Positions 1 to 64,000 of a DNA stretch of 64,000 nucleotides are shown here, piece by piece. Below the pieces are notes generated by a model. The model saw only the letters and a program-made list of their open reading frames with translations, was not told where the DNA came from and ran no database searches. How positions within the stretch are numbered: the first letter of the stretch is position 1; each line of letters starts with the position of its first letter. Source of the stretch: Daucus carota subsp. sativus (Eukaryota; Streptophyta; Magnoliopsida; Apiales; Apiaceae); contig NC_030386.2 in the NCBI RefSeq assembly GCF_001625215.2, positions 39,209,796-39,273,795 on the forward strand, read 5' to 3'. Made by a program: the position numbers and the translations under genes.

Positions 1-103
1 AACCTGATACAAGGAAAAACAAAGGAAGGAGATTTGTAACTAAAACTCTAAAAGATTTTAAATTGACATAAAAAAAGGTACGGTACCATTATCCAAGTAC
101 AAG

Positions 104-1696
104 TTAGTAGAAAGCATACCCACTGTGTATCAGGTGCATGTGTATCTTGGCAAGTGCATAGGCTGCCGTGGGAAGGAGAGCTTCGACTTCTTCATCACTG
201 ACCTAAAATGCAAATGAATGTAAATTAATAAAGTAAAAAGTGTTAACATAGTTTTGAAAAATAAATGAAGGAAGACATCAAGAAAATTAAAAATTAACTC
301 TCAAACTCAATTTATAAGAACAAATTTAAAACGAAGCGAAAACATACAGCTGACCATCCCTCAAAATTTGTACTCTTCATTATCTGAACAGGCCTGTGGC
401 AAAAATAATTAGCATTAGAACATAACTTGGGATAAATAAATTTTCTTACCGGTATTCGTATCAATACTTACATATCAACTGGGCAAAGAAGCAAACAGTC
501 ATCCCCTCTGGAGCTTCTAAACACTCTTCTGACTACACAATCTAGTGGGAAATTATTGGTGGAATCGACCTGTTCATGGTATTTTTCAAATTGTCATGCT
601 TCATGAAATTAAAAACCACAAACAATTCCAAAGGATACTGTAAGAAGTGAACATTAGTAATTGATAAACGGAAAAGCTTTTTTTTTTTATACATATTAGC
701 TTTGTGTAGTCGTCTTCAACTGTTAATAGGGAATTAGTCATATTCAGTTAGAAAATCTATTACTATTGTAGAATTCAGTACAATCACAAATATTCTAATT
801 AACTTATCGACATCATTGCTCGCATTATTACGCTAATAATAACTTTCTAAAGTCACAACTTAATTCCTTATATTTATCAGAAATCATACATGAAATGCAG
901 GGATTACAAAATTCACTAAAAAATCGTAAAAAATACATATCCCGGTTAGGCTCTCAGTACCTCCAAATCAATTATCAAAATTCATATACTTCCAGTTTGT
1001 TAGTTTCGTGTTCCTTATCTCACTTCAAATTTACCTCTACACACATCATCAAGCTAGCATAGCTCCAAATTACATAAACTAAACAAACATAACATGTAAC
1101 AAGTAACTACTACTAAAGCCACACAATTCCCCAACTAACTATTTCCGTTTGTTAGTTCCGCATTCCCTATCGTATTAACACACATCTTCACATCAATATA
1201 AATTCAATTAAACTACATAACAAGCGAGCATTAGTAATCAGAGCAACTAATCAATTCTTACAATGGTGACAATTCGCTTATTCGAAACCATGAGCACTTT
1301 CCCTTGCTCATCCACCACAAATCCAGCCGGCGGCTTCGGCATCGACTGATAAGCCTCTCCCTCATCCTCCTCCTCATCATCCACATCTCCGTGTTCGACA
1401 ACAAAATCACTAGCTCCAAAGCCTCTATACACATCACTATTCTTCTTATTCTTATAATTACCATTACCACTAGCCTTATTATTGTTATAATCAGGATTAG
1501 GCTTCTTTTTGCGCTTCTTATTGACGGGATTAGTGCTCTGCTTAGCGGCGCGGCAGGTGAATCGGAGAGAAGATACTGGTTTTCTAGGGTTTGGATTGTG
1601 AATTGAGAGTGAGAGTGGGGGTATAATTGGGATTAGTCTGTGTTTGAAGTGTGGGTAGAGTGAAATTGATGTGTTTGAAGATGAAGCGAACGCCAT
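104..1696 (-). CDS. Plastid-targeted conserved protein, four exons visible, probably continues past left edge
   Basis: Exons read on the minus strand are 1262-1696, 472-569, 348-393 and 104-202, all joined at GT/AG borders in frame. The first exon starts with a Ser/Thr-rich, acid-poor stretch typical of a chloroplast transit peptide, then a basic Asn/Lys-rich linker and an acidic patch. The spliced exons then read a well-conserved domain containing LLLCPVDMPVQIMKSTNFEG and EALLPTAAYALAKIHMHLIH. This resembles a plant/cyanobacterial domain of unknown function (perhaps the DUF3727 type, from memory, unsure). A stop occurs at 104-106, giving 223 residues. However, a good donor (GTATGC) follows SG at about 119, just where I recall family members continuing, so the true 3' part probably lies outside the window. 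The function is not known to me. Confidence 0.75.
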
Positions 1697-2795
1697 TTCT
1701 TATGATTATATCAAGCCGTTATAATAGTTGGAGCAGTGTGTGTGTAAGTGTGTGTGTTTTTTTTTTTCAGGGTTTGCTCGCTTTGGTTTGTTTATCGGGC
1801 CACTTGTTGACTACTGTCGGCTGACATGTATTTTCGTCAGTTTTTTATAGGCTTAAAAAAATTGATATTCGGTTTTGAAGTTCAAATATTATATATATCA
1901 AAAATGTTCCTAATATCACATTAAAATATTATATTATATAATATTAGGATTTGTAATAATAAAAAACTACATGAGTTGACGTTTATAATAAGTGTTATTT
2001 TTTGTGACTTCCAAGATGAAATTTTATAAAATAATATTTAAAAATATATTGTTAGCATGTTGTTTAAGGTATTATTATTGGAAATTGTGATAAATCGGTT
2101 AAAACCCCTATCATATTCACTTAACTTTTTTTTTTTTTTACGACTGAAGTATGATTTTACCACTGAGCCACTCTCAACCCATATATTCACTTAACTTATT
2201 ATCATAAAAAGGTTGAATTTTCTTACATATTTAAATTATAGAAAACTGGTTTATACAAATTATTTTAAATGATTCAAAACTGCTTGTATAGAAAAGTCAA
2301 AAAGTATTATATATAAATAATTTCTTTTAACCAGTTAAAATATTTGCAAAATCAACGAGACAAAGATAATGAGAAATGAATAAATAGTAACAGAACTTTT
2401 ATTTTTGATTAGTCCATTGTTAGTCGCAGACTCGCAATAGGTAGCAATATTACTGTGACTAGTGCTTTTTTAATAGCATAGGTGAACGAACAGCCTCAAG
2501 AAATTGAGAATCGTCCCTCGAGATAATTGTTGTTTGATTGCACTAACAACGTACTTGTGCTCACTGTCCTGAAGCATTCACCTTCAGATGGCGAAAGATG
2601 AAAGAACAATTCTCACTCTCGTTTTACATAACAAGTACGGTAACATGTTCGGATTGACAAAAACAAACTTGAATGTACATAATTGTAACAATCTATATGG
2701 CAGTATAAGGTAAACAAAACACCACGATACGACTTCACTCTAATTCGAGATGCAAGAATGAAGGTACATATATTAAACTCAGGTAGAAACTTAAC
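1697..2795. other. Intergenic, AT-rich
   Basis: This is the upstream region of the plastid-protein gene and the downstream region of the IST1-like gene. A short GT repeat and T-run lie at about 1737-1768, in the likely 5' leader. On the minus strand, 2131-2188 reads TGGCTCAGTGG, a good match to a tRNA-type A box, and runs into an A-run, so it may be a SINE relic. I see no gene. Confidence 0.5.
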
Positions 2796-5700
2796 TCAAT
2801 GCTTCCCAGCAGAGTCGAATTTGTCATCAAATGAAGGCTCGCGAGATACAGAATTTGGCCCTCTGTTGAATAAGTTTGGGTAAGAGAGATATGACTCATC
2901 TTCTAGAGAATCCACTCGTTTGGGCTGGTGTGGAGGTGTATATTGACCAAGGTTAAGGTTCTCGGAAATGGAGGGATTAGAATTCAGCTCTGAGTTGTCA
3001 TATTCCGGATATTTGGTTGTCTCTAACTCGGGGTGGTCACCAAGATGAAGACGAGAGTGTAGAGAATTTGAAATATCAGAATCCGTGAATGAGTTTTCAT
3101 GATCAAGAGCCTGTTTCTTCCCTGTATCTGACACTGAAGAGCCTGAATGAAAAGGGTTGTCACCTGTAATTTGAGAGCCCCCAACATTCCTTTTGCTGAC
3201 GATTTCATTAATTCTAAATTCAGCTAGGCTCGCAGCTGAGCGGGCAGCAGCTGCTGCATGCTCAGCGCTAGAAGCAGCAGCCTGGGCTGCAGCCAAAACA
3301 TCTAGCAAATCCACATCATCAGTGCTGGTCCTCAAAACAGATGGAGGAGGGTTGATTTCTCTTTCTAAAGCGGTAGAAGATGATGGTGGGGGTAAAGATA
3401 CAGAGGACGGTGGTGGGGGAGAGATGAACGGCAGAAACTGCTTATCTTCATCGACCAAAGTACTAGGAGGTTTGAAGTCCTCACTTTCTGGTTTATCTCT
3501 GAGCATTTCCTCAAGCTCTGCCTTTAAATCATGTGAATAAGATTCTTCATCGCCTGACGAGTTTGTTGATTCAGGATCAAGGCCAGACAAGGCAGAAGCT
3601 GGGAAAGGGAGCATCTCTGGGGCCGTCCCAGTCCCCTTACTTGGACGAAGTGATGCTGTTGGAACTTCAGGGAAATCAGATGTGTCAAAGCCAGCATCTG
3701 AGTCAGATGCGTAATGAGGGACTTGTTCCGAGCCAGTATCATCAACATCGTCATCTTTCTTTTCTTCTGGAAGGGGCACTTTGGTTTCACTGACAAATTG
3801 TGTTGGACCATTCTGCCAAAGGATAATAAACCTCGTAAAATATCTAATATGAAATAAAAGCACGAGAATAATTGTAATTTTCTCTTTCTGATTCCTATTT
3901 GGTGCAATCACAATAACAATTACCCACCAGCAGATCTTCATGCGGTTTCAACAATTCACTTTCAGAGGCAGTTGGATCCCAATCTAATTCATGTTCTTCT
4001 GCAATGTCCTTTAACAGCTTCAACTTGACATCAGGGGCAGGAGCACGGACAGAAAGCAATTCTATCAACTACAAAGCAAAAGCACAAGAAACATCATATA
4101 AGAACAATGCTAGCATGCCCTTTTGCTTTAGTCCACTACGTTAATATAGTTTGCATGCAAGTCAGATTTGTCTCGAGTGATTGTGTTACTTGTATGACAT
4201 CCGACAGAAGAGAAAAAGAGACTAGCTAGTTCCATAGTTACAGATGCCAAACCTGTCGATTGACACCACATTCTGGCATCAGCTCTGTTGCAGCTACCAC
4301 AAATTCTTTCCCATATTTTCCAGCAAAGAGCATTTGAACCTGAATCAACTCTGGCAAATCCGCACATCTTGGTGCAGCAAAACAGATGCTTGAAATTGCC
4401 TCTTTTAAATCAAGAGGGCATTCCCTAGATTGAGTACACAACAGCAAAAAAAAGAAGTCAATTTGCAGAAATGATGCCAATTCGTACACTACTTCAACAA
4501 GTACATACTAATTACAATCTCACTCGTATAATCAAACAAAACTGACAGTACTTAAAAATTAGCCAAGAAGACTACATAATAGTGACAAAACCATGACTGG
4601 TTTCGAAGCCATTACTTAGGAAAGAAGGAAGAAGAACATAATGCACAGCTAGAAAGCAGGATTCTTCCACTCACGCGCCGCACCGCGCATTCGATTCTTG
4701 GGGGTGCGGCTATTTTTGGGGAATCTTCTTAATTAATTAATCAAGTGAATAGTTACTTAATCACTTAACTACCTTATAATGCAACAATTAATTAATAGCA
4801 ATTGCTAAGAATAATGAACTCATCTGGTTAATATGAATATTTAGTTAATACATACATTATACATTTTTAACGTGTTACTATTTGCCAAGCAGGGATTCTT
4901 CGACTCACGCGCCGCACCGCACATTCGATTCTTGGGGGTGCGGCCATTTTTGGGGAATCTTCTTAATTAATTAATCAAGTAAATAGTTACTTAATCACTT
5001 AACTATCTTATAATGCAACAATTGTATTATATCATTTACTAAGAATAATGAAATTATTTAGTTATTTATATGACTATTTAGTTAATATACACCCCCTGAG
5101 TCCCCATATTAGATTTGCCGAATTTCCATGTCCCCGTGCTACGAACCCCCGCACACGCACTTTGCTTCCTAGATACATGCACGTGGAAGGAAAAGTGAGT
5201 GCACCATTTGGTCGATAGTGTCAAGACGTAACCAAACAGTGGGTTACTATTTAATTAAAAAAATTCACAGGCATTGCATGACGTCATGGAAAAAATATTA
5301 AGAGAAGAAGCTGGATAGAGTTCAGAACACTTCAAGGGAAAAAATATATCTTCAGCCTTCAAATACTGGGGAACACAGCTTATGCATCTCAAAAATTTTC
5401 GATGCACTAATTGTCCATAATCATAATTTGTTGACCTACTACGTACATTACAGAAAACCCTAAGTTGTATCACAAGTTAATATATAATTTTATACAGACC
5501 TACTCGAAATTATATATGGTATTGCAAAGTCTGCTCCTCTATTGTTGAAACTGTCACTGATAAAAAAGTTGATATTTAACGTTGTCACACTTCACACGAC
5601 AACGCTGTACAGACCGACAACGCTGTGCAGACTTGATACCACTTAACACGTCAGTTAAAATAAGAGAATAATAGGATTCATCTCATAAACCCTTTGGGAC

Positions 5701-6812
5701 CATGAAACCATATAATATAATTAATATTTTTAGCGGCTATTCATTTATATCATTCAAACCTATTATTTTATCAGAATTAATGATTCACGTATATAATATG
5801 CTACAAAACTTCGACATGATAATGTCAATCTCTTTCCCCTTTCAGGTCAAAAAACTAGCATTTTCCATTCCCTAAGACCAAACACAACTAGCAAAGAGTA
5901 GATAATAAGACGAATTGATAATAACATCATCTGAAACCTAGGATGTAAAGCCAACAAACTAACTGTCTGTATAACCTCGATATTAATTTATTTCTTCAAG
6001 TTTTAACCTAAGCATATACACATCTGCAGTCTGCCTCACTGATGCTCTATCTCATTGTTATCAAAATTTCCTAAAATGGGATATTTTACTCAACCAAATA
6101 ATAGCATGCCACTCACATATCATCAGATAACTATATATAAAACCCCGAAAACAAAAATTAAAGTCACAAGTAACCTCTGCGATTCAATAATAGGAAGACG
6201 AACACTGATAAGCTCACAAAACAGTTCAATGATCTCCTGCGCTGCCATCATTTTCTCCTCTCTTATAATATGCTCAACCTGAACATCATTTCAACACAGA
6301 ACAATTACAATCATATCTAAACGATCACTCACACGTCAACAAAACACAGTTTTTCAAGTTAAAACCAGCTTCTACCCGAATCCGAGCAGTCGCTTCCTGT
6401 CCAGTCTCCAACAACTTAGCAATATCCCTCCGCATCTGCTTAAGCTGAATTTCTCTCCGATTCCTCAACAACTTAATCCGCGGAATCGTCAATTTAAGCA
6501 AGGTCTTACTACATAATCACCACAACAAACAAGTAAACTCAAGTCAGACTGATCCACTCATATCATTTCACATCAAATCATCGCAAACACTAAAACAACA
6601 CAATCAAATTCTAAACAATACTTAACATCACACACTCAATAAATTCACAATTAAACTTCAATTAAGCTCAGGATCAGTTAATTACTTGATTCATCACATA
6701 AATAATCATTCACATACACATATAAACATTAATTAATCGACGATTCCGATGATTAAATTTACCATCTCGGAGCTTTAAAGCCTTTGTTGAAGAACGAATC
6801 GAGCATCGACAT
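2796..6812 (-). CDS. IST1-like protein (regulator of VPS4 in the multivesicular body pathway)
   Basis: Six coding exons: 6763-6812, 6376-6508, 6175-6278, 4253-4424, 3928-4068 and 2796-3812. They join in frame to 538 residues. The N-terminus MSMLDSFFNKGFK and the following Ist1 domain (about residues 12-176, with LRNRREIQLKQMRRDIAKLL, VEHIIREEKMMAAQEIIELF and LDLKEAISSICFAAPRCADL) are very highly conserved in the family. The Ist1 domain binds ESCRT-III and the VPS4 ATPase in endosomal sorting. The long last exon is a low-complexity Ser/Pro/Asp-rich tail with an Ala-rich coiled stretch, typical of the larger plant members. A leader intron is likely, because CAG immediately precedes the ATG and a GT donor lies near 6937. 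Intron 3 (1,750 bp) holds a duplicated GC-rich repeat. I find no lesion. Confidence 0.93.
4654..5091. repeat. Tandem pair of about 200-bp repeats with GC-rich core, in IST1-like intron 3
   Basis: Copy 1 runs about 4654-4856 and copy 2 about 4887-5091. Both start GATTCTTC.ACTCACGCGCC, share the inverted motif GCCGCACC...GGTGCGGC and TTCTTAATTAATTAATCAAG, and end near TTAGTTAATA. They differ at few positions over the first 130 bp and diverge in the AT-rich tail. I recognise no element family. Confidence 0.8.
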
Positions 6813-8422
6813 CTGTAAATCGCGCAGATCAAATCGCCGATACGATATCTGTGTTTAAAACGAGCGATAATTATTAATTGAAGGATAAAATTATAAATGT
6901 TTGATGTGTATAAGGTTATGTACAAAAGAGTGTACCTGCTCCTCTATGAAGCGGATTATACGCGTAAGTAAATTATGCGAACTCAGTTTTGTTTGCTTAA
7001 CGCGGTAGGCATAGCCAGATTTTTAATGATGCATTTTTATATACTTTGACTGTTTGAGGAAAAAAAACAATAAACATGCGAATAAAAAAATAATGTACTG
7101 TCATGTACCGGACGTTATTTGTAATTTACTAATTTCGCGGATAAATTTATTAAAATATGAAAAATGTTAGACGCTTTAAAAATTGTTCCAAATTTTTGTT
7201 GACAATATTTGTTGGTTATGCTCATATTAATACTAATATTAATACCCATAATCACATTAATAAACGATAAATCATATATAAACCATCTAATTAAAATTAT
7301 GTGTATATCTATTACGTCATTTAAAAGATTTTCTCAAAAAACATATTGTAGAAAGATAACGTCTCCATGATTCCTCATCAGTCTATACCAAGTTTAACCA
7401 TGATTTCTAATAAAAAAAATATACATACATTAAAATTATGGAGGATATAAGGATCATTTTAAAAGGTATGATTCAGAAAAAAAACTTACAACGAATCAGT
7501 AATTAGATAAAACGTCTTTTAATTCATAATTTAAAAGAAAAATGGGATTTGCATAAATTTAATAATTTTAAGAACAATACAAATGTAATCTAAGAAATTA
7601 TTGTGAACGAAAATCGTAGCAAATCAAAAGAGTTTTCTAAAATATGAAGAATCATTATATGCTAGTAAAAATTGAATTTACTACAAAATTTAGAAGATAT
7701 TTGTTTTATTTCATGCACAACTGTGAGTGTAATATTGTGTAATAGACATAGAAAATGTAATATTATGTCATGAACAGTATTTTTGATCATAACATAATTA
7801 TTTTTGATCCCGGGAAAAGTGCATTTTTAATATCGATAAACGAATATCCTAAATAACTAAATATGGTTTTTTAGTCCCAAATATTTTCAGTCATACTTTT
7901 CTGTTGCAATGAGCATGCAGATTTTTCATTTATAAATATGTTAGTGTCACATTTGCTTGTTTAAAAATTTTACATCGATTTTTTTCATTTAAACACGTGT
8001 TAGTATCATATTAGCTTGTTTAGAAATTTTACCTATGCCGATCTTCTCTGTTGATTTCTCCTTAGAAAACATTGTTATCTAACAGTTTAACCTCCCAGGA
8101 ACATCTTCTTCGGGCCACTCGTGAAAAAATTAGAGAAAATATGTTTCAGAAATTAGTGATAAGATAGATAAGAAATCAGTAACTACTGAATTTTATCAAA
8201 GAAAAAGAAGGAAGAAGAAAGTCTTTTAACTTAATCAAACAAAAAAGTCTTAACTGAAACTGTCACACAAACTATAAGTTTATCGACAAGACCTCCATAT
8301 TCCGGGTCCTTGAGCAACAATTAACAAGACAACAGAAGAATACGGTTCAGATTAGTGCAGACTTTTTTTAACAACAGACAATACTTAAGGAGCTAAATAG
8401 CTCAATGAACCGCTGTAAATAA
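6813..8422. other. Intergenic, AT-rich
   Basis: The first 150 bp is the 5' leader and probable leader intron of the IST1-like gene. The rest is AT-rich with no coding signal on either strand. The last 200 bp before 8423 is the 3' flank of the oxidoreductase gene. Confidence 0.5.
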
Positions 8423-11376
8423 TTACTCAACAATCTCAACTTTCTTACAACCATTGTAAACAGATTCTTTGACAGCATCTAATGTAAGTTGCGTCTTCCT
8501 ACTGATGGTAGGCCATTTCTTGTCAGGTTTTGCACCTTTATTTCTTATATCCGCCACTAACCTCGAGAACTCCCTCACCATCAGACATTCCTGAGGAAGA
8601 TCTGTCATAACTGTGTGCTCGCTTGGCTTCGGCACCCATCCAGTCATCAAGTCATTGAATCCTGACATTACAGCAGTGGTAAAAGAGGCTTTGTTTTCTT
8701 CATAAGGGATGACAAAATCGTGCATATGCAAAGTCCCCTTAGTCCCGACAAAAGTGACATCCATGATCAAGTTTTCCAAGAAAGAGCAACGGAAGGTTGC
8801 TACTTTTCCATCTTCCCAATGTAAGGAAGCATTACATGTCAAAATCACGCCTGCTTTGTTGAGAATAGTTCCAGGCAAAGCAGTTACAAATTTAGGCAGT
8901 TCGAAATCAGCAGCCCACAGAATTGACCTGATGCAGTACCACCCTACGTCACCAAGAGCGCCTAGACCATCAAGATCTGGTTTCGTTCTAATATCATTCT
9001 CCAGAAAATCAGGGGTAACCGCGAAACCGAAGCAGCTATTTACCTGTGAAATTTCAAAATAACATCAGAAACAGTGTAAACTACCAAATGAACAGAAAAG
9101 AGTGCTAGCTCTGAAAAAATAAAGGGTGTTGCCTCTATAAGTTTTGTTTCAAATTACAATATTCTAACACTGACCAGCCGATCAGTTGTAAAGCAAATAT
9201 TATTATATATAGAACATTAGAACTTTCGAGGCAATTTATTTAATGAAAAAAATCAAGGTTACCCATCAAGTATAGCGAACTTAACTGTTTTATTGCCAAA
9301 ACATGCCAATAAAAAGCTAGAGATAACATTATTTTAAGAATATTCAGAAAATATATATTATACTATCCAAGTGAAATAGACATACAAACTACAAAGCTCT
9401 AATTAGGAGAGAATATCGACAGAGAAATCAATTAACTCAAGTTCCAGGTCCATTAATGCCAATTGTTTAACATAATATTAGGATAGAGAAAAACATTACA
9501 CCTGTAGATAGTTTGTCATGTTTAGTGGAATGTTCAGTAAATATGATTCTTACTGTGATGAATACGTGACAGGAAACGTAGAAGAACGGCAAAGTCTGAA
9601 TATTAAAGAATGAAACTATATGATACTCTGTTGGCCATCATGTGAACATCATGCTTCTAACTTGTTTTAAAGTTTGTGACAAATGTACCTAAACCTTCTT
9701 ACTTGAATATAAGTTTATTGTTTATAATATATTCTACACTTTACTAATTGGTAGAATGGACATGCTACTGGTGTGAACATGTAAACGATAGGAACCCCCA
9801 CATTATTGTTAAAAAGAGGGAATTGGTTTAATTTTTTTACTAGTTAAGCAATGAAGAGGCCTCAGAAGTTTCCCTGAAAACTTGACTTATTTTAACCTGA
9901 TACCCAACACCCATATTATAATCTAGAACTTCTAAAATTTGTTTACCAAATTACAACAACAAAAAGGCACCAAGTGAAATAAGTGAAATGTTGCAATCTA
10001 GTCATTGCAGATAGTTAACATGGAACATTCATACGTGGTATTATAACAAGAAAGATTGTTAAAGATGGTTGACTGGCACAAAAATATGTCTCGATGTTAC
10101 CAGAGAAACGTATGAAATAATAATTGGACACAGTAAAATGTAAATTATGTAACACAACATAAGATATTATACTTAACAATGTTTAGATGGATCATCCACC
10201 TGAAGGGGACTAAATATCTACATTTGCGTCTTCATCCTCCATAAACTGAATTGACCAGCTAAATAATTTAATATTAGAAGAAAAAGAAAAGGAAAAGAAA
10301 ATCTAGTCCCCAATCTGAATTGAAAATGAAGTTATCAATTTACTGTACAAAAACCGGAGAATCTAAAACAGAAAACCTGAACATAAATGCAAATAAAGCA
10401 GCACCATGAAATATGCACCGCTAAAAAACAAGCACATTATAATCGGGCATATTCATCACATGTGCAAAGCTCACTCTTGGTACACACAAGCATCACTCCA
10501 TTCCAAAAAATATATATATAACATCACACATTTTCAGCACATAAGCAAAACTTAGTTAGCACTTTAGCACATAACTATAATTTTATAAACTTTTATTCCA
10601 CGAGTCAAACACCATTTAATTCCAAAGTTAACTTTAAGATCTCTATATCTAGCTATGTAGCCTATACTAATATCTAGTGATCGCATCGTGATGATCTACT
10701 GATGTGCACATTAAATAACTACATTAGATGATTAAGCACATTTTCAGCACATAACCTAAGCTAGCTAGCTTATCCATTTCGCATCATACTAATAAGCATC
10801 ATTCAATTCCAAAACTATAACTCAACAAATCTATCAATCCATCAATTTATATGTACACAATTTCGAAACACGAGCATCATTCAATTCAACAGAATTTCAC
10901 AATCATACCGCCTTGAGTTCACCGAAACTCTCGGAATCCGATAAAAACTCCTTAATCTTACTAGCCCTGGGATGATGCATCCACATAGTCCCATCCATAA
11001 ACTGCACTCCATTCCTCTCACACGCCTCGACAATCTTATCGAACTCGAGAGCATTAATCGCCACCGGCTTCTCTAACAACACGTGTTTCTTCTTCTCCGC
11101 CGCCGCAACCGCCCACCGGACGTGAAGACTGGTCGGTAACGGCAAGTAGACGGCGTCAATTTCGGAGTCGTCCAAAACGGCGTCGTAGCTAGCGTATGCC
11201 TTGGCGGAGGCGGGGAAGTTATTCGCGGCGGCGAATTGGGCCGCTTTTTCGGCGGAGCGGCTGCCGACGGCGGCGAGAGAGGCGTTGGGAGCGAGAGAGA
11301 TTGCGCGCGAGACCTTGCGAGCTATATCGGCGCAACCGATTATACCGAATCGGATCGGAGCCGACGGGTCGGCCAT
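8423..11376 (-). CDS. Gfo/Idh/MocA-family NAD(P)-dependent oxidoreductase
   Basis: Two exons, 10909-11376 and 8423-9043, join in frame (GCG|GTATGA to CAG|GTA) to a 362-residue protein with no transit peptide. Residues 11-19, GIIGCADIA, form the Rossmann nucleotide-binding turn. VLLEKPVA near residues 99-106 contains the family EKP motif, whose lysine is catalytic. The C-terminal half (LGALGDVGWYCIRSILWAA and so on) is the GFO_IDH_MocA C-terminal sheet. Length and sequence fit the plant cytosolic group annotated as uncharacterised oxidoreductases of the At4g09670 type. The substrate is unknown; bacterial and animal relatives oxidise sugars or dihydrodiols. A single 1,865-bp intron splits the two domains. 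Confidence 0.93.
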
Positions 11377-11747
11377 AGCAGTGTGTGTGGATAGACGACT
11401 GTCTGTTGGGTCGACAGGAGTAATCTATCTCGATATCCTATAATCCCGCTCTTCTGTAATTGATTTTGACATTTGTATTTTGTTATCATTGAATATACAA
11501 TATAATTTTTTCGATAGTAACAGTAATTTCCAATCGATCGACCGGAAGGAGTTGGCTAAATTGAAATAAATTATTTAAAACAAAAAGAGATCTTGGAGAC
11601 TCGAATTTTAAATTATTTCATATGTTGGTTGGTAGATTTTGAAAACTCGAATTTTTATTATTTTTCTAAACTAATTTTAAAAATAAGTTTTTTAGAAAAT
11701 GAAAGAACAATTTTCATGTCATTTTCATATATAGACTAAATCAAATC

Positions 11748-11846
11748 AAACCAGACATACTCGGTATATCCCGCTTAGAGCAGGTCTGAATGCCACTAAA
11801 GCAGAGAGGCTATAAGGAGACTGTTTCCGTGAAAACCCCCGGTTTA
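11748..11846 (-). mobile_element. SINE 3' module (Angio-domain type)
   Basis: Read on the minus strand, this contains CGGGGGTTTTCACGGAAACA, then CTGCTCTAAGCGGGATATAC and a terminal TATGTCTGGTTTGATTTG. The same blocks occur in the + strand copy at 62208-62336. This is the common 3' end of angiosperm SINEs (GGAAACAGCCTC...GGGAT.ACTGGGTATG, established knowledge). No clear pol III head is visible here. Confidence 0.65.
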
Positions 11847-12671
11847 GTGCACAATAAATAATATAATGTGTGATGTAATATTAATATACCTTAACACATG
11901 ACCTTCTTCACATGGGACTTACCTACACAGTTCCCGTTTGTCGATGATGGATGACAATGATCTGAAACGGAGATATCAAACTGGGACGTTTGGCAACAAC
12001 TGTCAATACACTAACCACTACCAATCCAACGGAGTCTCTTTCTTGCCTTCGCCCACCCCATGTAATACCATTGTGTTGGGTTCCATCCCGAATTCCGGGA
12101 CTACAGGAGTTATAACCAACAGGAGACCGATATATTTATGATACATGGTCGAAAACTGTGTATCAAACTGCATAACCAATATAACCAATAACCATAAAAA
12201 CTTGATCTCGCATTGCAGAAGGGATCCATGTGTAGTAACCCTTGTGGAATTTCATATATAGACTATATGAGCATTATCAAGATAAAAAATAAAAAAATTC
12301 ATTTACTTTTATATCGTATCAAAATTAAAAAATATTAATCAAACAAGATTATTTATTGTTATTATGTAACATGTTAATACACAAACATAAGTGTCGTTTT
12401 TGATATAATTTAGGAATTTTACAATAAATTTATATTTTTAAATTATTTTAGAATAAAGAGTCAAAATCGTATAAGATATTGTAATGCTAGTTGAAATTAA
12501 TTGACTTCAAGATTGCAACGTTCATAGTTGAGCTTGCGTACTATATTTTTGAAAATAAAATTTACAACTTATACGAGTAATATTTTTAAGAGAAAATTTA
12601 TAATTTATTACCGGAGATATTTTTTTGGAAACAAGAAAGAAGAAAGACTTATTTCTTTTCTCATTGTGAAA
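11847..12671. other. Intergenic segment with one unexplained coding-like stretch
   Basis: The + strand from 11938 to 12141 is open for 67 codons and has higher GC and more balanced codon use than its surroundings (it reads DDNDLKRRYQTGTFG and SFLPSPTPCNTIVLGSIPN). It may be a captured or relic exon, but I do not recognise it. The remainder is AT-rich with no signal. Confidence 0.3.
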
Positions 12672-13021
12672 CTAGTCGAGAAGCCGCGCGTTGCGGCGGC
12701 CTATAAATGTTATATTAATGATTCAATATTAATATTTGTAGAGTAAAATATCCGAAACTCAAAAAAGTAGTTCTATCGCTTCCTCTCTCTATGCAGAAAC
12801 AAAATCAGATTAAAACTTTCAAGCTATTATATTCCATAAATAATCTGAAACAAAATCAGATTTTAAAACTTGCTTCTAATATATCCGAAACTAAAAGAGG
12901 TAGTTCTAATTTTTAATATTTTTTATCCAAAAATTCCATAAAATTAGAAAAATAGAACAGAGCGATGTGAGAGGCGCCACCTACACGCACCTCGCTTCTC
13001 CTTTATATAAGTATATTGAGA
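12672..13021 (-). mobile_element. 350-bp non-autonomous Helitron
   Basis: On the minus strand the element begins A|TCTCAATATACTTATATAA at 13021 and ends CTAG|T at 12672. Seven bases inside the 3' end is a GC-rich hairpin, GCCGC at 12683-12687 pairing with GCGGC at 12693-12697. These are the three Helitron hallmarks: 5' TC, a 3' hairpin with CTRR, and insertion between A and T without target duplication. There is no coding capacity. Confidence 0.82.
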
Positions 13022-13345
13022 TTTCCGATTTATTAAAGAGTCTTTCCAGACAATATGAAAATAGTAAAAATTACAAAGCTCCAACAGTAAGATAATAAAA
13101 TTAGGACATTCCTTGTCAAGTAGTCGTCACAATGAGGTTAATATTATTATATTACAATATCTCGTTACATCTCCGAATCCGCAACAGTTTTGGCGGCAAA
13201 TCAATCTAATATCTTTTCCAAAATATCATTCAGTATCTCTCTTAAAAACAGAAATAAAATCAATCACCGAAAATTAATAACAGCATCTTTTCAACACATA
13301 ATTGGGGACTTTTCCGAAAATACATGAACATGAACATGCACTCCC

Positions 13346-13355
13346 CTATATATAT
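13346..13355 (+). promoter_or_regulatory. Probable TATA box of the polygalacturonase gene
   Basis: CTATATATAT lies 75-84 bp upstream of the chosen ATG (13430), which would place transcription start near 13380 and give a leader of about 50 bases. Confidence 0.5.
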
Positions 13356-13429
13356 GGATGCTAGGGTTACATTTTTTCTACCATCTTCTCGAATCTCGAA
13401 TCATAAACGAAGATTTAGAGGCCGAAACA

Positions 13430-15430
13430 ATGGCTGCATCATCAATGGTGATTGTTGGTACAGTTTTTCAACTTGTGTTCACGTTGATGATGAGTTCTTG
13501 TACAGCTAATAATGTTAGGTTTTACGATGTTACTGGATATGGTGCTGTGTCTAATGGAAAAGATGATAACTCCAAGGTAATTTATACGAGAAGTATTTAT
13601 ATTTTATAGACGTAGGCACGTGTAAATTTTCAAATTTTCCGGGGTTTTTGTATAATTTTGTAAAATTTATTATAATGATAAAAAAAGTCAAAATAGAATT
13701 TTAGTTGGGACACCTGTCTCCCATGTCTTTTACTAGATCGGCCTTGTCTAGACAGGTCAATGATTAATCTAGACTACTGCCCGTGGCTCAGAATTCGATA
13801 GGAAATATGATTTATTTGCTATATTGTTAATTGAAAATCCATAAATATTGATTTTGAAGCCCAGCTGATGAGTTACAAACGGATATAGTTTTAACCTGGT
13901 TAGTTCTGAATTATGATTCTGTTTTTATTTTTTTGTAGCAATTTTTGAGAGCATGGGGAGATGCATGCCAGTGGAATGGCAATTCCGTGATGCTAATACC
14001 AAAGGGAATATACAAGCTCAATCCTGTTGATTTTAATGGACCGTGCAAAGGTTCAACTGCAGTGAGGATCGATGGCAATCTTAAGGCTTCAACTGATATT
14101 TCCGCGGAAGCTTGGATTAGTTTTAACTATGTCGATTGGTTGCTGGTAGACGGAAGTGGCACTGTGGATGGCCAGGGTGCTTCTGTTTGGGGTAAATCTG
14201 GCCAGCCTCATTCTATTGTAAGTGTGACCGTTTGACTAATCTTATTTTTCAGAAATAAGTACTTATTCCTGGAGAAAAGGACATGAAATTGTACTTTTTT
14301 ATAGAAATAAGCTCTTATTTTTTTTATAGAGCCTTTCAAGTAGAAAGTTCTTTGGAATCCTGTTACCAGATTCTAAATGTCGAAAAATTTATTATCTTGA
14401 TGATAACTGGTTTCAGTACAATTACTTAATTGTTCTCTCTTATTTCTGACAGTCGTTGGTATTCAATTTTGTCAAAAACTCGAAGATCAGCAACTTGAAT
14501 CTCATCAACAGCAAAAGTGTTCACTTAAAACTGTTTAAAAGCGAAAAAGTTATGATTAGTGGAGTCAAAATTAGAGCTCCAGAGAACAGTCCAAATACAG
14601 ATGGCATCTGTATTGCTGATTCTCTGGACATTCAAGTCCAGAACTCCAACATAGCCTGTGGCGACGACTGCATTTCCATGCTTAGCGGAAATGAAAATGT
14701 TGAAATTTCCGGGGTCGCCTGTGGTCCTGGCCATGGCATTAGTATTGGGAGTCTTGGACAGAGTCTCGGAGATAGCAACGGCCTTACTGGATTGCATGTA
14801 AGAAATTGTAGCTTCACCGGTACTCAAAATGGCTTGAGGATCAAAACATGGGCACCATCTTCCTCTGGTTTGGTCAGTAATCTTATATATGAAGATATCC
14901 ACATGGAGAGTGCTGATAATCCCATTATCATTGATCAACATTATTGCCCGAGTCGCCAATGTGACAACCAGGTACAACGTTCAACTACAATATACTCCAT
15001 CCGTCCCATTCATTATGGCCACATTTTCTGTTCAATCCGTCCCAAAACTTAATTTTAACTTTTTTTTAAAAATAATTGAATAAAATGTGAAAATCTGATT
15101 ATGAAATAAATGAGTAGGACGGAAGGAGGACATTATTTTTCCCGATAAAACCTATTTCCATGTCAATGATATGTTACTAACACTTAAACGCGTGAATGAC
15201 AGGCACAATCGTCGATTCAGATAAAGAATGTGACATTCCGAAACGTACAGGGGGATTCGAGTACACCGGTAGCAGTGAACATCCAATGTAGCAGCAAAGT
15301 GCCATGCTCAGAGTTCAAGCTGCAGGATATAAATTTATCATACAGTGGAAGAGAAGGAGTGGTGAAATCAGAGTGTTTGAATGTTGATGGCCAAGCCTAT
15401 GGTCAACAGCACCCTCCTGGCTGCTTCTAA
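13430..15430 (+). CDS. Polygalacturonase (glycoside hydrolase family 28)
   Basis: Exons 13430-13576, 13939-14217, 14453-14971 and 15203-15430 join in frame to 390 residues. The start chosen opens a hydrophobic signal peptide (MAASSMVIVGTVFQLVFTLM), so the enzyme is secreted to the cell wall, where it hydrolyses alpha-1,4-galacturonan in pectin. All four family motifs are present: NTDG (190-193), GDDC (212-215), GPGHG (233-237) and RIK (271-273). These supply the three Asp, the His and the Arg/Lys needed for catalysis. The N-terminal block FYDVTGYGAVSNGKDDNSK is typical of plant members. Exo versus endo action cannot be read from the sequence. Intron 3 carries a Stowaway MITE. The gene looks intact. 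Confidence 0.95.
14995..15128. mobile_element. Stowaway-like MITE in polygalacturonase intron 3
   Basis: The 134-bp element has inverted ends CTCCATCCGTCC and GGACGGAAGGAG. It is flanked by TA on the left and GA (decayed TA) on the right, the pattern of Tc1/mariner-derived Stowaway elements. Confidence 0.75.
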
Positions 15431-15593
15431 TTTAATCCTAGCAGGCCATCAAGTTTATCAGATGATCTTAGTACTTAGCAGTAGATGGGAGAGTGATATA
15501 TGAGTTTATTTTTGGTTGCCACTTCAGATTGCTGCAAGTGGTGTATTGACAATTGAGTTAATAAGGTTGCACTTGCTTGGTGCTTTAGTAATT

Positions 15594-15596
<3 letters not shown>

Positions 15597-15631
<35 letters not shown>
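15597..15631. repeat. (TA)n microsatellite
   Basis: An uninterrupted TA run of about 35 bp lies in the 3' flank of the polygalacturonase gene. Confidence 0.95.
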
Positions 15632-15634
<3 letters not shown>

Positions 15635-16995
15635 AACTGAAGTTCAAGAGTTGAGATATTTTTATCCGAGCACTTCTGCACTGGCAATACAAGCACAAAA
15701 TTACAAAATCAGACTATTCCATCATAACTCACAAATTATAACATTCACAAAATTTAATATACATAATTCACTTGCATAATATATTTTTTTTAATATAGAG
15801 AAATTTGTGAAAAATAACGTTTATAAACTGGAATCAGCAATTCAGCATAACTTATTTTGATTTTTTAATTTTTTTTAAAGCAGGTAAGTATTACAATAAG
15901 AGCCGGAGAGGCATACAAAAGAGGAAGGCCGAGAAGCTTCCAATACTAAACAGAATATAATACATAAACAGAACCCTACCACAAAACAAAAGGAACTACA
16001 ATCCAGGATAGCTTAGGTACGAATGTGCTAGCAGTTTTCCGGATTTGTCGAGGTGTATAAAAACTGACCCGGACATCATACCGAATCATAAAAAAGAGGA
16101 AGAAATTAGAAGTCGTGAGCTGCTTGAAAATCTCCCATGAACACACAACTGCTTCCATATCTGTATCCGTACCCGAAATCCTCCTTCATGGCTTCATGAA
16201 CAGCAACGACTTGTGGAGACCGGAGCCTCCATCTGATCCTTATCAACAGCAAAGCAGTCTTCCTGAAATGCACATCCACCATGCACTACTCCTGCACCAC
16301 TAAAATGGTTAGGCCCAAAATCCGCTCGACTACGCATAATATCTTATTATTACATTACAAATTTTTATATCCAATACATTATAAATTACCAATAAATTTA
16401 TCCAAACCGATCGAAACTTATAAGTCATAAGTTATTTTTCACCAAGTAATTCCGAAATAACTTAATTTGATTTGAACCAAATACACACGTTAATTCATTC
16501 ACCCATCTCATGCCTTGATTATAGTCAAATTTGGTGAGCTAAGCAATTGCAAGGAGATGAGTATTTTTGTCAAAAGACGCTAGAATAACGCTATTACTGT
16601 AATATACTGCATTACTTGCTCCTCAAGTGTTCTGGATTATATAATACAGTAATTCAACAGGGTAGTTCACTAGTAGCTAAAAAACTAACAAGAAAATGTA
16701 TTTAAATAAATCTTCATAATAGATAACATTATTTCCGCGTTGACATAGAATTTACGTAATGGAATACGAAACAAAATTATCATTACAAATGTGCCGAGAC
16801 CATGGAGCCTGGTGATAAATATAGACTGCAACATAGTACAGAACCAGGATTACCGATCTCCATCAGAAACTAGACTAGAGATATACTTCTCAATTTCTAT
16901 CTGCAAATCAGCTTATCTAGACGATGAAAAGCTAGTTATTTGCAAAACGCATCCTTGTTGCATATAGTCTGAACAAGGAGCAGAATATACTAATA
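15632..16995. other. Intergenic, possible retroelement relic at about 15880-16310
   Basis: The stretch 15880-16310 is less AT-rich than its surroundings. On the minus strand it has a broken coding feel (for example HEAMKEDFGYGYRYG before a stop). It could be the 3' end of a LINE-like or other retrotransposed sequence, but I cannot assign it. The rest of the interval shows nothing beyond the 3' flank of the NAC gene. Confidence 0.3.
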
Positions 16996-19900
16996 TCATG
17001 AAGTAATGTATCTTCCCAATAACTTGACAGACGCGGCTAGTAAAAGCCACAATATAGCGAAAACTATACCAATAACGGAGAAACTAAACATTCCTCCAAC
17101 AAACTTTTGCACACGCCTCCGGGAGGTTGAAGTGGGGTTACCTGCGGGACATATAGTTTTCAACCTACCAAAGCTAGACATGCGCTCAAAAGCCTTATTT
17201 ACGAGAGCGTTTTCTGAAGCTGAAGCAGGGGTTGTAGGTATAGACTCCACAAAGGACCACAGAGCAGTAGTAAACCATGAGTCTGTACCGCCATCCTCTG
17301 TGCAGCTTTGATTTTGAATAGCTCCGGTATCCTCATTACATACACCTAAAACATATGATCAAAACTTGCTAATATTAGGACATTGTATATATAAGTAAAC
17401 AGGCGGAAGAGCTCTTGAATCCTGGCTCAAACCCCTCTTTCCCCACTTGGGCACGAGAGTTCTTGCCATGTGGAAGATGACATGGCATGTGAAAACCATC
17501 CATCTGACCAAGAGCTCTATAATGTTAGCATTACGCAGAAAAATTACTCAAATACAAAAATGTAATACAAATACAAGTATGTGGCCATGTATAATCTCAG
17601 TAACTAAAATATCGAAATATTATTGTACCATAATTTGGTTGAGAAGCAGGTGCATGATTTGTTTCCGGAGCGAAAAGGTCGTTTCTTTGTTCAGTTGCCC
17701 ATACTTGAGAACTCATCATATTCGCTTCATCATGGAAGGTGAACTCGTCATAGAAAGCAGTCCCATTCTCGACAGCATTTACATAAGAATGTGACACAAC
17801 ATTGGACATTCCCCCATCAGAAAAATGCAGCTGTGAAATTTGTTCTGGCCCACCTTGCCCCATATCTTGAAGGATCATATTTAAGTCATTGTAAATATCT
17901 GCTGCTGAAAATCCATCCATTTCATTGGATGATGGGGTATCTAGTGGTTTTTCAGAGTTTTGAACAGGTTCAGGACCAAGAAGATCATCCATTTCAAGAA
18001 AATCTTCAATGGAAATTTCACCCGACCCGTCTTCACCATTTTTCATACATGTGACGACCTCAGATGCTTGAATTGGTAATTGAGATGCAAGAGAGAGTGT
18101 GTGGTCAAAGCCAGCCTGCATATCTGAATTCGGGTAGTGGTGGGGAACCATGCTTTGATCAGGTAAACTTACATCCCCAGAGCAATGGTTTAACAATGTA
18201 CTTCCATTTTCTTTATCAGCAAATAATTGATCAAATGTGTACGAGCAAACATTGAGAGGGGGTTGATCAAACACAGTTTCATCTACAATCTTGTTTAAGA
18301 ACTCACCAATATCGTCTCCTTGATCCTGTGGCAATATAATACTTCTGGTACTGTCAATACAAGACGCATCAGCCTCCTTTGCAATATTTTGCTGGTCTAT
18401 TAAACCACTAAAACTCACACACTCGACATCAGCCCATTCCTCTTCTTTAAACGGTGCACCATATTCCTCACCATTCTTAGGACCGGGACCACTCTTTTTA
18501 TAAACCTTGTATAATACATAGTAATCCTGAGCAGAGGGACACCTTCTTAGCTCCTCTTCATCCAATGTATACTCGTGCATCACCCAGTCTGTGCGCTCAC
18601 CAGAAGGAGCACGCCCTTTGTAGTAAACCAGGGTCTTCTTCAGACCAACTGATCTTGAGTTGCTAGATATAGTCCGATCTTTACCAGTTGCTTTCCAGTA
18701 GCCATGCATGGTAGCCCGGTTTGATCTCCCTCCATTAGGATATTTCCTATCTCTAGGGCTCAAAAAGAACCATTGGCGATCTCCCGTCTTCAATTTTGAC
18801 AGCTCTGATAATAGGAGAAAAAGTATTAGTACTTTCAATACAATATTCCTTTCAGCAAATTTAATCCAAATCAACAAGAAATAGACTAATAACAAGCAGT
18901 AGAGTAGAGTCTAAGAATAACATCTTATAATGACTGTGTACACAGGAATAACCACCAATCCATAACACATAAATATAAAATTGTGCTACGTTAGTGCTTT
19001 GTTTCTCAAAAATGGAAAGATTCTATAAGCCCTGTATTGAACCAAAGATACAATATATAAGTATAGGAAGTTACTCAATTTAACCAAAAGTTTGAAATCA
19101 AATAATATAAACAACAGAGTCTCACTTGTACACCAACTTCAATAAACCATATCATCGATCTAGCTATATGAAAAACTGAACACATTACCACTTTAATCCA
19201 ATTCATAGCCGTAAACTTGTTGCAAGCAAATATACAGATAGTAGCCAAAAATACTCTCCAGCTACCTCCAATTCATAGCCAGAAACTTGTTAAAAGCAAA
19301 TATACATATAGTAGCCAAATACTCTCCAGCTACCGCCACAAAATCCAAAAATTCCATCAGACATAGAATATCAAATAGTATCTCCTAACCCAGAACCATA
19401 GCTAACCACCCGGTAATCCCCTCAGCACCGGTTGACAAGGGTAAGATGTACTCATGACTTAACTACACACTGACATCTAGCCTCTAGGAGTCTCACAAAT
19501 AACCAAAATAATTCAAAACAGTAATGTTGTGTTTGGTTGGGGAGAATGGAATGGAATGGAATGAAATGAGTAAAAATACTTAAAACTAATAGAGATAGGA
19601 AGAAAGTTTTGAGAAAAAATTAAGAGAGTGCAAAATTGCTATGATGAGATTTGTGAAGAAATTGAGGATAGGAGAGAATGGAGCATTCCATCTCAAATTG
19701 GAGGTGTGATATCTAGCCTATGATGTAAGAAATAGAATGGTAGAAGGAATGAAATTTTTTAAAAATTATGCATAAGGTAGTTCATTTTTCATTTCATTTC
19801 TTCCGCAATCATTCACCCCAACCAAACACAACATAAGTACATCATCACAAAAGAATACTATTATCAACCCACTAAACCCCCTGTCGAATCCACACAAAAA

Positions 19901-20297
19901 CCCGAATAATCAATCTCCAATCATCATCATAAACACCATAACCATCCAAACCAACTTATAACTCAAAACCCATAATCAGAAATTAGGCAATTAACATAAT
20001 TAACCTTGCAAAACATCATTAACCACAAAACACACAAATCAAGAAACACAAACAATATATAAACACAAAATCAAAGAAAACAACGAAAAGGGTACGTAAA
20101 TTACCAGGCAAATCATCAGGATCCCACTTGTAAACATCAGTCTCGGCAATAATATCAGGCTTCAATCGTCTCCGACAGATCTTACGCTTAAGATAATACA
20201 AAACAAGCTCTTCATCCGTGGGGTGGAATCTAAACCCTGGTGGAAACAACTTGGAACTAGAACCAGATGATGATCTGGATGATTTTACAACACCCAT
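16996..20297 (-). CDS. Membrane-tethered NAC transcription factor (NTL type)
   Basis: Exons 20105-20297, 17629-18804 and 16996-17345 join in frame to 572 residues. The N-terminal NAC domain is complete, with [43 protein letters not shown] and [10 protein letters not shown], the DNA-binding and dimer regions. A long acidic, Ser/Asn-rich activation region follows. Near the C-terminus (about residues 542-563) is one hydrophobic helix, [20 protein letters not shown], after an Arg-rich stop (STSRRR). This is the NTL layout: the factor stays in the ER or plasma membrane until it is released to the nucleus under stress (family knowledge). The start chosen is MGVVKSS, directly before the NAC domain. 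Intron 1 (1.3 kb) carries a Tourist MITE. Confidence 0.93.
19204..19335. repeat. Tandem duplication of about 65 bp in NTL intron 1
   Basis: Two adjacent copies share ATTCATAGCC, AAACTTGTT, AAGCAAATATACA and ACTCTCCAGCTACC with a few substitutions. The copies start near 19201 and 19269. Confidence 0.8.
19525..19833. mobile_element. Tourist-like (PIF/Harbinger) MITE in NTL intron 1
   Basis: The 309-bp element has perfect terminal inverted repeats TGTTGTGTTTGGTTGGGG and CCCCAACCAAACACAACA. It is flanked by TAA on both sides (19522-19524 and 19834-19836), the 3-bp target duplication of PIF/Harbinger elements. Confidence 0.9.
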
Positions 20298-21687
20298 GAT
20301 CACTCAAACACAACAAAAGAACCCAAAGTTTATGGGTGTGTCAGAGAGATATGGGAGAGAGATGGAAGAGAGAGAGATATGAGAGAGATGGAGGAGAGGG
20401 AGAAAGAGAGATTTGCGGGAGGGAGAGATTAGAGAGAGAGATTTGCGGGAGGGAGAGATTGAGGAGAGAGGGAGGGGTGAAGACTTGTGAAGTGTGTGAG
20501 TTGTGCAAGAGTGGGGAGAGATAGGTGGCTTGGTCAAAGAAGGGAAGTTGTAATGTAGGCTGATGAGAAGATTCCTAGAACTTGGAAATTTATGCTTTGT
20601 TTAGGTTTGCAAATCGTTAAATTCGCATTGTAAAGAGTGGAATGATAAAAGGTGAGTGTATTTGTTGACTTTGATTTATTTTATTATTTTTGTTGAAGAA
20701 AATATTTTGTTTGTAATTCGGTGACAAATTAAAGATATTAGAATTTGTGGCGTACTCTATAACTTGGACTAGTTCGTGCTTACCCAGATAATACAGTAAC
20801 TTATACAGTTGAAATTACTTTTGATTTTTACTAAAACGTGTGCCAGAGATGTCCTTGAATATAAATTTGTTTTTATTGTTTTATGTTTTATATCAGATAT
20901 TTTCGATTCTTGTTCTGATATAATATAAATATTCAGCATATTTAATGTTATTTAAAATCGATGCATTTCTTGAACTTTTCCAAATTAAATTTAGAATTTA
21001 CGTTTTATAAATTCAAAAAGTTAATAGTTAGCACATTTTTAAAATCGACCAAAACTAATTTTCTAATAATATAATTGACGTGCAAGAAGTATGTGTGTGT
21101 AAGCAGTGGTTCAGGTATCATTTTACGTAAAATTCCGAACCGATTCTAATTTAAAATCTTATAAATAATTTTAAAATTAATCATATTTATATATAAAATT
21201 TGATTCTAATATAAGATATTAATCACAAATAATGTGCATAAATTATTTAACTCTTGTAATTTGAATCAAAATTTTGGATTTTTAATTAGTTGAACTGTAG
21301 ACCATTATGTACAAATATGATTCTACAGGTTAAAATATTATGATTATTTTTTGATGGTTTTTTTAGAAAAATGATATATAAGTGTTTAAAGTACACGCAT
21401 GAGAGATTTCAGTGCAATTTTCTATTTTTCATTAAAAAATTTATTCCACAAAATACATATCGACAAAAAAAAAATCAATCTAATTTTAAAAAAATAAATG
21501 AGACGTTTAATATAAAACGGTTATGAGTATAAAAAAACGTACAGACATTAATGTACCGTGAAAAGGAGATTTTTTCCCAGCAATCCAATTTCAGTTCTAT
21601 TTATGACATTTATTTTATACTTTGTTATATTCATTTTATCCTCAAAAACCTAATCCTGACATTCTGTTATCGCCCCTTAATATAGTA
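20298..21687. other. NTL 5' leader and promoter, then AT-rich spacer
   Basis: 20340-20520 is a purine-rich (GA) low-complexity stretch on the + strand, so a CT-rich leader of the NAC mRNA. The remainder up to the Helitron end is AT-rich with no coding signal. Confidence 0.55.
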
Positions 21688-22134
21688 CTAGCCTATAGCA
21701 CGGGCGACCATATAATTTTAATGTGATTATTTATAAGCTTATTATCATTTTATTTGTGTTTTTTTACTAATTAAATAAAATGGTTTTAAATTATATTAGT
21801 CGATTCCATATGTGAATGTTTATTTATAAGCTTAATATAATTTTTTAGTGTTTTTTTATTAATTAAATAAAATGTTATTAAATTATATTAGTCGATTGGT
21901 TATATTCATTTTTGAAAGTTTGTCTTGTGGAATATTTTTCTATAATATAAAATATTAGTATTAACAATCAATTTGTTTTTTCATATGTGAATGTTTTCTT
22001 AATATTAATATATGATAATGTGGTTTTTGATTAATATTACCTCATATTATTCATATTTCATTACATAGCACTGAATACTATTGTATTTAAAAAAATTTAG
22101 TTATATTAAAATATTGAACTGAAATTGTTAGTTA

Positions 22135-23821
22135 TTGGAAAAAAAATCTATTCATTTAAAAATTTTAGTTATTAAATATGTGAATTTTTTTCTTAATATT
22201 ACTATATATGATAATATTGAAAAATGCTATGATTTTGAGCTCTTTGTTAATAACTGTATTGTTCTTTGTCTAATGTGGGGAGAAGGTGAAGTAAGAGAAT
22301 TTTTATTGTTGCGAACCACAAGATTCATAGTACAATTAGAAGTTCAAAAAGTTAATCTTGTTTTGTAAGCAGTAACTAATTCATAAATATATTAATTTGT
22401 TTTAAAATATAATAATTTATGTTTGTAAGTATATTCCGAATTTTGATATTAATGGGCTTGATTTTTTTTAGAAGATTTGTTTTCGAATAATTTGAGTGAT
22501 AAATCCCTATATTAACTCAAAAAAATCCAATCCAATGTATTCGAATATTAAAAATAGAACAAAATATGTGATGTTGCTAAAACAAATTATTTAAATATAG
22601 AAAATAGAACAAAAAATGTGAAGTTACAACAAATTTTAGAAAAACCATAGAAGCATGGTATCATTAATTAACCAGCAACATTTTGTAGTGGTAACCATAC
22701 TATCTTCCAACTCTACCACACTACTGATTTCTCTTCATTTTCTGCCAATCTAGAACTCCTGAGTTATACAGGCTACAATGTTGCTTTATATGGTACACCG
22801 AAGGTTGAGGGTTCTTTAGACATGGAGTCATAATTTTTGCACAAGAAAAACCGTGATGGTAAAGAACAGAAGAACTGTTATCATCTCCGCGCCATCTTAG
22901 TGGTAGTGGTAATGGATCATGTAATTATTTCAGCGGAGAATTCACCAATTTAAAGGAAGGCCTAGTGTGCATCACTCGCTGCCAAAAAAATGTAGCTTTT
23001 GAAGAAGAGGTGGTAGGAGTTGAATTCTATAGCTATTTAAAGACGCCAAGCTTTCTATACCTCTATCAAGGCATTAACACTCATTCATTCCAGCAGTAGA
23101 GCAGTCAAATATGTTCATAGGAGGCGAGAAAATCAACCTTATCAAATAACCTAAATTTTCCATTTATCATTTGCACACCATGTCGATTGTAGTGAAACAG
23201 TACCATGTCTGACTTAGCATATTTGCTACATGTATTACCTAGTTTCTTTCTCTCTTTAACAGTATGTTCCAACTTAATCTTGTATCTTGTCTGGTATTAA
23301 CCTTTAGAAAATGAAAAGACTTGGTGAAAACTTTCTGAATTGACAAAAATGTTGACTTATATCACTTGTCCTCCCTGTACTCTTAGAAATCTAACGCAGT
23401 GGCAGAGCAATGCGGCGTATCATCTTTAGAATGACTAATAAGATCATCATAGAAAATAGTTTGCTTATGTGTCACACATATATCATTGAAATAAAACAAA
23501 CAAAGTATATCAACTGATCAACAAAGACTAAATGGCACCCTTCTTGAACTCAAATATGTCTGGATCTAGTTATCTAGTTTGGTGGGAAAGAATAGAATGA
23601 ATATCAAAGGTTGGAGCTAAGTTCCGAAGAAAATTAGTGAAAAACGACATTGGAAAGGGTATAAATTATGGGATGGAAAGGGTATATTACTCATTGCAAA
23701 CAACAGCCGAATATCCAGATGCCAAAAAACATAATAAACTAAAATTTAATGGATATACAGAAAGAAAGTGTATGCCACTGCTTATATCTTGGCCAAACTG
23801 CAAGACTCTTGAATCAATGAG
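22135..23821. other. Helitron interior without recognised gene
   Basis: 22135-22650 is AT-rich; its open frames look like chance. 22680-23230 has more balanced composition and could be the 3' flank captured with NEP1 or a fourth, decayed fragment. No frame stays open long enough to identify. Confidence 0.35.
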
Positions 23822-24563
23822 TTACAGAATTTTCCATTTCCGTTCCAAAGCATTTGTGATCTTTGATATACAATATACCGTACTCAATGGGGAGCCAGAA
23901 ACTGAACAACCACGGTAGATATATAATTAATAAGGGGAAAAAACAGGACAGATGAGTTTGTTAAAATCCAATCATAGAGGATGCAATAATATACAAGTTC
24001 AAAACAACTTACTTGATATAAAATCGTCTACAAACTCCTTTTCAATTTTCCCATGGGCCATTGCACCAACCTGTTTACATAGGATTGGAGATGATAGTCA
24101 TACAGAATATCCCCCATAAGAAAATCAACAACCCTTTGACCTCTGAAACCCAATTTATACTCTTTGTAATCCATAAATTTATTTAAATTCTACTTCAGCA
24201 TATTTTACACTAAATATAAACAAAATTACACAATTTATCAATATTACAATCCTATCTTGAAATATAGTATATCATATATAAACAAATGTTAGAGTTCAGC
24301 TTCCTGAAACAAAAAAAAAAAAAAAAAAAAAGCAAAAGAGATTGTTTACCTATTCTGCGAGAGAGTTTACAGGCAATTACTTAAAAGCAGTAAGTGTACA
24401 CACAAACCCATCATCTAATCTTCCAAAATCTTATTAGAAAGAAAGGGTTTAAGCTACAAATAGTAACCTTGCCAACTTTAGCAACCCCCAAAGAAGCCCT
24501 TTCAAGTATAAAAATAACACCATTCTTCTTATCATCCTCGACTGCAGGTTGTGTTTTATCCAT
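23822..24563 (-). pseudogene. Captured NEP1/EMG1 (18S rRNA pseudouridine methyltransferase) with internal deletion
   Basis: Three exons join in frame at good splice sites: 24468-24563 (reads GVIFILERASLGVAKVGK), 24013-24070 (VGAMAHGKIEKEFVDDFIS) and 23822-23901 (ISGSPLSTVYCISKITNALE and the stop). The first matches the start of the SPOUT domain of NEP1, the other two its extreme C-terminus. Everything between, including most of the methyltransferase fold and the rRNA-binding surface, is missing. What remains is a 77-residue open frame with its own ATG and stop. It cannot be an active enzyme on what is known of the family. It lies inside the 7.7-kb Helitron. Confidence 0.85.
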
Positions 24564-25915
24564 AAAATAAGTGAATTACCAGCATAATAAGTGCATTGTT
24601 CAAATCGTTTTTGCTTTCAATAATAAATTATACAGCTAGAATGATTCCTATTTTTTGGTGTACATTGTGGTAAGAATTGTCCTCTTTTTTCTTAGTGATA
24701 TAATAAATTTTAGATTAAAACTATAAAGGGTTTGTGTTTTACTTTTTTGGAGCTGGATTTTCATAAAATTTATGGTACTTTGATTAACTGTTATTGTACC
24801 TGCTCAGATATTTTTGACCTTTATTTTCCAACAGTCAACCCCTCTAAGCAACACACTTAGGCACACAAAATGGAAACAATTTATAAGTTAAATCCTTGAG
24901 TATTAAAATTATAAAACTTGTCCTGTTTTTAGTAAAAGTTAAGCTTGTCCTGTTTTAAGTAAAAGTTAAGCAGAGTGTCTTGTCAGCAAATTAGAGGCCA
25001 GAACTTGGAATACAAAAAGCAACTATGAACACAAATATGAAATGGGTTATGTGGAAATTAGCTACACTTTTCTTCTTCTTTGCAATGGTTCCTGGTGCAG
25101 AATGTTGATTAACTAAACATTTACTGCAATTAACTTATGCTATTTCTGGATGGATTCAGCGGAATTTTTGATGGAATATTGCACTATACTACTATTTAAT
25201 TGTTAAATTTAAAATTTCCATTCCCCCTCCATTCTATACCTACAAATTTAAGGTAGACCTCAAACTCATTAATTTGAGAATGAAATTTCCATTCTTTTCT
25301 GTACTCAGGTTCTTCTCAAACCTCATCATAGAAATTTTGCACTATAATCTTTTTCACTCTTCATCCTACATCCTTTGCTGCTTATCTATATTTTTTTCAA
25401 CTTTTCATTTTGTTACCACCTCATTCCTTTCCTTCCAACCAAATGGGCTTTAGACTTTATGATGGAGCTGATAAGTCAAGTCATATAATGGTGAGTATCA
25501 AAGGTCATTCACAAACTCCATTATTTCTGGTCAGTATATAATCTGAGCCGGTTGATATTTAGGCCTACTTACAGGCTTCTTTTTTTTAAAACTTATTCAA
25601 TTAGGTCAAACCTACTTTAATTACAATATCTTCATATATTATAATTTAAACACATTTGTTGGGCCTATATATTTACATATATTAACGGGCCTAATAAAAT
25701 TATATTAATCCAAGGACATCCTTAAGACTAACATAAAAAAGTGAAATATTAAAAGTTAACAAATATATAGAGTGGTCTTCTATTATTGATGTCATATCTT
25801 AAGAGTGTAATTTCAGGTCTATGATTGTTGGAGGTGGGATTCTGAGAAAATGGATAAGATTAGTTGAAAAAAGATGTTAAGCAAGTCTTTTGTATTGGAT
25901 GGAGAAGATTGGTAC

Positions 25916-27141
25916 CTTGGACTTCTTGTGAAGCGTAAGAAGTGAAAGGCTGACTATCAGCTTTCTCAACATCTGCAGATGATCTTTTGGACCTTTTCTT
26001 CACTACAAAGAATGCAACCACGGCTCCAACAACTAAAATGGATATCACAATTCCTGCCACACCACCACCGCCTATACCTGATTTCTTGTATCCACCACCA
26101 TCTGATGAGTTTTTTTTGTCATTTTGTTTTCTATTTCGGTTGCTATTGCTGGATGGAGGAGTTCCAGGTGGAGGAGGTGGTGCTGGACCGGAACTCCATG
26201 AGTTGCCCTCTCTCCTGTTAAAATAATCATGTATGTACTGCTCAAAGATAAAATCCCCTACTTGATTAAGACCATTGTAAGACGATTGATGTGAGAATGT
26301 CTTACTGAATATTTATGTTTTTTAATCTTTCAGGAATCCAACCGCTGAAATGGTTATTTCAAATATTCCTGAGATTGTAGATACAATCAACTTATTAGTA
26401 CAACAATTGAAAACACTTTTTAAGTAATAGACTTGTATCACTCACAAATTATGCAGGGGAAGATTAGTAAGGACATCAATGGAGATTGTAAACTGGTTGT
26501 TTTGCAAATACCTGCACAACAAATATCTTTGAACACAACAAAAATCTTATAAATTTAGATACTAAAACTATGACAATATACTTACATATTGGCCATACTT
26601 GAAGGAGCGGTAAAACTTTCAGGAAGATCACCTATCATGGAATTAAAAGAGATATCCCTGGTTCAAGGAAGATTACATGTCATTGTGTCAAGGAAAAACT
26701 CAAATCCTGGCAAGTGAAAAATTGAAATGTCCTTGCAATGTAGATCAACAGAAAGCAAATTTCATGAGAGAAAGGTGGCCAATATGCTGCACTTTCGGTT
26801 CCCGGTATGAATGAATAAACAAAACTCAAATTTAGAAAAAAGTAAATCCATTCAAAAAAATCATAACGAAAGAACATTAACGTGTATGAAACTGGACAGG
26901 ACCAATCTTACAAATTAGAGAGAGCTGAAAGCGATCCAAACATGTCATTTAGCTGGCCCTGTAGTTGATTGCGACTAAGATTTTTGCACAGGAAAATAGA
27001 GCGGAAAAAAAAATCAATATCTAATTTTGTCCACTAAACAGAACTGGATAAAATAAGGAGGAAACTAACATGTTCTCGATCTTAGTCATTAGTGATATGG
27101 AATATGGGACACCGCCAGTGAAACCACATCCAGCGAGATTT
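25916..27141 (-). pseudogene. Captured STRUBBELIG-family receptor fragment (LRR, Pro-rich, membrane segment)
   Basis: Exons 27070-27141, 26912-26983, 26586-26657, 26446-26511 and 25916-26214. The first three are the 72-bp LRR exons typical of this family (NLAGCGFTGGVPYSISLM, LSRNQLQGQLNDMFGSL, DISFNSMIGDLPESF). The last codes [17 protein letters not shown], a [20 protein letters not shown] membrane helix and KKRSKRSS. The signal peptide, upstream repeats and the whole kinase domain are absent. The acceptor before the second exon reads CAA where CAG is expected, and the last exon lacks the LRR part that normally precedes NSW. It lies between the other two captured genes in the Helitron. Confidence 0.88.
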
Positions 27142-27403
27142 CTACATTAACAAGGAAGGTGTAAAAAATAATTACTCTCTGTGTCTAGGTAATGTGTTAA
27201 TCTGATGATTTTAAAGAAAGGGTTAATAACACCTTATAATACTTCATTATAAGGTCACATAGCCCATCTACCATAAGACGGAAAATCAAAAATATATTAT
27301 TAACAAATATTATGTCACATGTATGTGATACTATGATTACCTGATAGCATAAGCAATAGTACAAAATTAAAAATAATAATAATGCATAAGCTTCTCTCAT
27401 TAC

Positions 27404-29193
27404 CTAGAATATATTCAACATCTTCAACAAAACCCATCCTCAGCATTTCATCAGCTTCGTCAAGGACACGAAACTTTGATGAACTAAAATCAACATTTCC
27501 CCTTTCAATGTGATCCTATACAACAAAAATGACAAAAAGAAAAAAAAGTTTCAAGAGCAAAGTAGTGATAAATACCTACTTCACAAGCGAAATTGCCATG
27601 TATTACTAGGGTTGCACAAATTAAAAACAAAGTACCTTTATACGACCAGGTGTTCCCACAACTATATCAACCCCTCTCTTCAGCTGTATTTGCTGATTGT
27701 TGTAGGGTGCTCCACCATACAAACAGACCGAATTTAGCTCCAAAGACCCACCATAGACTTCGAAATCTGCAGCCACCTACCATAAAAGAAAAGGGTAAAC
27801 ACAAATTGAACCGACAAAATATGAGTTAAAAAATGGCCCAGTAAAATTAGAAGTTCCATGGAACAGTATCCACACATAATACCTGTGTTGACAACTCCCT
27901 TGTGGGTAATAGCACGAGTACACTTGGAGATCTCCCATCACCAGTCTTTCGAGATGTTTTTAAGGCTCCGTTTGTTAAGGACTCCAATATGGGTAACACA
28001 AACGCCAAGGTTTTACCCTAAAAAATGGAAAGAAAATGAAGCCAGACAGCCACTTTGGCATAAGTAGAAAAAGATCAACCAGAATAAACCCCAAAAAATT
28101 AAACTTAAAAATTACTCAAGTTATATTGAATATATATCAATGCTCTGTCTCACTTCATAACAACATCCAGAAGCTGTTAAGTGTACTTTAAAAATTGTTT
28201 TTTCTACACCTTAGTCTTTCCTATACATTCTTTTCTTAACAAACCACTATATTTAGAGTTCTGGAAAATTGATTCTCGAGAACATCAGACTTCTCACAAA
28301 GTCAATTTAATCCCACAAAATTTGAATTTTATATATCCATGCGAAGATAGCAAAATGCAGCCTCGCAAATTCTTCACTCAATCATTGTTAAACCTAAGTA
28401 ATCCGTGCCCATCAACTGGTGCAAGATTCTAAAAATTGCCAAAATTAAACTAAATGTTGCTTCTTATGACAATAAAGTTGATCCTTATTAACACTACATT
28501 ACTACATTTAATAATAATAATAAATGAAGAAACTAATTGGGCAAAACTACAAAGCCCGAATGGAATAATCTTGGTGAGAGGAGACAATTAAAGTTCAACT
28601 TGCCCCCCAAATTTGTGTGGCTCCCATTTCATACAAATTCACAAAGTTTCTACTATCGTCCTCCAAGTTTCAACCACCACAAAACAATTTAACTTTGTAC
28701 CCAATAACTCACAAACCAAACCTCCAATTTCGGGCAAATTTGCACACAAATTCATTCTAAACTACAAATACAAGATATAAATGCTATCAAATAGTATCAA
28801 TAATTAAAAGTATAATTACCTGACCAGTCCGAGCTCTCCCAACTAAATCAGTCCCATCAAGAATTGTATCAAACGTCATCGCCTGAATCGGAAACAACGC
28901 CTCAATCCCATTCTCCCTCAACGGCTTCGAAATGCATTCGGATTCTCCTCCTTCACCTCCTCCTCCACCTTCATCTTCTTCACCTTCTTCCTACTCTTCT
29001 CCTCCCCAGAGCTCACATCACTCCTATCCTCTTCCTCCTCAATCACCTTCCGCTTCTTCTCCTTCTCCTCCTCCTTCTTGCTCTTCTCCTCCGAATCATC
29101 GAACACAAACTCCTCGGAATAAGAATCGCTCTTCTTGCTCTTCTTCTTCTCCTTCTTCACGCTTCTGTTCTCGATAGAAGAGTCTGTTTCCAT
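27404..29193 (-). pseudogene. Captured DEAD-box RNA helicase RH7-type, exons 1-4 only
   Basis: Exons 28820-29193, 27883-28017, 27636-27776 and 27404-27515. The N-terminus is the Lys/Glu-rich nucleolar tail of the RH7 group. Helicase motifs follow in order: GRARTGQGKT (Walker A, split by intron 1), LPTREL (Ia), GTPGR (Ib) and DEAD within [10 protein letters not shown] (Walker B). The sequence stops at FVEDVEYIL, so SAT and all of RecA domain 2 are missing. A frameshift near 28930-28934 separates ENPNA from ISKPLRENGIEALFP. The truncated copy cannot unwind RNA. It is the first captured gene inside the Helitron; its ATG lies 236 bp from the element's 5' end. Confidence 0.9.
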
Positions 29194-29429
29194 GGCGGAG
29201 ATGAAGAGAGAGAGAGAGGGATATGTTGATAGGCTCTTGTACGGTGCTGTAGTTAGGGGGCTGTTAAAGTCCAACTCTGCTGGGAAATAGAGTCCTGACA
29301 GGAGACAGGCTTTTAAACATTAGTACAGCGTCGAGACTGAAACCAAAAAATGTGACGAAACCAAAAAATATGAACAAAAAGTAGGACTACAAATTATACC
29401 CATGTTGGCTTATTATAGTATAGTATAGA

Positions 29430-29883
29430 TTAAAGAAAAATACTTCCCACCGTATCAAAACAAACTAACAAACAAAACCGCTTTAACCAATCAGTGGTGT
29501 CGCCAATTTTTTTCCAGCATTTTCCAGCTACTGTGGCTACAATATTTGGTCTAAGTCTTTTAAATCTCATTCAAAACTCCCAACTTCACATATCAATCAG
29601 CAAGCATCTCTTGTTCTCCATCTTGTAAGTCTCTGCGTTCACATTTTTCTACTTGCAATACATTTTCAATGCTTAGACCGCCAGACATCATGTTAAGTTA
29701 TCAGTTCTTTTGACAACCTCGGGATGTCATAGAAATGATTTAATTCCGTATTATTATATTAAACAATTTGAAATGTTAGTTTGCTTAGGATTTCACATGT
29801 AGATCTTGACATATGTGTTATATTAATTTCAGAAACCTGAAGTTGAAATTGAGAGTTTGGAACTGGTAATTGAAACACAAGTG
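29430..29883 (+). promoter_or_regulatory. Short promoter and leader of the sphingoid-base hydroxylase, bounded by the Helitron
   Basis: A likely leader intron runs from the donor at about 29626 (CTTGTAAGT) to the acceptor at 29831 (TTTCAG). That leaves less than 200 bp between the Helitron end and the first exon. Confidence 0.5.
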
Positions 29884-30993
29884 ATGGTGTTCTGGGAAGA
29901 GTATGTGAGTGATGAAACAATGGGAACATATGCCCCAATTGTGGTCTACTGGTTGTACTCGGGGTTTTATCAGATGTTGTCGCCACTCGACAATTACAGG
30001 CTACACACTAGAAAGGAAGAGAGTGAAAAGAATGTGGTGCCATTGTCGTCTGTTATCAGAGGTGTTCTGATTCAACAGCTTGCTCAGGTTGTCGTTGCAC
30101 AGGCTTTGTTTATGGTTAGTGTTCTTGTTACATTTTTTTAATTTTGCTAATTTTGTCGCGCTTTGTTGATGCATAGATGAATGTGTATTGTGTTGCGTAT
30201 ATGAACCATTGCTGCTAATTGGCAGATATATAGTATATGAAAGGGCTCAAAAACAGACCTGAGTAGTCCTGGTGACGGAATTTCAGAACTTGTTGCAGTC
30301 GATGTCTTTGTATCTGTTCCGTGTATAAAAATTGAACTAAGTTCCGGCAAATGCTTCTCTTAGATCTTCTACACAAAATGATCCAGCCCTTCCTTTGTAA
30401 CCGATGATTTAGGCATAATAATTTCGTGTCCTTTGCTGCAGCTGACCAGAGAAGTGAGTTCATCAGGAAGCATAGTTCAGCCTGTTCAGCAAACCCTAGT
30501 CATCCAAATTCTGCAAATTATAGTTGCAACGCTTGTCATGGACACTTGGCAATACTTTGTACACCGATACATGCACCAGAACAAATTTTTGTACCGCCAT
30601 ATCCACTCCCAACACCATAGACTGGTTGTCACTTACGCAATTGGGGCGCTCTACAATCACCCGCTTGAGGGTCTCCTGCTCGATACTGTTGGCGGGGCCA
30701 TCTCTTTCCTTGTATCCGGAATGACTGCCAGAACAGCTGTGGCATTCTTTTGCTTTGCTACTATAAAAACGGTAGATGATCATTGTGGATTATGGCTGCC
30801 TGGTAATGTCTTCCATCTGATTTTTCAAAACAACACTGCCTATCATGATGTTCATCATCAACTTCAAGGTACGAAGTACAACTATTCACAACCTTTCTAC
30901 CCTATCTGGGATCTGCTGCTTGGAACCCATATGCCTTACCGTCTTGTAAAGAGACCCGAAGGAGGCTTTGAGGCAAGGTTGATGAAAGACTGA
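29884..30993 (+). CDS. SBH: Sphinganine C4-monooxygenase (sphingoid-base hydroxylase)
   Basis: Exons 29884-30114 and 30442-30993 join in frame to 260 residues, the usual length of the plant enzyme. It belongs to the fatty acid hydroxylase superfamily of di-iron membrane oxygenases and adds the C4 hydroxyl to dihydrosphingosine, making phytosphingosine in the ER. All His clusters are present: HRYMH (118-122), HSQHH (132-136) and HDVHH (212-216). Hydrophobic segments lie at the N-terminus and around residues 70-115 and 160-185. An upstream in-frame TTG is not used as a start; MVFWEEYVSDE is the family start. The gene looks intact and sits close to a Helitron end. Confidence 0.95.
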
Positions 30994-31351
30994 TCATATT
31001 TCCATGTCATTCGGGCTTGTCATGCTCAGCAAGTATTCCTGTTTGTAATATGCTCTCACTCGGAGAGGTTTTACAACTATTTGTATTATTTTTCCTAATT
31101 TCATGTTACCTGGTTGAGTTGTGAGATGTAAAATTGGTCTTTCCCAGCTGACAAATCTCCTTTGCTAACTAGTATATTCTTCTCCATGTGTCTGCACTGG
31201 TAGATTGTATAACACTCTTAACATTTCTGGTCAGTATATATTACTCTATGCAAGATCAGGAAAATTTACCAGAAGGCACCATATTTTGCTGGTATGAAAA
31301 CTTCTACCAAATTGTAAAATATGTGACATTCCGAAAAAAGAACACTGAAAT

Positions 31352-33091
31352 CTACCAATATTCTCCACAAGAACAGCACCCCTCTTTGAATCTGTGGAAC
31401 CGAGTTCGATCCCTCACTATAATTTCCCGCTCGTAAATTTTAGAAATGAGCTTAATTACAACATGACAGTCCCCGCATATCCTAATATTCTTATTCACTC
31501 GCAGTGTACTCTTTTCACTTGTTGCAATCAAACCATACGCAACAGCTAACTTTTCACTGTGATGCCACAAGGCATTCTCCTTCTCCCCTTCTCCAATATC
31601 GTGCAAAACATAACTAGTCTCTGCCACATACCCATGCTCTCTGATCCTAAAACTAATTTCATCAAGTTTCCTATAAATTTGATCTCGGAACGAATGGCTG
31701 TGATCTCCATTAACAAACTTATGCATTATGCCGCCTGCTTCAATGTAGCTGAACCCAGGAATCTTCTTCACATCTCTACTTCTCATCGTCTCTCTCACCC
31801 TTCCCACATCTTTCCATCTTTCCTGGGCTGCATATATATTTGACAACATCACAAAGTCTCCACAATTACTTGACCCCATTTCCTCAAGCTTCCTGGACGC
31901 TTTCTCTGCCATCTCCACATTCCCATATGTCTTACTTGCCCCAAGAAGTGTCTGCCAAAGTACCAAATCCGGAACCATTGGCATCTCATTCACAATATCA
32001 TATGCCTCCTGAAGCCGACCTGCCCGGCCCAACAAATCAACCACACTACCATAATGTTTCATATTCCGACTCACTCCACTCTTCGCCATCGACTCAAACA
32101 ACCTAACCCCATCTTCCACCAAACCAGCATGGTTACAAGCACACAACACCATGAGATAACTAACACTATCTGCGACTATCCCCTCTCTACCCATCCGATC
32201 AAAAAGTTCCAGTGCCTTAATTCCATCCCCTTGCATCGCCAATGCCATAATCATCGTATTCCAAGTAACAATACACTTCTCACACCTCATACTACTAAAA
32301 ACCCCAAACGCCTTATCCACAAGCCCACATTTCGCGTACAAATCAATAACAGCATTACACAGCTGCGCATTACAATCCATCTTCTCACCCCTTATAAACT
32401 CAACAACCCTCTCCCCCTCCCCAATCGCCCCCAACTGCGAACAAGCAGAAAGCGCCCCCAGCACAGTCACCTCATTCGGCCTCATCCCCGCAAACCCCAT
32501 CTCCTTAAACATCTCCAAAGCCTCTGTAGCTCGACTCCCCTGAGCCAACCCCATAATCAACACATTCCAACACGCAACATCTCTCACACACATTTCATCA
32601 AACACATTGCGCGCACTATCCAAATCCCCCGCCTTCGCGTAAACATCAAGCAACGTCGTCTGCAACAACACATCAAATACGAACCCACGTCTCAGAACCT
32701 GAGACTGCACCTCCCTGGCCTCAAAAACAGCCAGCCCACGTGCGCATGCCTTCAGCACAAACGAGCACGTTAGAGCATCAGGCTTGCATGAAGCACGTGA
32801 CATCGACACAAACCACGTGATGGCCATTGTGGGTTGTGGGGTTTTAGCGAGGCCGCGTATAATGGCGTTCCATTCGTTGGTCGCCGGAGATGGGAGTTGC
32901 CGGAAAATGTAGATGGCGTAAGAGAGGTCGCCGGAGGCAGAAGAGGCACAGTAATCGAGGAGCTTAGAACGGGAAAAGTAGAAGTTGAACTCGCCGGTGA
33001 TGATGAGATGGGATTGAAGCCGTTTGATGTGAGAAAGCGAGGTGCATTTTCGTAGGATTGAATCAAAATGGACCATTTTCGTAACAACCAA
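31352..33091 (-). CDS. Pentatricopeptide repeat protein, PLS class with E and DYW domains
   Basis: One intronless frame of 579 residues, as usual for PPR genes. The N-terminal two thirds are degenerate 31-36 residue helical repeats (for example NVLIMGLAQGSRATEALEMF, NAVIDLYAKCGLVDKAFGVF, NTMIMALAMQGDGIKALELF). The E region follows with PGFSYIEAGG. The C-terminal DYW deaminase-like domain keeps HSEKLA and CGDCH, the zinc ligands needed for cytidine deamination, and ends GEYW in place of DYW. Such proteins act in mitochondria or chloroplasts as C-to-U RNA editing factors; the target site cannot be predicted here. A second in-frame Met (MVHFDS, 33076) is an equally possible start. It may be related to the At1g34160 type. 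Confidence 0.92.
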   Translation of the reverse strand: MVVTKMVHFDSILRKCTSLSHIKRLQSHLIITGEFNFYFSRSKLLDYCASSASGDLSYAIYIFRQLPSPATNEWNAIIRGLAKTPQPTMAITWFVSMSRASCKPDALTCSFVLKACARGLAVFEAREVQSQVLRRGFVFDVLLQTTLLDVYAKAGDLDSARNVFDEMCVRDVACWNVLIMGLAQGSRATEALEMFKEMGFAGMRPNEVTVLGALSACSQLGAIGEGERVVEFIRGEKMDCNAQLCNAVIDLYAKCGLVDKAFGVFSSMRCEKCIVTWNTMIMALAMQGDGIKALELFDRMGREGIVADSVSYLMVLCACNHAGLVEDGVRLFESMAKSGVSRNMKHYGSVVDLLGRAGRLQEAYDIVNEMPMVPDLVLWQTLLGASKTYGNVEMAEKASRKLEEMGSSNCGDFVMLSNIYAAQERWKDVGRVRETMRSRDVKKIPGFSYIEAGGIMHKFVNGDHSHSFRDQIYRKLDEISFRIREHGYVAETSYVLHDIGEGEKENALWHHSEKLAVAYGLIATSEKSTLRVNKNIRICGDCHVVIKLISKIYEREIIVRDRTRFHRFKEGCCSCGEYW

Positions 33092-34246
33092 TTCCTAATT
33101 AAATAAATAAATTTATATTTAGTTTTAATTATTAGCGATGGTTCTATGCACAAATATGTTAACCGATAAAATCGATAGCCCGTCGTGGGAACAAATGTAT
33201 TCAACTGAAATTTCAAATTTTTTTATTTACAAAATTTGAGAATATTTAATTTAGATTTTAATTATATTAAAATTTTGGATATATAATCGTAAGTTTTTAT
33301 AATTTAAAATTCGATGGTATTTAATTGAAATTATTTAAAACTGTTTTTAATTAGACTATTTAGGATTGATAAAAATCTGATGGTAGACGGATTTTTCTCC
33401 ACAAAATTATTTACAAAAAGATTGCATTTGAAAAAGTTTACAGAAAATCTTACTCAAGAGTTTTCCTGAACATTTTCCCCAACACTATTTTCTCTGAATT
33501 TTTATACAAGAATTTTCTAGAAAATTTTTATCATAAAAGAAATCCCACTGAAATATTTCTCGGGAAAGATCTCTTTTTTTCAATAAAAGTTCATAATAAA
33601 ATTATCGTAAAAATTTATGAAAAAAATATTATATTTCCTTCTCCAAAAAAATTATGGAAAACAGTGATTAAAAGTGGAAAATATGTTCACGTTCTCAAAA
33701 GTTACCTGAAATTCTCATCATTTCTTAGACAGAAGCTTGGGTAGATTTGTTGGCCGAGACTTCAGAATCAGCCATGCTTATAATTTGGGAGTCACGACTC
33801 ACGAACTCTGGCTCTATAGCGGCAGATATTTCTTGATATTCATTTTTATGATCACATCATGACGCGTATAACCAGGGACGATTCGCGGTGTGCACTTGCT
33901 CTTAGTTATTACTCACATAATAAATGACTTAAAATTGACATTCAAGATTGTGATTTGTTTCTTGCATGTGTTTTTTCATCAAAATAATGATCAATTTCTA
34001 GATTACCAATTTCTAGATCCGTCCCTGATTATAACGAAACAACCAACGGCACAGAAGACTTATCACAGTAAATAACTACGCCTTTCAACCAGAGGAGACA
34101 AGACAAGAAGGTAACATAAATCTCTACAAAGAGTAATATACCCCTTTCAATGCAAATGCACATTTCAGTACAATGAAACATAATGCTACATTACAATTAT
34201 ACAATCGACTGGCTTCATTTGGCTTGTAAGAAGTCAGCTAAATCTT
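33092..34246. other. Intergenic; holds a segment duplicated at 44.5 kb
   Basis: This is the 5' flank of the PPR gene and the 3' flank of the receptor kinase. Segment 33665-33790 has an inverted near-copy at 44484-44590 (shared on the minus strand: GAAGTCTCGGCC, AAATCTACCCAA, AACTTTTGAGAACGTGAA). There is no gene. Confidence 0.6.
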
Positions 34247-38586
<4,340 letters not shown>

Positions 38587-38954
38587 TTTAATTTCCTTTC
38601 CTCTGGGAGAAAACAAAGTGAGTAGACTTCATATATGAGAAACAAAACATAGAGTCAACACACAAAAATTCTCCGCCACTCGACGATCACTCGATTGTCT
38701 ATCAGCAATAAGAAATTTCTGTGTGCACGAACTAGATTCCAAAATCAATTGGAAAATGCGCGCGAGCTGGCAGCTAACTTTTTCATGACATGTCTAAAGA
38801 CTCGTGTGGCTCAAAATAAGAATTACTTTTCCTCGTCGGGCCTGTTTTATAAATCGGTTTTTCTAGTGTGTGCTCATAGAGGAACACACAAGCATCAAAT
38901 TTTATAAGTTTGGTGATTTTTGATTGGCTCATGCTTCTTTATAATGGTGGATCC

Positions 38955-38990
38955 CCTGCAAATTCACCTGCAAATTCACCTGCAAATTCA
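38955..38990. repeat. Three tandem copies of CCTGCAAATTCA
   Basis: A perfect 12-bp unit repeated three times, in the promoter side of the receptor kinase and immediately left of the CACTA element. Confidence 0.9.
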
Positions 38991-39942
38991 CCAACCACAC
39001 CAACACTACAAGAAAAATGACTAAAAGCCACCGCCAATATGCGGTCGCTTTTAGCTAAAAGCGACCGAAATGAGTTGGTAGCAAATAAGAGGGTCGCTTT
39101 TATTACTTCCGGTCGCTTTTATATAAAAGCGACCGATTTTTGGTCGCTTTTATTTTATTTGAGATTGATCATTTTTGCTTCAATATTTTGATGAAAATTT
39201 GAATTTGCCGCCTAAAGACATCAAATTCCACCAATATTGGTGGAATTTGAAAAGCAACCACCATTTCTGCCGGTCGCTTTTATATGGTTATTTTTATAAA
39301 AAAAAAACCCTGCAGATTATTTTTGTTGGGATCTCCTATTTACTAGTAATAATCATATCAGAAGAATTTATGAAATCTTAAACTTAAAATACACATAACT
39401 TTCAACACAAACATTTATTACAAACCACAAAAGTTAAGCTATTCGGACATTACGATTACATCGATATCATAAAAAGAACTACAAGTCCCCTAGATAATTC
39501 AGAAACTAGTTATCATTGGCCAAAAAAACGTCCCAGTACACATTATGGCACACAGCCTCAAATGATATGCACATCCACTGTACAAGGCCTTTGCACTTCA
39601 GAACCTGATGTTTGATCATCACTCTTCTAGTATTTTAAAAGGTCTTCTTCCAGAATCTGATAATCACATGAACTAGAGTATCCAACTCAAAAACATGTAA
39701 TACAATATTAAGCGTTCAGAACAAAAATAAATAAAGCATTCGATACATAGCAAAGGGATTCAGAGACCAAGAAAATATAAAAGTAAAACTAGGATATTTA
39801 CGCAAGATAGGGGAGTACATCTAAGTGAACTTCATCCATTACGACACTGCAGTTCCATAAAACAGTTAATTTCCATGCACACTGTAACTACATACTAAAA
39901 ACAGAACGATAATCTGTACAAGAGAGTAGTCCAACTTCATAC

Positions 39943-40407
39943 CGATATTTGTCAAGATCATCATCTTTCAGTGTCTCACGCAAAAGCACACCTTCAGTCA
40001 TATACTGGTCAAAAGTATAATAGTGTAAGTAACATAGCAAGACAACTTCAAGAACTAAATTTAAGCAATTCTACAAAGCAGTCAGGACTGATTAGTCAAT
40101 TACACAATATACTGCCACATATTTGCAGCAGATTTGAGAAATAAAAATCTCCCTCAAGACAGGAGAGGTAACATACACATTCTCATTTTTAAAAACTGCA
40201 AGTGAATAAATCAGACATGTTGAAATAGAGCTGCATTTACAAAACTAATGTTTACCTTTATTACAGTGTTTGGCCCAGTCACATCCTCGAAACGAATTGC
40301 ACATAACCAACTAGATCACCAAGTTCAGTTTCCATCTCTTCGCTTACTCTTTTGGCAACACTCATTGCAGCCACACACCTTGGTTGAGTTCAGCCTACTT
40401 CATGAAT
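39943..40407 (-). pseudogene. PRP16-like DEAH-box helicase fragment inside the CACTA element
   Basis: Two exons with their splice sites: 40256-40407 (reads [20 protein letters not shown] then TELGDLVGY) and 39943-40003 (YMTEGVLLRETLKDDDLDKY). These are motif Ia and the following region of the spliceosomal helicase PRP16; relatives read [15 protein letters not shown]. The copy has a stop just before TQPR, a two-base insertion after VGY that shifts out the [13 protein letters not shown] frame, and R to C in TQPRR. No Walker A or DEAH is present, so it is dead. Confidence 0.85.
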
Positions 40408-40663
40408 CTGAAATTGAACTTGAAAAACAGAGAAAAATAAACAAATTTTCATTTTTGGTTGCCCGCTAGAATTTTATTCCAGACTTTGAAGTAACAAGCA
40501 CAATGTCACACGATGTGTGGGCATATACACACACACACACACACACATAAAAGAACATGATTACATAAGTTTCTTCACTGCTATTCATTTTATTCACTTG
40601 TGTTATTCACTGCTGTTCATTTTGTACAACTACTACTTTGATGTCTGCACTAAAAGAACATGA

Positions 40664-40867
40664 TTACATAGGTTTATCAGAACTGGATGCAGCTCCTAAT
40701 AAGCTCTCCTCAACTGATGTTTCAAATGATAATGAGAAAAACAACCTTAAAGAGACTGAGATGAGGCCTGGGTTACCTGGGCTTGGTTTGTCATAAAACC
40801 AAATAAAATCAGGGAATTTGTCTCTATCAAAATGCTTGCATTCAACACGATATAACACGATGCTCAC
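40664..40867 (-). other. Unidentified coding-like exon inside the CACTA element
   Basis: The minus strand reads RVECKHFDRDKFPDFIWFYD and KPSPGNPGLISVSLRLFFSL in one open frame with balanced codons. It lies upstream of the PRP16 fragment in the same orientation, so it may be another captured piece or a non-coding exon. I do not recognise it. Confidence 0.3.
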
Positions 40868-41580
40868 AACTGAAAAAAAATCAGTTATAAGATAATATCA
40901 CTACAGCAAGACATCAAAGGGGACATGGTAAATGTAACATAAGTCAAATTATTGATCTAAGGTAAACCTGGTTTGGGGGGGGGGGGGGCATTGTAGGTGC
41001 CTTGTAAATATATATCTGAGAGTATAATCCATATTTTTACCCTGAGCTCTCCATATATGGGTTCTACAGAATTCAAGACTTCAGTTAACTATGAAATTTG
41101 ATAGCGTTATCACTAAACTTGTCTAATACTAGTTCTGTCCTGATTATAACCTAACCACTGATAATACCAGTGTGTCACAAAACAAAATAAAAAACCAAAC
41201 AATATCAAGCAACAAAGATTATGAGGAAAAAACATACCTAAAATAACCGATTGAAAGCAGGAATAGAGTTGGACATGATGAAGTCACCGTGAATCGAAGT
41301 CGAAACATCAAACCCTAAATCACCTGGAAACCCCCAAATTAGCAATATATATCTAAAATTAAAGGATGATATCCTAAATTCAACAATACACATAAAATAC
41401 AGGGCTGAAGAGAGAACTCGGAATTAAGAGAGTGAGAGAGTGAATGAGCGAGAGTGAGTTCAAAGAGAGAGACTGGTAAAAGGGGGAAATGGCACCTATT
41501 TTCATCTGGAGGGAAGATGACCGCCTATTTTTTTTTACCTTCTCCTTTACCTTCTTTATCGAATTATATATTGGAGGAAA

Positions 41581-41972
41581 GTTCTATGGAGACCGCTATT
41601 TCATCGAAGACCTCGGAGACCACGTATATTCTGCAATCAAAACACTATAAAATAAATTATTTTGTAAAATATGTTCTACAAATATCATGTATTCATTAAA
41701 ATTGTTGAAGATCATTTATGTTTAATAAGTAGATAATGTATGTTTTATAAGTTTAACAAATGTTCTGCAAACTAAATATATTTCATAGAACAAAACATTT
41801 TGTAATGTTCCACATGTAAAACTTATATGATATTTAAGATTTTAAATGAAATAATGATTTCATAGAACATGATTTGCAAAACTATACGTTTTGCAATGTT
41901 TTTATGAAATATTTTACTTGCAGAACATATGTGGTCTCCGGGTCTCCGAAAAAAATATGATCTCCGTTGAAC
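41581..41972. mobile_element. MITE with GTTCTATGGAG ends, nested in the CACTA element
   Basis: Inverted ends GTTCTATGGAGACC (left) and GTTCAACGGAGATC (right, minus strand) are followed on both sides by a CGGAGACCAC block. The ends resemble those of the element at 54906-55291. The interior is AT-rich with repeated TTCTGCAA/TTCTACAA words. The superfamily is uncertain, possibly Mutator-like. Confidence 0.6.
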
Positions 41973-43860
41973 TTAACTCTTATATATTATATATATTATA
42001 TTAAAAGCTTTAAATTCTGATAAAAAATTTATACATAATCAAGCAACTTTTATTTTTAAAACTCAAATAGAATTTTCAAATTTTAAAACTAATAAAAGAT
42101 GATTTTGATATGAAGAAAGAATGTGATTACCTAAAATACAGTCAAGAATATAATATATTATACCAAAAACTAAAAAAGTTATTTAGGATTATATATGGGT
42201 TAAATATTTTAAATGTTTTAGCCGCTAACATTTCAAATGATTATTCGGAACAAAAGTAGTTATTTAAAAGTACCTCCCCCTCCTAGAGTCCAATGTTTGC
42301 GCGCATTTTAAGATGAATATAAAATCTACTTATGTAATTTATTTTTAATTTTTCTTTTTTTAGTAAAATTTAAATGTTGAATTTTTAATTAGAAGAAAAG
42401 TAATAATATATAATTTATAGAACTATATATAATTTAAAGGAACATTAAGATATGTGTCGAGTCCCGCCCTACTTGGACCGAGGGAGCAATATTTTAAGTC
42501 GGAAAAGCAACTCCAACCTTGTAAAGCCCCTGGTTTAAAAATACATTGACATATTAAAAATAAAAAATATATATATAGATAATATTGTCAAAATTTCACA
42601 CCCTAGTCATACACCCTTTTGTCTATAATTTTAAGCAAGCCCCTATGCATGGCTAGATTCGTGGAACGGTTACATATCTGTAATAAATATCATGTCATTG
42701 ATCACTCATATTAAAACAACACATTTTATTTATAACAACTTAAAATGATAATATCATATTATATTTAATAAATAATTAGTACCGTCAAAACAAAAATAAA
42801 TAAAAATTGATGTCTTGGATGTGTTTTTAGCCAACAATTATAATCAACCTTATTGGAGATCTCTAGCAGCAACTCCAACCATCAAAAAACATTTAACTAA
42901 AAAATGATTTGATATATCAAAATAAAAAATATTGATAATCCCATGAAAATATGACACTTCAACCATATTCCCCCTTATTTATAATTTTAGCTAAGATTCT
43001 TTGGATAACTATATTTGTTGAATAGCCACACCTGTAATAAATGTCAAATCATCAATTAGAATATTAAAATAATATATCATATTTATAACAATTTGAAATA
43101 ATAAAAATATGTTATATTTAAAATATAACCAATCAATATAGTCAATACCATCGAAACAAACAAAATGTGTTACAAGTTGAGAAAATTTTACATAATATCT
43201 TACATGTGTAATTTTATCAACCCCATTAGACATGCTTTAAATAGTACTTTAGCCGTTTTAATTAATACAAAAGCACATTGTTGTTGTTTTTTCATCTCAC
43301 AAAAATTAGGTTGTTGCATGAAAAAATAATTTCAGAAAAATTAAAATAATCATTCAATCGTGACATGACTAGCTAAAAGTAATTGTTTAACTATCTTGAC
43401 AATTATAAGAAGACATGAATAAGGCATTATTTTTTATATCTTCGCATCATTGAAATTAAGTCATATTAACATATTTATGATTGAATGGTGGAAAAACAAA
43501 AGAAATATCATTTGTAACAAGACTCGTCATTTAAAAGCAATTATTTAACTGTCTTATTTATTATAAAAATACAAATAAATATTTGTTTTATTTCTTCAGA
43601 GAACTTTTTTTATATAAAAATAATCAAATAATCATTCGTAACAAAAGCGACCGACTATAAACGGTCGCTTTTGTTTTTATATCTTTTACTTTTCGGGCGC
43701 GGGAAATTTCCCGCTCAAACACATAATAGTTAAAAGCGACCGTAGTTGGTCGCTTTTATATTTAAAAGCGACCAAACAAAAACGACCCTTTGTAAAAGTC
43801 ACCAAACAAAAGCGACCGTCAATAAAAGCGACCGAACGCGGTCGCTTTTGTTTATCAGTG

Positions 43861-44483
43861 AACTCAAATTTATATTTTGAATAAAAGCGACCACGGGCAC
43901 ACGGACAAACCCTTTACAAATTTCATCAAAAAACTCGGTGTTTTTTGACTAAACAGTTATATGTTTTTCACTCAGTCCAACAAGGAGATAAATAAGAGAT
44001 ACTACTATATTTTGATATCAAAACGAGAATAAGCTGATGAAAAAATATCAAAGAGAGTAAGCTGATGAAAAAATATCAAAGAGAGTAAGCTAATTTTTTA
44101 ATATCATGCATGCTATCGGCAAAAAAAATAATTGAATGACTAGACCTTAAAATCATGAGCATGTTGTTATAATATTTTTGACCCAAAAACGACTCATTTT
44201 TAGTTTTTGTTCTTTTGATTGAATAGATGTTACTAATAATGGATTATTATGAATTTTAAAATATATTATTAATATAAACATATATAACAAATTATGAATT
44301 ATCAAATTACATTCGTGCACATGCATGTTATATTTATATATCCAAATCAAATTTTTTATCATTATTCAACCAGAGTACTAATTATTCACAATTATAAATT
44401 AAAAGTACAAAATTGATTCAAATACAAATTGTAAAAAAAATAAATTTGTTAAACAAGATAAAGAGCACAAAACCATCAGGGCC
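43861..44483. other. Intergenic, AT-rich
   Basis: Short direct repeats of GATGAAAAAATATCAAAGAGAGTAAGCT units occur at about 44030-44100. No gene is seen. Confidence 0.5.
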
Positions 44484-45131
44484 GCATGGCTGAAGCTGAA
44501 GTCTCGGCCTACAAATCTACCCAATTCAGCTTCTGCCTAAAAAAAGAGATTCAGGGAACTTTTGAGAACGTGAAAACATTTTGGGGTACTTAAAAGATTT
44601 TCTTAATGAGTACATGCCAAACAAAAGTTTAGATGCTTTCCTATTTGGTTAGCCACAAGTCCTGAACTTTATATTTATGGGACTTTTCTTTCATGAGTGA
44701 AATTAATATACTGAAATTTGAGATGGCAAAAACCTTGCTAGATTCAAAGCTAAGTATGCTGTTGAATTGCAACAAGATCTGACATCATAATAGGAGTAGC
44801 TCGAGGGCTTCTCTATCTTCGTCAAAATTCTAGATTGAGAATCATTCATAGATATATGAAAACAAGCAACATTTTACTAGACGCCGAGATGAGACCTAAG
44901 ATTTCTGACTTTGGCTTGGCAAGAATTGTCGGAGGAGAAGACACAAAACCTACGACCACCAGAGTTACGGGAACCTAGTAAGTACATCAGTAATAATACA
45001 ATAGCATAAGCTGAAGTAATGTAGTTTGGTGGCATGAAAACACTTCTGCGGCAGAACTTCTTCCTCCACTAAACCAGACAGAGTCCAGTAATGAAACAAC
45101 ATTTTCAGCAGAGGACGGTTTGCCAGGGATT
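44484..45131 (+). pseudogene. Broken receptor-kinase copy, opposite strand to the intact gene
   Basis: 44605-44650 matches the end of kinase exon 4 of the 34-38 kb gene ([11 protein letters not shown]). The following intron sequence is also conserved, and 44741-44980 matches exon 5 ([32 protein letters not shown]). HRD has become HRY, and frameshifts and stops interrupt the start of exon 5. 45060-45120 resembles the last exon (PPLNQTESSNETTFSAEDG against the intact gene's NNEITFSVEDG); exon 6 is missing. 44484-44590 duplicates a segment from below the intact gene. It is a dead paralogue. Confidence 0.85.
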
Positions 45132-45134
45132 TAA

Positions 45135-45370
45135 CTAACTTTTTACAAGCCAGATAAAGCCGTAAAATAAAGTTCTCAGATCAGTCGAATTTAATAATCG
45201 ACGTTTTGTTGTAGCGAAAAAGACATGTGCATATCTTTCTACAAGCCGATTAAAACCGCGAAGTAAGGTTTTTAATCGAATCAAAAATCGGTCAATTTTA
45301 ATCGGTACTAGTCGATTATAGTCGGTCGAATTTGACAATGCATGTTTTGTTGCATGGAAATGAGCATGTG
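45135..45370. repeat. Imperfect internal duplications downstream of the kinase pseudogene
   Basis: ACAAGCC.GAT.AAA.CCG recurs at about 45146 and 45241. GTCGAATTT...TTTTGTTG...CATGTGCATA recurs at about 45184 and 45324. The origin is unclear. Confidence 0.5.
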
Positions 45371-45673
45371 CATAATGTAACTTAATTAATATTTAGGTCA
45401 TCTTTAGTCAATAAAACATGTAAATGAATTGTTGATTTCTACTAATAACCTGCACGTTGGACAAGAATATCTTTGAAACTATGACACAAAATAAATAAAA
45501 CTAGAATCATAAAATATATAATGAATCTCTATATAAGAATATCCTTTGATCTATAAATTACACAAAGTATATAGAATTAGAATCATAAACTATTATACTC
45601 GACTAAAGAATAAAGAAAAAGAGTTTATAGTTTCCTCCAATACCAGAACGAAAACAAACAGAATCTTGTTTTC

Positions 45674-46489
45674 TCATTGTATCATAGTCGCCAGCTTAAG
45701 AGTCAAGTCTATATCATTCTCCTCATTCACTTCCACTCTGCTGCTATTGCTCATCCAATCCATTTGTTTGGTAAGATTCCGAGTTAAATTCTGTCGAACC
45801 TTGTTAACATGACTAGCATCAGTATCCGATGGATCATCTGTTGGAGAATTTAGTAAAGCCTCCATCTCGCAAAATAAATCCCCTTCTTCTGCAACAGAAT
45901 GTGATTCACCCAGCATTCGCAGCAGGCCCGACCAATCCAGTTCATTATCAGAAGCTTGATATTCTGAACTCATATCAAAAACCTCTTTCTCTTCGTGTTC
46001 TTTTCTATTATAAATTCTACACAACACAAATCTCCTGCTCGCGGAAGATCTTGGAGCTAAAACATATTCGTGCATGATCCAATTCGTTTTCTGACCTTTA
46101 CCTCTCTCGTCTCTCGATCTAATATAATAAACCAACGTGTTCTTCTTCCCGGCCTTCGTTTTCCAAGTCGTGCCACTAATTCTCCAGTATCCTCTCCCGT
46201 CTCTCGTGTACCTATTAATCTTGTTCTTACTCAGTGGACTCCGCTCTGTAAAGTAATACGCAAACTCATCTTCTTCGTTGCGAGGGAGCTTGGATGGTTC
46301 AGAGACGTAAACGTCAAACTCTTGAACTAACTCTAATGGTATTTTTTCCAAGTGCTTTCCGTAGATCTTGCTGAATAAGTAAGCGAAAGCCTCTAGATCT
46401 GAGGGGCGGAATCTAAAACCCAATGGTGTGTGTTGCATCCAGGCTTCAACGCCTGTTGATCTCTGTCTTTTCAAACTCATTGACGGCAT
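45674..46489 (-). CDS. Divergent single-exon NAC-domain transcription factor
   Basis: One exon of 271 residues from ATG 46489 (MPSMSLKRQ). The longer frame to 46534 begins with TTG. NAC subdomains are recognisable but altered: LGFRFRPSDLEAFAYLFSKI where most family members have [11 protein letters not shown], then FTERSPLSKNKINRYTRDGR, GYWRISGTTW, NTLVYYIRSRDERG, TNWIMHEYVL and VLCRIYN. The C-terminal 90 residues are acidic and Ser-rich, likely an activation region. Most plant NAC genes have two introns in the domain; this one has none. No membrane segment is present. The putative TATA box lies at 46573-46580. Confidence 0.88.
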   Translation of the reverse strand: MPSMSLKRQRSTGVEAWMQHTPLGFRFRPSDLEAFAYLFSKIYGKHLEKIPLELVQEFDVYVSEPSKLPRNEEDEFAYYFTERSPLSKNKINRYTRDGRGYWRISGTTWKTKAGKKNTLVYYIRSRDERGKGQKTNWIMHEYVLAPRSSASRRFVLCRIYNRKEHEEKEVFDMSSEYQASDNELDWSGLLRMLGESHSVAEEGDLFCEMEALLNSPTDDPSDTDASHVNKVRQNLTRNLTKQMDWMSNSSRVEVNEENDIDLTLKLATMIQ

Positions 46490-46572
46490 GTATCTGATAA
46501 GGATCGAAGGGTCCAAGTATACTGGGACAAGCAATTCAATTATGAGTCGGAGGAAAACCTAGCATGTGTATG

Positions 46573-46580
46573 TTTATATA
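46573..46580 (-). promoter_or_regulatory. Probable TATA box of the single-exon NAC gene
   Basis: TATATAAA on the minus strand lies 84 bp upstream of ATG 46489. Confidence 0.5.
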
Positions 46581-46631
46581 GCAGTAGGGAGAGGCGGCTA
46601 TCTTCGACGTCATCGTAATTACATGATTAGG

Positions 46632-46633
<2 letters not shown>

Positions 46634-46674
<41 letters not shown>
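46634..46674. repeat. (AAT)n microsatellite
   Basis: About 13 uninterrupted AAT units in the upstream region of the NAC gene, followed by decayed AAT-rich sequence to about 46760. Confidence 0.95.
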
Positions 46675-46760
46675 GTAATAAAAATAAAAGAATACTAATG
46701 ATAAGGATAATTAATTATTGTAACAATGATAATAAAATAATGACAATAATAAAAAAAATA

Positions 46761-47661
46761 GTAGTAATGATAAATTTGAATTATATTAAAGATAATAGTT
46801 TTGGTTTAACAAAATTTGATTAAGAATCGGACTAGTAATTAGAATACTAGTGGGATGCTAATTTAACAACATATAAATGATTTATAACACAATTGTTTTT
46901 CTCTAAAACCTGCAAGTTCCGCGCACCTTTTAGGAAAGGTAGGTTAACGAGGGTTGATGGTTGTGGTCCTAACAAATCTACGGTTTGGATTATTTAGAGA
47001 ATTTTGTGAATATTTGATTTTTTATTTTTGAAATACGGATAGGTATAGAAAATATTTAAATGATTTATATTATATAGTAATGCATTTATTAATTAAATGT
47101 AAAATTTACTACAATATTGTTGCAACTAATTATTATATTTTTGTAATTATTTTTTTTTTTTTTTTTTTTGAAAATGAGAATAAATCTCAACGAGAATCGG
47201 CAATTCACCGTGATAATTCTTTCATTCAAGAAAGCTTATTATCTAACCGTCGGACATGCAAGATGACCGGGGAAATTTAGACAATAAAACTTTAATGTCC
47301 GAAAAGAAAACCGGCCTTCTTCCAAGAATCCTGAAAATAAAACAAGAGAAACAAAAAGAATATAAGTCGATATATTTAACAGATTACATCAAATATTTTT
47401 GTAATTATTTAATTATATTTAAATTCAGAAAACATAATTTTAATTTTCTGGTTTTAATGAAATCTAAAATTTACAAGAAGTCGAGTTTTTAATTATATCG
47501 CCAAAGTAAAAAGGGAAAATTACTGTGCATCAATTGTACAGTATAAGCTAATTACAAAAACAAAAAAAAGAAATATATTTTCGTAATAAAGCTAGGCGCT
47601 CAAACACAGGTTCTAGAACTTTCTCCATCAGTCTATACAGTACACAACTCGAGAGCACAAA
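46761..47661. other. Intergenic, AT-rich
   Basis: Contains a T-run at about 47150-47169 and the promoter side of the p23 gene. No coding sequence is supported. Confidence 0.5.
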
Positions 47662-47670
47662 TATAAATAG
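47662..47670 (+). promoter_or_regulatory. Probable TATA box of the p23 gene
   Basis: TATAAATAG lies 76-84 bp upstream of ATG 47746. Confidence 0.55.
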
Positions 47671-47745
47671 CCATAGCCACTTAAACTGCAGAGAAAATCA
47701 TCAAAACGACAGCGCATTCGCGAAGCTTGTTTTCAATCACGAAAA

Positions 47746-49891
47746 ATGACGTATGTTCTTCTCTCTTCTTCAACAATGATTCAATGATTCTGTATCTATT
47801 CTGTATGTATATGTCATTTGAGTTGTATGTATATTAATTGATCGAGATTATAAGTTTATCGAGTTTTAATTTATAAGGTCCAACTGTGCTTTGAAGTAAT
47901 ATATATGTATTTGAATTGCAAATATGAACCCTAGATGTTTCAGACTAATTGTGTTCAATTTAATTTCATTATGTTTTTTGTGTGTTTACACTTGTAATTA
48001 CCGAAGGAATTAATTATTTTAATATGTTAAGTATTTGAAATGTTGTATCGATGGTGTGATATCGTGTTTTGTATTGATATGGTTTTGAGTTTGTGTGATG
48101 CGAAATGCGGAAAGACAGTAGAGAAGTAGATGAAGCATAGGTCTCGGTGGCCTGTTATCGAAGAAGATTATTTATGAATTTAAGTAGAATGTTCGCGTAA
48201 ATTTGATTAAGTATTTGAGAATAGAGTGGATCTCTGAGTTCCTTATGAGGTTGGATGCGGTGATAGTTTGCCGTATTTTGTTCGGTCTCTAATCTGTTTT
48301 GTGGTCTGTTACAATTTGTTAGGTTGCAATTTGTTCGGTCTCCAATATATTATGTAGTGTGTTACAATCCGAGAAGCATTTTGGAATTCTAAATTAGAGT
48401 TTAAGAAAAACTAATGATATTTATAGGGGATTACTGCATTAAGTGCAGACTCAAAACGTACCTTCTGATTGAGTAACATTTTATTTATATTCGCGTAACT
48501 GGGGACCGATGTACGGATATATTTGGTTAAATGAGTGTAGTGGCTATATGTGGTTAAACGAATGTAGTTTGGAATTGCTCCCAACTCGTTGCTCGAGTTC
48601 TTTTCGATGTGTACTTGATATGACTAGGACATAGTCATTGGTTCCCTGGGATAAGTTCCTCTATATTCTTTTGGTTAAGAGGGTCCTAACCACGCTTGTC
48701 CCCAGTCCCTGATCTGTGTGAAAGTGTACATGGAGAAAGTATATCTGTCTCTTAACAGGGGATTTCTGAAAGTGAAAAGTGTGAGGTTGGTTCTATTATT
48801 TTTGTGGGTTATCCAACAACATGCCTCCATTTCGCATCAATGGTGATGTGTGGCTACCTAATCTCGTGATGAGGCGATTACAGAGAAGTAGAATATAACA
48901 TATCTAGAACAATACTGGACTGCAATATAACATATGTTTAAAATAATACTGTATTATATAACGACTCATGTCTTCTTGTTTGCTCTCTGCTCAGTCGACA
49001 TCCTACTATAAAGTGGGCACAGAGGTCTGATGTCCTTTACATCACCATTGAATTACCTGATGCTGAGGATGTGAATACAAAGCTGGAGCCGGAGGGAAGA
49101 TTATACTTCTCTGCAACAAGTGGGCCAGATAATTTGCTCTATGAAGTAGACATTGATCTTTATGACAAAGTTGATGTAGATGTATGTGCTGATAGTTTGC
49201 AGATGAGCTTTCTTCGCATCTATATGGTGATTGATGAGTTTGTTAAATTTTAAATGTCTATTTCAGGAGAGCATGGCAAGTACTAACTCGAGAAATTTCG
49301 TTTACATTTTAAAGAAAGTTGAAAGCAAATGGTGGAGCAGACTACTAAAGAAGGAGGGGAAACCTCCGGCATTCCTAAAAGTTGATTGGAATAAATGGGT
49401 TGATGAAGATGAGCAGGATGAGGAAGGTGTGTTTTAGGTTGCTTAGTCGATAGTTTTATTTTTACAGGTTATTAACTTATAGAACGTACTGACATGTCTG
49501 CTGGTTGTTAGATGAAAGTAATATAAATCTCGATGACTTTAACTTCTCGGTGAGTATGTCTGGTACAGATTAAAATGGTTTCAGTTGGTAATAAAATGTG
49601 TGAAACTGATGTTGGATGTTTTATTTTGTATATCACAGGGTCTTAAATTGGGTGGCAGTGGAGAAGATCATGGCAATGCTCTTGATGATGATAATGAAGG
49701 CAAGTATTATACTAATTTCGTTTGTAATTGATAAAACACATCTCAGTTCATTCCTGTTGCGTAATGTCGATATGCATGATACAGGGGATGATGGTAGTGA
49801 CACCGAGGAAGAAATCAAGGATGATGAAGCACCTGCTACTGGCAAAGCTGAGCCCAATGATGAAGAGGAACCTACCAGCACTAAACCTTAG
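47746..49891 (+). CDS. p23-like HSP90 co-chaperone (CS domain)
   Basis: Six exons: 47746-47750, 48995-49181, 49267-49426, 49512-49549, 49639-49699 and 49785-49891, spliced in frame to 185 residues. Exon 1 holds only five coding bases (ATGAC). The protein begins MTRHPTIKWAQRSDVLYITI, the conserved start of the CS domain, which folds as a beta-sandwich and binds the HSP90 ATPase domain. FLKVDWNKWVDEDEQDEEG is the classic p23 motif (VDW.KWVDED). The C-terminal 75 residues are highly acidic, as in the plant p23-1/p23-2 type, though shorter and without Gly-Met repeats. The fifth intron starts GC (GAAG|GCAAGT) in place of GT. Otherwise intact. Confidence 0.93.
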
Positions 49892-51603
49892 TTAAGAACT
49901 TGAGTCTTGAGCTATGTTGTTTCTGTCACCATACATATAAATTTACTAGTATCAAAGTTCGTTTTGGAATTCGTCAAAACGTATGGGTTTGCTGTGTGTG
50001 ATAACAATGCATATGACTTTTGCCCGTGGTGATCCTTTAAAACTTTTTTTGAGTTGTTGAAGTTGTTTTATCTCTGATGTTCATCTAAACAGATTCTGTC
50101 CACTCGCCTAGAATAGGAAAAAAAGGGGGTTGAGGTCAAACATAAGTTGCAGCTTCATACCTAGATAACCTGAACAGTTTCAGCTGCAACAAATCTGCAA
50201 TTCAGATTGTTTGGTGTTGGTTTATATTTTGTTGTCGATAAAGAGTTTTGGACGTTTAGTGAAACTTGTACCTGGTGGTTACGCTTTTCATAGTTGTAAC
50301 ATTTAGCTTCTCCGAGTGAGTGAAAAGGCTGAGAACATGATCTGAATTTCCTTCATATGGCACTATATAGGAAAATGTGGAGATTAATGTAACTCCTTGA
50401 ATTAGTATGTGAAAAAGTCGGAGTGACTTATATGCTTTGTGAGGAATGAGTGAATGACTACTTTCGTGTCGGGCTATTCTATCCCCAAGCTGTACTCAAA
50501 GAGTAAAGAAGTTATGACCAAAAAAAAACAAAAAAAAAAAAAAGAGTTAGAGCAAGTCCAATAGGTTACCTATCTCATTAATTTGTTCTCCTAGTATTAT
50601 TTTAATAATAAATTTGAGAGAGAATGGGAAAAGGAGGGAAAACACAAAGAAAGAAGGAGAGAGATTATTGTTTTATTCATAATATTAAATAGGTAATGGC
50701 TAGGGGTTACTTATAAATAGGTAATGACTAGGAGATTTGAGGTGTTGCTAGTGATTTAAGTCTCCACTAGGAGAGTGTTGGAGTGCTTATTTTTAATACA
50801 TTACCTAAATGTAAGTTTATAGCAAGTTTAGATAACCTATTGGATTTGCTTTTAAAAGCCATATTTTCCCGCGAAAGGGACAAGTTCTCCCGTCAAACAA
50901 AACTGCTTGTGAGATTTGACGAATCTCGAGACCTGTCGTCAAAGTTTCAGGGGTCCAACGATGAACCTTTTCTGGTGACTTCGATATTTAATGTCCCCGT
51001 TTTATTGTGACTTCGCAATGATTCATTACTGGTAGTTATTTTATCTATCCGCCATGATTTGGGAGATGCCTATCCATCGATGACTATTTAACAAGTCTAT
51101 TTGAGCAATATCATTCCATCACAATACAAAGATATTTAGCTTTGTTATTTCGGGGATCACGTAAAAGAAATAATTGCTGAATTGTGCACTCACTCTCAAA
51201 GAAATATACATCATTCATGCTTAGAGCATGACATAATAGTTCATTTTTACTATATATTTGCACTTCATTTTTATTCTTTTGTTGTTTAGTTTTCTCCGCA
51301 CATTAGTAGATATTTTGATCATATAATTCTAACTATTTAAAAGAATTCTGATAAAAAAAATATGTTCCTGAAGTCTTAATTCACATGCAAGAATATCTAT
51401 CTACAAACTACAAAGTAAATTTTACCAGTTCTGCAGTTCAATCTCAACTCTAGAGGGGTAATCCATGATTCGGGGTCTTTTGAATCCCAAAATAATACAC
51501 ATTATAATTGCATTCCAAAACCCATCATCACATCATTAAATTTGCAAATCACCAAGAAACAACAGGTCTACACATGATCCTACTTCATATGTCAAAAAAA
51601 AGC
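49892..51603. other. Intergenic between convergent p23 and CAPB genes
   Basis: The 3' flanks of both genes and one Tourist MITE (50550-50851). A run of A's lies at 50520-50543. No other feature is seen. Confidence 0.5.
50550..50851. mobile_element. Tourist-like MITE with TTA target duplication
   Basis: The 302-bp element has inverted ends GAGCAAGTCCAATAGGTTA and TAACCTATTGGATTTGCTT. It is flanked by TTA on both sides (50547-50549 and 50852-50854). Confidence 0.85.
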
Positions 51604-57576
<5,973 letters not shown>

Positions 57577-60414
57577 CTCTCTCCCTCTCTCTGTCTCTCT
57601 CTTTCTCTCTCTCCAACACCTACTGTGTGTTTTGTGTGTGTAGGAGACGTTCAAAATTGTATGTATATCTCCTTTTTCCCGTTTCTTGTCTTAAAAAACG
57701 ATAATACAATAATAATTTCACGCTTAATTAAATTTAAATCATACGATGTTCTCTAAAAAAAATCATGAACCAATTTCATTTTATAATTTTGTAAAATTTA
57801 AAATGTTGAAAAAATGTTTAAAAAAATTTTAGAGGAGCACGTGTCCGCTTGATTCTTACCAAATCCGCGCCCGACTCTAATTACATATTTTCTTATTTGA
57901 AAATTTAATAAATCACAACGTAAAATATATACTTGTCAAACATGTACTTGTTTAAAGAAAACTTACATAATCTAATATCATGATTATATTATGTAATATC
58001 TTTTATCTATAATAATTTAATATAATATAAAATATATAATTCGGAAGATACACTTAAATAATATTATAAGTACTAAGCACAAAGTAAAACAAATTTTATA
58101 AAATTATTATTATATATCAGTTTAAACATCACTGTTGAGGTACTTTTAGTCGTCTAATTGAAATATCAACTAATAAATAATATCAATTACCAAACAAAAT
58201 AAATAAGATAACAGATAAATGTAGCAATTATATTTAAATAAAATAATTATATTTAATCTATATATAATATAATAGCTAGCTTTATAAAATTTTGTACTTT
58301 AATGGAGTTGGTTATAATATTTGTCTATTATAAAAATGTATTATTATTATTATTTTTAATAATTATAAATATATTAAATTGATATCATAATATATAATTT
58401 GAATCCCTGCAATTATATAGAGATTCGCGAAATATATTCAGGTATGATCGAGGTTTATTTTAAAAATAAAATAAAATATTACCGAGGTTGGTTTTTCAAT
58501 ATAGAGGAATTTCTCAAATTTCTATATTTTTTTGTTTATGACAAGTTTTTAACATTTTAGATAAGAATTATCATCAACTGGTATACTTTAAAACCATAAA
58601 ATTCTGACATGATTTCTACATGTTATTAAACTTGATTATTATATATATTATCGTTTTGATTGGATATTTAGTGTGATCTTTATATTTTATTATAATTTGT
58701 AATGATATTAGATACACATATATTACATAATTTGTAATGATATTAGATACAGGCATATTATTACTTGGCACTGAAAAATTAACATGTCTTTAAAACAAAA
58801 ATATAGTCTAGAACTAATAATTTTATTTTTATCAATTTTCAATGATTAGTTAAAAATATCTGTGTATCGATGCAACTGATTTTGCAATTAAAACCACATC
58901 GTCTTGAATCAAACTACATCAACAATTTTAGAAATCATGATCTCTAACTTTAGAAATCATGATATCGTTCCAATTTTTTATAAATATGTTGCGCTCCTCT
59001 TTACTTCTTAAATTTAATTTTCAAAGCAGTTCGTGTCTTAAACATGATATAAAAAATTAATGTTTTGTAGTTTAGAACATAGTTAAATAACTTCAGTTAC
59101 AATAATATATCTTATCTCAACCATATATTTGATATTTTATTAATAAAAATGTTCTTTTATTATTAAAAGACAATATAAAAAAGAGAAAGAGAATATGTGT
59201 AATAATTTATTATAAAACATAGAATAGATCAAACGTGCGATATTATCGAGAGTAACCTTTCTTATAAAATATCCCCAAATTTTAACTTAAAGTATCACAT
59301 AATTTCGACTTGCTTTTGCTTGATAATTACTTAATGATTATGTTGTAAACCAATTAATACTTTCGAACAATAATAGTGACTACACCGGGACATCTCACTC
59401 CCTGTCCCTATAAAATAACATGGATCCTAAATAAGAGCAGAAGTCTACTTCATTCACCTCTCTTGATTTAATACTGATCGTAAAAATTGAAAATCTTAGA
59501 ACTAATTGATTGATCTGTCAATTTAGAAATAATAAAATATTTATTAAAAATGAATAACAAATAATTTTGTGCTAAATTGATGTAAAATCGTTAATCAGTA
59601 AATCGAGAATTTTTAACACACTACATACAAGTAAACACAAGTTTATAATTTAAACCGTTAATAGTCACTATCTTTTTATGTACACACCAACAAAAGAAAT
59701 ATTCATGAACTATGAGGTTAATCAGAAGCCATACATTGGCCCTGTTTGGGGATTAGCTGTTAGTGGTTACCTGTTAGCGGATTGAATTGATGTTTTGACT
59801 AGCGGATTAAATTAGATGTTTTGACTAGCGGATTAAAATAGATGTTTTGACTAGCAGATTGAATTAGCTGTTTGTCGTAAAACAGTTTGGTTTATAGCTG
59901 ATTGATTAGTTTTTTCTGACACAAACTAAAACTCTAACCCAAAAAACTCCTCAAACTAGTTTTTTCAAAATTAATTTTTTGGGTCAAAACCTCTATTTCA
60001 ATACACTAACTACCAAACACTTATATTAGCATATTCTTATGTTCAAACATTTAAATCACCCCAAATCTCTAATTTTGCCCAAAGCTCTAACTTCCCTAAC
60101 ATGACCAATGATTTTTAGTGAAAAAAAGCCAGTGCAGCCAAATTGTTAGGTATTCATACCAAACTGACATAAATCCAAGCCGTCCCAACCGAATCTCTAT
60201 AAGAAGAAAACAAAAACGAAATAATCTTTATTCAGTAAAAAATACTTAAAAAATAGTAAAGAGTTGATCTTTCAAACCTCACGGGAAAAATAAGACCCCT
60301 AATAGTACTATCCTAATATGGCGGGAACACGTACTCACCATCTCTCTCAAATATGAGCAAAAATAATTAAAAAACAATAAAAAATAATCTCATCTCACAA
60401 ACCCTAGCTCAGCA
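57577..60414. other. Intergenic between divergent CAPB and MRS2 genes
   Basis: 57577-57640 is the CT-rich leader of CAPB. Beyond it lies AT-rich sequence with a MITE-like element at about 59747-60021. No gene is supported. Confidence 0.5.
59747..60021. mobile_element. MITE-like element with internal 26-bp tandem repeats
   Basis: The left end CCTGTTTGGGGATTAGCTGT and the right end (minus strand) GTGTTTGGTAGTTAGTG are imperfect inverted repeats. Between 59777 and 59870 there are four copies of a 25-26 bp unit (AGCGGATTAAATTAGATG then TTTTGACT). It resembles the common plant hAT-like MITEs with TTTGG ends; no target duplication is clear. Confidence 0.5.
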
Positions 60415-63400
60415 ATGGTGTACCCGCCGGAAGATCTGAACCGCGCCGCCGTCCACGCCGCGCCGGCGCGCCGCAAAGGCATCGGGACTCGCCTCTGGCT
60501 CGTCGTCTCCGAGTCCGGCAAGTCCCACGTCGAGGAGGTCGGGAAACACTCGATCATGCGCCGGACGGGACTGCCGGCGCGTGATTTGAGGGTGCTTGAT
60601 CCGATGCTGTCGTATCCATCGACGATTTTGGGACGAGAGCGCGCGATTGTGGTGAATTTGGAGCATATTAAAGCGATTATCACTGCTGCGGAGATTCTAA
60701 TGATTAATTCTACTAATCCGTTGGTTGTACAGTTTGTTATTGATTTGCAGGACCGTGTTTCGACGCCGAGTGATCGGTCAAATTCCCCTCTGGAGGTATA
60801 TCTGTTCCGAGCTTTCGATTTCATGTGTTTAGCTTTGGTTCATTGACTTGTTTTTGTTCATGTTTGGGCGTTGACTTTGTATTCTTAATTTTCGAGTAAT
60901 TAGGGTGATGTAGTGTGGATTTATTGTGAATTAAATTTGTGCTTATTTGATGTAGTGTGGATTTATTGTGAATTAATTTGTGCTTATTTGGATCAGTGTC
61001 AAATTGTTCATCAAGTAGTTGAGAATTAATCAGGCGACTGTTGTTGATCCTGTTTTCTAGCTAGTAAGTTATAAACCGAGAAATTTGCAGGGAGTACACA
61101 ACTACTATTATGATAATTCTAATATGTAATATTGAATTTTTTAATATATTATTTATGAAAAGCTCATAGAGTCTATGACATTGACTATAACTGTATCCTA
61201 ATATTGGTATTAATGTGTAGCCTGATTTCCCGTAGCAAACACAAGACATTTTTCGACCCTTGTATAAGTCAATATTGCCAATTAAATGTTGGCAAAACAA
61301 TTTCTCATTAGTTTCTGCACAAGATTTTCCCATTAGTTTATGACAATGCTATGAAGCATCCCTGGGAAGCTACAAACAATTCTATATGTTTAATGATTAA
61401 CATTTAGAAAACAACTTTTACAGCCATCTTCTTTTCTATCTATTATAGTGACATGTATTAACATGAAACCTTTGCGAATCCTCTCCGCTATGCGGGTATA
61501 TGGCCCTTTTCTCCCTCGCCAGTCTTGTAACAAAGCCTAATTGATGAACCCAGTAGCCCTCCATGTGTATGAGATGTGATCAATTTTCTTCCATGTCAAC
61601 GTACTCGGTGATACATCAATGTTTGAAGGCAGTATAAATTCATAAGTTCGGGTCTAATAAAGAGGATGGTCACTCAGATTGGAATAGTGTACACATTGCG
61701 ATGGAGATTTATGGAAATCATTTGCAGTGATTTATGATAATTCAACTAGTGGGAATTGGGACCAGCGAGAATTGCACTTTCCGATTCACGGTCCCAAGAA
61801 AATGAGGCTTCTCCAATGATGTCATAACAAGAACTAAGGACATGGTGCGCTTCTCAACGGGAAGTTTTAAATCAAAGAAACTGGAAGTGAAGAGACATTG
61901 AGAACGAAAAGGAGTACTATTCATGCCATTACAGTCATCATATACGTAGTTCGGACAATTAGTAATGCTTTTCCATTGGTATTGTATTACTTTGCCGTCT
62001 TAATTTTTATGCATGCATATTATTTCATATAGTATAATTTTATATTAGAATCAAAGAAATGAATTTTATAGCCAATGGATTGGAGTTTGAAGAAGGGCTC
62101 TGATCCTTCAATGATGGAGGATTTCATGAAAAAGCTGAGTCCCATGTAAGGAAAATCACGGACTAAGATATTATTTAGATACATGTCACACAATATTTTG
62201 TTTTGCATTAAGCCGGGGGTCTTCACGAAAACAGCCTCCCTACTCTTTTAGAATAGGGGCATGGTCAGTGTACATTTTACCATCCCCAGACCCTGCTCTA
62301 AGCGGGATATACTGGGTATGTTTGGTTTGGTTTGGTTTATTCAGAAAACAACTTTTGATAGAATAATATCAGATTACCGTCATCTAGTTCCTTAGGTTGC
62401 ATTTATGCATAAACATATGTGTGTGATCTCTTTGTTATATATATGTATATTACTATAGAGATATGTATGTATTGATGTTTAATATTTTTGGTTGACATGT
62501 ATATTAGTGAATTATTGACATTTTTGTGCGATCAATGCGGTATGGTTTAAAAAATCTTGAGTACTGAATTATATTTAAATTTATGTATCTTGTTTGTATG
62601 CTACTGCAGCGACTTGAAGGTGATTTGCAGGATAAAAATCATGCTGCTCTTGCTTCAAATTTCAATAGGGATGATCCTAATGCAACAGTTCTGTCACCAG
62701 CAGGTGGTGGTCCAAAGATATTACCTTTTGAGTTCAAAGCACTTGAGGTTTGTCTTGAGTCTGCTTGCAGGTGTCTTGAGTCAGAGGTATGAAGTTTTTT
62801 GGTTAGTTGTTCTTTCTCTGTGGCATATTGGTTGGTCATTAGTTGGAAGTTGGAACGGACCATGATATAGTTTCTAAGATCTTACTAGATGCTCCTTGGT
62901 TTGACGTTACATTACTGTGTCAGAAAACTAATTGAAATCAAAATCTAGCAGGAAATGTTTACATTAAACTTTTGTTCAATCGTAGCGTGTTACTTTGGCT
63001 AATTATCAGCATTACTTACAATTTATAAATCTGATATTCTGTGTTCCCTTTTTTATGGATAATGAGAGGGTAAAGTCTGTTACTGAGATTTAAGTACTCA
63101 CTCTCATGCAGGGTCAGACCTTTTTCCTCTAGTAACCTAGAAAGGGGGAGGGGGGGGGGGGGGGGGGGGGGGTCACTCTGGTCAGGAATGGCCCTTGTTA
63201 CAGAAGTCTTCGACCAGTTCCTTATTCCAAAAAGTCCCCACCGGGGTTATTTATGCATTTTTTGCAAACTAATATTTGCATTGAGCCTTATTAGTAGATA
63301 ACAAGCAACAAAGCTAAGAGTTTACCTTGAAAAAATAAATTGTAAAGATAATAATGTCTCTTTGACCTATACTATGCACAACAGCTCATAATACTTAAAT

Positions 63401-63656
63401 CCAAATTTTAGGTTTTTCTTCAATGTTGAGTCGGACTTGAAAGTGCCTTCTTTTATTCTTTTAAGTATCAGATTAAATTTGTTACCAGCTTAGCATTAGC
63501 AAATTGATCTATTTGTATTTGTGTCAGACTCAAACACTGGAGGATGAAGCATATCCAGCACTTGATGAATTGACTTCGCAAATAAGCACGCTTAATCTTG
63601 AGCGCGTGAGACAAATAAAGAGTCGACTAGTTGCTATAAGTGGTCGTGTGCAGAAG
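60415..63656 (+). CDS. MRS2: MRS2/CorA-type magnesium transporter, 5' part (cut by right edge)
   Basis: Exons 60415-60795, 62610-62786 and 63528-63656 join in frame to 229 residues and end at a donor (AAG|GTAAAT), so the gene runs on past the window. ARRKGIGTRLWLVV, GKHSIMRRTGLPARDLRVLD, LSYPSTILGRERAIVVNLEH and IKAIITAAEILMIN are hallmarks of the plant MRS2/MGT family. They form the N-terminal alpha/beta domain on the matrix or cytosolic side. KILPFEFKALEVCLESACRC and the helical stretch after it begin the long stalk helix of the pentamer. The two membrane helices and the GMN signature must lie in later exons. Intron 1 holds a SINE. The subgroup cannot be fixed from this part. Confidence 0.94.
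62208..62336 (+). mobile_element. SINE 3' module in MRS2 intron 1
   Basis: Reads AGCCGGGGGTCTTCACGAAA, ACAGCCTCCC, CCATCCCCAGACCCTGCTCT and AAGCGGGATATACTGGGTAT, ending in a TTTGG repeat tail. It is the same 3' domain as the minus-strand piece at 11.75 kb. A pol III head is not evident, so it may be 5'-truncated. Confidence 0.7.
63150..63172. repeat. Poly-G tract in MRS2 intron 2
   Basis: 23 consecutive G, preceded by GGGGGA. A shorter G-run lies at about 40975-40988 in the CACTA element. Confidence 0.9.
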
Positions 63657-64000
63657 GTAAATGACAATTTGCTACATAGAAATCAGATAAATGGAGTTTG
63701 AATCTCAAAACAAGCTTTTCATAGGTTAATGATTTATGTCCACAAATGTATTCACTTCATTAAGAGGTTTATGTTTAGCTATATATTATATAATTGTGCT
63801 ACAACTGCAAGCTATTAAAATATCACTACTTTCAGTGCTCAGATAGATATACAAATATAGATGCCCACATAGAATCAGAACTTTTTTTAAATGCTTCAAT
63901 CAGCCGAAATAAAGTCAAAAGAAAATAATTAAATTCATGTCCCTCGTCGTTAGGACGACCAAAATGCTTAAACTTCAAATATAAACCATCAGAAGTTTCT

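Follow-up and report, generated by a model that had tools for sequence, protein, structure and literature searches.

The window analyzed here is a 64,000-nucleotide stretch of the Daucus carota subsp. sativus genome, and positions 21688..29429 on its minus strand are occupied by one whole copy of a non-autonomous Helitron. The copy is 7,742 bp long and lies between a host A and a host T; an empty A-T site here would read ...TTAATATAGTA/TTAAAGAA... (slashes mark boundaries and junctions). The first-pass annotation had placed both ends to the base, and both placements were confirmed on the minus strand with family boundaries obtained from a genome search. The 5' end is A/TCTATACTATAC at 29430/29429, and the 3' end is GGCTAG/T at 21688/21687. 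The 5' segment (29198..29429, minus strand) begins A/TCTATACTATACTATAATAAGCC, and its first 85-170 bp recur in family copies that lack RH7. The 3' family segment (21688..22306, minus strand) bears a subterminal tandem repeat (21749-21821 / 21841-21913) and ends in a terminus (21688..21706, minus strand) that reads GCCCGTGC-TATAGGCTAG/T. Chance expectations for these termini come from the window shuffled 200 times with dinucleotides preserved. The 13-letter A/TCTATACTATAC and the CCCGTGC..CTAGT pattern are each expected 0.01 times per shuffled window; the short core A/TCTATAYTA is expected 0.9 times and proves nothing alone. A 3' hairpin is a textbook Helitron feature. The window copy has none about 10 nt before its 3' end, where 11 nt (the loop and the right hairpin arm) are absent compared to the sisters' CCCGTGC-TTC-GCACGGG-TTATAGGCTAG/T. 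Judged by sequence, the copy is a Helitron by its family and not by a hairpin of its own. In passages of PMC2575219, folding at this position is likewise weak in 16 of 35 maize Helitrons. An Rfam search and a tRNA scan of the sequence returned nothing informative.

The element carries pieces of four genes. In order from the 5' end, and all on the minus strand, these are RH7-type DEAD-box helicase DNA with exons 1-4 and their introns (27208..29197), STRUBBELIG-RECEPTOR-FAMILY (SRF) DNA with six exons covering LRRs, a proline-rich part, and a transmembrane segment (25549..27172), EMG1/NEP1 DNA with part of exon 1 and the last two exons (23620..24542), and an N-terminal pseudogene piece of RAPTOR, a TORC1 subunit (~22499..23343). 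The first three had been named in the first-pass annotation and were found in the stated order, on the element's strand and with canonical introns; the RAPTOR piece had been missed. No kinase domain was found in the window SRF piece. The internal DNA at 24543..25548 (minus strand) has no gene assignment, and parts of it are common to sister copies, to 25319 in C4:29919502 and to 24981 in C5:25973891 and C1:28976590. Comparison of the pieces with their parent genes, a check proposed along with that annotation, identified donors at C6:37396334 for RH7 (89-92% BLAST identity), at C5:306693 for SRF (~93.5% over the main part), and at C4:29028832 for EMG1. The SRF donor continues into downstream SRF sequence. 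The exact pattern of either terminus has 0 matches in the donor stretches examined. About 0.87 kb of the EMG1 donor is missing between the retained parts, and the breakpoint at 24376 is common to the C7 sister. The RAPTOR piece is collinear with EMG1 at the donor (C4:29027.4-29030.6 kb), so the two were probably captured together and the four gene pieces come from three donor loci. Over 137 aligned residues, the RAPTOR piece contains 7 stops and 2 frame changes. Most of this degenerate stretch is matched at 88-93% or better by the RAPTOR copy next to EMG1 at the donor, and the comparison indicates that RAPTOR was most likely already a pseudogene at capture. For the same reason we rejected the idea that RAPTOR, as the most decayed piece (Fisher p 1.6e-5), is the oldest capture.

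A genome search with the termini, as had also been proposed, found sister copies. Among 40 scored 5' matches from 1,463 candidates (the window counted in the 40), 32 start at query positions 29-35, and the terminus is at 32. The exact hairpin followed by CTAG/T occurs 424 times genome-wide compared to 0 for the reversed control. Of 19 distinct family 5' ends inspected, with the window copy counted, 14 have an A/TC start; among the remaining five, one start is expanded and four are located downstream from a further 5' end in the same copy. The hairpin is kept in all 14 sister 3' ends read (11 with a perfect 7-bp stem and 3 with 6 bp), a nonrandom sample in which 11 of the 14 were best 3' matches. 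RepHel was not found by Pfam in the window element or in three other family members. The sister copies carry overlapping subsets of the cargo. SRF lies behind a family 5' end in five copies that lack RH7. Two of them, C5:25973891 and C1:28976590, also have EMG1 and RAPTOR; in C1:34523264, C8:12099954, and C4:29917616, no EMG1 or RAPTOR match was found beyond a 57-nt piece that occurs elsewhere in the family. EMG1-RAPTOR is thus absent from several SRF-bearing copies and may be older or younger than the SRF capture. The earlier reading of a Helitron that captured several genes in its own direction holds, with sisters that share its ends and donors elsewhere whose examined stretches lack the exact termini. 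The element is of a known kind, a non-autonomous gene-capturing Helitron, and its capture history is the interesting part. Very probably it is a copy, now probably immobile, from a multi-copy family that has repeatedly taken up pieces of host genes at the DNA level. Rolling-circle transposition with RepHel supplied in trans is established for Helitrons, and the family would have moved in this way.

RH7 is known in two copies only, the window copy and the C7 sister. The C7 layout is outer 5' end, RH7 exons 1-6, inner 5' end, SRF, EMG1, and 3' end. RH7 exons 5-6 and the inner 5' end thus lie between RH7 exon 4 and SRF; the inner end does not have a perfect TC start and is absent from the window copy. 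Because the C7 sister holds RH7 into exon 6, RH7 exons 1-4 in the window are probably the remnant of a later deletion. The RH7/SRF junction (27173..27207, minus strand) shares ~27 bp with the sequence ahead of SRF in C4:29919502, a copy without RH7. The window and C7 copies have the same left RH7 breakpoint. The capture begins within the donor's open first exon (CGCC/ATGG), whose frame continues upstream, and therefore no RH7 promoter was captured. The Helitron side of this junction, judged from the C7 inner 5' end, is ..ATCTC/GGCG, and the donor reads ..GA/CGCCATGG. There is no clear microhomology between them, and short homology at the junction was rejected.

Capture looks stepwise. The argument for a single capture uses the shared breakpoints. 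The Helitron copies also share differences from the donors (37 columns in RH7 part 2 and 23 in SRF), but these include donor-lineage changes and were set aside as proof. The K2P distances to the donors are similar for RH7 (0.037-0.044) and SRF (0.046), so the captures are not ordered by distance. The SRF tree separates the window and C7 copies from the rest with weak support (53-62; the other clade has 90-93) and is therefore compatible with loss of RH7 in the other copies, whereas the inner 5' end in the C7 sister argues against such loss. The family ends, the donors elsewhere, the intron-bearing pieces, the cargo subsets, the C7 inner 5' end, and the lost hairpin arm are the observations from which we infer a history of ancestral cargo, 5' stacking, deletion, and decay. 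SRF DNA and a single EMG1-psiRAPTOR segment would already have been present in the ancestral element, with partial losses in some copies afterwards. RH7 would have arrived in one lineage together with a new 5' end, stacked ahead of the old one. Stacking could reflect nesting, in which the older Helitron had landed in a copy of RH7 and a later round began at an outer 5' end and finished at the inner 3' end, or it could have occurred by template switching. A deletion may then have removed the inner 5' end along with RH7 exons 5-6 to give the window arrangement, and further small changes would have cost the window copy its hairpin arm and reading frames.

The same Helitron could instead have taken RH7 by 3' read-through (3' transduction) and not at its 5' side. 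This mechanism is shown for Helraiser and is commoner when the hairpin is deleted, according to passages of PMC4778049, and Helraiser and HelibatN3 resemble the present family as hairpin-terminated rolling-circle elements that move host sequence. We consider read-through unlikely here. RH7 occupies the 5' side, flanked in the C7 sister by two 5' ends, and the outer 5' segment joins RH7 directly with no family 3' pattern between them. Of the 15 ends read, only that of the window copy has lost the hairpin, and this loss therefore cannot account for captures that are older. The window element also differs from Helraiser and HelibatN3 in that no RepHel was seen in it.

The captured pieces are broken. 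The first-pass annotation speaks of exon shuffling; if this is taken to mean that a new functional gene arose, the sequence gives it no support. RH7 exon 1 of the window copy has 16-bp and 12-bp deletions that shift the frame. The fifth SRF exon has a GGA to TGA stop that occurs only in the window copy among the copies compared. A useful product, such as a 77-aa shortened EMG1 or a chimeric transcript, is conceivable in that the EMG1 piece splices on paper to an open 77-aa frame, and maize Helitrons yield chimeric transcripts in passages of PMC4528327. We regard it as very unlikely. The first residues of the frame are not from EMG1, the piece lacks the EMG1 middle and its own start, RAPTOR is full of stops, RH7 and SRF are interrupted as described, and the capture inside the donor's first exon left RH7 without a promoter.

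The dispersed copies have the same ends, differing flanks, and positions on different chromosomes. One C1/C8 pair, each copy 8,474 bp by coordinates, has 1 mismatch in 3,497 bp; the match begins at the A of A/TC and the flanks differ. At the 3' end of the pair, a 726-bp alignment matches to the terminus and its only 2 mismatches lie beyond it. A gene graveyard left behind by ordinary segmental duplication, its Helitron-like ends arising by chance, would account for the EMG1 donor and the RAPTOR pseudogene lying side by side, which implies that one block or more was duplicated as a unit, but copies on different chromosomes that share start and stop bases make this reading extremely improbable, and at the sequence level the sharp shared boundaries already refute it. 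Pack-MULE target-site duplications are 9 bp long. Pack-MULEs and other TIR transposons likewise carry plant gene pieces according to PMC8903248 and PMC13317346, but this identity has next to no likelihood and was rejected, because the element ends have no terminal inverted repeats (2/20 positions match) and no target-site duplication, and the family ends are TC...hairpin-CTAG inserted between A and T.

How Helitrons acquire host genes is still argued, with read-through, template switching, and nesting all proposed. In the present family, the donors are identified, one copy with two stacked 5' ends appears to be an intermediate, and two chromosomes hold a near-identical copy pair, which makes the capture order and junctions directly readable. 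It also carries a warning for annotation: 'RH7', 'SRF', 'NEP1', and 'RAPTOR' models inside such elements can be dead fragments. The exact 5'-end pattern has 0 matches in the viral contigs and genome contigs collections. Four IMG/VR contigs with GCCCGTGCTATAGGCTAGT were rejected as Helitrons; they have one common GC-rich stretch unlike the window element. A search of the published literature for the terminal letters of the element found nothing, as did one for Helitron with RAPTOR1, and Helitron with STRUBBELIG returned only receptor-kinase work. In the EX1-like gene at the carrot Y2 locus, passages of PMC10581907 describe another Helitron insertion, 17 kb long and polymorphic among accessions, apparently in the assembly that was also used here. 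The 19 kb around the reported SNP position contain no termini of the present family and one weak 66-bp match to the 3' segment (E 7e-4), and no link to the 17-kb Helitron was found in the 19 kb examined.

A close comparison is with the maize helA Helitrons (Dong et al. 2011, PMC3288121), which hold several captured gene fragments. In passages of that paper, the helA elements resemble the present family in the A/TC 5' end, the CCGT..CGCACGG-type hairpin followed by CTAGT, and stepwise capture, which in one maize case involved an insertion 25 bp from the 5' end. The maize elements also include some with multiple termini, for which nested elements are given as the explanation. The strict helA 3' pattern from those passages has 0 matches in the loci examined here. 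The maize pseudo-termini described are mainly 3', with the two-5' form a hypothesized remnant; in carrot, the inner pseudo-terminus is a 5' end ahead of older cargo. A tentative generalization is that the carrot family acquires most of its cargo at the 5' side, where a new 5' end is stacked before a complete older Helitron, that only pieces in its own direction are kept, and that the C7 sister is a preserved intermediate. Inner 5' ends also seem to be present in other members (L037; C6:20291622/20294947; C1:20692184/20688842), the last two being copies with the same inner-end flank. The captured pieces are in sense orientation in all seven of the seven capture events examined.

The Helitron occupies 29429..21688 on the minus strand (7,742 bp), starting A|TCTATACTATACTATAATAAGCC and stopping ...GCCCGTGCTATAGGCTAG|T. 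Both ends proposed in the first-pass annotation, A| at 29429 and GGCTAG|T at 21688, were read at those bases. The two ends do not form an inverted repeat (2/20 positions match), and no target-site duplication flanks the copy. Across 200 dinucleotide-shuffled versions of the window, the expectation was 0.01 occurrences both for the complete 13-letter 5' string and for the 3' string CCCGTGC..CTAGT. It was 0.9 for the short core A|TCTATAYTA, so the core alone is uninformative. A scan for a hairpin ahead of CTRRT found none at the 3' end of this copy, and folding gave z +0.74, with 153/200 shuffles equally good or better. Compared to the sister copies, 11 nt (TTCGCACGGGT) are missing from the window 3' end, and the predicted RNA folding energy is -2.7 kcal/mol versus -16.0 kcal/mol for a sister. 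A subterminal tandem repeat (21749-21913; 73-nt unit, spacing 92) lies near this end, and alignments suggest that it is present in sister copies too.

Genome searches with both termini, which the first-pass annotation had proposed, recovered the sister copies. The 5' search scored 40 matches out of 1,463 candidates, and 32 of the 40 begin at query positions 29-35, where position 32 is the terminus; the remaining eight comprise the window's own match and seven that start at 20-27 or 39. Among 19 distinct displayed 5' ends (window included), 14 start exactly with A|TC, and their 12-nt flanks differ. The other five are the expanded start of the outer end of copy L037 and the ends of L012, L013, L033 (inner), and L037 (inner), each of these four downstream of another 5' end in the same copy. 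Sister 3' ends read CCCGTGC-TTC-GCACGGG-TTATAGGCTAG|T. A perfect 7-bp stem is present in 11/14 other 3' ends and a 6-bp stem in three (L028, L029, L032), a non-random sample because 11 of the 14 were best-scoring matches. L032 ends in CTAA, and the L022 3' stretch folded as DNA with z -2.4. A genome-wide count of the exact hairpin-CTAG|T string gave 424 occurrences, against 0 for its reversed control. Two copies on different chromosomes, C1:34514786-34523259 and C8:12099955-12108428 (L043, L044, L058, L059; C1 to C9 are contigs of this genome), are both 8,474 bp by coordinates. Their 5' parts differ by 1 mismatch in 3,497 bp, with the match beginning at the A of A|TC, and their 3' ends share a 726-bp match whose 2 mismatches both read as just beyond the CTAG terminus. 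The near-identity of these copies, whose flanks differ, shows that the family has moved very recently.

All cargo pieces found lie on the Helitron's own strand. The first-pass claim of three genes captured in the element direction was right about RH7, SRF (a STRUBBELIG-family receptor kinase), NEP1, and their direction, but not about the number, because RAPTOR is a fourth. The RH7-type helicase piece contains a DEAD domain (Pfam E 3.1e-37), and its best solved relative is 'Nucleolar RNA helicase 2'. Relative to the donor, its exon 1 carries deletions of 16 bp and 12 bp, of which the first shifts the frame. The SRF piece has six exons, one of them (19 residues) recognised by eye. In this exon, a GGA codon of the donor has become TGA in the window copy; 5/5 other copies readable there keep GGA. 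Against solved structures, the whole piece placed STRUBBELIG-RECEPTOR FAMILY 6 third, after two long LRR kinases with many repeated matches; the last two exons alone matched only SRF6 (E 2.1e-11). The EMG1/NEP1 piece was identified by Pfam (E 4.4e-7) and by solved NEP1 (E 3.7e-8). Its predicted 77-aa frame is open on paper, lacks the methyltransferase middle, and begins with residues not derived from EMG1. The RAPTOR piece matched Raptor_N (Pfam E 2.8e-8) and, with its broken frames joined and X at stops, 'Regulatory-associated protein of TOR 1' (E 5.9e-17). A 57-nt part of it (23197-23141) recurs at 98-100% at C7:34275307, C6:25081008, C3:46932178, and C3:52499145, and at three of these places a family 5' end is no more than 6 kb away. 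Pfam detected no RepHel in six frames of the Helitron and no match on its opposite strand. The same scan missed EMG1 and the LRRs, which have short exons, so further small captured pieces are possible.

Alignment of the captured exons, another proposed check, located the donor loci elsewhere, on C6, C5, and C4. The RH7 donor (C6:37396334-37398145, on the same contig about 1.8 Mb away) aligns to window 29197..27208. The donor frame stays open ahead of the breakpoint (MSPEIL..), which places the start of the capture inside exon 1. The SRF donor (C5:306693-308028) aligns to 27172..25549, and its locus extends into later SRF-like sequence (LRPPPADRHKSFDEDD), which we take to be SRF. A partial check of the EMG1 donor (C4:29028832-29030569) showed N-terminal, middle, and C-terminal exons; a paralogue at C4:47860368-47862145 is nearly as similar to the window piece. 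The RAPTOR match (C4:29027579-29028388) is directly beside EMG1 at C4:29028832 and collinear over window 24381..22499, and by these alignments the four gene pieces trace to three donor loci. A weaker RAPTOR match (79-85%) lies at C4:29020628-29021015. The RAPTOR piece was most likely already dead before capture. Neither terminus occurs as an exact pattern in the donor stretches (L034, L041, L050, L051, L055, L056).

SRF DNA was found in the window and, the donor not counted, at eight other places, five of which have a family 5' end nearby and no RH7 match. Two of these RH7-less copies (C5:25973891, C1:28976590) also carry EMG1 and RAPTOR DNA; the EMG1 and RAPTOR searches listed no match at the other three (C1:34523264, C8:12099954, C4:29917616). 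Two of the eight, C7:40899402 and C9:30791816, are recorded by their SRF match. A sister on C7 (C7:35325726-35332626) has the order outer 5' end, RH7, inner 5' end, SRF, EMG1, 3' end, with about 2.3 kb of extra DNA inside RH7 and no RAPTOR match. Its RH7 extends through exons 5 and 6 to ...GATCTTGTTGGTA and passes directly into the inner 5' end (CTATATATATATACTATAATAAGCC), where the donor reads ...GGTAATGAAAA. Two breakpoints are common to the window and the C7 sister: the left one of RH7 (..CCGCCATGG) and that of the EMG1 deletion, at 24376. In the window, the last RH7 base is 27208, and the ~27 bp after it are also found ahead of SRF in the C4 copy that lacks RH7. The simplest reading is a stacking event that placed a new 5' end and RH7 ahead of a complete, older Helitron, with a later deletion in the window lineage that took out RH7 exons 5-6 together with the inner 5' end. 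The stack may have arisen by nesting or by template switching; the left RH7 junction has no clear microhomology. K2P distances from window to donor are 0.037 and 0.044 for two parts of RH7 and 0.046 for SRF, and those from window to C7 sister RH7 are 0.056 and 0.030 (two parts); alone they give no order of captures. The SRF tree sets the window and C7 copies apart with weak support (53-62), and the other clade has 90-93. EMG1-RAPTOR is present on both sides of this split, which makes its loss in some copies the simplest reading. Apparent inner 5' ends also occur in L037 (C3:48096300-48105000), C6:20291622/20294947, and C1:20692184/20688842. One and the same 12-nt sequence flanks the inner ends on C6 and on C1, so stacked units may move as one.

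Cargo orientation in other members was determined by Pfam on both strands of L036, L037, and L038; L033 and L039, with the same cargo as the window, were left out. In the element direction, L036 carries a sulfate-permease piece, L037 ribosomal S24e and DUF632 pieces, and L038 ribosomal protein SA as three ordered matches, each below the Pfam cut-off. No Pfam-matched piece was detected on their opposite strands. With the window's three, 7/7 captures are in sense orientation, a 1 in 128 outcome of a coin toss for a small sample of seven events assumed to be independent. Gene-capturing Helitrons are a known kind of element: published reports describe stepwise capture and multiple termini in maize (PMC3288121), weak 3' hairpins in 16/35 maize Helitrons (PMC2575219), and read-through capture with hairpin deletion in Helraiser (PMC4778049). 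Literature searches outside supplementary files for a Helitron with STRUBBELIG or RAPTOR1, and for the terminal letters, found no report of the present cargo or termini. A Helitron insertion is reported for the carrot Y2/EX1-like gene (PMC10581907); the termini of the present family are absent from 19 kb around the reported SNP (L062-L063, C7:39178000-39197000).

The Helitron lies between a NAC transcription factor gene (17600-20303, minus strand) and a fatty acid hydroxylase gene (30382-30993, plus strand). Its 5' end is ~1.1 kb ahead of the Pfam-matched part of the latter, and the insertion may affect this hydroxylase gene. Elsewhere in the window, inverted repeat arms at 34876-35289 and 44583-44991 are 80-87% complementary and ~9.5 kb apart, and a 12-bp tandem repeat array at 55209-55700 has identical central units and is open on both strands.
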